Part shown: in pieces, positions 1-64,000 of the stretch | Position numbering within the stretch: position 1 is the first letter of the stretch | How the letters are laid out: each line of letters opens with the position of its first letter | Assembly (NCBI GenBank): GCA_016882545.1 | Contig: VGPW01000002.1 | Location: 1 to 64,000, forward strand | Length of the DNA stretch: 64,000 bases | From: Cyanobacteria bacterium M_surface_10_m2_179 | Lineage (GTDB): Bacteria > Cyanobacteriota > Cyanobacteriia > PCC-6307 > Cyanobiaceae | Direction of reading: 5' to 3' | Notes under the pieces: generated by a model | What the model was told of the DNA's origin: nothing | The model's input: only the letters and a program-made list of their open reading frames with translations | Database searches by the model: none | Position numbers and translations under genes: made by a program

Positions 1-998
1 TTTATGTGGGTTGGTTCGGTGTGCTGATGATTCCCTGCCTGCTGGCGGCCACCATCTGCTTCATCGTTGCCTTCATTGCGGCTCCCCCCGTCGACATCGA
101 CGGCATCCGTGAGCCTGTTGCCGGTTCGTTCATCTACGGCAACAACATCATTTCCGGTGCTGTGATTCCCAGCAGCAACGCCATTGGTCTGCACTTCTAC
201 CCCATCTGGGAAGCCGCCTCTCTGGATGAGTGGCTCTACAACGGCGGCCCCTATCAGCTGGTGGTGTTCCACTTCTTGATCGGCATCTCCTGCTACATGG
301 GCCGTCAGTGGGAACTCTCCTACCGCCTGGGCATGCGCCCCTGGATCTGCGTGGCCTACAGCGCTCCGCTGTCGGCAGCCATGGCTGTGTTCCTGGTGTA
401 TCCCTTCGGTCAGGGCTCCTTTTCGGATGGCATGCCCCTGGGCATTAGCGGCACCTTCAACTTCATGTTGGTGTTCCAGGCTGAGCACAACATCCTGATG
501 CACCCCTTCCACATGCTTGGTGTGGCTGGTGTGTTTGGTGGCTCCCTGTTCTCCGCCATGCACGGTTCGCTGGTGACCTCCTCCCTGGTGCGTGAAACCA
601 CCGAAACCGAGAGCCAGAACTACGGCTACAAGTTTGGCCAAGAGGAAGAGACCTACAACATCGTGGCCGCCCACGGTTACTTCGGTCGCCTGATCTTCCA
701 ATACGCCAGCTTCAACAACAGCCGCAGCCTGCACTTCTTCCTCGGTGCCTGGCCCGTGGTTGGCATCTGGTTCACCTCCATGGGGGTGAGCACGATGGCC
801 TTCAACCTGAACGGCTTCAACTTCAACCAATCCGTTCTGGATTCCCAGGGCAAGGTGATCAACACCTGGGCCGATGTGCTCAACCGCGCCAACCTTGGTA
901 TGGAAGTGATGCACGAGCGCAACGCTCACAACTTCCCGCTCGATCTGGCCACCACCCAGTCGGTTCCCGTGGCCCTCACCGCCCCGAGCATCGGCTGA
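1..998 (+). CDS. psbA: Photosystem II D1 protein, 5' end outside the window; Q130-type (D1:1-like)
   Basis: Translation [20 protein letters not shown]...[24 protein letters not shown]...[28 protein letters not shown] is unmistakable D1; frame is open to the window start. Confidence 0.99.
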
Positions 999-1022
999 GC
1001 TTCAGCCTCTGTTCGCTCCGCA

Positions 1023-1046
1023 CCCCCGCGTCAGCGGGGGTTTTTT
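1023..1046 (+). terminator. Rho-independent terminator of psbA
   Basis: CCCCCGC-GTCA-GCGGGGG followed by TTTTTT, 25 nt after the psbA stop. Confidence 0.93.
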
Positions 1047-1047
1047 C

Positions 1048-1725
1048 ATGGCCATGCTCAGCCCCTCGCCTGGATCAGCGCCCCGCCTGGTGGACGGGCC
1101 ATCCGCAGCGCCGGCCACCCTGCTGCTGGCCCACGGCGCCGGTGCACCCATGGATAGCCCCTTCCTGCAGGTGATCGCCGAGGAGCTGGCCCAACGGGGA
1201 TGGCGGGTGATCCGCTTCGAATTTCCCTACATGGCCCGCCGCCGCAGCACCGGCAAGCAGCAGGCTCCCGACCGGCAGCCGCTGCTGCTCGACACCTGGC
1301 GGCAGCAGGTGCAACGCGCCACAACGGAAGGACCGGTGCTGATCGGTGGCAAGTCGATGGGCGGGCGCATGGCCAGCCTGGTTGCCGATGAGTTGTTCGC
1401 GGCCGGATCAGTGCTGGGGTGTGTGTGTCTGGGCTATCCCTTCCATCCGCCCGGCAAGCCCGATCAGCTGCGCACCGCCCACCTGGCGGCCATGGCAGCG
1501 CCCTGTTTGATCCTGCAGGGCGAGCGCGACAGCTTTGGCCGGCGCGGAGAGATTGAGATGGAGGCGCTCTCCCCAGCCATCGAGATCGTCTGGATCCCGG
1601 ATGGTGATCACAGCTTCAAACCCACCAAGCGATCCGGCCTCAGCGAAGCGGCGAATCTGGCGTTGGCGATCGATCTGTGCGATCGCTTTATGACTTCGTG
1701 TTGTCGAGATCGCTCGGACGGCTGA
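1048..1725 (+). CDS. Alpha/beta hydrolase family protein (KANL3/Tex30-like, dienelactone hydrolase type)
   Basis: LLAHGAGAPMDSPFL, GGKSMGGRMAS nucleophile elbow, GDHSFKP His motif. Confidence 0.85.
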   Translation: MAMLSPSPGSAPRLVDGPSAAPATLLLAHGAGAPMDSPFLQVIAEELAQRGWRVIRFEFPYMARRRSTGKQQAPDRQPLLLDTWRQQVQRATTEGPVLIGGKSMGGRMASLVADELFAAGSVLGCVCLGYPFHPPGKPDQLRTAHLAAMAAPCLILQGERDSFGRRGEIEMEALSPAIEIVWIPDGDHSFKPTKRSGLSEAANLALAIDLCDRFMTSCCRDRSDG

Positions 1726-1804
1726 GCACGAACACCACGCCGGCTGTTAGGGCCAGACCAATCGCCACCATGGCCGCGATTGCAGCGCTGTAATCGGTCT
1801 GCAT
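1688..1804 (-). CDS. Predicted 38-aa single-transmembrane microprotein
   Basis: Reverse-strand ATG..TAA ORF MQTDYSAAIAAMVAIGLALTAGVVFVLSRPSDLDNTKS; hydrophobic helix; below ORF-track cutoff; 3' end overlaps the convergent hydrolase. Confidence 0.5.
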   Translation of the reverse strand: MQTDYSAAIAAMVAIGLALTAGVVFVLSRPSDLDNTKS

Positions 1805-1854
1805 GGTGGCGTGAAGAAGTGTTAATGAAGCTTAGGGGAGACCAGCCTCGGGCC

Positions 1855-2520
1855 TCAGCGCGCCAGTGCTTGCGCCATGGCGATGGGTTCCAGATCGCAG
1901 CTGCTGGTGATTTCGATGATCTGGCCGATCGAGGCCGGCGTGTTCAGGGCCTCCAGGCAGCAGCGGGCCACTAGGCGCCGGGGGATCGAGGCGCTGTCCT
2001 GCTGATCGGCGCCGCTGTAGCGGATGCCTTCTTGCTCGAGCTGCTCTTCTCGTTCCGAGAGGCCCCCGGGGCGGATCACGGTCCACTCGAGGCGGCTGCG
2101 CTCGAGGGCCTGCTCCCCTAGGCGCTTCCACACCAGGATCAGCCCAAACAGATTCAGGGGGTGCAGCCAGCGGCCGGCGCAGAGCGAACTCACTAGCACC
2201 ACGCGTTGCACGCCAACCCGCTCGCAGCTGCGCACCTGCTGCTCCACCCCCCAGGCATCCACCCGCAGCGGCGTGGTGAGGTCGATCGACGGGCGCGCAC
2301 CCGTGGCAATCACCAGGGCATCCACCCCCTGCAGCGCCGCATCCAGCGCTGCGGCATCGCCCAGCCGCAGGCGGTGCTGATCACAGCCCTGCAGCTGCTC
2401 CGGCACCAGCGAGTGCTCCTGGAGCAGCAGCCGCGGTTGATCGCCAGCCTGCAGCACTTCTTCGGCCACCCGGTAGCCGGTTTTGCCCGAGGCGCCGCTG
2501 ATGGCAATGGTGCGTGGCAT
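1855..2520 (-). CDS. NAD(P)-binding SDR/NmrA-like protein (atypical short-chain dehydrogenase)
   Basis: MPRTIAISGASGKTGYRVAEEVLQAG Rossmann motif; VVLVSSLCAG; WTVIRPGGL. Confidence 0.88.
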   Translation of the reverse strand: MPRTIAISGASGKTGYRVAEEVLQAGDQPRLLLQEHSLVPEQLQGCDQHRLRLGDAAALDAALQGVDALVIATGARPSIDLTTPLRVDAWGVEQQVRSCERVGVQRVVLVSSLCAGRWLHPLNLFGLILVWKRLGEQALERSRLEWTVIRPGGLSEREEQLEQEGIRYSGADQQDSASIPRRLVARCCLEALNTPASIGQIIEITSSCDLEPIAMAQALAR

Positions 2521-2783
2521 CCTTCGGTGCGTGAGCTTGGGCAGCACAGTCTGGCGAGCCTGGTCCGTTGGGCGTTGTGCGCCATGCCTCCACACCTTGA
2601 CGACGGCGATTGGCCGGTGGATCCAGGCCGGCCACTGGGCTTGCGGCTCCTGGCTCTGCTCGGTGCGCTGTCGTTCGTGATGCTCGGTTTGGGCAGCCTG
2701 GTGCCGCTCCTGCATCCCCAACATCCGCAGCCCAGGCCCCAGCGCGATCGCCCGGTGGCCGCCCTCTCGCCCCGGTTGGCGTG

Positions 2784-3977
2784 ATGGTGCTCGCCCTGGC
2801 CTTGATCGCTGTGGCCGCCGCCGCCGTGGTGGGGTTGCTGGTGCTCCAGCTCGGGTTGATCCGGGTGTTTTCGAGCGCCCCTCGCCTCGCCGCCCGCGAA
2901 CCTGCCGCTGCAGCGCTCCCCACCTCGCTCAGCGTGGTGATCCCGGCCTACAACGAAGCGGCCAACATCGCCGCGTGTCTCACCAGCGTGTTGGCCAACC
3001 AGCCACCCTGCAGCGATTGGCAGGTGGTGGTGGTGAACGATGGCTCCACCGATGCCACGGCCGCCCTGGCGCTGGAGGCGGCGGCGAGGAGCCCCGCTGC
3101 AGCTCGGTTTTCGCTGCTGCAGGCTGGCCCCCGGCCGTCCGGCGAGCGTTGGGTGGGTAAGAACTGGGCCTGCACCCGCGCCAGCGAGACGCTCGCCAGC
3201 GAGTGGCTGCTGTTTGTGGATGCCGATGTGCGGCTTCAACCCGATGCCGTGCAGCGGGCCCTGGCTCAGGCGATCGCTGATCAGGCCGATCTGCTCAGCC
3301 TGGCGCCCCGGCTGGGGTGCGCCTGCTTGGCGGAGTGGATGGTGCAGCCGATCATGGCCAGCCTGCTGGGCCTCGGCTTTCCGATCGAGGCGGCCAACGA
3401 TCCCGCTGATCCCACGGCCTTTGCCGCCGGCCCGTTCATGCTGTTTCGGCGCCTGAGCTACGAGCGCATCGGCGGCCATCGGGCCCTCGCCGCTGAGGTG
3501 GTGGAAGACCTGGCCCTTGCCCGCCAGATCAAGCAGAGCGGGTTGCGCCTCAGCTACCGGCTTGGCTTGGATGCCGTGGATCTGCAGATGTATCCCAACC
3601 TCGCCGCGCTCTGGGAGGGGTGGACCAAAAATTGGTTCCTGGGGCTCGACGCCGATGTGGCCAAGGCTCTGGCTGCTTCCAGCGCAGTGGTGGTGATGTT
3701 CAGCGGTCCGTGGCTGGTGGCGCCCGCCGCTGCTGTGTCGCTAGTGCTGGCTCCCGACCAGCCCGCGCTCGACGGAGCAGCGTTGCTGTTGTCGCTGATC
3801 GGTGTGGCGCAGCAGGCCCTGCTGCGCCTCTGGAGCCGCAGGGAGTTTCAGGTGCCTATGCACTGGTGGTGGCTGATGGGCTTGGGCGGGTTGCTGGTGG
3901 GGGCGATCGGACCAACCTCCACCTGGAGAAGTCTCACCGGCCGGGGCTGGACCTGGAAGGGCCGGCCCCTGGCTTGA
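2784..3977 (+). CDS. Family 2 glycosyltransferase with C-terminal membrane segments
   Basis: SVVIPAYNEAANI, VVVNDGSTDAT, FVDADVRL, EVVEDLALARQIK; start chosen at MVLALALIAV. Confidence 0.88.
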   Translation: MVLALALIAVAAAAVVGLLVLQLGLIRVFSSAPRLAAREPAAAALPTSLSVVIPAYNEAANIAACLTSVLANQPPCSDWQVVVVNDGSTDATAALALEAAARSPAAARFSLLQAGPRPSGERWVGKNWACTRASETLASEWLLFVDADVRLQPDAVQRALAQAIADQADLLSLAPRLGCACLAEWMVQPIMASLLGLGFPIEAANDPADPTAFAAGPFMLFRRLSYERIGGHRALAAEVVEDLALARQIKQSGLRLSYRLGLDAVDLQMYPNLAALWEGWTKNWFLGLDADVAKALAASSAVVVMFSGPWLVAPAAAVSLVLAPDQPALDGAALLLSLIGVAQQALLRLWSRREFQVPMHWWWLMGLGGLLVGAIGPTSTWRSLTGRGWTWKGRPLA

Positions 3978-3997
3978 GGCGTGCCTGGCTTGAGGCG

Positions 3998-4174
3998 TTA
4001 ACGACCCAGCTGGTTGCGGACGGCCTGTTGGGTGCAGGCCTTCTCCAGGAACCAGGCCTTCAGCAGATCCTTGGCGATGGCGCGCAGCTCGGCTGGGTTG
4101 TTGAGAGCATCGAGATCGCGGTTGCAGCGTTCCACTTCGAACGCTTGCACCATGGTGAGTTGGATCGCAGCCAT
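3998..4174 (-). CDS. Small conserved-looking protein (58 aa), paralogue of 4723..4902; possibly NblA-like
   Basis: MAAIQLTMVQAFEVERCNRDLDALNNPAELRAIAKDLLKAWFLEKACTQQAVRNQLGR; paralogy and promoter support a real gene. Confidence 0.75.
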   Translation of the reverse strand: MAAIQLTMVQAFEVERCNRDLDALNNPAELRAIAKDLLKAWFLEKACTQQAVRNQLGR

Positions 4175-4199
4175 CGTGGTTATGCGATGGGACGCGGCC

Positions 4200-4240
4200 A
4201 CCGTATGCAGTTGCAACGTTGCAGCCGTAGCTGTCACTAC
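4200..4240 (-). promoter_or_regulatory. Predicted NtcA-activated promoter of the 3998..4174 gene
   Basis: Reverse strand: GTA-GTGACAGC-TAC (4240..4227), 21-nt spacer, TACGGT (TAN3T, 4205..4200), then start codon at 4174. Confidence 0.6.
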
Positions 4241-4393
4241 GAAGCAGCAGCGTGCGTCAGCAACTGCCGATGGAGCCGTTGCTCGGCTGGCGCCACACCC
4301 ACCTGTAACGACAGGCACAACTTCAGAAAGTCTTCTCCCACAAAGCCCCCGAAGAAGCCTCCCCAGAACGCTTCCGCCGCATAGGTTGCCGCC

Positions 4394-4630
4394 ATGGCTC
4401 GCGCAATCTTTGTGCCGAAGGATCAGCGATCGGTTCAACCCGCCAGCTTGAAGTGGCAGGACGATGGTGAACTCTCAGCCCAGGATGTGTTCAATCTCGT
4501 GTGCCGGCTGCGCGCTGTTGAATCCGGCGCCACGAGCAATGAACTGTGGCGATTGGGGCAGAAGTATCCCCGCCAGAAGCCCCCGCAATCCTCCGCGCCG
4601 CCATCCCCGCCGCCATCCCCGCCGCTGTGA
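4394..4630 (+). CDS. Hypothetical protein with proline-rich C-terminus
   Basis: ORF MARAIFVPKDQRSVQPASLKWQDDGELSAQDVFNLVCRLRAVESGATSNELWRLGQKYPRQ...PPSPPPSPPL. Confidence 0.55.
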   Translation: MARAIFVPKDQRSVQPASLKWQDDGELSAQDVFNLVCRLRAVESGATSNELWRLGQKYPRQKPPQSSAPPSPPPSPPL

Positions 4631-4656
4631 GCGAATCGGGTTGATTGTGGGCATCC

Positions 4657-4697
4657 GTAGCTTCCGCTACGGGACGATTGTTGGCGCTGCATAGCGT
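4657..4697 (+). promoter_or_regulatory. Predicted NtcA-activated promoter of the 4723..4902 gene (and possibly mntCAB)
   Basis: GTA-GCTTCCGC-TAC (4657..4670), 21-nt spacer, TAGCGT (TAN3T, 4692..4697), ATG at 4723. Confidence 0.6.
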
Positions 4698-4722
4698 TCA
4701 GCCACTGTGAATCGGTGGATGA

Positions 4723-4902
4723 ATGGTGATGGCTGCAGACCTTTCGATCGATCAGCGCTTTGAACTCGAACGCTTCAGCCGTGCCATCGATGCCACCGCT
4801 GATCCCGATCAGTTGCGCGCCCTGGCCAAGCAGTTGCTGCAGGCCTGGCACACTCAGAAAGCAGCCACGCAGTGGGTGCTGACGCAGCAGCAGCCTTCCT
4901 AA
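4723..4902 (+). CDS. Small conserved-looking protein (59 aa), paralogue of 3998..4174; possibly NblA-like
   Basis: MVMAADLSIDQRFELERFSRAIDATADPDQLRALAKQLLQAWHTQKAATQWVLTQQQPS*, read directly; absent from the ORF track. Confidence 0.78.
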   Translation: MVMAADLSIDQRFELERFSRAIDATADPDQLRALAKQLLQAWHTQKAATQWVLTQQQPS

Positions 4903-4927
4903 GATCGAGGCTGAGCCGGCGGCCGGA

Positions 4928-5860
4928 TTGCCTATTTCGCTTCCACGCCTCTGGCCGCTCCTGCTGGGCATGTTGCTGGTGGGCTGCAGAGCGCATGCCC
5001 CCTCCGCCCCTCGTCCGTCAGGCGCTCAGCGGCCGGTGGTGCTCACCACCTTCACGGTGTTGGCCGACATGGCCCGGCAGGTGGCCGGTGATCGGTTGGA
5101 GGTGCGCTCGATCACCCGGCTGGGAGCCGAGGTGCATGGCTACGAACCCACCCCCAGCGATCTGGAGGCGGCCCAGGGCGCCAGCTTGATCGTGGCGAAC
5201 GGGCTCGGGCTCGAGCGCTGGGCGCAGCGCTTCGTGGCCAGTGCCGGTGCGGTGCCTACCGTTACCCTCAGCGCTGGCATGACACCGCTGTTGATCGAAG
5301 CGGATGCGGCCGCCGGCCAGCCCAACCCCCACGCCTGGATGTCGCCGCAGCGGGCTCAGCACTACGTGGATCGCCTGGCGCAGGCCTTCAGCCGCCTCGA
5401 TCCGGCCGGTGCCGCCACCTACAGCCGCAATGGCAGCCGCTACAAGCAGCAGCTCGCCGCCTTGGATCAGGAGCTGCGCCGCTCCCTGGCAGCCGTGCCT
5501 GCGGGCCAGCGCCTGCTGGTGAGCTGTGAGGGAGCGTTCAGTTATCTGGCCCACGACTATGGCCTCGATGAGGCATACCTCTGGCCGGTGAACGCTGAGA
5601 GTCAGATCACCCCGCGGCGCATGGCCGGGCTGATCGACACGGTGAAGCGCCGCAAGGTGCCGGTGGTGTTCTGCGAGAGCACCGTGAGTGATGAAGCGCA
5701 GCGGGAGGTGGCCCGAGCCTCGGGGGCGCGTTTCGGCGGTACGTTCTATGTGGATTCCCTCTCCGGCCCCTCCGGACCAGCGCCCTCCCTGTTGGCCCTG
5801 CTACGCCACAACGTGCATTTGATCCTCCAGGGCCTCGGGCCGGCGGACCCGCCGCGATGA
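4928..5860 (+). CDS. mntC: Metal (probably Mn) ABC transporter substrate-binding lipoprotein
   Basis: LLLGMLLVGC lipobox; NPHAWMSPQ; EGAFSYLAHDYGLDEAYLWPVNAESQITP; VVFCESTVSD, typical of MntC/ZnuA family. Confidence 0.9.
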   Translation: MPISLPRLWPLLLGMLLVGCRAHAPSAPRPSGAQRPVVLTTFTVLADMARQVAGDRLEVRSITRLGAEVHGYEPTPSDLEAAQGASLIVANGLGLERWAQRFVASAGAVPTVTLSAGMTPLLIEADAAAGQPNPHAWMSPQRAQHYVDRLAQAFSRLDPAGAATYSRNGSRYKQQLAALDQELRRSLAAVPAGQRLLVSCEGAFSYLAHDYGLDEAYLWPVNAESQITPRRMAGLIDTVKRRKVPVVFCESTVSDEAQREVARASGARFGGTFYVDSLSGPSGPAPSLLALLRHNVHLILQGLGPADPPR

Positions 5861-6618
5861 GCCCGGCCATGCAGCCCATCGCCACCTGCCCAGAGCCCCG
5901 CATCGCTGTGGAGCAGCTCTGCGTTGATTACAACGGCGAGGTGGCCCTCTACGACGCCAGCCTCACCCTGCCGGCCGGCTGTATCTGCGGTTTGGTGGGG
6001 ATGAACGGCGCCGGCAAATCCACGCTGTTCAAGGCGCTCACCGGCTTCGTGCGGCCCTCCCACGGGCGGATCCGCATCAACGGCCTGTCGGTGCTGGCGG
6101 CGCAGCAGCAGCAGGCGGTGGCCTACGTGCCCCAGAGCGAGGGCATTGATTGCCAGTTCCCAGTGTCGGTGTGGGATGTGGTGATGATGGGCCGCTATGG
6201 CTCGATGAACCTGCTGCGCATCCCGCGCCCTTCCGATCGGGTGGCCGTGCGCGATGCGCTGCAGCGGGTGGATCTGCTCGATCTGGCCCGGCGCCCGATC
6301 GGCGCCCTCTCCGGCGGCCAGCGCAAGCGGGCCTTCCTGGCCCGCGCCATCGCCCAGCGGGCCTCGGTGCTGTTGCTCGATGAACCCTTCAACGGCGTTG
6401 ATGTGCGCACGGAAACGCTGATGGCGCAGTTGTTTCTGCAGTTCCGCAGCGAGGGCCGCACGATCCTGATCTCCACCCACGACCTCAGCCACGTGAGCGA
6501 TTTCTGCGATCTGGTGGTGCTGATCAACCGCACCGTGCTCGCCTACGGCAACACCAGCGAGGTGTTCACCCCTGAAAACCTGGCCCGCACCTTCGGCGGC
6601 ATGGTGCCCAAGCGATGA
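5857..6618 (+). CDS. mntA: Metal ABC transporter ATP-binding protein
   Basis: GMNGAGKSTLFK Walker A, LSGGQRKRAFLARAIAQ signature, LLLDEPFNGVD; 4-nt overlap with upstream gene. Confidence 0.93.
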   Translation: MSPAMQPIATCPEPRIAVEQLCVDYNGEVALYDASLTLPAGCICGLVGMNGAGKSTLFKALTGFVRPSHGRIRINGLSVLAAQQQQAVAYVPQSEGIDCQFPVSVWDVVMMGRYGSMNLLRIPRPSDRVAVRDALQRVDLLDLARRPIGALSGGQRKRAFLARAIAQRASVLLLDEPFNGVDVRTETLMAQLFLQFRSEGRTILISTHDLSHVSDFCDLVVLINRTVLAYGNTSEVFTPENLARTFGGMVPKR

Positions 6619-7454
6619 CCTGGCTGCTCGATCCCCTCACCCACGCCTTCATGGTGCGTGCCCTGCTGGTGAGCGCCCTGGTGGGTGGCGTCTGCGGGCT
6701 GCTCTCCTGCTACATGACCCTCAAGGGCTGGGCCCTGATGGGGGATGCCGTGTCCCATGCGGTGATGCCGGGGGTGGTGGTGGCCTATGCCCTGGGTCTG
6801 CCCTTTTCGCTGGGGGCGTTTGTGTTTGGGGTGGGGTCGGTGGCGGCGATCGGGTTTGTGAAACAGAAATCGCGCATCAAAGAAGACACCGTGATCGGGT
6901 TGGTGTTCACCGGCTTCTTTGCCCTGGGGTTGGTGCTGGTGTCGAAGGTGCGCAGCAACATCGATCTCACCCACATCCTGTTTGGCAACGTGCTGGGGAT
7001 TTCCAGCTCCGATCTGCAACAGACCCTGCTGATCACGGCTCTGGTGGTGGTGCTGCTGCTGGTGTTCCGCCGCGACCTGCTGCTGTTCTGTTTCGATCCC
7101 ACCCACGCGCGCTCGATCGGCATCAACACCGGCCTGCTCCACTACCTGCTGTTGTCGGTTCTCTCGCTCACCGCTGTGGCCGGCCTGCAGACCGTGGGGG
7201 TGATTCTGGTGGTGGCGATGCTGGTGACCCCTGGGGCCACGGCCTATCTGCTCACCGATCGCTTTGATCGCATGACCGTGCTGGCGGTTGCCAGCAGCGT
7301 GCTCTCCAGCGTGATCGGGGTGTATGTGAGCTACTGGAGCGACAGCTCCACCGCCGGTTGCATCGTGCTGGTGCAAACGGGGCTGTTCCTGCTGGCTTTC
7401 CTGCTGGCCCCCCGCTACGGCATCCTGAACGCCCATCGCAGCCAGGCGTCGTAG
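6615..7454 (+). CDS. mntB: Metal ABC transporter permease (ABC-3 family)
   Basis: Polytopic; GDAVSHAVMPGVVVAYALG; AGLQTVGVILVVAMLVTPGATA. Confidence 0.93.
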   Translation: MTWLLDPLTHAFMVRALLVSALVGGVCGLLSCYMTLKGWALMGDAVSHAVMPGVVVAYALGLPFSLGAFVFGVGSVAAIGFVKQKSRIKEDTVIGLVFTGFFALGLVLVSKVRSNIDLTHILFGNVLGISSSDLQQTLLITALVVVLLLVFRRDLLLFCFDPTHARSIGINTGLLHYLLLSVLSLTAVAGLQTVGVILVVAMLVTPGATAYLLTDRFDRMTVLAVASSVLSSVIGVYVSYWSDSSTAGCIVLVQTGLFLLAFLLAPRYGILNAHRSQAS

Positions 7455-7456
7455 GC

Positions 7457-8611
7457 GTGTCCGATCAGGTCTGGCCGTGGTGGCCGCTGCTCCCCCTCTA
7501 TCCCTATGGCCGCCGCCGCACGCTGGTGCGCGAGCTGATTCCTGAGCAGCTCTGGAGCTTTGAGCAGCTGCAGGGGGTGTTCTATGTGGCCGTGCCCATC
7601 CGCATGACCGTGGCGCGGGTGCCCGGCGGCTTGCTGCTCTACGCGCCGGTGGCTCCCACAGCGGAGTTGCTCAAAGCTCTGCGGGATCTGGAGCAGCGCT
7701 ACGGGCCCGTGCGCAGCATCGTGCTGCCCACCGCCTCTGGCCTTGAGCACAAGGTGCCGGTACCGGCCATGGCCAGGGCTTGTCCCAAGGCGGAGGTGTG
7801 GGTCACCCCTGGCCAGTGGAGCTTCCCGCTGCAGCTGCCCCTGAGCTGGCTGGGCTTCCCGAGCCGCCGCACGCGCGTGCTGGGTGAGGACGGCTTTCCC
7901 CATGGCGAGGCCCTGAGCTGGCATTCCCTGGGGCCGATCGATCTGGGGCTGGGTCGCTTCCAGGAGCTGGCCTGCCTGCATCGGGCCAGCGGTGCCCTGC
8001 TGCTCACCGATGCCCTCGTGGCGATCAACCAGCAGCCACCGCAGCTGTTTGATCTCGATCCCACACCCCTGCTGTTCCACGCCCGCGACCGCGGTGATCA
8101 GGCCCTGCTCGACACGCCCGAGCTGCGCCTCAAGGGTTGGCAGCGGCTGGCCCTGTTCGCCTCCTATCTGAGGCCGGAAGCCTTGCAGGTGCCGAGCCTG
8201 GGAACCCTGCTGGCTCAGGCCTTTCAGCCCGGCTGCCGCACAGCACGGGCCTATTTCGGCCTCTACCCCTTCCACTGGCAAACCAGTTCCGCAGCGGCCT
8301 TTGCCGAGCTGCAGCCGGCTGCGGGTCAGTTGCGCATCGCGCCTGTGCTGGAGCGCCTGGTGTTTCCGCGCACCCAGGCGGCTGTGGTGGCCTGGTTGCG
8401 GGATCTGGCCCGGCTTGAGGGGCTGCGCTGGGTGGTGCCTGCTCACTACGAAGCGCCCGTGCCCTGCAATCCCCAGCAGATGGAGCAGCTCGCCGGTGCC
8501 CTGGCCCAACGCAACTGGGCGCCGGATCAAGGCAACTGGGCCTACCTGGCCGGCATCGACCGGCAGCTGTTGCGTTGGGGTGTGGTGCCGGATCGCCCCC
8601 GTGTGGGATAA
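7457..8611 (+). CDS. DUF4336 domain-containing protein
   Basis: GTG start; VSDQVWPWWPLLPLYPYGRRRTLVRELIPEQLWSFEQLQGVFYVAVPIRMTV is typical of cyanobacterial DUF4336. Confidence 0.82.
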   Translation: MSDQVWPWWPLLPLYPYGRRRTLVRELIPEQLWSFEQLQGVFYVAVPIRMTVARVPGGLLLYAPVAPTAELLKALRDLEQRYGPVRSIVLPTASGLEHKVPVPAMARACPKAEVWVTPGQWSFPLQLPLSWLGFPSRRTRVLGEDGFPHGEALSWHSLGPIDLGLGRFQELACLHRASGALLLTDALVAINQQPPQLFDLDPTPLLFHARDRGDQALLDTPELRLKGWQRLALFASYLRPEALQVPSLGTLLAQAFQPGCRTARAYFGLYPFHWQTSSAAAFAELQPAAGQLRIAPVLERLVFPRTQAAVVAWLRDLARLEGLRWVVPAHYEAPVPCNPQQMEQLAGALAQRNWAPDQGNWAYLAGIDRQLLRWGVVPDRPRVG

Positions 8612-8627
8612 GCGCTGGGATGGTCCC

Positions 8628-8969
8628 TTAGAGCTTCAGCTCACCGGGATCGGCTTCGGCGTCGGGGTATAGAGTGGTTTCCAATTCCATGCGCTGCTCC
8701 ATTTGGCGCAGGAAGTAACCGGTCATCATCGCGGAGGCCAGCAGGCCAGCCAGGTGATCACGGTTAGCGGTGATCTTCACATCGAAATGTTCACCGGGCA
8801 GCACGCCAAGCAATCCCTGCACGTTGTGGCGAATGATGTCCTGAATGTCGCCGCTGGCCGAACGGGCCACCCGCTGCAACACATCCGGAGATTGGTCCTG
8901 GAGGTATTGGATCAGTGAGTTGGAGCTGATCGCTTCGCTGTCGCTGGTCAGGAACTCCGGGTTAAACAT
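8628..8969 (-). CDS. DUF760 domain-containing protein
   Basis: MFNPEFLTSDSEAISSNSLIQYLQDQSPDVLQRVARSASGDIQDIIRHNVQGLLGVLPGEHFDVKITANRDHLAGLLASAMMTGYFLRQMEQRMELE. Confidence 0.88.
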   Translation of the reverse strand: MFNPEFLTSDSEAISSNSLIQYLQDQSPDVLQRVARSASGDIQDIIRHNVQGLLGVLPGEHFDVKITANRDHLAGLLASAMMTGYFLRQMEQRMELETTLYPDAEADPGELKL

Positions 8970-8998
8970 TCCGGTGTGCTCCGCGTCACGCCTGCACC

Positions 8999-9592
8999 CT
9001 ACCCCAGCTGTTCGTCTCGCTCGAGACCCGTGAGGTCGGAGAACCGAATCGGGCCTAGCCGGTTGAGGGGCCAGTAGCGGAACACGGCCGTGCCGATCAC
9101 CTCCTGCCGCGGCAGCGGACCCCACACATGGGAATCGAGGCTGGCGTTGCGGTTGTCCCCCAGCACCAGCAGGCTTCCCTCCGGCACGGTGATCGGGCCG
9201 AAGCGGTAGTCGATCGGTTCTGGGCGCCAGGGCTCGTTCACGGCCGCTCCGTTGCGCAGCAGCCGGCCATCGCGCACCTCCAGCTGTTCGCCCGGCTGGC
9301 CCACCACCCGCTTGATCAGAGCGGCGTTGGGGTCGTAGCCCGCCTCCACCAGTGCCGGCGGTGCGTGAAACACCACGATCGTGCCGTTGGGCAGGGGTTG
9401 CTGCTTCAGCTTGGGCCGCAGCTTCTCCACCAGGATCCGGTCCTGCAGCTCCAGGGTGGGCAGCATCGAGCCGGAGGGGATCCAGCGGGGTTCGATCACC
9501 CCCCAGCGCAATAGCAGGGCCACGGCCAGCCACAGCAGCAGCGAACGCCAGCCTTTAAGGGGAGAGGGCCCCGGTGGTGTCGCCTGCGTCAT
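8999..9592 (-). CDS. lepB: Signal peptidase I
   Basis: IPSGSMLPTL Ser motif, LIKRVVGQPGE Lys motif, LGDNRNASLDSHVWGP. Confidence 0.96.
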   Translation of the reverse strand: MTQATPPGPSPLKGWRSLLLWLAVALLLRWGVIEPRWIPSGSMLPTLELQDRILVEKLRPKLKQQPLPNGTIVVFHAPPALVEAGYDPNAALIKRVVGQPGEQLEVRDGRLLRNGAAVNEPWRPEPIDYRFGPITVPEGSLLVLGDNRNASLDSHVWGPLPRQEVIGTAVFRYWPLNRLGPIRFSDLTGLERDEQLG

Positions 9593-9631
9593 CGCCGCTG
9601 GTCGGTGAGCATGATCGCCACATCCTGATCA

Positions 9632-11473
9632 ATGGCCTTCGCGGTGCCCGCCACCCCCGCCCACGGCTCCAGCCCCGCTGCCAACCTGCGCGCGGCGCTG
9701 GTGCTGCTGCAGGCCCTGCGGGATCTGGGCCTGCGCCGGCTGGTGCTCTGCCCCGGCAGCCGCTCGGCGCCGCTGGCCGTGGCGGCGGGCCTGCTGGAGC
9801 GCCAGGGCCTGCAGTTGCTCACGGCGGTGGATGAGCGTTCGGCCGCCTTTCTGGCCGTGGGGCTGGGCCGCGCCGATGGCCTGCCGGCGGCGGTGGTCAC
9901 CACCTCCGGCACGGCAGTAGCCAACCTGCTGCCCGCCGTTGTGGAGGCGGATCACGGCGCGGTGCCCCTGCTGCTGCTCAGCGCTGATCGCCCCGAGCGC
10001 TTGAAGGGATGCGGTGCCAATCAAACGGTGAACCAGCAGCAGTTTCTGGCCCCCTGTTGCCGCTGGCTGGGCCTGGGCGATCCCGCCGGGTTGGCGGCCA
10101 TGGAGACCGCAGCGCTGCAGGCCCTGGCCGGCGAGGCCTGGCGCGCGGCCCTTGGGGTGCCCCTTGGGCCTGTGCATCTCAATCTTCCGATTGAGGAACC
10201 GCTGCACATCAGTGAAGCCGACCTGTTGGCGCTGATCGACGCGCCTCCCCCGGCCGTTGACCCGCTGCCGCTGCAGCCCGCTCCCGCAGTGGCCGCCGCC
10301 GCTGACCCCGATCTGATGTGGCTCGACCCCGATCGCCCTGGTGTGGTGGTGGTGGGGCCCTGGCGTGGACCGTCCGAGGCCCTGGCTCCCTTCGCCCAAG
10401 CCCTGCTGCGCTGGCAGCAGCGCAGCGCCTGGCCGGTGTTGGCGGATGCCCTATCAGGCCTGCGCGGCTGGCCTGGGCTGGCCTTGGTGCACGGCTACGA
10501 CCTGCTGCTGGCGGAGGGCCATCAGCTCCCTTCCGCACCCCAGCTGTTGCGCCTGGGCTCCATGCCCGCCAGCCGCCGGCTGCAGCAGTGGATCAGCGGA
10601 TGCGGCGGTGAGCAGCTGCTGATCACCGAGAACGACCCGCGCAACCTCGATGCCGGTGTGCCTGTGCGGTGGCGCAGCGCCTGTGGCCTGGCCAGTTGGC
10701 TCCATCAGCTGTTGCCGGAGCCAGCTTCAGCAATTGGAGATTCGCCATCACCCACCAACCTCGCCTGGGCCGAGCCTTGGTGGGCGGCCGATCGTCGTTT
10801 GCAGGAGCAACTCGATCAGCTGTGGCCTGCTGCCACCCCCACCCCCGCTCCCTGCTGCGAGCCGGCCCTGGCCCGTGCCCTGAGCCGTGCGCTGCCCGCA
10901 GGCTTGCTGTTGATGCTGGCCAGCAGCAGCCCCGTGCGCGATTGGGAGAGCTTTGCAGCGGCCGATGCGCCCCAGCGCCCGGTGTTCGGCTTTCGCGGCG
11001 CCTCCGGCATCGACGGCACTCTCTCGTTGGCGACGGGATTGGCCCTGGCCCACGGCCGGGCGGTGCTGCTCACCGGCGACCTGGCTCTCCTCCACGATGC
11101 CAACGGCTGGCTCTGGCAGCGCCAGTTGGCGGCTGCAGGCGCCTGCCTCACGGTGGTGCTGGTGGATAACGGCGGTGGCGGCATCTTTGAGCAGCTGCCG
11201 ATCCGGGCGGGTGCGGCCCTTGATTTCGAGCGCCTGTTCGCCATGCCCCAGGCCCTGGATCACTCGGCTCTGGCCACGGGCTACGGCATTCCCAGCCGGC
11301 GGCTGGAGCAGCTCAGCGACCTCGCGGCTGGCCTGGCCTGGGCGTGGCAGCAGCCGATGGCCTTGCTGCACTGCTGCACGGATCGCCAGGCCGATGCGCA
11401 GCTGCGCCACCAGCTGCGCCGCAGAATGGCCGCCGCGTGCACTGAGCCTGATGCCGGACACTCCTACCCCTGA
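9632..11473 (+). CDS. menD: 2-succinyl-5-enolpyruvyl-6-hydroxy-3-cyclohexene-1-carboxylate synthase
   Basis: [57 protein letters not shown]. Confidence 0.96.
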
Positions 11474-12323
11474 GCAGGCGGGCGGGCCGGCGATCACCTG
11501 GCAACCCCAGGGCGCCTACAGCGACATCCTGTTTGATCTCAGCGATGAGGGCATCGCCAGGATCACGATCAACCGCCCCCACAAGCGCAACGCCTTTCGC
11601 CCCCAAACGGTGACGGAGCTGTTTGATGCGTTTTCCAGGGTGCGCGAGAACCCGCGCATCGGCGTGGTGCTGTTCACCGGGGCCGGCCCCGCCGCCGATG
11701 GGGGCTACGCCTTCTGCGCCGGCGGTGATCAGAGCGTGCGCGGTGATGGCGGCTATGTGGGCGACGACGGCCTGCCCCGGCTGAACGTGCTCGACCTGCA
11801 GCGGCTGATCCGCAGCCTGCCGAAGGTGGTGATTGCGTTGGTGGCCGGCTACGCGATCGGCGGCGGCCAGGTGCTGCATCTGCTCTGCGATCTCAGCCTG
11901 GCGGCAGACAACGCTGTGTTCGGTCAGACCGGCCCGAAGGTGGGCAGCTTTGATGGGGGCTTCGGGGCTGGCTACCTGGCTCGGCTGGTGGGCCAGCGCA
12001 AGGCCCGTGAAATCTGGTTTCTCTGCCGCCAATACGGTGCCGCCGACGCCCTGCAGATGGGCCTGGTGAATGCGCTGGTGCCGCTGTCGCAGCTGGAGGC
12101 CGAAGGGGTGCGTTGGGCCCGTGAGGTGCTGCAGCACAGCCCCACGGCCATCCGCTGCCTGAAGGCTGCCTTCAATGCCGAAACCGATGGCATGGCCGGC
12201 ATTCAGGAGTTGGCCGGTCAGGCCACACACCTCTTCTACCGAACCGATGAGGGCCAGGAGGGTCGCAATGCCTTCCTGGAGAAGCGCCCGCCTGATTTTT
12301 CCGATTCCCCCTGGCTGCCTTGA
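11451..12323 (+). CDS. menB: 1,4-dihydroxy-2-naphthoyl-CoA synthase
   Basis: [49 protein letters not shown]; overlaps the menD 3' end by 23 nt. Confidence 0.96.
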
Positions 12324-12327
12324 GCCC

Positions 12328-12975
12328 ATGGGCTGGCTAGCAGTTGGACAGCAAGCGGGTGATGTTGTGAGCGTTCATCGTTGGCCTGGCTGGATCCTGG
12401 GCACCGTTGCGGCCTCCCTGGCCGCTGCCGCAGCGCCGGCTCTGGCGCGCCAACCGGATCCGATTCCTCCACCGGCACCGCCGATCAGCGATGCGGTGGC
12501 CCTCAGCCGCATTCCCTCCGAGCTGATGGCTGATCCCGGTTTGCAGTTGGTGCTCGACCGGCGCACCCGTCAGCTGATGGTGCTCAAGGACGGCCGGCTG
12601 CTGCATCGCTACCCGGCGGCGGTGGGCACCGACGGCTGGGAGACTCCGGCCGGGCGCCATCAGGTGCTGGAGAAGGTGGCTCATCCGATCTGGGAGCATC
12701 CAGGTGACGGCCGCCAGGTGCCGTCCGGCGCCCAGAACCCGCTGGGATCACGCTGGATCGGTTTTTATCGCAACTGCACGCCGCGTCAGAACGCCTGGGA
12801 TGGCGAGCGCTATTTGAGCGTCGATGGCTGCACGGTTGCCGGCTTCCATGGCACACCCCACCGCTGGACCGTGGGCCGCGCCGTGTCCCATGGCTGCGTG
12901 CGTCTCTACGAGGAAAGCGTGCAGGAGGTGTTCGAGCTCGTGCAGATCGGCACACCAGTGACCGTGCTTCCGTGA
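12328..12975 (+). CDS. L,D-transpeptidase (YkuD) family protein
   Basis: Signal-like N-terminus; LVLDRRTRQLMVLKDGRLLHRYPAAVG; HGTPHRWTVGRAVSHGCVRLYEE catalytic motif. Confidence 0.9.
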   Translation: MGWLAVGQQAGDVVSVHRWPGWILGTVAASLAAAAAPALARQPDPIPPPAPPISDAVALSRIPSELMADPGLQLVLDRRTRQLMVLKDGRLLHRYPAAVGTDGWETPAGRHQVLEKVAHPIWEHPGDGRQVPSGAQNPLGSRWIGFYRNCTPRQNAWDGERYLSVDGCTVAGFHGTPHRWTVGRAVSHGCVRLYEESVQEVFELVQIGTPVTVLP

Positions 12976-13014
12976 ACCGCCCGTAGAGTTGCGCCCACGT
13001 TGTTCCGAACTCCC

Positions 13015-14550
13015 ATGCGGGTGCTGTTTGCTGCAGCCGAATGCGCCCCGATGGTGAAGGTGGGCGGCATGGGAGACGTGGTGGGCTCGTTGCCTCCGGC
13101 GCTCCAGAGCCTGGGCCACGATGTGCGCCTGATCATGCCGGGATATGGGCGTCTGTGGAGTCAGCTTGAGATCCCCACGGATCCGATCTGGCGCGGCCAC
13201 ACCATGGGCACCGATTTTGCGATCTACGAAATACGCCACCCCAGCAATGGTCTGCCCCTGTATCTGGTGGGCCATCCGGTGTTCGACCCTGAACGCATTT
13301 ATGGCGGCGAGGATGAGGACTGGCGCTTCACGTTCTTTGCCAGTGCAACCGCTGAGTTTGCCTGGAACCACTGGAAGCCCGAGATCCTTCATTGCCACGA
13401 CTGGCATACCGGCATGATCCCGGTGTGGATGCATCAGGACCCGGAGATCAGCACCGTGTTCACCATCCACAACCTTAAATATCAGGGTCCATGGCGTTGG
13501 AAACTCGACCGCATGACCTGGTGCCCCTGGTATATGCAGGGCGACCACACCATGGCGGCAGCGTTGCTCTATGCCGATCGTGTGAATGCGGTATCGCCCA
13601 CCTATGCCCAGGAGATTCGCACCTCTGAATACGGTGAAAAACTGGATGGCCTGCTGAATTTCGTTAGCGGCAAATTGCGCGGTATTCTGAATGGAATTGA
13701 TCAGGATGCCTGGAATCCAGCCACTGACTCCACCCTGCCCGCCACCTACAGCGCCAAGGATCTGAGCGGCAAAGCTGAATGCAAGCGCGTGCTGCAGGAG
13801 CGCATGGGTCTGGCGGTGAATCCCGACACCTACCTGATGGGTCTGGTGAGCCGCCTGGTGGATCAGAAAGGGGTGGACCTGCTGTTGCAGGTGGCTGATC
13901 GGGTGCTCGCCTACTCCGACACGCAATTCGTGGTGCTCGGTACCGGTGATCGCCACATCGAATCAGGGCTCTGGCAGATGGCGGCCCGCCATCCCGGCCG
14001 CTTCGCAGTGTTCCTCACCTACGACGATGCCCTGTCGCGGTTGATTTATGCCGGTAGCGATGCCTTCCTGATGCCCAGCCGCTTTGAGCCCTGCGGCATC
14101 AGCCAGCTGCTGGCGATGCGTTACGGCTCGGTGCCGGTGGTGCGTCGTGTGGGTGGCCTGGTGGACACCGTGCCTCCCCATGTGCCCAACGCCCACACGG
14201 GCACGGGCTTCTGCTTCGATCGCTACGACCCGCTCGACTTCTACACATCGATCGTGCGCTCTTGGGAGGCGTATCGCCATGGCGAGAGCTGGAGGGAGCT
14301 GCAACGCCGCGCCATGACCGCCGACTACAGCTGGGATCGCTCGGCCCTGGACTACGACCGGATGTACAAAGAGGTGAAGGGTGTGAAGGAGCCCACGCCC
14401 GACGCCAACGCCGTGGAGCAGTTCTCACAGGGCCAGGATGCTGACCCCAGCCTCAAGGGCCGGGCCCAGCCGCCTCAGGAGCAACCGGTGGGTGCCGCCT
14501 CAGCCCTGCGTAATCCCCTGTCGTTGCTGCGCCGTCGTGGCGGGGCGTGA
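13015..14550 (+). CDS. glgA: Glycogen synthase
   Basis: [56 protein letters not shown]. Confidence 0.97.
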
Positions 14551-15275
14551 TCCAGCGGCCTGAGTCCCGCGATCTGCCGGCTGCCTACCGCAGTCCCTGG
14601 ACCACCCTGGGCGAGAACCTCCAGGCCGTGCTCGCCGACACAGGACTGCGAACCCGGGAGTTGTGGCGCCGCAACGGCCAAGGCAGCCTCTGGCGCCCTG
14701 CTTGGTGGCCGGTGGATCTGGCGCCGCTGTTCTGGCCGTTGTTGGTTGGTGCGGCGCTCGCCCTTCTGGCGGCCGCCCTCGGCAGCATCATTGTTCTCGG
14801 CCGTGGAGCTGCCCCTCCGCAGCCGCAGATACCAGCGGAGCACTCTGTTGTTCCGCTCGAGCTGCCGTCCACCCCTGAGCAACCACCCCCACGAGCCGAG
14901 CTCGAGCCCGTGCCCTTAGCCGTATCTCCAGCCGCACCTCCAGTCGAGCCACCGCCTGATGGCTCAGTGACGCTGGATGCACCAGAGGAGGAGCTTGATC
15001 CTCTGGCTGCCTTGCTCACGCGGTCGGGGGCCGATGGTTTGTTGCTGGGGGCGCAAGCCCGATCGGATCAGCTCACCTTGGTGCTGCAGGTGTCTCCCGC
15101 CTACGGCCAGGGCTCCCGCGCTGAGCAGCAGCAACGTGCTGATCGCTGGCAGCAGTGGGCCTTCGAGCTTGGCTACGACCACCTCGAGCTGCGCGATTCC
15201 CGTGCTGGCCTCATCGCCAGGGATGCCCTGGTTGGCAGCGGCATGATCGTGCTCACACCATCGCCCCGCCCCTGA
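14547..15275 (+). CDS. Hypothetical protein, single TM with proline-rich linker
   Basis: Open ORF overlapping glgA by 4 nt; TM then P/E-rich segment and soluble C-terminal domain. Confidence 0.65.
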
Positions 15276-15279
15276 ACCC

Positions 15280-16638
15280 ATGCAGCTCGGTGCCTTGATT
15301 GCCTGTTGGGGAGATCCGTTGGGCAGTCGCGATCCGATCGACCCCAACACCCCGGTGGGCGCCATCTGCACCGATAGCCGCGCCTTGGCCGTTGGACAGT
15401 TGTTTATTGCGCTGGTGGGGGAGCGTTTTGACGGCCACGCCTTCCTGCCCCAGGCCGCTGCTGCAGGCGCTCAGGCTGCGGTGGTGCAACGCGGGCGCGT
15501 GGGCGAGGTGCCCGCCGGACTGCTCCATTGGGTTGTCGATGACACCCTCTACGCCTACCAACAGCTGGCGGCGTTTCACCGGCAATCACTACTCGCTCCG
15601 GTTGTTGCGGTCACCGGTTCGGCGGGGAAAACCACCACCCGTGAGTTGATCCGTGCTGCCCTGGCGCCCCTGGGCCCCGTTGTGGCCAGCAGTGGCAACG
15701 AAAACAACGACATTGGCGTGCCCCTCACGCTGTTCAAGGCCGACGCCGCCACCAAGGCGTTGGTGGTGGAGATGGGCATGCGCGGTCTTGGCGAGATCGA
15801 GCGTCTCAGTCACTGCACAGCGCCGGATGTGGCGGTGATCACCAACATCGGCACCGCCCATATCGGCCGTCTCGGTAGCCGCGAAGCGATTGCCACCGCC
15901 AAGTGCGAAATCACGGCTTCCCTCAAACCCGATGGATTGCTAGTGATCCCAGCCGGTGATCCCCTGCTGGAAGCCGCTGTGGCTCAGGTGTGGTCGGGGC
16001 GGGTCTGTCGCGTGGCGCTCGGCGTTGATGAAGGTTCTGGCCAGGCCGATCTCCTCGGCGATTGGGAGCCTGAGGGGCAGCACCTGGTGGTGAACGGTGC
16101 CCAGATCCAGCTTCCGCTCTCCGGCCGCCACAACGCCCGCAATGTCTTGCTGGCCTATGCCGTGGCCCAAGAGCTCGAGGTGCCGTTGCCGGCCCTTCAG
16201 CAGTTGCAGGTGGAGGTGCCCGGCGGTCGCAACCGCAAACTGCAGCTCGGTGGCCTCACCCTGCTGGATGAGACCTACAACGCCTCGCCTGAAGCCGTGT
16301 TGGCAGCCCTCGATCTGCTCGCGGCACAGCCTGGCCGCCGTTTCGCTGTGCTCGGCACCATGCTCGAACTGGGGGATCAGAGCCTGGCGCTGCATCGTCA
16401 AGTGGCCGAGCGCGCCGCGGCATTGGCCCTCGATGGCCTGGTGGTGGTGAGCAGCGACCCCGAGGCAACGGCCATGGCAAACGCTGCCGCGGCCATTCCT
16501 CGCTTGGCGGTGGTGGGGGAACCCCAGCTGGCGGCCAAACCGCTGACCCAGTGGCTTCAGGCTGGAGACGTGTTGTTGCTGAAAGCCAGCCGCGGCGTGG
16601 GCCTGGAGCGGTTGATTCCTCTGCTGCCCTCCGTTTAG
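15280..16638 (+). CDS. murF: UDP-N-acetylmuramoyl-tripeptide--D-alanyl-D-alanine ligase
   Basis: [43 protein letters not shown]. Confidence 0.96.
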
Positions 16639-17984
16639 GAGGCCTGCTGCCAGTTTTCCTTCACCAGTTGCTTGGCGCGTCCCAGGGCTAAGGCTCCGCT
16701 GGGGACATCTTTGGTGAGGGTGGAGCCGGCGCCGACAGTCACGTTGGCTCCCAGCTCAATTGGCGCCACCAGAACGCTGTTGGCGCCCGTTTTGCTGCCT
16801 GCGCCGATCACGGTGCGGTGTTTGTTCACACCGTCGTAATTGGCTGTGATCGTGCCCGCACCCACATTCACCTGCGCTCCCAACTCGGCATCGCCGATGT
16901 AGCTGAGGTGGTTCACCTTGCAGCCCTGCGCCAGGGTGCTGTTCTTGATTTCCACGAAATTGCCAACGCGGCACCCAGTGCCGAGCTCAGCTCCGGGGCG
17001 CAGCTGGGCAAAGGGGCCGATGGCGCAGCCGCTGGCCACCTGGGCCTCGCGCACCACGGAGTAGACAATCTCCACGTCATCGCCGATTTGCGCGTTGTCG
17101 ATCAGGGTGCCGGGTCCGATCCGGCACCCACTGCCGATCACACTGTCGCCTCGGAAGTGGCACTGGGGCTCCACCAGCACGTCCCGTCCGAAGCGGGTCC
17201 CTTCGCTGAGAGTGCAGCTGGACGGATCCACAAAGCTCACCCCCTCCGCCATCCAGTGGCGCCGAAGCCGCTCCTGGATCACCGCCTCACACTGCGACAG
17301 CTGCAGGCGGTCGTTGATGCCGTTGATCTCATCGGCATCCGCCACCTCCAGGTGCTTCGCGGGAGCGAGCATCGCCACGGTGTCGGTGAGGTAGAGCTCG
17401 CCCTGGTCGTTATCGGTGCTCAGGGTTGGCAGCACCTCAGCCAGGCGGCGCCAGTTGAAGCAGTAGATCCCCGCATTGATCAGGTTGTTGCTCCGTTGGG
17501 CCTCACTGCAATCGCGGTGCTCCACGATCGCCGACACACTCCCTTCTGCGTCGGCAACCACGCGTCCATAGCCAGTGGGGTCGCTCAGCCTGGCGGTGAG
17601 CAGGGTGACTGCGGCACCGCTGGCGCGGTGCTCGGCCAGCAGGTCGGCGATGGTTTGCTCACGCAACAGCGGCACATCGCCATTGAGCACCAGCAGCTCG
17701 CCATCGAAGTTGCCCAGGGGCTCCAGCAGTTGCTGCACGGCATGCCCGGTGCCGTTCTGGGGCTGCTGAAGCACAAACTCGAGCCCCTGCAGATGGGCTA
17801 GCGACTGCTCCACCCGCTCCGCCTGGTGACCCACAATCAACACCTGCCGCTCGGGCGCGAGGTTGCGGCAGCTGGCCAACACCCGCTCCACCAGCGTTGC
17901 TCCCGCCAGCGGTTGCAGCACTTTCGGCAGATCGCTCTTCATGCGCGTGCCCTTCCCGGCGGCCAACACGGCAACGGCGAGCAT
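16635..17984 (-). CDS. glmU: Bifunctional GlcNAc-1-P uridyltransferase / GlcN-1-P acetyltransferase
   Basis: [28 protein letters not shown]; hexapeptide repeats; [21 protein letters not shown]. Confidence 0.97.
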
Positions 17985-18012
17985 CAGCGGATCGGCAGCA
18001 CTGGCCGGGAAT

Positions 18013-18918
18013 CTACTGGTGGTTGCTGCTGCACAATCCCCAGCGGCGGCGCCAGGCTCCTGTGGCTTCCGCACCGCCCTCCTGCATCGCGAGGGCCTGG
18101 CTCTGTTGGCGTTGGCGCAGGATCGCAGCGCGGTCGGCGGTGCCGGTTGGGTCGCGATAGGGCGCGGCGGCGTTGGTGCGCAGGTGCTCCTCCTCCATGG
18201 GCCCGAGCGCGCGCAGGCCTGCTTGCTGGGTGAGCGGGCTCGGGCTCGCGGCGGTGCCCCCGCTCCAGTCGTGGGGTTGCAGCGCCAGGCCCGAAGGCGC
18301 GTCGATGCTGGCAATCTCCAACCCCGCCAAGCGCAGCGCCGCCCGGATGGCAGCGGCACTGCAGTAGGTGAGCAGCCGCCCCTGGGGCGCCAGCAATCGG
18401 GCCAGTCCCGCCAGGAATTCCACGCTCCACAGCTGCGGGCAGCGGCTCGGCGAGAAGGCATCCATCAACACCAGATCCACCTGCCCGGCCTGCGCGTTCA
18501 CCAGCTCAGGCAGGCGGGCGCGCGCATCGCCCCAGAGCATGCGCTCGGAGGCGCACAGCTGCGTCAGCTGCTCCGCTGTGCCCGGCAGCCACTGGTTACG
18601 GAACTGCTCATCTGCCAAAGCCAGCTGCAGGGGCTCTGGATCAAGCTCCAGGCCCCACCAGCTCAGGTTGAGACCTCGCGTTTGCAGTGCTTCCAGCAGC
18701 GCTGCGGTGTTCGAGCCGGTTCCCACGCACACATCCACCACACGGACGGTGCTGCCGGCCGACCAGCGCTTCAGGCCCGCCGGCGCCACAAATTTCCTGC
18801 GGGCTTCCTCCAACGCGCCGAGGCCGCTGTGAAAGCCTTCGCCAACCTCGCGGCTGAACAGGCTGAAGCTGCCGTCGGCGGTGCGCCGCGCCTCAAGCCT
18901 GGAGCCGCTCGAGGTCAT
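18013..18918 (-). CDS. MnmD/MnmC-like SAM-dependent tRNA methyltransferase
   Basis: [70 protein letters not shown]. Confidence 0.85.
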
Positions 18919-20200
18919 CCCAGAAGGTGGGGTAGGAGACGGCGGCGGCCCCAGGCCGGTGCAGCTGGGTGCTGCCGCTGGCGATCTGGGCCGCCACCGC
19001 CAGGCTCATCGCCACGCGGTGGTCGGTTTCGCTGTCCACGCTGGCGCCCCGCAGCTGCACGCCCCCCTGGATGGTCATGCCATCGGCGAATTCTTCGATC
19101 TGAGCGCCCATGGCGCCGAGTTGGCGGGCCATCACCGCCAGGCGATCGGTTTCCTTCACCCGCAACTCCTCGGCACCGCTGACGCGGCTCACACCCTTGG
19201 CGCAGCAAGCCGCCACCGCCAGCACCGGGATTTCATCCACTAACCGCGGGATCAGGGCTGCGTCGATGGCAAAGGCCTGCAGTGGCCCATGGGTGACACG
19301 CAGATCGCCCACCGGTTCGCCGGCGACATCGCGCTGGTTGAGCACCTCAATCCGTGCTCCCATCTGCTCCAGCACATCGAGGATGCCAGTGCGGCTGGGG
19401 TTGAGGCCCACGTTCTCCACCGTGAGATCCGCGCCGGGGGTGATCGCTCCGGCCACCAGCCAAAAGGCGGCGGAGCTGATGTCGCCCGGCACCACCACGC
19501 TCTGGCCGCGCAGGCTGGATCCCGGTGTCACGGTTACTTCGGTTTGACCGGGACCCCCCACCGTGAGCTGCGCCCCGAAGGCGCGCAGCATGCGCTCGCT
19601 GTGGTCGCGGCTCTGCACCGGCTCGATCACGGTGGTGGATCCGCTGGCGGTGAGCGCCGCCAGCAGGATGGCGCTTTTCACCTGAGCTGACGCCACCGGC
19701 GTGCGGATGGTGGTGCCGCGCAGGGCCTGGCCCTGGATCGCCAGCGGGGCCAGGTTGCCGCCGCTGCGGCCGGCAATGGTGGCGCCCATCTCGGCCAGGG
19801 GGCCGCCCACCCGTTTCATCGGCCGCCTGCGCAGGGAGTCGTCGCCGCTCAACACAAAGTGACGTCCGCTGCGACCCGCCAGCAGCCCCAGCATCAGCCG
19901 CATCGTGGTGCCGGAGTTGCCGCAATCGAGCACACACTCTGGCTCCTGGAAGCCATCAAGGCCTACGCCCTCCACGATCACGGTTTGCCCCGCCTCAATC
20001 GGCGACACCTGCACCCCCATCGCCCGCAGGCAGGCAGCGGTGCTGAGGGGGTCTTCGGCGGGCAGCAGGCCTTCGATCCGCGTGGTGCCCTCGGCGATGG
20101 CCCCAAACAGCAAGGAGCGATGCGAGATCGACTTGTCACCCGGCACCCGCACCGTGCCCCGGAGGCTGCGGCCGGCGGTGGTTCCCAGGGCAAGCGGCAT
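18893..20200 (-). CDS. aroA: 3-phosphoshikimate 1-carboxyvinyltransferase (EPSP synthase)
   Basis: [49 protein letters not shown]. Confidence 0.97.
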
Positions 20201-20238
20201 GGACGGTGGTTGGAGTGCAGCGAGCGTAGGCACAGCCC

Positions 20239-20685
20239 TCACCCGAGCATCAGGCCGCCCTCCTGGCTGAGGCTTTCGCGGGTGCTTTGCAGGTCGTAGA
20301 GCAGCTCTTCGAGGTTGAACTGGCTCAGCTCCCGCTCCATGGCGCGCTGCAGGCGCGATTCCATGGTGATCAACACCTGCTGTTCGGCCCGGCGCTCGCC
20401 ATCCAGCTCAGCCTGCTGCAGCTCCAGCCGTGCCCCCACGGCGCTCAGCACCTCCGCCACGCTGATCTGGGCCGCCGGCCGCGCCAGCCGGTAGCCGCCC
20501 AAGCGGCCGCGCCGGGCCTCCACCAGCCCGGCCCGGCGCAGCTGCAGCAACAGTTGCTCGAGCATCGGGGCCGGTAGCTCCTGGTGGCTGGCGATCTCGC
20601 TCACGGAACGCCAGTGGCCCGGCTGCTGGGCCAGCTCCAGCAGGGCCTGCAAGGCTTGCTGCCCGCTGCGCCGCAGCAGGCTCAC
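20239..20685 (-). CDS. Rrf2-family transcriptional regulator, lacking cysteines
   Basis: [73 protein letters not shown] winged HTH. Confidence 0.9.
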
Positions 20686-22232
20686 CGCTGGCTGAGGCGT
20701 TGCAACACCTGCTCGAGGGCATAGCCAAACAGGGCCGGATCGGGATCGTTCTGGCCCACGTCGTCGAGCCCCAGTTCGCTCCAGCGGGCATCGAGCCGCT
20801 GCTCCAGATCTGCCGGCCGGCTCAGGGGTTCGCCCCAGGGGTGATTGCGTTCGGGGCCGAGTTTGGTGGTGGCATCAATCGCCAGGCGGCCCCCCAGCCC
20901 CAGCTGTTCGCTGGCGAAATCGAGCGTGTCGAAGGGGGTGTCCTCCACCACGATCAGGTCGCGCTGGGGATCTACCAGGGAGCTGATCGCCCAGATCACC
21001 TGGCGCGGGTCGCGGATGTTGATCGCCTTGTCCACCACCACCACAAATTTGGTGTATGTGAACTGAGGCAGGGCGGTCCAGAAGGCCATGGCGGCGCGCT
21101 TGGCCTGGCCGGGGTAGGCCTTGTCGATGGCGATCACCGCCAGCTTGTAGCTGAGGCCCTCCATCGGCAGGAAGAAATCCACGATCTCCGGGATCTGCTG
21201 GCGCAGGATCGGCGTGTAGATGCGGTTGAGGGCGATGGCGAGCATCGCGTCCTCCTTGGGAGGGCGGCCGCTGAAGGTGGTGAAGTAAACGGGGTTGCGG
21301 CGCTGGGTGACGCACTGGATCCGCACCAGGGGCGAATCCTCCACACCGCCGTAGAAGCCCATGTGGTCGCCGAAGGGGCCATCGGCCAGCTCTTCGCCCG
21401 GTGTGATCGTGCCTTCGAGCACCACCTCGCTGTGGCTGGGCACCTCCAGGTTCACGGTTTTGCACTTGGCCAACCGCACCCCCTCGCCGGCGTAGAGCCC
21501 GGCGAACAGCCACTCGCTCAGCTGCACCGGAATCGGCGTGGCCGCCGCCATCACCAGCAGTGGGTGTACGCCGATGGCGATGGCGATCTCCAGCTTCTTG
21601 CCCATGGCCGCTGCCTTGCGCAGGTGCCGCGCGCCGCCGCGCACGCTCAGCCAGTGCACGGTCATCGTGTTGATCGACTGCTGCTGCAGCCGGTAGACGC
21701 CCACGTTGGGGGTGCCGGTTTCCGGGTCCTTGGTGATTACCAGGCCGAGGGTGAGGATGCGGCCGCCATCCCCCGGCCAGGGGCGCAGCAGCGGCAGCGC
21801 ATCCAGGTTCACCGCCTCGCCTTTGAACACCTCCTGGCGGCACGGGGGCGTGAGATCGAGATCGGGCCGGGCCTTGAGCACATCCAGCAGCACCGAGCCG
21901 AAGCGCACCGCTTCGCGGGCTCCCTTGGGCGGGCGCGGCTGCTGGAGCAGCGCCAGCCGCTCCCCAAGGGCTTCGAGCTCCTCGGGCCGCTCCATCCCCA
22001 TGCTCCAGAGCACCCGCTCCTGGGTGCCCATCAGGTTGATCGCCACCGGCATCGAGGAGCCGATCACGTTTTCAAACAGCAGGGCCGGTCCGCCGCAGCT
22101 GAGCACCCGATCGGCAATGGCGGCCAGTTCCAGATCGGGATTCACCGGCGCTGTGATGCGGCGCAGCTGGCCTCGCTCCTCCAGCAGTTTGAGGAATCCG
22201 CGGAGGTCGCGCTGCGAACCCATCAGCCTCAA
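20682..22232 (-). CDS. ubiD: UbiD family decarboxylase
   Basis: DLRGFLKLLEERGQLRRI; NVGVYRLQQQSINTMTVHW; EVPSHSEVVLEG; GPFGDHMGFYG. Confidence 0.93.
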   Translation of the reverse strand: MRLMGSQRDLRGFLKLLEERGQLRRITAPVNPDLELAAIADRVLSCGGPALLFENVIGSSMPVAINLMGTQERVLWSMGMERPEELEALGERLALLQQPRPPKGAREAVRFGSVLLDVLKARPDLDLTPPCRQEVFKGEAVNLDALPLLRPWPGDGGRILTLGLVITKDPETGTPNVGVYRLQQQSINTMTVHWLSVRGGARHLRKAAAMGKKLEIAIAIGVHPLLVMAAATPIPVQLSEWLFAGLYAGEGVRLAKCKTVNLEVPSHSEVVLEGTITPGEELADGPFGDHMGFYGGVEDSPLVRIQCVTQRRNPVYFTTFSGRPPKEDAMLAIALNRIYTPILRQQIPEIVDFFLPMEGLSYKLAVIAIDKAYPGQAKRAAMAFWTALPQFTYTKFVVVVDKAINIRDPRQVIWAISSLVDPQRDLIVVEDTPFDTLDFASEQLGLGGRLAIDATTKLGPERNHPWGEPLSRPADLEQRLDARWSELGLDDVGQNDPDPALFGYALEQVLQRLSQR

Positions 22233-22277
22233 TCCACTGCCATGCGGTGCTTACTGTGACGCACCCCACCCGCCGCT

Positions 22278-23039
22278 GTGGCCGTGCAGATTTCCTACTT
22301 CCATACCTCTGAATGCGTGCCGGCGGTGCTGCCCGTGGCCGAGGGCGGCCCCGACGCGGCCGTGGTGATCGATGTGCTGCGCGCCACCACCACCATTGCC
22401 TGGTCGCTGCAGAACGGTGCCGAGGCGATTCAGGCTTTTGCGGATCTGGGTGAACTGGATCGCACGGCGGCGGCCTGGCCGGAAGAGCGGCGGCTGCGGG
22501 CCGGTGAGCGCGGCGGCAAGCGGGTGGAGGGCTACGAGCTGGGCAATTCGCCCCTGGCGGTCACGCCGGAGCTGGTGGGGGGCAAGCGCATCTTCATGAG
22601 CACCACCAATGGCACCCGCTCCCTGGAGGCGGTGAAGGCGGTGCCGCTGCTGGTCACGGCCTGCCTGCCGAACCGCACCGCCGTGGCCCGCCGCCTGATC
22701 GAGCGCGACTGCCAGCGGGTGTGGATCGTGGGCAGTGGCTGGGAGGGTGACTACTCCCTGGAAGACAGCCTGGCCGCTGGAGCGGTGGTGTCTGCGGCGC
22801 TGGAGTTGGCGGTGTCGCCCCATGTGGGGGTGGGCTGCGCCAACGATGAGGCTCTGGCGGCACTGGCACTGTGGCAGCAGTGGCATACCGACACTGAAAC
22901 CTGCCTGCGGGCCGCCAGCCACGGCCAGCGCCTGATCGGCATCGGCAACCACGACGCCGACTTCGCCTGCTGCGCCTCGGTGGACAACCTCACGATCGTG
23001 CCCACCCAGAGCAGCCCTGGCGTGTTGCAGGCCGCCTGA
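22278..23039 (+). CDS. comB: 2-phosphosulfolactate phosphatase family protein
   Basis: [51 protein letters not shown]. Confidence 0.9.
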
Positions 23040-23088
23040 GCCCCCTTGCCGCAGCCTTTACAGTGCCCGAGTCGGCAAAACGTAAGCG

Positions 23089-23907
23089 GTGACAAGCTTT
23101 CTGGCAGCAGCGATTCAGCTCACCAGCACCGCTGATCTCGACGCGAATTTCGCGGCGGCAGAGGAACAGATCGATCTGGCCGCCCACCGGGGGGCTGAGC
23201 TGGTGGGCTTGCCCGAGAACTTCGCCTTCATGGGCGACGACGAGCAGCGTTTGGAGCTGGCGCCACAGCTGGCGGAGCGGGCCCAGCAGTTTCTGATCAC
23301 CATGGCTCGCCGTTACCAGGTGACGCTGCTGGGCGGTGGTTATCCGGTGCCGGCCGGGGAGCGGCTCACCAGCAACCGCGCTGAGCTGGTGGGGCAGGAC
23401 GGTCAGATTCTGGCTCGCTACGACAAGATCCATCTCTTCGATGTGGACCTGCCGGACGGCAACACCTATCGGGAGTCGGCCACGGTCCAGCCGGGCGTCC
23501 AGCTGCCACCGGTGGTGGACGTGCCCGGGTTGTGCCGGGTGGGTCTCTCCATCTGTTACGACGTGCGCTTCCCCGAGCTCTACCGCCACCTGGCGGCAGC
23601 CGGGGCGGATGTGCTGTTCATCCCGGCGGCCTTCACCGCTTTCACCGGCAAGGACCACTGGCAGGTGCTGCTGCAGGCCCGGGCGATCGAAAACACGGCC
23701 TATGTGGTGGCGCCCGCCCAAACCGGCAACCACGGCAACCGCCGCCAAACCCATGGGCATGCCCTGGTGATCGACCCTTGGGGCACGGTGCTCGCCGATG
23801 CCGGCAGCGGCCCCGGCCTCTCGATCGCCCCGGTGGACGTGCGGCATCGGGAACGGATCCGCGCGCAGATGCCCAGCCTCCAGCACCGGCGCCCGGCCCT
23901 CTTCTGA
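23089..23907 (+). CDS. Carbon-nitrogen hydrolase (nitrilase superfamily)
   Basis: GLPENFAFMG; DKIHLFDVDLPDG; GLSICYDVRFPELYRHLAAAGADVLFIPAAF (E-K-C triad). Confidence 0.94.
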   Translation: MTSFLAAAIQLTSTADLDANFAAAEEQIDLAAHRGAELVGLPENFAFMGDDEQRLELAPQLAERAQQFLITMARRYQVTLLGGGYPVPAGERLTSNRAELVGQDGQILARYDKIHLFDVDLPDGNTYRESATVQPGVQLPPVVDVPGLCRVGLSICYDVRFPELYRHLAAAGADVLFIPAAFTAFTGKDHWQVLLQARAIENTAYVVAPAQTGNHGNRRQTHGHALVIDPWGTVLADAGSGPGLSIAPVDVRHRERIRAQMPSLQHRRPALF

Positions 23908-25038
23908 GTGGTGAAGCCCCTCACACGCCACCCCGTGCGGTCCCGCTGGAGCGGTGTGCTGCTGGCGGCTGCGCTGCCGGTGCTCTCCGCCTTTTCGGCC
24001 CTACCGGCCTGGGCGGGCAGTGCCCTGGCGGCCTGGCGGATCAACCGCTCTGGCGACCTGGAGTTGCGCACCCCGCCCGGCACCAGCGTGCAGGCCTTTT
24101 TTGAGGCGGGGCGTGGTCTGGTGGGTCCGCGCCTCTGGCTGGATCTGCCCGGTGCCCCGGCCCGCAGCCGCACCGTGCGCGGCAATGGGGCCATTCGTGA
24201 GGTGCGGGTGGGTCGGCCCAACGACGCCACCACGCGGCTGGTGGTGGAATTCCGCCCCGGCACGCAGCTCGATCCGGGGCAGCTGCGGCTGGTGGGCACC
24301 AGCCCCGATCGATGGTCGATGCAGCTGGGAGCCGCCGTGAGTGGCCTCGATCCCCTCGGTGAGGGGGATATGGACGCCGCCCCCACCCCCAGCTGGCGTG
24401 CCCGCCCCGCCGCCAACGAGGTTCCGATCGGATCGATTCCCACCGGCCCGATGCCCTCGGTGGCGGGTCTGCCCGAGGTTCCGCGCGGCCGCTACAAGGT
24501 GGTGATCGACCCGGGCCATGGCGGCCCCGATCCCGGTGCCGTGGGCATCAATGGCCTGCGGGAAACCGATGTGGTGCTCGATGTGAGCCTGCAGGTGGCC
24601 CAGTTGCTGCAGGCCAAGGGGGTGCAGGTGCTGTTGACCCGCACCTCCGAGGTGGATGTCGACCTGCCGCCGCGGGTGGCGCTCGCCAACAACAGCCGCG
24701 CCGATCTGTTTTTGAGCATCCATGCCAACGCCCTCAGCCTGTCGCGGCCGGATGTGAACGGCATCGAAACCTTCTTTTTCCAGGAGGGGCCATCCCGCCG
24801 GCTGGCTGAGGCGGTGCAGACCCAAATGCTGCGCATCTCCCCCAGCAGCCCTGATCGGGGTGCCCGGCCGGGCCGCTTCTTTGTGATCCGCCGCACCGTG
24901 ATGCCCTCCGCCCTGGCGGAGATGGGCTTTGTAACCGGACAGCTCGATTCGCCGCGACTCGCCGATCCCGGCTTTCGCCGGCGCATGGCCGTGGCGATCA
25001 CCACGGGCCTACTCAACTACCTGGTTGCCAATCCATGA
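23908..25038 (+). CDS. amiC: N-acetylmuramoyl-L-alanine amidase with N-terminal AMIN-like domain
   Basis: VVIDPGHGGPDPGAVGINGLRETDVVLDVSLQV; SIHANALS; ALAEMGFVTG. Confidence 0.92.
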   Translation: MVKPLTRHPVRSRWSGVLLAAALPVLSAFSALPAWAGSALAAWRINRSGDLELRTPPGTSVQAFFEAGRGLVGPRLWLDLPGAPARSRTVRGNGAIREVRVGRPNDATTRLVVEFRPGTQLDPGQLRLVGTSPDRWSMQLGAAVSGLDPLGEGDMDAAPTPSWRARPAANEVPIGSIPTGPMPSVAGLPEVPRGRYKVVIDPGHGGPDPGAVGINGLRETDVVLDVSLQVAQLLQAKGVQVLLTRTSEVDVDLPPRVALANNSRADLFLSIHANALSLSRPDVNGIETFFFQEGPSRRLAEAVQTQMLRISPSSPDRGARPGRFFVIRRTVMPSALAEMGFVTGQLDSPRLADPGFRRRMAVAITTGLLNYLVANP

Positions 25039-25853
25039 GCGGCGCCTCCATCGGCATCTTTGATTCCGGCGTTGGGGGGCTGAGTGTCTGGCGCCAGGTG
25101 GTGCATCACCTGCCCCATGAACGGCTGATCTACCTAGCGGATCAGGCCCATGTGCCCTACGGCCAGCGCAGCGCCAGCGAAATCCAGGCCTTCTGCCACA
25201 CCATCGCCGAGCAGCTGCTCGCCCTGGAGTGCAAGGCGATTGTGGTGGCCTGCAACACGGCCTCGGCGGTGGCGCTGGAGCCGCTGCGGCGGGCGCTGCC
25301 GGGGGTGCCGATCCTCGGGCTTGAGCCCGCGGTGAAGCCGGCGGTGAGTCTCACCCGCTCCGGTGTGGTGGGCGTGATGGCCACACCGGCCACGTTTCAG
25401 GGTGAGCTCTATCGCGCCACCGTGGGCCGCTGGGCCGGTGATGTGCAGGTGGTGGAGCAGGTGTGCATCGGCCTGGCGGATCTGGTGGAGCAGGGCGAGC
25501 TCGAGGGCAAACGCTGCGACGCCAGCCTGCGGCAGTTTCTGGAGCCGATGCTGGCCGCCGGCGCCGACACGATCGTGCTCGGATGCACCCACTACCCCTT
25601 TGTGATCGAAACGATCCGGCGTCTGGTGGGTCCCTCCCTGGCGGTGCTGGATCCGGCGCCGGCGGTGGCCCGTCATCTCGGGGCTGTGCTCGAGGCCCGG
25701 GGGCTGCTGCAGGTCGGCGGCGAACCGCCGCAGCATGCCTTCTTCACCACCGGTGATCCGCAGGCCTTCGATCGGGCCTTGGCCCGGTTGGTGGGTGCAA
25801 CCTGCCGCAGCCTGCCCCTCGCCTGGTGCAATGGCCGGCTTGAGGCCCGCTGA
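25035..25853 (+). CDS. murI: Glutamate racemase
   Basis: IGIFDSGVGGLSVWRQV; VVACNTASAVAL; TIVLGCTHYPFV. Confidence 0.96.
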   Translation: MSGASIGIFDSGVGGLSVWRQVVHHLPHERLIYLADQAHVPYGQRSASEIQAFCHTIAEQLLALECKAIVVACNTASAVALEPLRRALPGVPILGLEPAVKPAVSLTRSGVVGVMATPATFQGELYRATVGRWAGDVQVVEQVCIGLADLVEQGELEGKRCDASLRQFLEPMLAAGADTIVLGCTHYPFVIETIRRLVGPSLAVLDPAPAVARHLGAVLEARGLLQVGGEPPQHAFFTTGDPQAFDRALARLVGATCRSLPLAWCNGRLEAR

Positions 25854-25904
25854 GCCAGCGCCAGCCCGACTGCGCCTTCTAGGATCTGCGCACCGCAGGG
25901 GGTC

Positions 25905-26876
25905 ATGGCCACGGTTGCAGAGCTGCTCCAGCCCGTCGAGGCCGACCTCGAGGCTCTGCTGAGCGATCTGCGCAGCCTGATCGGAGCGGGGCACCCCATC
26001 CTTCAAGCTGCAGCAGAACACTTGTTCAGCGCTGGCGGCAAGCGGCTGCGGCCGGGCATCGTGTTGCTGGTGTCCCGTGCCCTGGGCACCGGTGGAGAGC
26101 TCACCAGTCGCCATCGCCGCCTGGCCGAGATCACCGAGATGATCCACACGGCCTCGTTGGTGCACGACGACGTGGTGGATGAGGCCAGCACCCGTCGCGG
26201 CGTCGACACGGTGCACAGTCGGTTCAACCACCGTGTGGCTGTGTTGGCGGGGGATTTCCTCTTCGCCCAGGCCAGCTGGCACCTCGCCAACCTCGACGAT
26301 CTCGAGGTGGTGAAGCTTCTCTCCCGCGTGATCATGGATCTTGCCGATGGTGAGGTGAAGCAGGGCCTGTTCCGCTACGACACGGGCCAGAGCTTCGAGA
26401 CCTACCTCGAGAAGAGCTACTGCAAAACGGCCTCGCTGATCGCCAACAGCGCCCGGGCTGCCGGCGTGTTGAGCGGCCTGCCTGAGCATCAGCTGGATGG
26501 GCTCTATCGCTTTGGCCGCCAGCTGGGCCTGGCCTTCCAGGTGGTGGACGACATCCTCGATTTCACCGGCAACGACCAGCAGCTGGGTAAGCCCGCCGCC
26601 AGCGACCTGGCCAGTGGCTACCTCACCGCCCCGGCTCTCTACGCCCTGGAAGAGCGGCCGGCCTTGGCCGGCCTGATCGAACGCGAATTCAACCAAGAGG
26701 GCGATCTGGCCCAGGCCCTCGAGCTGGTGCGCGGCAGCCAAGCGATCCAACGCTCCCGGGCCCTGGCGGAAGGTTTTGCCAACGAGGCACGCGAAGCGAT
26801 TACCTGGCTTCCGGCCTCGGACTCGCGTAGTGCCCTGCTGGCTCTCCCGGAGTTTGTGCTCAGCCGCCTCTACTGA
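25905..26876 (+). CDS. sds: Solanesyl/polyprenyl diphosphate synthase
   Basis: GGKRLRPGIVLL; LVHDDVVDEASTRRG; QVVDDILDFTG. Confidence 0.93.
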   Translation: MATVAELLQPVEADLEALLSDLRSLIGAGHPILQAAAEHLFSAGGKRLRPGIVLLVSRALGTGGELTSRHRRLAEITEMIHTASLVHDDVVDEASTRRGVDTVHSRFNHRVAVLAGDFLFAQASWHLANLDDLEVVKLLSRVIMDLADGEVKQGLFRYDTGQSFETYLEKSYCKTASLIANSARAAGVLSGLPEHQLDGLYRFGRQLGLAFQVVDDILDFTGNDQQLGKPAASDLASGYLTAPALYALEERPALAGLIEREFNQEGDLAQALELVRGSQAIQRSRALAEGFANEAREAITWLPASDSRSALLALPEFVLSRLY

Positions 26877-27541
26877 AGCGTCTCCAGCACCTCCACGAGG
26901 CTGCTCAGAAAATGATGGATCCCGGGGTAGAGCTGGTCCCGCTCCCCTGGCTTCAGGTGATCCGGTGGCAGCACATGCACCAGGCAGCCCGCGGCAACGG
27001 CTGCACGCACACCGGCGGGTGAATCCTCGAAGGCCCAGCAATCGCCAGCCTGCACTCCCAATCGCTCGGCCGCCAGCAGAAACACATCCGGCGCCGGTTT
27101 GCCATTGGCCAGGGCGGGGTCATCGCCATGCACCCGCACCGCAATCCGCTCCAGCCAGGGATGCGGCGAGGCCTTGAGGGTCACGGCGGCCCTGGAGCTG
27201 CTCGTGGCCATCGCCATGGGGATGCCGAGCGCCGCGCACTGCTCCACCAATTCCGGTGCCCCGGGCATCGGTGCGGCATGCACCAGCAGCGCTTCGGCGA
27301 TCGGCTGGCGCACCGCCAGCAGTTCCTCGCGGCTGGGGGGTGTGGTGCCGTTGCCGGCGATCCACTGCACCACCTGATCGGCGCAGTCGTGGCGGCGCCG
27401 GCCCCGCAGGGCCAGCAGCTCATCGGCGCTCAGGGGTCGCCCGAAGGAACTGGAGGCCTGCTGCCAGGCCTCCGCATGCAGCGGTTCGGTGTCGAGCAGC
27501 AACCCGTCGAGATCGAACAGGCAGGCGGCGGGGCGGACCAT
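26870..27541 (-). CDS. HAD-superfamily hydrolase (beta-phosphoglucomutase-like)
   Basis: CLFDLDGLLLDTEPLHAEAW; MATSSSRAAV; GKPAPDVFLLAAERLG; FEDSPAGVRAAVAAG. Confidence 0.93.
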   Translation of the reverse strand: MVRPAACLFDLDGLLLDTEPLHAEAWQQASSSFGRPLSADELLALRGRRRHDCADQVVQWIAGNGTTPPSREELLAVRQPIAEALLVHAAPMPGAPELVEQCAALGIPMAMATSSSRAAVTLKASPHPWLERIAVRVHGDDPALANGKPAPDVFLLAAERLGVQAGDCWAFEDSPAGVRAAVAAGCLVHVLPPDHLKPGERDQLYPGIHHFLSSLVEVLETLQ

Positions 27542-27640
27542 GGACCCATCCTGATGCAGCAGGGGATCACTGCAGCGCCGTTACACCAATCCGGCTCAGC
27601 GGATTTCCTCGCTTGAATGGCAGGCAGTGCCATTGTTTGC

Positions 27641-29626
<1,986 letters not shown>

Positions 29627-29634
29627 GCCAAGGC

Positions 29635-30345
29635 TCAGTCGGGGAGCCACCAGCGGCTGATCGTCTCCGCCAAGTTGTCGATCTGCCGCTGCCGGCTCGG
29701 GTCATCGGCCCAGCGGCCCAGCAGGCTCTGGCGCAGCCCGGCGCTGGCGGGGGTGAGGTGATCTCCCGGCAGCTCCAGCAGCTGCGATCGATCACCGCCG
29801 CGAGCATTGAGCACCCCGAGCAGTTTGGGGCTCTGATCGATCCCGTCGCGGTTGAAACGCACCAGCAGGTTGCGGGGCTGGCGGTAGTTGCTGCTCACCA
29901 ACCGCAGGGTTTCGCTGGGTGATGGGCTGAATTCGCTCTGGATCCCCAGGCGCGGCCCCAGCTCCGCTAGCAGCGGCACGCTCCGCTCCGCCGAAAAATT
30001 GTTGAAGCTGAGCGCCACCAATCCGCTGCCGTTGCGGCCGTTGTCGGGGGCGAGCAGATGCAGTTTGCAACCGAGGCTGTGGCCGAGCCTGAGCATTGGT
30101 TGATCGCTGGTGGTGCGGGCGCCACGAAACAGCTTCCAGGCTTCGTTGGCCTGGGCCTGGTGATCAAAACCCGGAACGTAACTCCAGGCCTGCACGGTGT
30201 GCCCCTGCCGCGCCAGGGATTCCAGCAGGCGCCGGTAGCTGAGCTGAGGCGTGGCGGCGAGATAGCTGCCGCCAACGAACTGGATCACTCCCCGCGGCCT
30301 GGGCGCCTCCAGACACCAGAGGCTGCCCTGCTGGCGCCAGTTCAT
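29635..30345 (-). CDS. DUF1350 family protein (alpha/beta-hydrolase-like)
   Basis: RGVIQFVGGSYLAATPQLSYRRLLESLARQG; LGHSLGCKLHLL; LVALSFNNFSA. Confidence 0.86.
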   Translation of the reverse strand: MNWRQQGSLWCLEAPRPRGVIQFVGGSYLAATPQLSYRRLLESLARQGHTVQAWSYVPGFDHQAQANEAWKLFRGARTTSDQPMLRLGHSLGCKLHLLAPDNGRNGSGLVALSFNNFSAERSVPLLAELGPRLGIQSEFSPSPSETLRLVSSNYRQPRNLLVRFNRDGIDQSPKLLGVLNARGGDRSQLLELPGDHLTPASAGLRQSLLGRWADDPSRQRQIDNLAETISRWWLPD

Positions 30346-30809
30346 GCGGCCTTGAGGGCCTGCAGCGCGGCGATCGCTTCGCGCCGATGGGCCGGCCCAT
30401 CGAGCAGGTTGTTAAACACATGGCGGATCACCCCGCCTGCATCGATCACATAGGTGACCCGGCCGGGCAGCAGGCCGAGCACGCTGGGCACGCCGAAGGC
30501 CTTGCGCAGCTGGTTGCCCCGATCCACAAGCAGCGGATAGGGAAGGCTGTGGCGCTGGGCGAAGCGCTGGTGGCTGGAGGCGTCATCACCGCTGACGCCC
30601 CACACCTCAGCGCCCATAGCCTGCAGGTCGGCGTAGCTGTCGCGGAAGGCGCAGGCCTCCATCGTGCAGCCGGGGGTGTCGTCCTTGGGATAAAAAAACA
30701 GCACCAGCGCTTGGCCGTCGAGCTGATCGCTGCGGCGTTCGATGCCGTTCTGGTCGCTGAGCGCGATCAGCGGGGCGCGATCGCCGCTGGACAGGGCTGG
30801 GGCCAACAC
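30342..30809 (-). CDS. bcp: Thioredoxin-dependent peroxiredoxin (Bcp/PrxQ)
   Basis: LVLFFYPKDDTPGCTMEACAFRD; WGVSGDDASSHQRFA; 4-nt overlap with the DUF1350 gene. Confidence 0.95.
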   Translation of the reverse strand: MLAPALSSGDRAPLIALSDQNGIERRSDQLDGQALVLFFYPKDDTPGCTMEACAFRDSYADLQAMGAEVWGVSGDDASSHQRFAQRHSLPYPLLVDRGNQLRKAFGVPSVLGLLPGRVTYVIDAGGVIRHVFNNLLDGPAHRREAIAALQALKAA

Positions 30810-30866
30810 AGAAAGGGTGAGCTGCCCGAACCCTAGTCAGCCCCTGGCATCGCCTGGGATCATGGG

Positions 30867-31766
30867 GTGATTGCGCACCCACTGATGCCTGACGGTGATC
30901 CCGCATCGCCCTGGGAGCAGGCCGATCTTCTGAGCCTGGTGGCCCAGCCTGCCGTGCGTGGGGTGTCAGCACCGGCTCCAGCTCCACAGCCAGCTCCACC
31001 GCCAGCTCCACCGCCAGAGCTCGCAAGCCTGCCGGAACCAACCAGCTCCGCAACGCCGGCCTCACCCCAGCGGCTGCTGATCCTCGACACCGAAACCACC
31101 GGCCTCGATCCCGCTGAGCACCACTGCATCGAGGTGGGTGCGGTGCTGTTCGATGTGCCGCTGCGCTCGGTGCTCAGTCAGGTGTCGTTTCTGCTGCCCT
31201 GTGAGCGCAACCCTGCCCAGGCGGTGAATGGCATCGATCCGCGGCTCACCCGCCAGGAGCAGCCCTGGCAGAGCGCCCTCAGCTGTTTCCTGGCCCTGGT
31301 GGAGAGAGCCGATCTGCTGGTGGCTCACAACGCGGCCTTCGATCAGCAGTGGTTCGGTGTGGGTGTTCTGCCGACACTGACCAAGCCGTGGTTGTGTTCC
31401 ATGCAGGACATCCGCTGGCCGGCGGAGCGGCAGTTGCGCGTCACCCCTTCCGTGCGCGATTTGGCCCTGGCCTATGGCGTGCCGGTGTGGGCGGCCCACC
31501 GAGCTCTCACTGACTGCATCTATTTGGCACAGGTGTTTGAGCGCTGCACCAACCTTGAGCAGCTCCTGCTGCAGGGGCTGGAACCGAGGCGGCTTTACCG
31601 GGCCCGCCTCTCCTATGACGAGCGTCATCAGGCGCGCGAGGCGGGGTTTCGCTGGAACGATGCGGTGAGCGGCGCCTGGAGCCGCAAGCTCTCCGATCGG
31701 GAGGTGGCCCTGCTGCCCTTCCCGGTGGTGCCGGTGGAGGAGCCGCCGCTGCAGCAGTCGGCCTAA
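30867..31766 (+). CDS. DEDDh 3'-5' exonuclease (DnaQ-like) with C-terminal accessory domain
   Basis: LLILDTETTGLDPAEHHCIEVGAVLF; LVAHNAAFDQQWF; AHRALTDCIYLAQVF; Pro/Ala-rich N-terminus. Confidence 0.88.
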   Translation: MIAHPLMPDGDPASPWEQADLLSLVAQPAVRGVSAPAPAPQPAPPPAPPPELASLPEPTSSATPASPQRLLILDTETTGLDPAEHHCIEVGAVLFDVPLRSVLSQVSFLLPCERNPAQAVNGIDPRLTRQEQPWQSALSCFLALVERADLLVAHNAAFDQQWFGVGVLPTLTKPWLCSMQDIRWPAERQLRVTPSVRDLALAYGVPVWAAHRALTDCIYLAQVFERCTNLEQLLLQGLEPRRLYRARLSYDERHQAREAGFRWNDAVSGAWSRKLSDREVALLPFPVVPVEEPPLQQSA

Positions 31767-31863
31767 GCGCAGTCAGCCTGAGCAGAGCCCACTGTTTTCC
31801 TTCAGCAACAGGAAGGTGAAACGCTGCTTTGCTAGCCCCTGGCGCAGCGTGTTCAAGGTGTGG

Positions 31864-32139
31864 ATGAAGCTTCCGGTTGTGGCCGTTATGCCCTACTCAG
31901 CCCGCGGTCATCCCGGCCGGCCACCGGTGCTGCATCAACGGGTGCAGCGCTGGCAGGACACGCGCACCTGGGCACGGTTGATCCGTGAAGCGGAGGCCCT
32001 GTGGCACGTGGATGTGCGCGATCTCAGGCGCCTCGGTGCGCTGGAGTTGTCGCAGCTGCTCGAGGAAGTGCCACCGAGCTTGAGGCCCAGGGTGAACCGT
32101 TGGCTGGCCTGTTATCGGGTGCATACCCGCCTGCAGTAG
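31864..32139 (+). CDS. Hypothetical basic protein
   Basis: In-frame ATG ORF MKLPVVAVMPYSARGHPGRPPVLHQRVQRWQDTRTWARLIREAEALWHVDVRDLRRLGALELSQLLEEV. Confidence 0.5.
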   Translation: MKLPVVAVMPYSARGHPGRPPVLHQRVQRWQDTRTWARLIREAEALWHVDVRDLRRLGALELSQLLEEVPPSLRPRVNRWLACYRVHTRLQ

Positions 32140-32153
32140 CGACCGAGAACCGG

Positions 32154-32184
32154 ACACAAAAAAACCACCCAGGGAGGGGTGGCT
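32154..32184 (-). terminator. Rho-independent terminator for tRNA-Pro
   Basis: Reverse strand: CCACCC-CTCCCT-GGGTGG followed by TTTTTTT. Confidence 0.85.
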
Positions 32185-32207
32185 TATGAGTCAACCGGTG
32201 ATTGCAA

Positions 32208-32281
32208 TCGGAGCGGCGGGATTTGAACCCACGACCCCCACTACCCCAAAGTGGTGCGCTACCAAGCTGCGCTACGCCCCG
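32208..32281 (-). tRNA. trnP-UGG: tRNA-Pro (anticodon UGG)
   Basis: Reverse strand CGGGGCGTAGCGCAGCTTGGTAGCGCACCACTTTGGGGTAGTGGGGGTCGTGGGTTCAAATCCCGCCGCTCCGA; acceptor CGGGGCG/CGCTCCG; loop TTTGGGG; TTCAAAT T-loop. Confidence 0.97.
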
Positions 32282-32296
32282 GCGAGGAAGAAATTA

Positions 32297-32629
32297 TCAC
32301 AGCGCCTTCCCGCGCCTGGCCTGGATTCTGCGCAGTAAGCAGCCGCTCAGTTGCTCGCGGTTGAGGCGCCCATAGCCCCACAGACGCAGCTCGCGCGCCA
32401 GCTGCCGCAGCTCCCGCAGATTCATCGATGCCAGCTTCAGCTCCGGCACCCGCTGCCAGGCCGAGGTGGTGATCGGCAGGGCGCTGTCGCCCTGGCCGGC
32501 CCGCAAGCCGGAGAGGGCACCATCGGCCATCCACTCCGGCACGAGCACAAACAGCACAGCCAGGAGGCCGTAGAGCTCCACCAGCCCCCTGGGCAGCGGA
32601 TGCAGCTGGCGTTGGGGCTTGGGTTCCAC
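32297..32629 (-). CDS. Hypothetical protein (one hydrophobic segment; C-terminal SAP/Rho-N-like helix pattern)
   Basis: LYGLLAVLFVLVPEWM; LASMNLRELRQLARELRLWGYGRLNREQLSGCLL. Confidence 0.65.
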   Translation of the reverse strand: MEPKPQRQLHPLPRGLVELYGLLAVLFVLVPEWMADGALSGLRAGQGDSALPITTSAWQRVPELKLASMNLRELRQLARELRLWGYGRLNREQLSGCLLRRIQARRGKAL

Positions 32630-32648
32630 GCGGAAATTGTCTCTCAGA

Positions 32649-32846
32649 TCAGATCAGCGTTCCGCGGCTCTCGCCCGGCCGCGCCGGTGGTTGCGGCGCC
32701 GGGCGCTGCAGGGGCGCTGGCTCCCGCCATTGCAGCGGCGTTTCGGTGGAGGGAGCCAGCCGCACAAACCAGAAGATCAGGGCGAACACCATGCCCAGGG
32801 TGGCCAGCATCCCCAGGATCACGGTGCGGTCGGGAAGAGGCGTCAT
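32649..32846 (-). CDS. Small single-TM hypothetical protein
   Basis: MTPLPDRTVILGMLATLGMVFALIFWFVRLAPSTETPLQWREPAPLQRP. Confidence 0.6.
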   Translation of the reverse strand: MTPLPDRTVILGMLATLGMVFALIFWFVRLAPSTETPLQWREPAPLQRPAPQPPARPGESRGTLI

Positions 32847-32853
32847 GGCTGCG

Positions 32854-33162
32854 TCAAGCCTGATCGGTGCGGGAACAGGCCAGGGTGCTGCGGCCCTGCT
32901 CCAGGGTGAGGCTGTCGCCCCAGAGGGTGAGCTCCATGCCCTCGGTGCTGTAGCGCAGCCCTGGCTGGCTGCTGGCCACGCGGAACAGGGTGAAGCGGTT
33001 GCGGCCGCTGATTAGCGAAGCCTGCGCGTCGTTGCGCTCCACCACCAGCACGCCCTTCTCGCCGCAGAGAAAGCGCTCCCGCAGCTCGTAGTCCTCCCAC
33101 CAAGGGCTGCTCATCGCCAGCCAGCCTGTGGCCAGGAGTGGAAGGGATAGCAGTCCAATCAC
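32854..33162 (-). CDS. Hypothetical protein with N-terminal hydrophobic segment
   Basis: MIGLLSLPLLATGWLAMSSPWWEDYELRERFLCGEKGVLVVERNDAQASLISGRNRFTLFRVAS. Confidence 0.6.
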   Translation of the reverse strand: MIGLLSLPLLATGWLAMSSPWWEDYELRERFLCGEKGVLVVERNDAQASLISGRNRFTLFRVASSQPGLRYSTEGMELTLWGDSLTLEQGRSTLACSRTDQA

Positions 33163-33914
33163 GGTTGGATCGGCGTGTTGTCACCGCGCAGCACGCAGTG
33201 ATCAATGCTCCAGTCGTAGTGGCTCCACACCGTGGCGGGCAGTTTGAACGCGGCGCCGGCAAAGGCATCCAGCAGCACACCACTGGGGCGGGCGGAGCAG
33301 TAGGGGCGGCTGCCGGGGCGGGCCAGATATTGCTGGTGATAGGTCTCGGCGAAGAAGAAGGGCTTGCTGGCGGCCACCTCGGTGGTGATGGCTCCCCTGC
33401 CGTTGGCGTTCAGCAGCTGCTGGTAGCGATCTCGGGAGGCTTCGGCGATCGCAAGGAGCTGAGGCTCGTTCACATACACCGCAGACCGGTATTGCGTGCC
33501 GGTGTCGTTGCCCTGGGCCATGCCCTGGGTGGGGTCATGGCACTCCCAGAACAGTTTGAGCAGATCGCTGAAATCCACGGCATTCACATCCCACACCACT
33601 CGCACCACCTCGGTGTGGCCGGTGCGCCCGGAACACACTTCCTCGTAGGTGGGGTTGGGGGTAAAGCCGCCCGCATAGCCAACGGCCGTGCTGATCACAC
33701 CGGGCAAACGCCAGAACCCCTTTTCGGCGCCCCAGAAACAACCGCAGCCGAACAGGGCCTCCTGCTGGCTGGTGCTCAGGGGTGCCTTGAGGGCTGTGCC
33801 CAGCACCACATGGCGCTCCGCGGTGGCAAGGGGCGAGGCGCGACCCGGCAGGGCGGCCTCCGCCGCGATCAGTTGGTTCTTGGAGGCGCCCATGGTCTGA
33901 AACAGTCCGAACAC
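33159..33914 (-). CDS. msrA: Peptide-methionine (S)-S-oxide reductase
   Basis: EALFGCGCFWGAEKGFWRLPGVISTAVGYAGG; YEEVCSGRTGHTEVV; QYRSAVYV. Confidence 0.96.
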   Translation of the reverse strand: MFGLFQTMGASKNQLIAAEAALPGRASPLATAERHVVLGTALKAPLSTSQQEALFGCGCFWGAEKGFWRLPGVISTAVGYAGGFTPNPTYEEVCSGRTGHTEVVRVVWDVNAVDFSDLLKLFWECHDPTQGMAQGNDTGTQYRSAVYVNEPQLLAIAEASRDRYQQLLNANGRGAITTEVAASKPFFFAETYHQQYLARPGSRPYCSARPSGVLLDAFAGAAFKLPATVWSHYDWSIDHCVLRGDNTPIQP

Positions 33915-33953
33915 AGTTGCCGCAAGGGTTGTGGTGGGAGGAGCCTACGGCGC

Positions 33954-34208
33954 TCAACCCTGGGGTGCGGGCGGCTCCAGGGCGATGTGGTTCAGAAGAG
34001 TGGTGGTGAAGGCGAACAGCAGGAAGGGCAGCGACAGCACCAGGATCAGCCCCACTCCCACCAGGGCGAAGATCGGCTTGCTGGCTCCCATCAGGGCCAG
34101 GCCAGCGGCCAGGCTCACGAAGATCACCAACATCCAGATCAGGATCTGGCCGTAGATATCCCCGAAGGTGAGGGTGCAGCGCAGGCGGTAGGGCACACCG
34201 GTGGTCAT
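33954..34208 (-). CDS. Hypothetical membrane protein (two TM helices)
   Basis: MTTGVPYRLRCTLTFGDIYGQILIWMLVIFVSLAAGLALMGASKPIFALVGVGLILVLSLPFLLFAFTTTLLNHIAL. Confidence 0.65.
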   Translation of the reverse strand: MTTGVPYRLRCTLTFGDIYGQILIWMLVIFVSLAAGLALMGASKPIFALVGVGLILVLSLPFLLFAFTTTLLNHIALEPPAPQG

Positions 34209-34281
34209 GGCAGCAGCGCGGATGTTGGCTTCAGCTAAGCCACGGCTGGTGCGCTTGTCTGCTGCCGGGCACAGAGTGTGA

Positions 34282-36048
34282 TCAGGCGGCGCGGCTGAGC
34301 TGCTGCTCCGCCTGCTCCCGCTCCCACAGGCGGCGGTAGGTGCCGCTCTGCTGCACCAGCTCGTTGTGGTGACCCTGCTGCACCAGGCGGCCAGCCTCCA
34401 TCACCAGGATGCGGTCGCAGGCGGCGGCGGCTGAGAGCTGGTGGCTGATCATCAGGATCGTGCGGTCCTGCTGGTTGCGCACCGACTGCAGGATGTCGGC
34501 GGCGGTGTTGTTATCCACGCTGGCCAGGGCATCGTCGAGCACCAGCAGCGGTGCCTGCACCAGCAGCGCCCGGCCCAGGGCGGTGCGCTGGCGTTGGCCC
34601 CCGCTCAGGGTGATGCCCCGCTCTCCCACCAAGGTGCCGTAGCCGTCGGGGAAACCGCGGATGTCGCCTTCGAGCCGTGCCTGGATGGCGGCGGCCTCCA
34701 CGGCGGCGTCTCCAGCCGTGGGTTCGCCATAGCGCAGGTTGTCGGCGAGGGTGGCGGTGAACAGGTAACCCTCCTGGGGCACCAGCGCCACCTGGCGGCG
34801 CAGCGCCTCCAGCGACACAGTGGTGATGTCGGTGCCGTTGAAAAACAGGGCACCGGCGGGCACATCCACCATCCGACCGATGGCCCGGGCCAGGGTGGTT
34901 TTGCCGCAGCCCACCGGACCCACCACCGCCACCAGCTCGCCGGGTTCGAGCCGGAAGCTCACGGCATCGAGGGCCAACCGCTCGGCGCCGGGATACCGCA
35001 GGCTGAGCGAGCGCGCTTCCACCGCAGCGGCCTGGCGGCCGGGCAGGGGCGCTGGCGCCAGGGGTTGGGGCTGCGGCGGTGAGCTGATCAGCGGTTGGCG
35101 CCGCAACAGCTCCTCCACCCGCTCCAGGCTCACCTGGCCGGTTTGGAACGTGTTGAGGGTGAAGCCCAGCAGTGCGGTGGGGAACACCAGCCGCTCCACA
35201 TAGAGAATCAGGGCCACCAGATCGCCGATGCTGAGCCGGCCGGTTTCCAGCTGGCCGCTGCCCAACGCCAGCAGCAACAGCAGGCTCACCGAGGAAATGC
35301 CCTCCAGCAGGGGGAAGAGCGTGCTGCGGGTGCGGGCTAGCTGCAGGGCGTCGTCGCGGTAGCGGCGGTTGCGCTCGGCAAAGGCCACCCGCTCGGTGGC
35401 CTCCTGGCCATAGATCTTGATGGCGTTGATCCCGGAGAGGTCTTCCTGAATCAGATCGCTCAGTTCAGCCAGGGCCTCCTGCTGGCGCCGCTGCTGGCGC
35501 ATCATGCGGCCGCCGAACAGGCGCACCGTTACCAGCATCAGGGGGTAGAGGCCGACGGCCGCCAGGCTGAGCAGCGGGTCGATCGCCAACATCGCCGGCA
35601 GCGTGAGCGCATAGGCCAGGGCGGTGTTGGTGAGGCTGAGCACGGCAAAGCCGAGCAAGCGCCGCACGTTTTCCACATCACTGGTGGCACGGCTGATCAC
35701 CTCGCCGCTGCCGGTGCTCTGCACCCAGCCCGGCTCCTGGCTGAGCATGCGATCGAAGATCGTTTGCTTGAGCCCGACCTCCACCTGCCGGCCCACCCCG
35801 AACACCAATATCCGCGACCACAGCCGCACGGCCCCCATCAAGGTGGCCAGGCCAATGATCAGCAGCGCTTCGCGCAGCACATCGCTGAAGGTGAAGCCGT
35901 CCTGCAGGTCGTCGATCACACCCCGCACCAGCAGCGGCAGGCTCAAGCTCAGCAGGTTCACCACCACCAGGGCAGCCATCCCGAGCAGCACCGTGCGGCG
36001 ATAGGGCCGCAGGTAGCGCCCGATCAATCCGAAGCGGATGGCCGCCAT
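34282..36048 (-). CDS. ABC transporter, fused permease/ATP-binding (MsbA/MDR type)
   Basis: VVGPVGCGKTTLARAIG; ITLSGGQRQRTALGRALLVQAPLLVLDDALASVD; six-TM N-terminal domain. Confidence 0.95.
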   Translation of the reverse strand: MAAIRFGLIGRYLRPYRRTVLLGMAALVVVNLLSLSLPLLVRGVIDDLQDGFTFSDVLREALLIIGLATLMGAVRLWSRILVFGVGRQVEVGLKQTIFDRMLSQEPGWVQSTGSGEVISRATSDVENVRRLLGFAVLSLTNTALAYALTLPAMLAIDPLLSLAAVGLYPLMLVTVRLFGGRMMRQQRRQQEALAELSDLIQEDLSGINAIKIYGQEATERVAFAERNRRYRDDALQLARTRSTLFPLLEGISSVSLLLLLALGSGQLETGRLSIGDLVALILYVERLVFPTALLGFTLNTFQTGQVSLERVEELLRRQPLISSPPQPQPLAPAPLPGRQAAAVEARSLSLRYPGAERLALDAVSFRLEPGELVAVVGPVGCGKTTLARAIGRMVDVPAGALFFNGTDITTVSLEALRRQVALVPQEGYLFTATLADNLRYGEPTAGDAAVEAAAIQARLEGDIRGFPDGYGTLVGERGITLSGGQRQRTALGRALLVQAPLLVLDDALASVDNNTAADILQSVRNQQDRTILMISHQLSAAAACDRILVMEAGRLVQQGHHNELVQQSGTYRRLWEREQAEQQLSRAA

Positions 36049-36100
36049 GACGCCCAGCGAGAAGCTGCCAACCTAGGGAGCCAGCCCGCTTGTTCCGCCT

Positions 36101-36424
36101 GTGGCTTCCAGCGATCAGCCTGAACAACAGCATCCTTTGTATGCCTGCGACCGGGAGCTGGTGGATTCGCTCCTGGCCGCCCAGGAGCCCAATGATGCCC
36201 AGCTGGTTGACCTGGGTCGGCTGCTGATGCGCTACTCCGGCTTCCCGGGCGCGTTGGATCTGCAGAGCGATCTCGACAAAACCCTGCGGCTCTGGGGCCT
36301 CAGCCGCGATGCGCTTTATCAGCGCTGCCGTGCCATCTGGGCTGCGGGCTATCGCCCGGGTGCCCAGGCCCAGGAGCAGGCCGTGGGCTCCGGCTTCGAC
36401 ACCGCTGATCAGGACAGCCCTTGA
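36101..36424 (+). CDS. DUF3288 family protein
   Basis: QQHPLYACDRELVDSLLAAQEPNDAQLVDLGRLLMRYSGFPGALDLQSDLDKTLRLWGLS. Confidence 0.82.
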   Translation: MASSDQPEQQHPLYACDRELVDSLLAAQEPNDAQLVDLGRLLMRYSGFPGALDLQSDLDKTLRLWGLSRDALYQRCRAIWAAGYRPGAQAQEQAVGSGFDTADQDSP

Positions 36425-36469
36425 TCGAGTCTTTTCTGCTACACCAGCCCCACGTCAGCCCCGCGCCCC

Positions 36470-37498
36470 ATGGCCGCCTCTCTGTCCTGGCCTGCAGTGC
36501 TTGAGCAACTGCTGCAGGGCAAGCCCCTCAGCGCTGAGCAGGCCGCTGGGCTGATGCAGGCCTGGCTGTCGGAAGCGCTGGACCCTGTGCTCACCGGTGC
36601 GCTGCTGGCTGCCCTGCGGGCCAAGGGTGTCAACGGCGAGGAGCTGGCGGCGATGGCCGGTGTGCTGCGCCAGGCCTGCCCCCTACCTGGGCCCAGACCG
36701 GCTTTGCCGCTCGTGGATACCTGCGGCACTGGCGGCGACGGCGCCAACACCTTCAACATCTCCACTGCCGTGGCCTTTGTGGCGGCGGCCTGCGGCGCCC
36801 ATGTGGCCAAACACGGCAACCGCAGTGCCAGCGGCAAGGTCGGATCGGCCGATGTGCTCGAGGCAGCTGGTCTCAACCTCAAGGCACCCGCCGCGCAGGT
36901 CATGGCTGCCCTGGAGCCGGCCGGCGTCACCTTTCTGTTTGCCCCGGGCTGGCATCCAGCCCTGGTGGGGTTGGCCCCGCTGCGCCGCACGCTGGGAGTG
37001 CGCACCGTGTTCAACCTGCTGGGGCCGCTGGTGAACCCCCTGCGCCCCGACACCCAGGTGCTGGGGGTGGGCGCCTCCGATCTGCTTGATCCGATGGCCG
37101 ATGCCCTGGCCCGGCTGGGGTTGCAACGCGCGGTGGTGGTGCATGGCGATGGCGGCCTGGATGAGGCCTCCCTCTCGGGAGTGAGCCAGCTGCGGCTGAT
37201 CGAAGCCGGCCAGGTGCGCAGCGAGCAGCTCGATCCGGCGGCGCTCGGCCTCACCCCCGCTCCGCTGGCTGCCCTGGCCGGTGGTGAACTGGCCGAGAAC
37301 CAGGCCATCTTCGAAGCGGTGCTGCAGGGCCAGGGCAGCCCGGCCCAGCGCGATGTGGTCGCCCTCAATGCCGCCCTGGTGCTCTGGGCCGCTGGCTGTG
37401 CGCCGTCGGTGGCGGAGGGGGTGCCGCAGGCCCTCGAGGCCATGGCCACTGGTGCTGCCTGGCAGCGCTTCGAGGCTCTGCGCTCCGCCCTGGCCTGA
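36470..37498 (+). CDS. trpD: Anthranilate phosphoribosyltransferase
   Basis: [50 protein letters not shown]. Confidence 0.97.
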
Positions 37499-37523
37499 AC
37501 ACCCCTCAGGGGATGATGGGGGC

Positions 37524-38666
37524 ATGATGACAGCTCCCTCCACCCCTGCTCTGCTGGTGCTGGCCGACGGCCTGGTGCTGCGCGGTGAAGCCTTCGGTGC
37601 CGCTGGAACCGCCCTGGGAGAGGTGGTGTTCAACACCGGCATGAGCGGTTATCAGGAGGTGATGACCGATCCGAGTTATTCCGGGCAGCTGGTCACCTTC
37701 ACCTACCCCGAACTCGGCAACACCGGCGTGAACAGCGCTGATCAGGAAGCGGATGCGCCCCATGTGCGTGGCGTGATCGCCCGGGAGCTGGCGCCGGTGC
37801 CCAGCAGCTGGCGCAGTGAGGACACCCTCGAGGCCTGGCTTAGCCGCCACAACGTGGTTGGGATCCGCGGCATCGATACCCGAGCACTGGTGCGGCACCT
37901 GCGCGAAGGCGGCGCCATCAACGGGGCGATCAGCAGCGATGGCAGCACGCCGCAGCAGCTGCTCGAGCAGGTTCGCTCAGCGCCGTCGATGGCTGGGCTC
38001 AACCTGGCCCGCGAGGTGAGCACCACCAGCCCCTACGAATGGAGCAGCCTCTGTCCGGCGGCCTTCGATCAACGCTTGCAAGCCAATCCCGCCACGCCCT
38101 ACCGGGTTGTGGCCATCGATTTCGGCATCAAGCGCGCCATCCTCGAGCGTCTTGCGGCCCACGGCTGTGCTGTCACCGTGCTGCCGGCCGACGCCACTCT
38201 TGCGCAGGTGCTCGCCCTCAATCCTGAAGGGGTGTTTCTCTCCAACGGCCCGGGCGATCCGGCGGCGGTGAGCAGCGGCATCGAGCTGGCCCGCGGCCTG
38301 GTGCAACAAGCCAACCTACCGGTGTTTGGCATCTGCCTCGGCCACCAGATCCTGGGCCTGGCCCTGGGGGGCAGCACCTACAAGCTCGGCTACGGCCACC
38401 GGGGCCTCAATCACCCCTGCGGCAGCCCGGGTGTTGTGGAGATCACCAGCCAGAACCACGGTTTTGCGCTGGATGCCACCAGCCTGCCGGCGGCCGATGT
38501 GGAGATCACCCACTTCAACCTCAACGACCGCACCGTGGCGGCCCTGGCCCATCGCCACAAGCCGCTGTTCGGTGTGCAATACCACCCGGAAGCCAGCCCA
38601 GGCCCCCACGACGCTGACCACCACTTCGGTCGGTTTGCCGCGCTGATGGCCGAACGGAGGGCCTGA
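37524..38666 (+). CDS. carA: Carbamoyl-phosphate synthase small subunit
   Basis: [53 protein letters not shown]. Confidence 0.97.
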
Positions 38667-38786
38667 TCCGGCTAGGGCGCAGCTCTTCAGTGCAGGTTTG
38701 TTGCGGTCCTGTCCGTTCCGAAAACCATCCCTACACTGCAGGCGCCCCAACGTCAGAGGTCAGGAGCCATCACTGATCTGCAGCGA

Positions 38787-39134
38787 TTGACCGTGTCTCT
38801 GCGCGGTGGTTACGAGCAGCAGGACGGCTGTCTGCTGTTCAGCTTCACCGGGCAGTTGGACGCCTACTCCGAGAAGCAGTTTCTCGCGTTCATCACCGAT
38901 CACCTCACCAGCACGCCGCAGCCCCTGGTGCTGGATCTCAGCAAGATCGATTTCATCGATTCCTCCGGCCTCGGTGTGCTGGTGCAGGTGGCCAAGCACT
39001 GCAATGAGCGGGCCATGCAGTTTCTGGTGGTGGGCAATGCACGGGTGGTGCAGACGGTGAAACTGGTGAGGCTTGAGCAGTTCCTCCATCTCCAGCCCGA
39101 CCTCGATACCGCCCTCGGATCCATCGCCGCCTGA
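38787..39134 (+). CDS. STAS-domain anti-sigma factor antagonist
   Basis: LVLDLSKIDFIDSSGLGVLVQVAKHC. Confidence 0.92.
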   Translation: MTVSLRGGYEQQDGCLLFSFTGQLDAYSEKQFLAFITDHLTSTPQPLVLDLSKIDFIDSSGLGVLVQVAKHCNERAMQFLVVGNARVVQTVKLVRLEQFLHLQPDLDTALGSIAA

Positions 39135-39555
39135 ATGGCTCTCGGCCATTCCGGCCGGTTTGCTCACCGCTGAGCTGGGGGCCCTGCAGCTGGCCTGGTT
39201 GGGCGATGCCGTCTGGGAGCTGCATCAACGGTTGCGCCACTGCCGTCAGCCCGGTCGCAGCGCCGATCTGCACCGGGCCGTGGTGGCTGAAGTGCGCGCT
39301 GATGCCCAGTCCGAGGCCCTGCAGGTGCTGGAGCGTGATGGCCTGCTCACCGATGCCGAGCTAGAGCTGGTGAGGAAGGGTCGCAATCGTGCCGGCCGCG
39401 GACCCCGCAAGGGGGAGGCGGGCGTGTACGGCCGGGCGACGGGGTTTGAGACAATGGTTGGCTGGCTCTTTCTTCAGAACCCCAGCCGCCTCGGCCAGCT
39501 GCTGGCACACCTCGAGAACGCCGACCCGATACACCCGTTGCCTGTAAACCGATGA
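39073..39555 (+). CDS. mrnC: Mini-ribonuclease III family protein
   Basis: AWLGDAVWELHQRLRH; LVRKGRNRAGRGPRKGEAGVYGRATGFETMVGWLFLQN; TTG appears to be the only usable start, overlapping the STAS gene. Confidence 0.85.
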   Translation: MSSSSISSPTSIPPSDPSPPEWLSAIPAGLLTAELGALQLAWLGDAVWELHQRLRHCRQPGRSADLHRAVVAEVRADAQSEALQVLERDGLLTDAELELVRKGRNRAGRGPRKGEAGVYGRATGFETMVGWLFLQNPSRLGQLLAHLENADPIHPLPVNR

Positions 39556-41222
39556 GCCCCCGTTTTGATCGTCGCCGCGACCAGGGCCAGGGCTCCGGGG
39601 CACCGGGTTCGCGTCCTGGCCGTCCCGCCCGCCCGGATGCCCGCGGTGGTTCGCGCCGCCCCTTCAGCCCCCGCGGTGAATGGCGCCCGGATCGTGGTGA
39701 GGGCAGTGCTGATCGAGGTGGTGATCGCCCCAGCGCAGGGGCTCGACCGTCATTCGGGCGTCGTCCCGACCGCGGTGAACGCTCCGAGCGGCCTGCCGGT
39801 CGTTTCGGTGAGCGCTTCGGCGATCGCTCCAGTGCACCGCGCCGCTCGGATGGCCCGCGTTTCGATCGACCGCGCTTCGACAGCGCACGCTCGGATGGCC
39901 CTCGCTCCGACGGCCCTCGCTCGGATTCCCCTCGCGCCGATGGTCCCCGCCCCGACTTCTCCCGCGGCAGTGGCAGCCGCAGCGAGCGTCGCCTCGGCCG
40001 TCCCCAGGGGCGTCCGGCTGGTCGGCCGTCTGGCCGCCCCTCGTTTCAGGAGCGTCGCTTCGAGCGGCGGCCGTTCCGGGGTGAGCGTGAGCGCAGCTTC
40101 GATCGCGACCGCGATCAGCAGAGCAAGCCCCTGATCGTTGATGCGCCAACCGGTGAAGCCGAGCGCTTCAACGCTGGCCCCGCCGACGACCTGATCTGGG
40201 GCCGCCATGCCGCCCAAGCGGCGCTTGAGAGCGATCGCCCCATCCACCGCATCTGGTGCACGCCGGAGATGCGCTTCCAGCCGCGCTTCATGCAGCTGCT
40301 GCGCGAGGCCAAGGCCGGTGGCGTGCTGGTGGAGGAGGTCACCTGGGCCCGCCTCGGTCAGCTCACCGATGGCGCTGTGCACCAGGGCATCGTGTTGCAG
40401 GCCGCCGCCGCTGACACGCTCGATCTCGGCAGCTTGATCGATGGTTGCCGCTCGATCGGTGAACCGCCGCTGTTGATGGCCCTCGACGGCATCACCGATC
40501 CTCACAACCTCGGCGCGATTGTGCGCAGCGCCGAAGCCCTGGGTGCCCACGGTCTGGTGCTGCCCCAGCGCCGCAGCGCCGGCCTCACCGGCTCGGTGGC
40601 CAAGGTAGCGGCCGGTGCCCTCGAACACCTGCCAGTGGCACGGGTGGTGAACCTCAACCGATCCCTGGAAACCCTCAAGGAAGAGGGCTATCGGGTGATT
40701 GGCCTGGCGGGAGAAGCCGGCGTGGCGCTGAGCGAAGCCGACCTGGATGGCCCGCTGGTGATCGTCACCGGTTCCGAGGGCTCAGGCCTTTCGATGCTCA
40801 CCCGCAAGCACTGCGATCAGCTGGTGCGCATCCCCCTGCGCGGTGCCACCCCGAGCCTGAATGCGTCGGTGGCCACGGCGATGGTGCTCTACGAGGTGGC
40901 CCGCCGAGGCTGGATGCAGCAGATCACCGGTTCGGCGCCGGCCCCACGCATCGTGCGGCCTCAGATCCCTTCCGCACCAGCCCCGAGCGTGGCAGCGGCG
41001 GAAGCGGTGGCAGACATGCCAGCTGACCTCATGATTGATGCCGAACCCGAGCTGGATCTCGAGCCTGAGTTCAGCCAGGAGCAGGCTGAGGCGGCACAGC
41101 AGCTGGTGGAGGAGGTGGTGGCTGAACTCAGTGACGCCTACCCCTGCGAGCCCGCCCCTGAGCTCGTGTTGGGGCTCACCCCCGGCAGCACTGCTGGTTT
41201 CGCCACCGATATTCAGCTCTGA
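39552..41222 (+). CDS. rlmB: 23S rRNA (guanosine-2'-O-)-methyltransferase (SpoU/RlmB) with long Arg-rich repetitive N-terminus
   Basis: WGRHAAQAALESDRPIHRIW; DPHNLGAIVRSAEALGAHGLVLPQRRSAGLT; SLNASVATAMVLYEVAR. Confidence 0.94.
   Translation: MSPRFDRRRDQGQGSGAPGSRPGRPARPDARGGSRRPFSPRGEWRPDRGEGSADRGGDRPSAGARPSFGRRPDRGERSERPAGRFGERFGDRSSAPRRSDGPRFDRPRFDSARSDGPRSDGPRSDSPRADGPRPDFSRGSGSRSERRLGRPQGRPAGRPSGRPSFQERRFERRPFRGERERSFDRDRDQQSKPLIVDAPTGEAERFNAGPADDLIWGRHAAQAALESDRPIHRIWCTPEMRFQPRFMQLLREAKAGGVLVEEVTWARLGQLTDGAVHQGIVLQAAAADTLDLGSLIDGCRSIGEPPLLMALDGITDPHNLGAIVRSAEALGAHGLVLPQRRSAGLTGSVAKVAAGALEHLPVARVVNLNRSLETLKEEGYRVIGLAGEAGVALSEADLDGPLVIVTGSEGSGLSMLTRKHCDQLVRIPLRGATPSLNASVATAMVLYEVARRGWMQQITGSAPAPRIVRPQIPSAPAPSVAAAEAVADMPADLMIDAEPELDLEPEFSQEQAEAAQQLVEEVVAELSDAYPCEPAPELVLGLTPGSTAGFATDIQL
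39836..39960 (+). repeat. Imperfect short tandem repeats encoding R-S/A-D-G/S-P-R units
   Basis: CGCTCGGATGGCCC...CGCTCGGATGGCCCTCGCTCCGACGGCCCTCGCTCGGATTCCCCTCGCGCCGATGGTCCCCG. Confidence 0.75.
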
Positions 41223-41288
41223 TCTCCAGCGCTGAATGCCGCGAATGGGGTTTTCGCGGCCACAATGACCTCACTCCCTCCCGTCCTG

Positions 41289-41531
41289 ATGACCACCCTG
41301 TTCCAGCCCCTGCGCAGTGTCGCCAATGGGCTCGGTCTGGCCTGGTGGGCGCGGGTGGAGACCCGCCAGCCCGATGTCACCTACTGGTTCGGTCCCTACG
41401 TGCGGCGCAGCAGCCTGGAGGATGCCCTACCCCCCTTCCTGGCTGATCTGCGCAGCGAAGGGGTGGCTGATGTGAATCACGCCCTGCTGCGCACCCGTCG
41501 CGGCGAACCCTTCACCATCAGTGCTGACTGA
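41289..41531 (+). CDS. DUF1816 domain-containing protein
   Basis: [46 protein letters not shown]. Confidence 0.85.
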
Positions 41532-41563
41532 TAGCGTCGACCCCTGGATTTGCAGCAGGGTTG

Positions 41564-43036
41564 ATGGGGATCGCCGAGTGGCGCGAGCAGCTCAAGCGCG
41601 GCGAGGTGTCCGCCCGCGAGCTCACCGATCACCATCTCAACCGCATTGCGGCGGTTGAGCCCAGCATCAACGCTTACACCGAGGTCACGGCGGATCGTGC
41701 CCGCGCTGATGCCGATCGCATCGATGCCGCCCGCGCCGCTGGTGAAGTGCTTCCGCCGCTAGCGGGTGTGCCCCTGGCGATCAAGGACAACCTCTGCACC
41801 CGCGGTGTCCGCACCACCTGCTCCAGCCGCATGCTGGAGACCTTTGTTCCCCCCTACGAATCCACGGTGACCTCCCGGCTGTGGGAGTCGGGTGCGGTGC
41901 TGCTGGGCAAGACCAATCTCGATGAGTTCGCCATGGGCAGCTCCACCGAGACCTCCGTGTTCGGCCCCAGCCGCAACCCCTGGAACACCGACAAGGTGCC
42001 TGGTGGCAGCTCCGGTGGCAGCGCCGCCGCCGTGGCCGCCGGTGAATGTGTGGGTTCGCTCGGCTCTGACACCGGCGGCTCGATTCGTCAGCCCGCTGCG
42101 TTCTGCGGCGTGGTGGGTCTGAAGCCCACCTATGGCCGCGTCAGCCGCTACGGCCTGGTGGCGTTTGCCAGCTCCCTCGACCAGGTGGGTCCGTTCGCCA
42201 CCAACGTGGCTGACGCCGCTGAGCTGCTGCAGGTGATCGCCGGAGAAGATCCCCGCGATTCCACCTGTCTCAAGGCCCCCGTGCCCGACTACCGCGCCGC
42301 TTTGCAGCAGCCAGTGGCCGGACTGAAGGTGGGCATCGTGCGTGAGTGTTTTGAGGCTGAAGGCCTCGATCCGGTGGTGAAGGCCTCGGTGATGGCCGCT
42401 GCGCATCAGTTGGAAGCCCTGGGCTGTGAGCTGGTGGAGGTGAGCTGCCCACGCTTCAACGACGGCATCGCCACCTATTACGTGATCGCCCCCTCGGAAG
42501 CCTCGGCCAACCTGGCCCGCTACGACGGCGTGAAATACGGCTATCGCGCCAGCTTTGCGGATTCCGGCTCAGTGAGCCTGGCGGAGATGACCTCCCGCAG
42601 CCGCGCCGAAGGTTTTGGTGATGAGGTGAAGCGGCGCATCCTGATCGGCACCTACGCCCTTTCGGCGGGCTACGTGGACGCCTACTACAAAAAGGCACAG
42701 CAGGTGCGCACCCTGATCCGCCGCGATTTCGATCGCGCCTTCGGTGCCGTGGATGTGTTGCTCACCCCCACCTCACCCACCACCGCCTTCGGCTTCGGTG
42801 CCCACAGCGAGGATCCCCTCGCCATGTATCTCGCCGACCTGCTCACCATCCCCGCCAACATGGCCGGCCTGCCTGCCATCAGCCTGCCCTGCGGATTTGA
42901 CGGCGCTGGCCTGCCGATCGGCGTGCAGTTGATCACCGGCGTGTTGCAGGAGGAGCGGCTGCTGCAGGTGGCCTGGCACTACGAGCAGGCCGCCCGCGTG
43001 ATGGAGCAGCGTCCAGAAGCGGCGTTCGTGCCCTGA
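41564..43036 (+). CDS. gatA: Aspartyl/glutamyl-tRNA amidotransferase subunit A
   Basis: [68 protein letters not shown]. Confidence 0.98.
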
Positions 43037-43141
43037 GCCCCACCGGTGGTGTGCGCTTGGCCGCTTGCAACGGTTGAGGCTCTGAATCTGGCGTTCGCCC
43101 CTTAGCCTGGGAGCCTTGCATCGCCCCGCGGGGCTCAGCCT

Positions 43142-46100
43142 TTGGCGTTCGTTCCGCTCCATAACCACAGCGACTACAGCCTCCTGGATGGGGCCAGTCA
43201 GCTGCCGGCGATGGTGAAGCGGGCCGAGGCGCTGGGCATGCCGGCCCTGGCGCTCACCGATCACGGTGTGATGTATGGCGCCATCGAGCTGCTGAAGCTC
43301 TGCAAGGGCACCTCGGTGAAGCCGATCATCGGCAACGAGATGTATGTCATCAATGGCTCTCTTGATGACCCCAATCCCCCCAAGAAGGAGCGCCGTTACC
43401 ACCTGGTGGTGTTGGCCAAGAACGCGGTGGGCTACCGCAACCTGGTGAAGCTCACCAGCATCAGCCACCTGCGTGGCATGCGCGGTCGCGGCATCTTTTC
43501 GCGCGCCTGCATCGATAAGCCCACCCTCGAGCGCTACAGCGAGGGTTTGATCGTGGCCACTGCCTGCCTCGGCGGTGAGATCTCCCAGGCGATCCTGCGC
43601 GGCCGCCCCGATGTGGCCCGCGAGGTGGCCAGTTGGTATCAGGGCGTGTTCGGCGACGACTTCTACCTGGAAATCCAGGACCATGGCTCACCGGAAGATC
43701 GGATCGTGAACGTGGAGATGGTGCGCATCTCCCGCGAGCTGGGCATCCCGATCGTTGCCACCAACGACGCCCACTACCTCACCAGCAACGACGCCGAAGC
43801 CCACGACGCTCTGCTCTGCATCCTCACTGGCAAGCTCGTGACCGATGAGAAGCGCCTGCGCTACACGGGCACTGAATACATCAAGGGCGAAGCGGAGATG
43901 CTCGGCCTGTTCGCCGATCACCTCGAGCCCGATGTGGTGGCGGAGGCCGTGGCCAACACCGCAATGGTGGCCGACAAGGTGGAGGACTATGACATCCTCG
44001 GCCGCTACCAGATGCCCCGCTTCCCGATCCCGGAGGGGCACACGCCGGTGAGCTACCTGCGCGAGGTGAGCAAGCAGGGTCTGCGGGCCCGCCTGCAGCT
44101 TGCCCAGAGCGATGCCTTCACGCCGGAGTATGGCGAGCGGCTCACCTTTGAGCTGCAGGTGATGGAGCAGATGGGCTTCCCCACCTACTTCCTGGTGGTG
44201 TGGGACTACATCCGCTTCGCGCGCGAGAACGGCATTCCCGTGGGGCCCGGTCGTGGCTCGGCCGCAGGCTCGCTGGTGGCCTATGCCCTGGGTATCACCA
44301 ACATCGATCCGGTCACCAACGGCCTGCTGTTCGAGCGCTTCCTCAACCCGGAACGCAAATCGATGCCGGATATCGACACCGACTTCTGCATCGAGCGCCG
44401 CGGTGAGGTGATCGACTACGTGACCCGTCGCTACGGCGAGGAGAAGGTGGCGCAGATCATCACTTTCAACCGCATGACGTCTAAAGCAGTGTTGAAGGAT
44501 GTGGCCCGCGTGCTCGACATCCCCTATGGCGATGCCGACCGCCTCGCCAAGTTGATCCCGGTGGTGCGCGGCAAACCCGCCAAGCTCAAGGAGATGATCG
44601 GCGAGGAATCACCCGCGCCGGAGTTTCGCGAGAAATATCAGAACGATCCCCAGGTGAAGCGCTGGGTGGATATGGCGATGCGCATCGAAGGCACCAACAA
44701 AACCTTCGGTGTGCACGCTGCCGGTGTGGTCATTGCCGCCGATCCCCTCGATGAAGTGGTGCCGCTGCAGCGCAACAATGACGGCCAGGTGATCACCCAA
44801 TACTTCATGGAAGATGTGGAGTCGATGGGGCTCCTGAAGATGGACTTCCTGGGCCTGAAAAACCTCACCATGATCGATAAAACGATCGATCTGGTGGAGC
44901 AGAGCACCGGCCAGAAAGTGGATCCCGATGCGCTCCCCCTCGATGATCCCGGCACCTATGGCCTGTTGGCCCGTGGTGATCTGGAGGGCATTTTCCAGCT
45001 CGAATCCAGCGGTATGCGCCAGATCGTGCGCGATCTCAAGCCCTCATCCCTGGAAGATATTTCCTCGATCCTGGCGCTCTATCGCCCGGGCCCGTTGGAT
45101 GCGGGCTTGATTCCCAAGTTCATCAATCGCAAGCACGGCCGCGAAGCGATCGATTTCGCCCACGCCAAGCTTGAACCGATCCTGCAGGAAACCTACGGGA
45201 TCATGGTGTATCAGGAGCAGATCATGCGCATCGCGCAGGATCTGGCCGGCTATTCCCTCGGTGAAGCCGACCTGCTGCGCCGGGCGATGGGTAAGAAGAA
45301 GAAGAGCGAGATGGAGAAGCACCAGAGCGTCTTCGTGAAGGGTGCCACGGAGCGCGGCGTTGATCCCAAAATCGCCGAGGGCTTGTTCGAGCAGATGGTG
45401 CTGTTCGCCGAATACTGCTTCAACAAGAGCCATTCCACCGCCTATGGCGCGGTGACGTATCAGACCGCCTACCTCAAGGCCCACTATCCGGTGGCCTACA
45501 TGGCGGCACTGCTCACGGTGAATGCCGGCACCACCGACAAGGTGCAGCGCTACATCTCCAACTGCAACGCCATTGGCATCGAGGTGATGCCACCGGATGT
45601 GAATGCCTCCGGCATCGATTTCACGCCCGTGGGGGAGCGGATCCTGTTTGGCCTCTCAGCGGTGCGCAACCTCGGCGATGGCGCGATCCGGGCCCTGCTT
45701 GAGGCCCGTAACGCCGATGGCCCCTTCCGCTCCCTGGCGGATCTCTGCGACCGCATCCCCGGCACCACCCTCAACCGCCGCTCTCTGGAATCGCTGATCC
45801 ATTGCGGCGCCCTCGATGCGCTGGAGCCCCAGGCCAACCGCGCCCAGCTGATGGCGGATCTCGATCTGATCGTGGATTGGGCCGGTTCCCGCGCCCGCGA
45901 CCGCGCCAGCGGCCAGGGCAACCTGTTTGACCTGCTCGGCGGCGGCAGCACCGGTCCTGCGGATGCCCCGGGCAGCGGTGATCTCAGCACGGCCCCGAAG
46001 GCGGCGCCGGTGCCCGACTATCCGCCCACCGAAAAGCTGCGCCTGGAGAAGGAGCTAGTGGGCTTCTACCTCTCCGATCACCCGCTCAAGCAGCTCACCG

Positions 46101-46675
46101 GGCCGGTGCAGCTGCTTTCACCCGTGGGCCTGGGCAGCCTGGAGGAGCAGGCCGACAAGGCTCGCGTGAGTGTCGTGGGCATGGTGGCGGGCCTGCGCCC
46201 CGTGACCACCCGCAAGGGTGATCGCATGGCGGTGTTGCAGCTGGAAGACCTCACCGGCAGCTGTGAAGCGGTGGTGTTTCCCAAGACTTATGCCCGCCTG
46301 GCGGATCACCTGATGGTGGATGCGCGCCTATTGATCTGGGCGTCGGTGGATCGCCGCGATGAACAGGTGCAGTTGATCGTGGACGACTGCCGCGTGATCG
46401 ATGCGCTCAAGGTGTTGCTTGTTGAGCTTCAGGGCAATGAAGCCAGCGACATCGCGGTGCAGCACAAGTTGCGCGAATGCCTCAACCAGCACCGCACCGA
46501 GAAGGATGAGGCCGGCGTGCGGGTGCCGGTGGTGGCGATGGTGCGCCACAACAGCCAGACCCGCTTTGTGCGCCTGGGCCATCAGTTTTGTGTGCGGGAT
46601 AGTGAGGCCGCCCTCAGCAGCCTCACCGCCCAGGCCTTCCGGGCTCGCCTCAGCTCGCCGCTGGTGGCCGCTTGA
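43142..46675 (+). CDS. dnaE: DNA polymerase III alpha subunit, uninterrupted
   Basis: [57 protein letters not shown]-terminal OB fold; start as in ORF track. Confidence 0.97.
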
Positions 46676-47057
46676 TTGAGCTGCGCAGGCGGCCGATGTT
46701 CACCCCGATCTGCTCCACCCCCAGCAGGCTGCCCGCGCCAGGTTCCCAGCTGGCGGAGAGCACCCCGTAGCTCAGCCCCACCAACCCCAACAAAAAGAAC
46801 CCCCCGGAGGTCACCAGGGTGACGCCGGGGGGAATATCGAGCACGCCTTTGCTCACCACCAGATAGCTGGCCACAAACGTGGACATGCCAAGGATGCTGG
46901 GGATGCCGGTGGCGATGGCCACACGCCGGGCCATGCGATTGGCCACGTAGTCGGGGATGCCCTGCTGGGGTTTGGCCTTGCTGAGGCTGGCAGGGGGTTG
47001 CGGCCCAAGGCCGCCGCCGCCGCTCGAACGGGCGCGGTTGTTCCCCTTGTCTGCCAT
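46650..47057 (-). CDS. PAM68 family protein (photosystem assembly-related)
   Basis: [72 protein letters not shown]. Confidence 0.9.
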
Positions 47058-47059
47058 CG

Positions 47060-47329
47060 TCAGCCGCGGATGCCGAGCTTCTGGATCAGGGCCACGTAGC
47101 GCTGCTCGCTGTTGCTGCGCAGGTAGCTGAGCAGGCGCTTACGGCGACCGATCATCTTCAGCAGACCCTGCCGCGACGAGAAGTCGTGGATGTTGTTCTG
47201 CAGGTGGCCGCTCAACTTGCTGATGCGCTCGCTCAGCATCGCCACCTGAACCTCAACAGAACCGGTGTCGGTGCCGTGGGTCTGATGCGTGTTGATCAGT
47301 TCTTGCTTCTTGGTGGTGTCGAGCGACAT
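47060..47329 (-). CDS. rpsO: 30S ribosomal protein S15
   Basis: [70 protein letters not shown]. Confidence 0.98.
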
Positions 47330-47390
47330 GCGCGGCGTCTGGCCCTGACGGTGCAAACAACCAACTTACCGCCTCGTGGGCACCCGCTCC

Positions 47391-48059
47391 TCAGGCCGCT
47401 TCGCTGCGGGAGAGCCAGCGCAGGCACTCCCGCAACCAGGCATCGGCATCACGGCTCTCCGTGGCCGGGGCCTGACTGGCCACAGCCCGCAGGGCTCGGT
47501 TGATCTCGAGCGCCTCGTAGCCCAGGGCTGTGAGCGTGAGGCTCACCTCGCAGCGCACCTGATCGGCCAGCGGCGCGCTCTGGCCATCACTGGCCTCCAG
47601 CAGCAGATCGGCCGTGTCGGTGGCGTTGCTGCCGGGGCCGAAGCGCTCCTGCAGGCGGGTGCGCAGCTCCACCGATAACCGCTCTGCGGTGCGCTTGCCC
47701 ACTCCGGGCGCCTGGGTGAGCAGCCTCAGATCCGCCTGCACGATTGCCCGCACGAGCTGCTCGCAGCTCAGTTGCCCCAGCAGGCCCAGCGCCATCTGCG
47801 GCCCGATCCCACTCACGGCGACCAGTTCGCGGAACAGCTCCCGTTCGTGGCGTAAGCCAAAGCCGTAGAGGGTCCAGCTGTCCTCGCGGATCACCTGGTG
47901 CACATGCAGGGTGAGGGTTGCGCCGGCTGAGGGCAGCTGCTCCCATTGGCGCCGCGGCAGTTGCACCTCATAGCCAACGCCTCCGCACACCAGCAACAGC
48001 CCGCAGCGGCTGTTCTGCTGCCAGCGATCAGCGAGTTGCCCTTGCAGCCAGCCGATCAT
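47391..48059 (-). CDS. ruvA: Holliday junction branch migration protein RuvA
   Basis: MIGWLQGQLADRW; LVAVSGIGPQMALGLLGQL; LTQAPGVGKRTAERLSVELR. Confidence 0.96.
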   Translation of the reverse strand: MIGWLQGQLADRWQQNSRCGLLLVCGGVGYEVQLPRRQWEQLPSAGATLTLHVHQVIREDSWTLYGFGLRHERELFRELVAVSGIGPQMALGLLGQLSCEQLVRAIVQADLRLLTQAPGVGKRTAERLSVELRTRLQERFGPGSNATDTADLLLEASDGQSAPLADQVRCEVSLTLTALGYEALEINRALRAVASQAPATESRDADAWLRECLRWLSRSEAA

Positions 48060-48080
48060 GGGAACACTTTCGATCCACCC

Positions 48081-48539
48081 ATGCTGCCCGGTCCGACAAC
48101 CCCATCACCCCAGCTCAGCCCGCTGCGGCGGCTGCTGGCCCTGGTGCTCTGCGGGCTGCTCAGCCTGGGGCTGAGCGCCTGCGGCGGCGTGGGTCAGCCT
48201 CCCCAGAAGGTGTTGCTCTCCGCCCTCACCCTGCAGATCGATCTCACCCAGCGCTCCATCGCCGATGCGCTGGAGCTCAGCAGCGATGCCGGCGCACCGC
48301 AGGTGAGCCGTGTGCGGGTGGAATCGCAGCAGGCCCTGCCGATCGCCGCTGGCAAGGGCCTCCACCTCACCGGCCGCTTCGACTGGCGCCTGCCGGGCGA
48401 TCCGATTCGCGTAGACAGCGCCTTTGATCTGTATCTGCAGCGGGGTGAGCGCGGTCAGAGCTGGCGGCTGGCGCGGCCCAGCGGCAGCAGCGATGGCACC
48501 ACCCAGGACTGGATCATCGATCCCTTGCCGATCGCCTGA
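48081..48539 (+). CDS. Hypothetical lipoprotein
   Basis: RRLLALVLCGLLSLGLSACGG lipobox; rest unassigned. Confidence 0.78.
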   Translation: MLPGPTTPSPQLSPLRRLLALVLCGLLSLGLSACGGVGQPPQKVLLSALTLQIDLTQRSIADALELSSDAGAPQVSRVRVESQQALPIAAGKGLHLTGRFDWRLPGDPIRVDSAFDLYLQRGERGQSWRLARPSGSSDGTTQDWIIDPLPIA

Positions 48540-49386
48540 GGCTCAGCAAGGTGGCGCCGAGCACCAGGGCCATCGCCAAGGCCGTATCCGGATCGAGCGG
48601 TTCACGGAAAAACAGCCACCCCCACACCGCCGCCAGTGGCACCTGGCCGTAGCTGAGGGCTGTGGCCCGGGCTGCTGGCATGCCGAGGAGTCCGTTCGTC
48701 ACCCCCAGCTGCCCCAGCTGGGTGAACAGGCCCACGCCCACCAGTGCCAGGGCTTCCCAGGCGGTGGGCCACACCGGTTGCAGCGCCACCAGTGGTGCCG
48801 TGAGCACCAGCCCCACCAGCGGGAAATAGAACACGATCACCAGGGGATGCTCGGTGCGTCCCAGGGCCCTCACGCTCACGTAGGCAAAGGCTGAAAACAG
48901 GGCACCGCCGATCGCCAGCACCACACCGAGCAGTGGTAGTGGCGGCCCCCCAGCCCCGAGCCAGCGCGCTGCGATCGGCCCCAGCAGCTGCATGAGCTCG
49001 GGTGGATTGCTGAGCAGCACCACCGCCAGCCATCCCAGCAGCGCCGCCAGCCCCACCCGCGGCCCCACCCGTTCCCCCAGCAGCAACCAGGCGAGCACTG
49101 CTGTGAAGGTGGGCTGCAGATATTGCAACACCGTGGCCGGCGCCAGGGGTAGCCGGGCTAAGGCGGCGAACACGCACAACAACGCCCCCGTGCCGATCAC
49201 GCCCCGCAGCACCAGCAGGCCCCGCCGTTGCCCCCACGGATCCAGGCGCGCCTGGCGCAGCATGGCGATGCTCAGGGCCAGGCTCACTGCCGAGCGGGCC
49301 AGCACCACCTCCGCCACCGGGATGCGGCCACCCACCGCCTTCACGCATACGCCCATCAGGCTGAAACTGATGGCGCTGGACAGCAT
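48514..49386 (-). CDS. EamA/DMT-superfamily transporter
   Basis: About ten TM segments; FSLMGVCVKAVGGRIPVAEVVLARSAVSL; start position uncertain (ORF opens to 49602 but that overlaps dnaG). Confidence 0.85.
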   Translation of the reverse strand: MLSSAISFSLMGVCVKAVGGRIPVAEVVLARSAVSLALSIAMLRQARLDPWGQRRGLLVLRGVIGTGALLCVFAALARLPLAPATVLQYLQPTFTAVLAWLLLGERVGPRVGLAALLGWLAVVLLSNPPELMQLLGPIAARWLGAGGPPLPLLGVVLAIGGALFSAFAYVSVRALGRTEHPLVIVFYFPLVGLVLTAPLVALQPVWPTAWEALALVGVGLFTQLGQLGVTNGLLGMPAARATALSYGQVPLAAVWGWLFFREPLDPDTALAMALVLGATLLSLRRSARDR

Positions 49387-49432
49387 CCACAGGGTGGCCC
49401 TGCCATCCTGAAGCCGCACCCGTGCGCGCAGC

Positions 49433-51538
49433 GTGTCAGCTCCTCGCCTCCACCCCCGCACGATCGAAGCCGTCAAGGAACGCGCTGACATCGTTGATGT
49501 GGTGGGTGAGCACGTGGTGCTCAAGAAGAAGGGCCGGGAATTCGTCGGCGTCTGCCCGTTCCACGACGACAAATCACCGTCGATGACGGTGTCGCCTGCC
49601 AAGCAGTTCTACTACTGCTTCTCCTGTGGAGCCGGTGGCAACGCCATCAAGTTCCTGATGGAGCTGCAGCGCCAGAGCTTCAGCGATGTGGTGCTGGAGC
49701 TGGCGCGCAAATACCAGCTGCCGGTGGAAACCCTGGAGGGGCCCCAGCAGGAGCGTTTGCGCCAGCAGCTCTCACGCCGCGATCAGCTGCACAAGGCCCT
49801 CTCCCTTGCCGCCGGCTGGTTTCGCAGCCAGCTGCGCAGCCCGGAGGGCGCCGGCGCCCTGGCCTATCTGCGCGAGCAGCGGGGGCTGAGCGAAACCACC
49901 CTGGAGAGCTTCGGCCTTGGCTATGCGCCGGAGCGCTGGGACGGGCTGCTCAGCCATCTGCAGCAGGTGGAGGGGCTGGTGCCGGAGCTGCTGGAGGCGG
50001 CTGGACTCGTGGTGCCGCGCCGTGGCGGCGATGGCTTCTACGACCGCTTCCGCCACCGGGTGATGGTGCCGATCTGTGATCGCCAGGGCCGCATCATCGG
50101 TTTCGGCGGCCGCAGCCTCGATGGCGGTGAGCCGAAATACCTCAACTCCCCGGAAACGGAGGTGTTCGAGAAGGGCAAGCACCTGTTCGGCCTCGATAAG
50201 GCGGTGAACGCCATCCGCAAGGACGACCGGGCGGTGGTGGTGGAGGGCTACTTCGATGTGATTGCCCTGCATGCCGCCGGCATCACCAATGCGGTGGCGG
50301 CCCTGGGCACCGCCCTCAGCAGCCAGCAGATCACCCAGCTGTGCCGCTGCTGCGATGGCAAGCGCCTGATTCTCAACTTCGACACCGACGGCGCCGGTGT
50401 GCGGGCTGCCCAGCGGGCTATCGGTGAGGTGGAGCAGCTGGCGCTGCAGGGCCAGCTGGAGTTGAGGGTGCTGCACCTGCCCGCCGGCAAGGACCCGGAC
50501 GACTTCCTCAAGGAGCACGGCGCCGGGGAGTATCGCTCCCTGCTGGATCAGGCGCCCCTCTGGCTCGACTGGCAGATCGATCAGGTGCTGGAAGGCCGCG
50601 ATCTGGCCCGCTCCGATCAGTTTCAGCAGGCGGTGAGCGAGCTGGTGGTGCTGCTGGGCAAGCTGCCTGCCAGTGCCGTGCGCTCCCGCTACCTGCAGCA
50701 GGTGGCCGAGCGCCTCAGCGGCGGCCAGGCGCGGCTGGCTCTGCAACTGGAAGACGATCTGCGTCAGCAGGTGAAGGGCCAGCGCTGGCATGGCCGCTCC
50801 CAGCGCTGGGAGCAGCCCGGTGAGGCGGGGTTGCGGGAGCGGGCCGAGGCGGAGCTGCTGCGGCTCTATCTCCACTGCCCGAGCCACCGGGGCTCGATCC
50901 GCGCTGAGTTGCGGCGCCGCGAGCTCGATGATTTCGCCATCGCCCATCACCGCCAGCTCTGGGCGGCCATCAGCGCCCTCGAAGAAGACAACCTGGGCGT
51001 GGGGCGCTTGGAGGCGATCAACCGCGGCGCCGATCCCGGCACCGAGCTGGCGGATCTCGAGCTGCCTCGGCTGCTCTCCGATCAGCTGCTGCTCAGCGAC
51101 AGCGAGGCTCCCTCCGATCTGCTCACCCGCCTCACCCCCCTGCTGGAGCCCACGGATGTGCAGCGCCTGACGCTGGCCAATCCGGCGCTGCAGCTACGCG
51201 GTGCCACCGCCGCTCTGGAGCGGCAGCGCAGCCTCAAACGCTGCCGCCATCTGCTCAACGCCTGGAGCACGCAGCGCCTTGAAACCCTGGAGCGCTGCAT
51301 CGCCCGACTGCTCGAGGAGCGCCCTGCTGCTGCTTCAGAGGGGGAGGCACCCCTGCAGCCGGTTGCCCTCGATATGGAAGCGCGCATTGAGGCCATGTTT
51401 GTGGATCTCAACAGCGATGCCCTGCATTTTCAAGAGCTCTACTACAACGAGCGCAAACACATCGCTCACCTTGATTCTCAACGGCGTGCTGGATATGAAG
51501 CCGTTTTGCAACCGCAGAGCGATCCCCTCTCGGCCTGA
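49433..51538 (+). CDS. dnaG: DNA primase
   Basis: CPFHDDKSPSMTVSPAKQFYYCFSCGAGGNAI zinc finger; VVEGYFDVIALHAAGITNAVAALGTALS; NFDTDGAGVRAAQRA. Confidence 0.97.
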   Translation: MSAPRLHPRTIEAVKERADIVDVVGEHVVLKKKGREFVGVCPFHDDKSPSMTVSPAKQFYYCFSCGAGGNAIKFLMELQRQSFSDVVLELARKYQLPVETLEGPQQERLRQQLSRRDQLHKALSLAAGWFRSQLRSPEGAGALAYLREQRGLSETTLESFGLGYAPERWDGLLSHLQQVEGLVPELLEAAGLVVPRRGGDGFYDRFRHRVMVPICDRQGRIIGFGGRSLDGGEPKYLNSPETEVFEKGKHLFGLDKAVNAIRKDDRAVVVEGYFDVIALHAAGITNAVAALGTALSSQQITQLCRCCDGKRLILNFDTDGAGVRAAQRAIGEVEQLALQGQLELRVLHLPAGKDPDDFLKEHGAGEYRSLLDQAPLWLDWQIDQVLEGRDLARSDQFQQAVSELVVLLGKLPASAVRSRYLQQVAERLSGGQARLALQLEDDLRQQVKGQRWHGRSQRWEQPGEAGLRERAEAELLRLYLHCPSHRGSIRAELRRRELDDFAIAHHRQLWAAISALEEDNLGVGRLEAINRGADPGTELADLELPRLLSDQLLLSDSEAPSDLLTRLTPLLEPTDVQRLTLANPALQLRGATAALERQRSLKRCRHLLNAWSTQRLETLERCIARLLEERPAAASEGEAPLQPVALDMEARIEAMFVDLNSDALHFQELYYNERKHIAHLDSQRRAGYEAVLQPQSDPLSA

Positions 51539-51593
51539 GCCATTCCGCCTGAATTTCTGGTAAGACAGAGCCTCAGATCCCTCGGAGCGTTCC

Positions 51594-51896
51594 TTGGCCA
51601 TGCCCCGTTGCCAGCCTGTTGGGTTGCTCAGGCTCGCCCTGCTCAACCTTGGTGGTGCGGCGCTAATAGCGCTCACCCCTGCTGCCACAAGGGCCAGCAT
51701 GATGCATCAGATCATCCTGAGCAAATGCTCCTCGGCGATGCAGGCCGACTTTGAGAAGGCCGGTAAAACGCCACCCGATGGCATAGTGAGCTCCACCTGC
51801 GATTGCGTGGTGGCCCAGATCAAGAACCGCCAGAGCATCGATCAGGCCAAAACCTTCTGCAGTCAGCAGAGCTTTCTGAAATACGGCAACCCCTGA
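51594..51896 (+). CDS. Hypothetical secreted protein with conserved-looking cysteines
   Basis: Signal-like N-terminus; CSSAMQADFEKAGKTPPDGIVSSTCDCVVAQIKNRQSIDQAKTFC. Confidence 0.6.
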   Translation: MAMPRCQPVGLLRLALLNLGGAALIALTPAATRASMMHQIILSKCSSAMQADFEKAGKTPPDGIVSSTCDCVVAQIKNRQSIDQAKTFCSQQSFLKYGNP

Positions 51897-51899
51897 GGC

Positions 51900-53177
51900 T
51901 CAGCGCGCCCAGACGATCGGCAGATCTCCCAGTCGGGTGGTGGCAGCGCGCGAGAGCTGCTCGCGCCGCATCATCCAGCTGGGCGTCATGCCGCAGGCCG
52001 CCCATTGCACGGTGCCGCGGCCATAGCGGCGGTTGAGCTGATCGATGCTCTGCATCAGGGCCTCGCGCTTGTGTTGCTGCTCGGTGGGTAGGGGTGCCAG
52101 CAGATGGTGCTGGAGCTGGGTTTCGGGCTGCAGCTCCTGCAGCAGCACACCGGCCTTGGCGAAGCGTTTGTGGGGCTTGTAGATCAGCGCCACCAGGGGC
52201 AGCGCCGCCTGCAGCAACACGGCCGTGTCGTGGCTAGCCACAGGCAGCACCGCGCTGGCGGCCTGGCTGTAGAAGTTGGGGGCGAAGGGGCTGGTGCGGG
52301 CAAACACGCTGATCCGCCCGCACAGCTGCCGCTGCTGCCGCAGTTTCTCGGCCGCCCGCACCACATAGCTGGCCACCGCCTGCCGCAGCTCGTCGTCCAC
52401 GCAGATCGCCCGGCTGAAGCTGCGGCTCACGCAGGTTTCGCGTTTGGCTGCCGGCCCCTCCTCCAGCGGCAGGCAGCTCACCCCCTGCAGCTCCAGCTGC
52501 AGCCGCAGCCCCACCACCCCCGCCTTGGCCCGCAGCTCGCCGCTGGCCATGTCGCGCAGCTGGCGGGCATTGGCGATGCCCCGCAACCGGCACCAGCGGC
52601 TCAGCTGGCGCCCCACCCCCCAGATCTCCTCCACGGGGGTTTGCTCCAGCCAGGGATCGGGATGGGGAGCGGCGTTCAGGTCGAACACGCCGGCGTGGCG
52701 CCGATCTGCCTTGGCGATGCGGTTGGCCAGCTTGGCCAGCACCTTGCTGGGGGCCAGGCCGATGGCGATCGGCAGCCCCAGGTTGTGGCGGATGCGGCCG
52801 CGCAGCTCAGCGGCCCAGCGGCTGAGATCCCCGTGGCGCGGGCGCGGCAGCCGTGCGAAGGCCTCATCGATCGAATACACCTCCAGCTCGGCCACGAAGG
52901 GTTCGAGGCTGCTCATCAACCGCTGGCTCATGTCGCCGTAGAGGGCGTAATTGGAGCTGCGCACCACCACGCCGTGGCGGGCCAGTTGCTCGGCGATCTG
53001 GAAATAGGGCTTGCCCATGGCGATGCCCAGCTGCCGGGCTTCACTGCTACGCGACACCACGCAGCCGTCGTTGTTGGAGAGCACCACCACCGGCCGGCCG
53101 ATCAGGGAGGGCTCCAGGGCCTGTTCGCAGCTGGCATAGAAGTTGTTGGCATCGATTAGGGCCAGCACATCAGCCAT
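51900..53177 (-). CDS. umuC: Y-family DNA polymerase V subunit UmuC
   Basis: LALIDANNFYASCEQALEP; VVLSNNDGCVVSRSSEARQLGI; YSIDEAF; C-terminal PHKRFAKAGVLLQEL. Confidence 0.96.
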   Translation of the reverse strand: MADVLALIDANNFYASCEQALEPSLIGRPVVVLSNNDGCVVSRSSEARQLGIAMGKPYFQIAEQLARHGVVVRSSNYALYGDMSQRLMSSLEPFVAELEVYSIDEAFARLPRPRHGDLSRWAAELRGRIRHNLGLPIAIGLAPSKVLAKLANRIAKADRRHAGVFDLNAAPHPDPWLEQTPVEEIWGVGRQLSRWCRLRGIANARQLRDMASGELRAKAGVVGLRLQLELQGVSCLPLEEGPAAKRETCVSRSFSRAICVDDELRQAVASYVVRAAEKLRQQRQLCGRISVFARTSPFAPNFYSQAASAVLPVASHDTAVLLQAALPLVALIYKPHKRFAKAGVLLQELQPETQLQHHLLAPLPTEQQHKREALMQSIDQLNRRYGRGTVQWAACGMTPSWMMRREQLSRAATTRLGDLPIVWAR

Positions 53178-53610
53178 GGCGTCCGAGCGAATGGATCACA
53201 TGGATGGCCACGCCCCAGATCTGCACATCGCCGCACTGGTGCAGCTCCAGGGGCGGGTAGGCGCTGTTGGCCGCCTCCAGCCGCAGCCGGCCGCGATGGC
53301 GCACCAGGCGCTTGAGCGTGAAGGCCCCATCCAGCACCGCCACCACGATCTGGCCGGGCCGCGCTTCAAGGCTGCGGTCCACCACCAGCAGGTCGCCGTG
53401 CTGAATGCCCGCATCGATCATCGAATCACCGCTCACCCGCAGGAAGAAGGTGCTGCTGGGGTGGCGGATCAGGGCCTCGTTGAGGTCGATGCCCACGTCG
53501 ATGTAGTCGTCGGCGGGGCTGGGGAAGCCGGCAGCCACGGTGCTGGCAGCTAGGGGGAGCCTCAGAGGGCGGCGCAGGCCGCGTAGGGCACCGATCAACA
53601 GGAGTGGCAC
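53170..53610 (-). CDS. umuD: UmuD, LexA/S24-like autoprotease
   Basis: AAGFPSPADDYID cleavage site (Ala-Gly); SGDSMIDAGIQHGDLLVVD (Ser); AVLDGAFTLKRL (Lys); overlaps umuC by 8 nt. Confidence 0.96.
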   Translation of the reverse strand: MPLLLIGALRGLRRPLRLPLAASTVAAGFPSPADDYIDVGIDLNEALIRHPSSTFFLRVSGDSMIDAGIQHGDLLVVDRSLEARPGQIVVAVLDGAFTLKRLVRHRGRLRLEAANSAYPPLELHQCGDVQIWGVAIHVIHSLGRHG

Positions 53611-53640
53611 AGGCGCACGCGGCGAGCTCCTGCACAGGCT

Positions 53641-53654
53641 AGTTCTTATGTACT
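53641..53654. promoter_or_regulatory. Candidate LexA (SOS) operator upstream of umuDC
   Basis: AGTTC-TTAT-GTACT, one mismatch from an AGTAC-N4-GTACT dyad, about 30 nt upstream of the umuD start. Confidence 0.5.
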
Positions 53655-53820
53655 GGTCTGCGTGCTGGGTGGGCGGCTGTCTGGGTGGTGTCTGAGGGCA
53701 TCACGGGGGCCGGATATCCGTGGATATCCGCTTGCGGGCAGCGATTCCACCAGATCCCTTGGTGCGGGGATCGGTCGTTCTCGTCAGGCTCTGCAGCAGT
53801 CAAGGCTTGTGGTGAAGGGG

Positions 53821-54081
53821 ATGGCAAAGGCAATGGCATGGCGCCGGCGAGCCCTTGGCGTGCTCGCGGCCGTGGGGCTCCAGGGCGGGCAGGTGCTGCC
53901 GGCTCAGGGCTGCACCTGCTTCGTGCTCAAGGGGTCCGATGGTGGCCGCGTTTACGGGCGCACGACGTACAACAACCCCGGCCTGCGCAGCCTCAACTTC
54001 GATCGGCTTCCCCTCGATGGCGGTGCGATCAAAGTGATGCCGTTGGATCAGCCTGCGCAGGTCACAGTGCTCCAGCCCTGA
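53821..54081 (+). pseudogene. Truncated choloylglycine hydrolase/penicillin acylase-like (Ntn) N-terminus, 86 aa
   Basis: Signal-like segment then GCTCFVLKGSDGGRVYGRTTYNN, resembling the N-terminal-Cys region of C59-type hydrolases; stop soon after. Confidence 0.4.
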
Positions 54082-54094
54082 GGTTTCGCCCTGT

Positions 54095-54535
54095 TCAGTC
54101 CTCCTCGTCGCCTTCTAGGAGCAAGGCCTGAAAGGCGGTGTACAGCTCGAGCTCCTCGCTGCTGGCGGGAGCGCGCCGCTGGCGGTTGGGGCGCAGTTCG
54201 TTGCTGGCGCCGCGCGGCTGCAAACCTGCGGGGGCCGTGGAGCCTTGTGGGTTCTGCTGTTGGAGCTCGCGACGTTGTTTGGCCTGCCGGGCCCGTTGCT
54301 GATCGGTTTCCGCCTGGCGCAGCCGATCCAGCAGATGGGGCGGCACGTTGCCGTCCGGGCTCACCTGCATCAGCTCGCGGAACAGCGCCTGCGGATCGGT
54401 TTCCGTTTCCACCCGGTGGCGCTTCTGGCTGGCGGGGGCGGCTGCCGCGGGGGCCGGTTCGGGTTTGGGGAGGGGTTGGGGCAGGCTGCGACCCAGCTGC
54501 TGCAGCCGCTCGAGGCTGCGGGCGTCAAAACTCAT
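54095..54535 (-). CDS. Hypothetical protein, Pro/Gln/Arg-rich, acidic C-terminus
   Basis: MSFDARSLERLQQLGRSLPQPLPKPEPAPAAAAPASQKRHRVETETDPQALFRELMQVSPDGNVPPHLLDRLRQ. Confidence 0.65.
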   Translation of the reverse strand: MSFDARSLERLQQLGRSLPQPLPKPEPAPAAAAPASQKRHRVETETDPQALFRELMQVSPDGNVPPHLLDRLRQAETDQQRARQAKQRRELQQQNPQGSTAPAGLQPRGASNELRPNRQRRAPASSEELELYTAFQALLLEGDEED

Positions 54536-54548
54536 GGCGTGCCTTTCC

Positions 54549-55022
54549 TCAGCCGCACTCGAGGGTGGCGCGGGTGTCGCGACCGGTGCTGGGGTTGGTG
54601 CCACTGGCACTGGCACACAGCTGTTTCAACACATCCCCGCGGAAGGGCACGTTGGTGAAATCGGCGCCTTCGATCTGCACATTGCTGAACTTGGTGTTGA
54701 AGGCGAAGGCGTTCTCCAACACCGCGTTGCGCAGGTCGGTGCCATCGAGCACTGCTGAATCGAGGGTGGCGTCGCTGAGGTCGGCGCCGGAGAGATCGGC
54801 ATCCTGCAGCTTCGCTCCGAACAGGCTGGCCCCGCGCAGATCGGCGCCGTGGAAGTCGGCTTCGCGCAGGTTGGTGAGGTTGAAGGTCACCCCGCGCAGA
54901 TCAACGCCGGCGAAATCGTGGCCGATCAACACCTGTTTGGCGTAGTCCATCGCGGCCGTGGCCGGTAGGGGCAACAGCAGGAGCAGCAGCGCAAGAAGCA
55001 GGGGGCGCAGCAGGCGGCGCAT
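54549..55022 (-). CDS. Pentapeptide-repeat protein with signal peptide
   Basis: LLLALLLLLLPLPATAA then DLRGVTFNLTNLREADFHGADLRGASLFGAKLQDADLSGADLSDATL. Confidence 0.92.
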   Translation of the reverse strand: MRRLLRPLLLALLLLLLPLPATAAMDYAKQVLIGHDFAGVDLRGVTFNLTNLREADFHGADLRGASLFGAKLQDADLSGADLSDATLDSAVLDGTDLRNAVLENAFAFNTKFSNVQIEGADFTNVPFRGDVLKQLCASASGTNPSTGRDTRATLECG

Positions 55023-55078
55023 CGGCTGAGGGCAGAGCTGGGGCAACCCTAGGTGTGGTGTTCCAGCAGAGTTGGTCG

Positions 55079-56367
55079 ATGGCGGCACTCGATCTCACGC
55101 CTCGGCAGCGGCAGCGGGCGGCGCTGGCGGCCCTGCTGGGCAATGCCCTCGAGTGGTACGACTTCGCGGTCTACGGCTACGTGGCCAGCGATCTGGGCCG
55201 CGCCTTCTTCCCGGAGGATGTGCCCGGCTTGCAGACGCTGGCGGCCTTCGGTGTGTTCGCCGTGGGTTACCTGATGCGCCCGATCGGCAGCCTCGTGCTC
55301 GGGCCGCTGGGGGATCTGCTGGGGCGGCGGCTGATGCTGTCGCTGAGCATCGTGATCATGGCCTGGCCAGCCTGCTGATCGGGCTGTTGCCCACCCATGC
55401 GCAGATCGGCATGGCGGCCGGCACGCTGCTGGTGCTGCTGCGCATGCTGCAGGGGTTCTCGGTGGGCGCCGAGTTCACCGGCAGCATCACCTACGCCACT
55501 GAAGCCGCTGCCCAGGGCCGGGCCGGCTATCTCTCGAGCCTGGCGGTGGCCGGCGGCTTGCTGGGGTTCAGCCTCGGCTCCCTCTGCACGGCCGTGTTCG
55601 GCTGGCTGCTGGGGCCTGAGGCGATGGCCAGCTGGGGCTGGCGGCTGCCATTTCTGCTGGGGGCCGCGGTGGCGTGGATGGGGCTGTGGATGCGCCGGGG
55701 TATGCCGGAAACCCTCGCCGCCGCCGTCACCCACCAGGACTCAGCGCTGCGCGTTGCTGATCTGGGCGGCCCGGTGGTGGCGCTGCTGCGTGAGGTGGTG
55801 GGGCAGTGGCGGCTGGTGCTGCAGGTGATCGGCCTGGTGACCTTCGCCAACGTGATCTTCTATCTGGCCTTTGTGTATCTGGTGGATCTCACGGGCACGC
55901 GCAGCGGCCAGCCCGCCGCTGCCAACACGATCACCACAGTGGTGCAGCTGGTTGACTTGCTGTTTGTGATCTGGGGCGGTCATTTGGCCGATCGCCACGG
56001 CATGGTGCCGGTGAACCGCTGTGGCAATGCGCTGCTGGTGCTGCTGGCGCCAATCGGTTTGCTGATCGGTGGCCAGGGGCAGCTGCTGCAGCTGGCCATG
56101 GCCCAGGTGCTGCTGGTGGTGCCGGTGATAGTCACGATGGGCGCCCAGGTGCTGCTGGGGGTGCTGCTGGTGCCGGAACGGCAACGCTGCGCTGTGTTTT
56201 CGATCGCCTATTCCCTGGCCATGGCCCTGTTTGCCGGCACCGCGCCGCTGGTGGCGTCGTGGCTGGCGGGGCAGCAGTGGAGCGCCTGGCTCGTTCCCTA
56301 CGTGCTGCTCTATGGAGCAGCGGCGCTGATCACCGTGCAACGACTGCGGCTGGCGCCGATGGTTTGA
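55079..56367 (+). pseudogene. MFS transporter, MHS (metabolite:H+ symporter) subfamily, apparently frameshifted near 55361-55366
   Basis: Frame 2: GNALEWYDFAVYGYVASDLGRAFFPEDVPGLQTLAAFGVFAVGYLMRPIGSLVLGPLGDLLGRRLMLSLSIVIMA; frame 1 continues ASLLIGLLPTHAQIGMAAGTLLVLLRMLQGFSVGAEFTGS. Confidence 0.85.
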
Positions 56368-56482
56368 GCGGGCTGTCGCGTTCAGCACCGCCGCGATCAA
56401 ACCGGTCTCGTAATCTCCGGCTTGACGCATCGCTCCGGTGCGCGTCCCTCCGGTGGCCTGATCGAACAGCAGCGCGTTCGCC

Positions 56483-56713
56483 ATGGGCAATCCGATCGAT
56501 CAAGTGACCTTCTTGGCCCGGGCCCGCGCCCGTTTCGGTGACCGCTACGACTACAGCGAGATTGTTTACAAGAGCTTCAAGTCGCCGATCAAGATCCGCT
56601 GCCGTGAGCATCCGGTGCGGCTGATCGCCATCACCCCCGAGCGCCACTTGGTAACCACCGGCGGCTGCAAATACTGCCTGAAGGCGATGCGGGGCCAACT
56701 GCCGGCGGGCTGA
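56483..56713 (+). CDS. Small protein resembling phage/homing-endonuclease-associated DUF723-type domain
   Basis: FLARARARFGDRYDYSEIVYKSFKSPIKIRCREHPVRLIAITPERHLVTTGGCKYC. Confidence 0.6.
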   Translation: MGNPIDQVTFLARARARFGDRYDYSEIVYKSFKSPIKIRCREHPVRLIAITPERHLVTTGGCKYCLKAMRGQLPAG

Positions 56714-56761
56714 GCAGCGAGCGGGGAATGCTCAGGCCGTGAGCGGCGCGGCGGGAGGCCC

Positions 56762-57127
56762 ATGGTGAAAAGCCCGATGCAACGCCGGGGCAGCTGGGCG
56801 GAGCAGCGAGCCTTGCGCCTGCTCCAGCAGGCCGGCTGGCGGCTGCAGGCTTGCCAGTGGCGGTGCCGCTGGGGGGAGATCGATCTGCTCGTGAGCAAAC
56901 CGGATCGGTTGCTGCTGGTGGAGGTGAAAAGCCGGCGCCGCTGCGGCCCGGATGGCTGGGGCATGGGCAGTTTCGATGGGGCCAAGCGCCGGCGCCTGAT
57001 CGCGGCGTTCAGCTGCTGGCTGGCGGCCCATCCCGAGCAGCAGCACTGCAGCGTGGGCGTGGTGTTGGCCCTGGTGCCCCAGCCACCGGCTAGGGAGCCG
57101 GTGCGCTGGATCCATTGGGAGGGGTGA
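56762..57127 (+). CDS. UPF0102 (YraN) family endonuclease-like protein
   Basis: GSWAEQRALRLLQQAGWRLQACQWRCRWGEIDLLVSKPDRLLLVEVKSRRRCG. Confidence 0.93.
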   Translation: MVKSPMQRRGSWAEQRALRLLQQAGWRLQACQWRCRWGEIDLLVSKPDRLLLVEVKSRRRCGPDGWGMGSFDGAKRRRLIAAFSCWLAAHPEQQHCSVGVVLALVPQPPAREPVRWIHWEG

Positions 57128-57371
57128 GGGTGTAGGTGAGGGTGCAGATATAGCGGTAGTTGCCGGTGCGCACGTTCACCACCGTGCACTTGCTGTCGAT
57201 CACCGTGGCGTTGGCGGGGAGCTGCTGCTGAGCCCGCTCGATCGCATTGCTCTTATCCCAGATCGATTCGGCCGTGATCGAGCGCGTTTGGGCCAGAGCC
57301 TGGCCCAGGCTGCCGAGCGAAAGCACCAGCCCAGCGGCAAGCAGCAGGGAGCGTGCGGGGAGAACGGCCAT
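57090..57371 (-). CDS. Hypothetical secreted protein
   Basis: MAVLPARSLLLAAGLVLSLGSLGQALAQTRSITAESIWDKSNAIERAQQQLPANATVIDSKCTVVNVRTGNYRYICTLTYTL. Confidence 0.65.
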   Translation of the reverse strand: MAVLPARSLLLAAGLVLSLGSLGQALAQTRSITAESIWDKSNAIERAQQQLPANATVIDSKCTVVNVRTGNYRYICTLTYTLTPPNGSSAPAP

Positions 57372-57460
57372 CGGGGCAAGGCGTCTGCTCTTCGGTTTAC
57401 GCAGATCCGCGATGGACGGCAAGGGGGCAATCTGGATTCAGGCCTGCTGCGCTCCTGCCG

Positions 57461-58273
57461 ATGACCTTCACGGCCCACCGCACCCGCAAACGCTTCGGTC
57501 AGCACTGGCTCCAGGATGAGCGCGTGCTCCAGCAGATCCTGGAGGCCGCCGAGCTCACCGCCAGCGACACCGTGCTGGAGGTGGGGCCGGGCCGCGGGGC
57601 GCTCACCGAACGGCTGCTGGCCTCGCCGGCGGCAGCGGTGCGCGCTGTGGAGCTGGATCGCGATCTGGTGGCGGGCTTGCGGGAGCGCTTCGGCAGCGAT
57701 CCGCGCTTTGAACTCACCGAGGGCGATGTGTTGGCGGTGCCCCTGCCTGCCGCGGGCATGGTGGTGGCAAACATCCCCTACAACATCACCGGTCCACTGC
57801 TGGAGCGGCTGGTGGGCCGCCTGGATCGACCGGTGACAACCCCCTACCGCCGCTTGGTGCTGTTGATGCAGCAGGAGGTGGGTGAGCGCATCCGGGCGCG
57901 GCCGGGCAGCAGCGCTTACTCAGCCCTGAGCGTGCGCATGCAGTTGCTGGCCAGCTGCCGTTCGGTGTGTGCGGTGCCGCCCCGGTGCTTCCAGCCGCCG
58001 CCGAAGGTGATGAGCGAGGTGGTGGCGATCGATCCCCTGCCGCTGCAACAGCAGCTCGATCCAGCCCTGGCGCGCACGGTGGAAAGCCTGCTGCGCCGTT
58101 GCTTTGCGGCGCGGCGCAAGATGCTGCGCAACACCCTGGCCGGCCTGCAGCCCCCCGATCAACTGGCCGCCCTCACGGCGGAGGTGGGGATCGGCCTGGA
58201 GCAGCGCCCCCAGGAGGTGGCACCCGAGCGCTGGGTGGCGCTGGCGGCGGGCTTGAATCGGCTCACCGCCTGA
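57461..58273 (+). CDS. ksgA: 16S rRNA dimethyladenosine transferase
   Basis: [51 protein letters not shown]. Confidence 0.97.
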
Positions 58274-58283
58274 AGCCCTCTCC

Positions 58284-59216
58284 ATGGCTGAGCTGCTGGT
58301 CAGCGCCCCCGCCAAGATCAACCTGCATCTCGAGGTGCTCGGCCTGCGCCCCGACGGCTTCCATGAGCTGGCGATGGTGATGCAGACCCTCGATCTGGCC
58401 GACCGGTTGAGCCTGCGCCCCACCGCCGATGGCCGCATCGCCCTGCACTGCAACCGCAAGGATCTGCCCACCGATGGCAGCAACCTGATCGTGAAGGCGG
58501 CCGAGCTGCTACGGGCCCGGGTGGGGCTGCCGGAGTTGGGGGTGGCCATCGAGCTTGATAAACGCATTCCCATCGGCGCCGGCCTAGCGGGGGGCTCCAG
58601 CAATGGCGCCGCGGCCCTGGTGGGGCTGAATGAATTGTGGGGCTGCGGTTTCAGCCAGAGGCAGCTGCTGGCGATGGCGGCGGAGCTTGGCTCCGACATG
58701 CCCTTCTGCATCGATGGCGGTACCCAGCTCTGCTTCGGGCGTGGGGAGGTGCTCGAGCCGGTGGCTCTGGAGCAGCCGCCGGCCCTTGCAGTGCTGCTGA
58801 TCAAGCATCCCCAGGCGAGCGTCTCCACCCCCTGGGCCTACGGCCGATGCCGTGAGCAACGCGGCGATTTTTATCTTCAGAACGAGGCCGAGTTTGAGCA
58901 GCGCCGTGCGCTGCTGCGCGGCGCGCCCCTGCTGGCGGCCCTGCGGGGCGAAGCACCCTTGCCGCGACTGCGCAACGACCTCCAGGCGGTGGTGGAGCCG
59001 GAGGTGGCCAGCGTGCGCGAAGGGCTGGCGTTGCTCCGCGAGGCGCCGCAGGCCCTGGCTGTTGCGATGAGCGGCTCGGGTCCGAGTCTGTTTGCGCTGT
59101 TCGCCGATGCCGCCGCCGCTGAAACGGCCCGGGCTGAGCTGGCGGAGCCCCTGGCGGCGGCTGGTTTTGAGGCTTGGGTCTGCCGCTGCACAGGCTCCGG
59201 TGCCACGCTGGTTTGA
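58284..59216 (+). CDS. ispE: 4-diphosphocytidyl-2-C-methyl-D-erythritol kinase
   Basis: [59 protein letters not shown]. Confidence 0.97.
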
Positions 59217-59225
59217 AACCCTGCT

Positions 59226-59573
59226 GTGCACGTGAGCGAGCCCACCCCAACTGATTCCAGCGCCACTGGCGCCGCCACTCCTGCGTCACGACCCCGCAAG
59301 GGCCCCGTGAGTTTTCTGAGCGGCTCGCTCACCAGTTTTGGGTTTGGCTGGCTGGCACTGCAGTTGGCCCAGCGGGTGGTGGGCTACTACGCCGAGCACC
59401 CACCCCACTACGACGTGCGCTTCGCCCAGAGCATTGCCGTGTTCATGAAGACGGTGCTCGTGGGGATGAGCTTCCTGGCGGTGTTCACCTTTTGCTTCGT
59501 GGGCCTGGGCCTGTTTCTCACGTTTGTGCGCAGCCTCCTACCGGGCTGGAGCGAAGCCGAGCAATCTCCCTAG
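59226..59573 (+). CDS. DUF3082 domain-containing protein
   Basis: PVSFLSGSLTSFGFGWLALQLAQRVVGYYAEHPPHYDVRFAQSIAVFMKTVLVGMSFLAVFTF. Confidence 0.85.
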   Translation: MHVSEPTPTDSSATGAATPASRPRKGPVSFLSGSLTSFGFGWLALQLAQRVVGYYAEHPPHYDVRFAQSIAVFMKTVLVGMSFLAVFTFCFVGLGLFLTFVRSLLPGWSEAEQSP

Positions 59574-59592
59574 CCTGCGGGAGCGGAGCCTG

Positions 59593-59694
59593 ATGCCCAT
59601 GACCGCCCACGACCTGCAGCTGCTGGTGTTGTTGCTCTCCCCCGGCATGCTGCTTTCGGTGCTGCTGCTGCTCACCTTCGCCGCGGGCGGCTGA
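59593..59694 (+). CDS. Predicted 33-aa single-TM microprotein upstream of pdhB
   Basis: MPMTAHDLQLLVLLLSPGMLLSVLLLLTFAAGG*; below ORF-track cutoff. Confidence 0.5.
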   Translation: MPMTAHDLQLLVLLLSPGMLLSVLLLLTFAAGG

Positions 59695-59741
59695 GATAAG
59701 TTGGCGCAGCGACCGGCCAGAGCCGGACTGAGTGCTCCGCC

Positions 59742-60725
59742 GTGGCTGAGACCCTGCTGTTCAACGCCCTGCGCGAAGCCATCGACGAGGAGATGGCCCG
59801 CGACCCGCACGTGTGTGTGATGGGGGAGGACGTGGGTCAGTACGGCGGCTCCTACAAAGTCACCAAAGACCTCTACGACAAATACGGCGAGCTGCGGGTG
59901 CTCGACACCCCGATCGCTGAGAACGCCTTCACGGGGATGGCCGTGGGCGCCGCGATGACGGGCCTGCGCCCGATCGTGGAGGGTATGAACATGGGCTTCC
60001 TGCTGCTCGCGTTCAACCAGATCTCCAACAATATGGGGATGCTGCGCTACACCAGCGGCGGCAACTTCACCATCCCGGCTGTGGTGCGCGGCCCCGGCGG
60101 TGTGGGGCGTCAGCTCGGTGCTGAGCACAGCCAGCGCCTTGAGGCCTATTTCCACGCGGTGCCCGGCATCAAGATCGTGGCCGTGAGCACGCCCACGAAT
60201 GCCAAGGGCCTGATGAAGGCCGCCATCCGCGACAACAACCCCGTGCTCTTCTTCGAGCACGTGCTGCTCTACAACCTCAGCGAGGAGATCCCCTCCGGCG
60301 ACTACACCTGCGCCCTGGATCAGGCAGATCTGGTGAAGGAGGGCTCCGACGTGACGATCCTCACCTACTCGCGCATGCGCCACCACTGCCTCAAGGCCGT
60401 GGAGCAGCTCGAGAAAGACGGCGTGAGCGTGGAGCTGATCGACCTGATCAGCCTCAAGCCGTTCGACATGGAGACCATCTCTCGCTCGATCCGCAAAACC
60501 CACAAGGTGCTGATCGTGGAGGAGTGCATGAAAACCGGCGGCATCGGCGCCGAATTGATGGCTCTGATCACCGAGCAGTGCTTCGACGATCTCGATTGCC
60601 GCCCGGTGCGTCTGTCCTCCCAGGACATCCCCACCCCCTACAACGGCACCCTGGAGAACCTCACGATCATTCAGCCCCACCAGATCGTGGAAGCAGCCAG
60701 GGCCCTCAAAGCCGGCCAGATCTGA
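59742..60725 (+). CDS. pdhB: Pyruvate dehydrogenase E1 component beta subunit
   Basis: [69 protein letters not shown]. Confidence 0.97.
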
Positions 60726-60726
60726 G

Positions 60727-62208
60727 ATGGCGCGCCAACAGGGGTGGTTTGCCCTGATCCTGGCTCTGGCGATCGCCGCTGGAGCAGTTCTGGCCAGTTT
60801 TCCGTTGCAGCTCGGTCTCGATCTGCGGGGTGGAAGTCAGCTCACGCTGCAGGTGATGCCGGCCGGCTCAATCAAAACCGTGGGCGTGGAACAGCTCGAG
60901 GCGGTGAAGGATGTGCTCGATCGCCGCATCAATGGTTTGGGTGTGGCGGAATCCACGCTGCAAACCGTTGGCGACGACCAGCTAGTTCTGCAGCTGCCCG
61001 GTGAGCAGGACCCCAGCCGCGCCGCCAAGGTGCTCGGCACCACGGCTCTGCTCGAGTTCCGCGCTCAGAAGCCCGGCAGCGAACAGGAGATGACCGGGCT
61101 GCTCAAGCTCAAGCGCCAGACCCAGGCCGTGCTCAGCCAGAGCCGCGTCCAGCAGGCCAAGGGGGAGCAACCCCCCGAGATCAAAACCGAGGAGCTGGCC
61201 AAGGCCCTCGATCAGTTGGGGGTGACAACCCAGGCCGGCAGCAGCGAAACCGATCAACTGGAGCTGTTGCTGGCTGAAATCAACCGCCGCGTCGTGGCGC
61301 TCTATGAACCCGCCCAGCTCACCGGCAAAGACCTCACCAGTGCTGGCCGCCAGCAGCAGCAAACGGGCAACGGCTGGGATGTCACTCTCGCCTTCAACAC
61401 TGAAGGTGGCCGCAAGTTCGCTGAACTCACCCAGGGCATCGCCGGAACGGGCCGCCTGCTGGGGATCGTGCTCGATGGTCGCTCCATTAGTGAGGCCAGC
61501 GTGGGCCCAGAGTTCAAGCCGGCAGGCATCACCGGGGGCTCCGCCAGCATCACCGGCAATTTCAGCGCCGAGGAAGCGCGCGATCTGGAAGTGCAGCTGC
61601 GCGGTGGTTCCCTGCCACTGCCCGTGAAGCTGATCGAGGTGCGCACCGTTGGGCCCTCGCTCGGGGCTGAAAACATCCGCTCCAGCCTGATCGCCGCCCT
61701 CTCCGGCCTGGGCCTGGTGGCCGTGTTCATGGTGGTGGTGTATCGCCTGCCCGGTGTGGTGTCGGTGCTGGCCCTCAGCCTTTACGCCTTGTTCAACCTG
61801 GCGATCTACGCCCTGATCCCGGTGACGCTGACGCTGCCGGGCATCGCCGGTTTCATCCTTTCCGTGGGCATGGCGGTGGATGCCAACGTGCTGATCTTTG
61901 AGCGGGTGAAGGAAGAGATGCGCAGCGGCAACACCCTGGTGCGCTCCTTGGATACGGGCTTTTCGCTGGCGTTGTCGTCGATCCTGGATGGCCACGTCAC
62001 CGGCTTGATCAGCTGTGCTGCTCTGTTTGCCCTGGGCACCGGTTTGGTGAAGGGCTTTGCCCTAACGCTGGCGATCGGCCTACTGCTCAGCCTGTTCACC
62101 GCCCTCACCTGCACCCGCACGATCCTGCGGCTGCTCACCAGCTACCCCGCCCTGCGGCGTGGCGCTTACTTCCTTCCCGCTGATCAGCGTCCAGCCAGCG
62201 CCGCCTGA
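60727..62208 (+). CDS. secD: Protein translocase subunit SecD
   Basis: LGLDLRGGSQLTLQV; GLGVAESTLQTVGDDQLVLQLPGE; C-terminal RND-like TM domain. Confidence 0.97.
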   Translation: MARQQGWFALILALAIAAGAVLASFPLQLGLDLRGGSQLTLQVMPAGSIKTVGVEQLEAVKDVLDRRINGLGVAESTLQTVGDDQLVLQLPGEQDPSRAAKVLGTTALLEFRAQKPGSEQEMTGLLKLKRQTQAVLSQSRVQQAKGEQPPEIKTEELAKALDQLGVTTQAGSSETDQLELLLAEINRRVVALYEPAQLTGKDLTSAGRQQQQTGNGWDVTLAFNTEGGRKFAELTQGIAGTGRLLGIVLDGRSISEASVGPEFKPAGITGGSASITGNFSAEEARDLEVQLRGGSLPLPVKLIEVRTVGPSLGAENIRSSLIAALSGLGLVAVFMVVVYRLPGVVSVLALSLYALFNLAIYALIPVTLTLPGIAGFILSVGMAVDANVLIFERVKEEMRSGNTLVRSLDTGFSLALSSILDGHVTGLISCAALFALGTGLVKGFALTLAIGLLLSLFTALTCTRTILRLLTSYPALRRGAYFLPADQRPASAA

Positions 62209-63170
62209 TGACCACCTCCGCCTCCCCCTCCCCCCGCTTTCGGATCAGTCGCTACCGCCGCCTGGCCTGGTGGGGATCTGGCCTGGCTTGCGTGCTCAGC
62301 GTCGTGGGGTTGCTGCTGTGCTGGCTCAATCCCGCCATTGGCGCACCCCTGCGTCCTGGCCTTGATTTCACCGGTGGCACCCAGATCCAACTGGAGCGCC
62401 GCTGCGCAGAATCCTGCTCCGCGATCACCGCACCCGAGTTGTCGCGCACCCTCAGCCAGCTCACCCTGCCAGCGGAGGCTGGTGCGAGCTCACCGAATCT
62501 GAGCAGCGCCGCTGTCCAGGTGCTCGATCAGGGGCGTTCGCTGATGCTGCGCCTGCCTGATCTCAACCCCGAGCAGGCCAGCGCTGTGGTTACGGGCGTT
62601 GAGAAACAGGTTGGTCCGCTCAATCCCGCCGCCACCTCGGTGAACACCATCGGCCCCACGCTGGGGGATCAACTGCTCAAGGGCAGTTTGATTTCGCTGT
62701 TGGTGAGCTTTGCGGCCATCGCCGTTTACATCAGCTTTCGCTACGACCGTCTCTTTGCGGCGCTGGCTCTGGTGTGCCTGGGCCACGACGTGTTGATCAT
62801 CTGCGGCGTTTTCGCCTGGCTGGGTTTGCTCTCCGGCATTGAGGTGGATTCACTGTTTGCCGTGTCGTTGATCACCGTGGCCGGCTACTCCGTCACCGAC
62901 ACCGTGGTGGTATTCGATCGCATCCGCGAGCAGAAAACCGCGCTGCGCGACCTACCCATCAGCGAGCAGGTTGATGTTGCTGTGGATGCCACCCTCACCC
63001 GCTCCCTCTACACCTCGCTCACCACCCTGCTGCCGCTAGTGGCCCTGATCTTCTTCGGTGGCAGCAGCTTGTTCTGGTTTGCTGTGGCGCTCACCGTGGG
63101 CATCGCTGTGGGCAGCTGGTCGAGCATTGGTATCGCCCCAACGCTGCTGGCCGTGCTGGCTCGCCGCTAG
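62208..63170 (+). CDS. secF: Protein translocase subunit SecF
   Basis: RPGLDFTGGTQIQLE; FRYDRLFAALALVCLGHDVLIICGVF; SVTDTVVVFDRIRE. Confidence 0.97.
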   Translation: MTTSASPSPRFRISRYRRLAWWGSGLACVLSVVGLLLCWLNPAIGAPLRPGLDFTGGTQIQLERRCAESCSAITAPELSRTLSQLTLPAEAGASSPNLSSAAVQVLDQGRSLMLRLPDLNPEQASAVVTGVEKQVGPLNPAATSVNTIGPTLGDQLLKGSLISLLVSFAAIAVYISFRYDRLFAALALVCLGHDVLIICGVFAWLGLLSGIEVDSLFAVSLITVAGYSVTDTVVVFDRIREQKTALRDLPISEQVDVAVDATLTRSLYTSLTTLLPLVALIFFGGSSLFWFAVALTVGIAVGSWSSIGIAPTLLAVLARR

Positions 63171-63180
63171 TGCTGTCTTG

Positions 63181-63387
63181 ATGAAGCGCTCAGGCGGGAT
63201 TCGCAGCCTGCGGCTGCAGCCCATTCCCCTGCTGCTGGCGCTGCTGGCTGTGCTCGATCTGCGCGTTGAGCTGCAACTGCTCAACGACCATTTCACCCTC
63301 ACCAGCCTGGTGGCGCTGGTGCACCACCACCCGCTGGCGGTGTGCGTGTTGGTGCTCACCCCCTGGTTGTGGAGCCGCTGCGCCTAG
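63181..63387 (+). CDS. Small hypothetical membrane protein
   Basis: MKRSGGIRSLRLQPIPLLLALLAVLDLRVELQLLNDHFTLTSLVALVHHHPLAVCVLVLTPWLWSRCA. Confidence 0.65.
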   Translation: MKRSGGIRSLRLQPIPLLLALLAVLDLRVELQLLNDHFTLTSLVALVHHHPLAVCVLVLTPWLWSRCA

Positions 63388-64000
63388 AGCCAGCGATCCA
63401 TGATCTGCTCCACCAGCACCCGCTGAGAGATCACCTGCAGCACCACCACCAGCGGCAGCGCCAGCAGCACACCCGGCAAACCGAGTAGTGCTCCCAGGCT
63501 GAGCTGGGCCATTAGGGCCACCGTGGGCAGCAGGTTCACCGTGCGGCTGAGCAAAAGCGGCGTGAGCAGAAAGGCTTCACCGTTCTGAAGCACCAAGCGC
63601 AGGATCAACACCTGCAGCGCCAGACCCGGCGACACCAGCAGAGCCACAGCCAGCGGCAGCAGGGTGGCGGCGGTGGGGCCAATGGTGGGCACAAAGGTGA
63701 GCAGGCCGCATACCAAACCACTCAGCAGCGCCAGGGGCACCTTCAGGGCTGCGAGCCCGGCCCAGGTGAGCAGAAACACGGCCAGGGCCGAGAGGGTCAT
63801 CCCAGCCAGCCAGCCGCCCAGGGCGGCGCGACAGGCGCCGAGCAGCTCTGTCGCCAGCGCTCTGAAGTGCGCTGGTGTGGCCGCCACCACCAGGCGCTGA
63901 TGGCTGCGGGGATCGAGCACCAGCAGCAGCGCCAGCAACACCATCAGCAGCAGCTGCACCGTGCCGGCGGCTGCACCCCCGGCCACCCCCAGCAGCTGCC
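63384..64000 (-). CDS. AI-2E family transporter (truncated by window end)
   Basis: Multiple TM; LVCGLLTFVPTIGPTAATLLPLAVALL; LPTVALMAQLSLGALLGLPGVLLALPL. Confidence 0.88.
   Translation of the reverse strand, partial: QLLGVAGGAAAGTVQLLLMVLLALLLVLDPRSHQRLVVAATPAHFRALATELLGACRAALGGWLAGMTLSALAVFLLTWAGLAALKVPLALLSGLVCGLLTFVPTIGPTAATLLPLAVALLVSPGLALQVLILRLVLQNGEAFLLTPLLLSRTVNLLPTVALMAQLSLGALLGLPGVLLALPLVVVLQVISQRVLVEQIMDRWL

Follow-up and report, generated by a model that had tools for sequence, protein, structure and literature searches.

The analysed stretch of DNA (the window, 64,000 nt) comes from a freshwater picocyanobacterium, whose nearest named loci belong to Vulcanococcus/Cyanobium. It carries two small genes in back-to-back orientation, designated A and B, with a third small gene between them (Table 1). 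Both reading frames were located exactly where the original prediction had placed them. The claimed paralogy was confirmed, as 24 of 52 aligned residues (46%) were identical between the two proteins, and a GTAN8TAC box followed after 21 nt by a TAN3T element was present in front of each gene at the predicted coordinates. Between positions 6 and 7454, the gene order was psbA, hydrolase, SDR, glycosyltransferase, B, small gene, A, znuA, znuC and znuB, and the same order was found in the loci L034 and L037.

Table 1. Genes and promoter elements of the A/B locus in the window.
Feature	Position	Strand	Remarks
B gene, putative B-type NblA-like small protein, 58 aa	3998..4174	-	ATG at 4174, stop codon 3998-4000
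-10 element TACGGT of B gene	4200..4205	-	box + 21 nt; TAN3T at N21 in 13/13 B loci
NtcA-type box GTAGTGACAGCTAC of B gene	4227..4240	-	13/13 B loci with 0 or 1 mismatch; position -66 in 11
Third small gene, listed length 78 aa	4394..4630	+	between A and B; core about 50 aa, 4427-4576
NtcA-type box GTAGCTTCCGCTAC of A gene	4657..4670	+	box in 38/39 A loci
-10 element TAGCGT of A gene	4692..4697	+	box + 21 nt; among 38 A loci N21 in 35, N22 in 3
A gene, putative A-type NblA-like small protein, 59 aa	4723..4902	+	alternative start possible at ATG 4729

GTAN8TAC occurred exactly twice in the window, both times upstream of A or B, in comparison to 0.29 expected occurrences. The frequency of the motif provides the arguments for chance, or for a motif without function that was neutrally inherited from a common ancestor: two or more boxes per 64 kb were obtained in 6 of 100 shuffles, and the full pattern (GTAN8TAC-N20-24-TAN3T) was not enriched genome-wide, with four matches in the 1.92-Mb assembly against 11 for the reversed control pattern. 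The number of full patterns is thus not significant by itself. Two of the four were the A and B promoters, both with N21; the remaining two could not be assigned to a gene, one lying inside a 543-aa ORF and the other lacking a clear downstream gene. The original prediction had held that two sites with equal spacing before paralogues were hard to ascribe to chance. Frequency alone proves nothing; the promoter argument rests on the position of the sites before the paralogues and on their conservation in relatives.

The search for the motif upstream of orthologues, which had been proposed as a check, was run by counting a locus as positive when at least five of the six box letters matched and TAN3T followed at the proper distance. 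By this measure, 38 of the 39 A-type loci and all 13 B-type loci carried the promoter (51/52 together), the B-type ones being from same-genus genomes and including the window's own B. The initial set of 40 loci contained 39 with the promoter, in comparison to 0.34 per 40 expected from Markov shuffles, and control 150-nt windows of the same loci gave 0 of 802. The distance from the box to the start codon was ~66 nt in most loci, and that from the box to TAN3T was N21 in 48 and N22 in 3 of the 51 loci. Because loci were selected on these letters, their conservation is built in; the weight lies on the locus and control rates and on the placement of mismatches. All 21 single mismatches fell on two permissive positions, the A of GTA or the T of TAC, and none on GT..AC, so that all 51 boxes fitted an invariant GT-N10-AC. 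This pattern played no part in the selection of loci and equals the redefined NtcA consensus, GTN10AC, in which the inner positions are free (PMC6166021). The N8 core and the spacer diverged among relatives, while the box and the -10 element persisted, and the promoter was kept in two paralogue lineages. Chance or neutral ancestry is effectively refuted by the locus and control rates together with the mismatch placement, and we regard its probability as negligible.

In canonical NtcA-activated promoters, the GTAN8TAC box sits at about -41.5, as described in PMC3898017 and PMC6166021. The host assembly encodes NtcA (G000:C15; 374 bits, over the cut-off). It also encodes a second, weaker NtcA-like (CRP-like) protein, which scored 94.7 bits, below the cut-off, and which could in principle point to another CRP-family regulator at the box. 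Such binding is very improbable given the invariant GTN10AC, the prevalence of GTA/TAC ends, a -10 spacing equal to that of NtcA promoters, and the lack of a conserved T directly before the box, a feature linked to a CRP-like regulator (PMC6166021). The claim of an NtcA-activated promoter pair is therefore supported at the sequence level by the conserved box and spacing and the presence of ntcA, and the A and B promoters are very probably NtcA promoters. No description of the conserved A/B promoter and cassette was found in the literature searched.

About 15-40 nt upstream of the box, the sequence CTGAC recurred: 21 of the 39 A loci and 11 of the 13 B loci had it within 40 nt, in comparison to 2.6% of control windows, and it may represent a site for a second regulator. 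The B promoters additionally had ACAAACNGTCACCGTT in common further upstream. The NtcA box was not found upstream of other paralogue groups of the small-protein family. Marine-type paralogues (L115, L129 and L130) carried GTTGNAANNACTAC with N32, not N21, before the -10 element, which places their box 11 nt, or one helical turn, further upstream.

The divergent A/B pair with the third small gene between was common to several same-genus genomes, in some of which the cassette occupied the same psbA-to-znuACB neighbourhood, and the pair was present twice in two genomes (G134 and G281). Orthologues of the third gene, also located between A and B in relatives, were 66-86% identical and shared the core SLKWQxDGELSxQDVFNLVCRLRxVEPGxTSNELWRLGQKYP. 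Homologues occurred in 84 of the 121 genomes searched within the bacterial family, Prochlorococcus-like ones included, and the protein had no Pfam match. Judged by its sequence, the third gene is a separate, unnamed picocyanobacterial family. B-type genes formed one clade separate from the A-type in every one of 200 bootstrap trees, with a support of 86/76 from few columns. The separate clades and the recurring cassette indicate that the A/B duplication predates the genus and that the cassette has been maintained; A and B are accordingly read as two old paralogue lineages separated by an ancient duplication. The original prediction had taken the likeness around the -10 elements as a sign that gene and promoter were duplicated together. 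Joint duplication is plausible, but a recent one was not supported, since the lineages are older than the genus; for the same reason, the local likeness is not a trace of recent duplication.

The A and B proteins resemble NblA (PF04485) in their length of about 60 aa, an LSxxQxFE-type N-terminus, their cyanobacterial origin and a nitrogen-linked promoter. The Pfam model has a curated gathering cut-off of 25 bits, which was not reached by A (14 bits), and B gave no match. A was nevertheless the only PF04485 match in its own genome, and in same-genus genomes the best matches belonged to the A/B family (E 3.9e-4), with 22.7 bits, still under the cut-off, for the genus relative L079. Two unrelated Pfam families scored A/B family members about equally to NblA. 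Matches to Acyl-CoA_dh_C, Imm32 and VirD2 were rejected as chance, being below cut-off, partial and of unrelated biology. The profile-profile comparison of the A/B family with a 50-sequence NblA alignment gave a score of 25.9, while none of 300 column shuffles exceeded 16.3 and the reversed control reached 10.3, although the hhalign probability was only about 70-75%. Wider sets were used here, as hhalign yielded no usable signal with narrow alignments (Neff about 1.9), and cyclic column rotations failed as a control, since whole segments survive them. Searches in both directions exceeded shuffled sequences, and the NblA HMM scored family members at up to 17.4 bits, with 9.0 for their best shuffle. 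The protein QFG06501.1 of cyanophage S-SCSM1, annotated as nblA and lying outside the members of the A/B family HMM, matched this HMM with 34.0 bits (E 1.1e-9). The S-SCSM1 gene is reported to cluster with picocyanobacterial nblA (PMC9602691).

The AlphaFold model of the A protein (pLDDT 82) consists of a short helix (residues 9-24), a loop and a long helix (28-56), the plan described for NblA (PMC7966870). Among the 46 PDB matches of this predicted fold in Foldseek there was no NblA chain, and the helix hairpin is too plain for the search to be informative. In comparison to NblA, the A/B family has one extra loop residue in the global alignment and a conserved LAKQLLQAWHTQKAAT in its second helix. 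L51 and K53 of Anabaena NblA are its C-terminal phycobilisome-binding residues. The Lys position was not conserved in the A/B family alignment, and the Leu position was hydrophobic. The family is also multi-copy, and its uniform NtcA promoter was seen in none of the 30 canonical nblA loci examined; an NtcA box alone is therefore not a hallmark of NblA. Since their scores stay under the Pfam threshold and the C-terminal Lys is absent, the proteins are named NblA-like and not NblA, and the evidence points to a very divergent NblA-like family.

The same shortfall from the Pfam cut-off and the lack of an NblA structure among the Foldseek matches would also suit NtcA-controlled small regulators of another target (an enzyme, PII or PipX), in which the NblA likeness is a convergence of short amphipathic helix hairpins. 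Nitrogen-linked small cyanobacterial proteins of other function do exist, as PMC8092223 and PMC10907346 report for PirA and NirP1. We nonetheless consider this explanation unlikely, because the ordered profile match far exceeds shuffles that keep the composition, the N-terminal LS-x3-[QN]FE-type signature is shared with NblA, an annotated phage NblA matches the family HMM, and the presence of the family tracks phycobilisomes.

The latter association was evaluated across the bacterial family, where the A/B protein family was present in 195 of 300 genomes. With phycobilisome-bearing genomes defined by an apcB-type match at E <= 1e-40, it was found in 182 of 186 phycobilisome-bearing and 13 of 114 phycobilisome-lacking genomes (counts cross-tabulated by hand from two listings), the latter 13 being all weak matches. 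The correlation is largely one evolutionary event, separating Prochlorococcus-like genomes from the rest. Canonical NblA exceeded the cut-off in 141 of the 194 genomes searched at class level, but in 1 of the 121 from the bacterial family. The prophage-type NblA L078 was rejected as a true picocyanobacterial NblA, as it occurred in 1 of 121 genomes only and resembles cyanopodovirus genes. The locus 2983-3210 of L107 corresponds to gp049 of cyanophage PSS2, which is annotated as hypothetical, is noted as similar to WH7803_0965 and is 38.7% identical to an A/B family member.

Up to eight copies per genome were observed, with further paralogue groups (L131, L134, L135, L079-L081, L116, L138 and L139) differing in their upstream regions. 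Distant single-copy relatives (L119-L127; EPIEPSLQ..FEAEKLSR.IQECND) occurred in Prochlorococcus-like genomes without phycobilisomes, and no NtcA box was found in their upstream regions. The many paralogue groups with differing upstream regions, together with the relatives in some phycobilisome-less genomes, would fit general Clp adaptors whose paralogues serve various substrates, with phycobiliproteins as the targets of some. Other substrates are without direct evidence and the presence of the family otherwise follows phycobilisomes closely, so this explanation appears quite improbable.

The reading we favour is that A and B are NtcA-activated NblA-like proteolysis adaptors; for the entire chain, through to the degradation of phycobilisomes, we estimate a probability of roughly 0.6. 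Each gene would have a class II NtcA-activated promoter to itself, with the box centre near -41.5 and TAN3T as the -10 element, and upon nitrogen starvation, NtcA with bound 2-oxoglutarate would bind the boxes and turn on both genes. The proteins may dimerise, possibly A with B, in a manner similar to NblA1 and NblA2 of Synechocystis, which are reported to form an essential heterodimer (Baier et al. 2014, as cited in PMC7966870). NblA itself binds phycobilisome subunits and recruits ClpC (PMC7966870). The A/B dimers would likewise bind phycobilisome subunits and pass them to the ClpC-Clp protease, and the resulting breakdown of phycobiliproteins would recycle amino acids. Both systems consist of two paralogues, with joint action reported in Synechocystis; in contrast to NblA1/NblA2, A and B are transcribed divergently, from one promoter each, with the third gene between them. 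A divergent nblA-like gene has already been published for marine Synechococcus WH8102 (Nadel et al. 2019, as cited in PMC7439483 and PMC9602691). The likeness to marine Synechococcus and cyanophage nblA-like genes is seen in the S-SCSM1 match and in PSS2 gp049 as a homologue; the comparison was made through the citing papers, in whose available text the NtcA promoter, the A/B pair and the cassette are not mentioned.

More tentatively, and with a likelihood that we place well below even, picocyanobacteria may have swapped the single canonical NblA for NblA-like Clp adaptors whose family has expanded. In that case A and B would join, probably together with the product of the gene between them, in a heteromeric antenna-dismantling module switched directly by NtcA, and other paralogues would use other promoters and serve other targets, even in genomes without phycobilisomes. 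Much of the plankton of lakes and oceans is dominated by picocyanobacteria, and the favoured reading of A and B as NtcA-activated NblA-like adaptors bears on how the antenna may be dismantled in those without a recognisable NblA. The analysis yields two named genes, two putatively footprinted promoters with exact bases for mutation and a conserved cassette, and the A/B family gives a clear link to the NblA-like genes carried by cyanophages.
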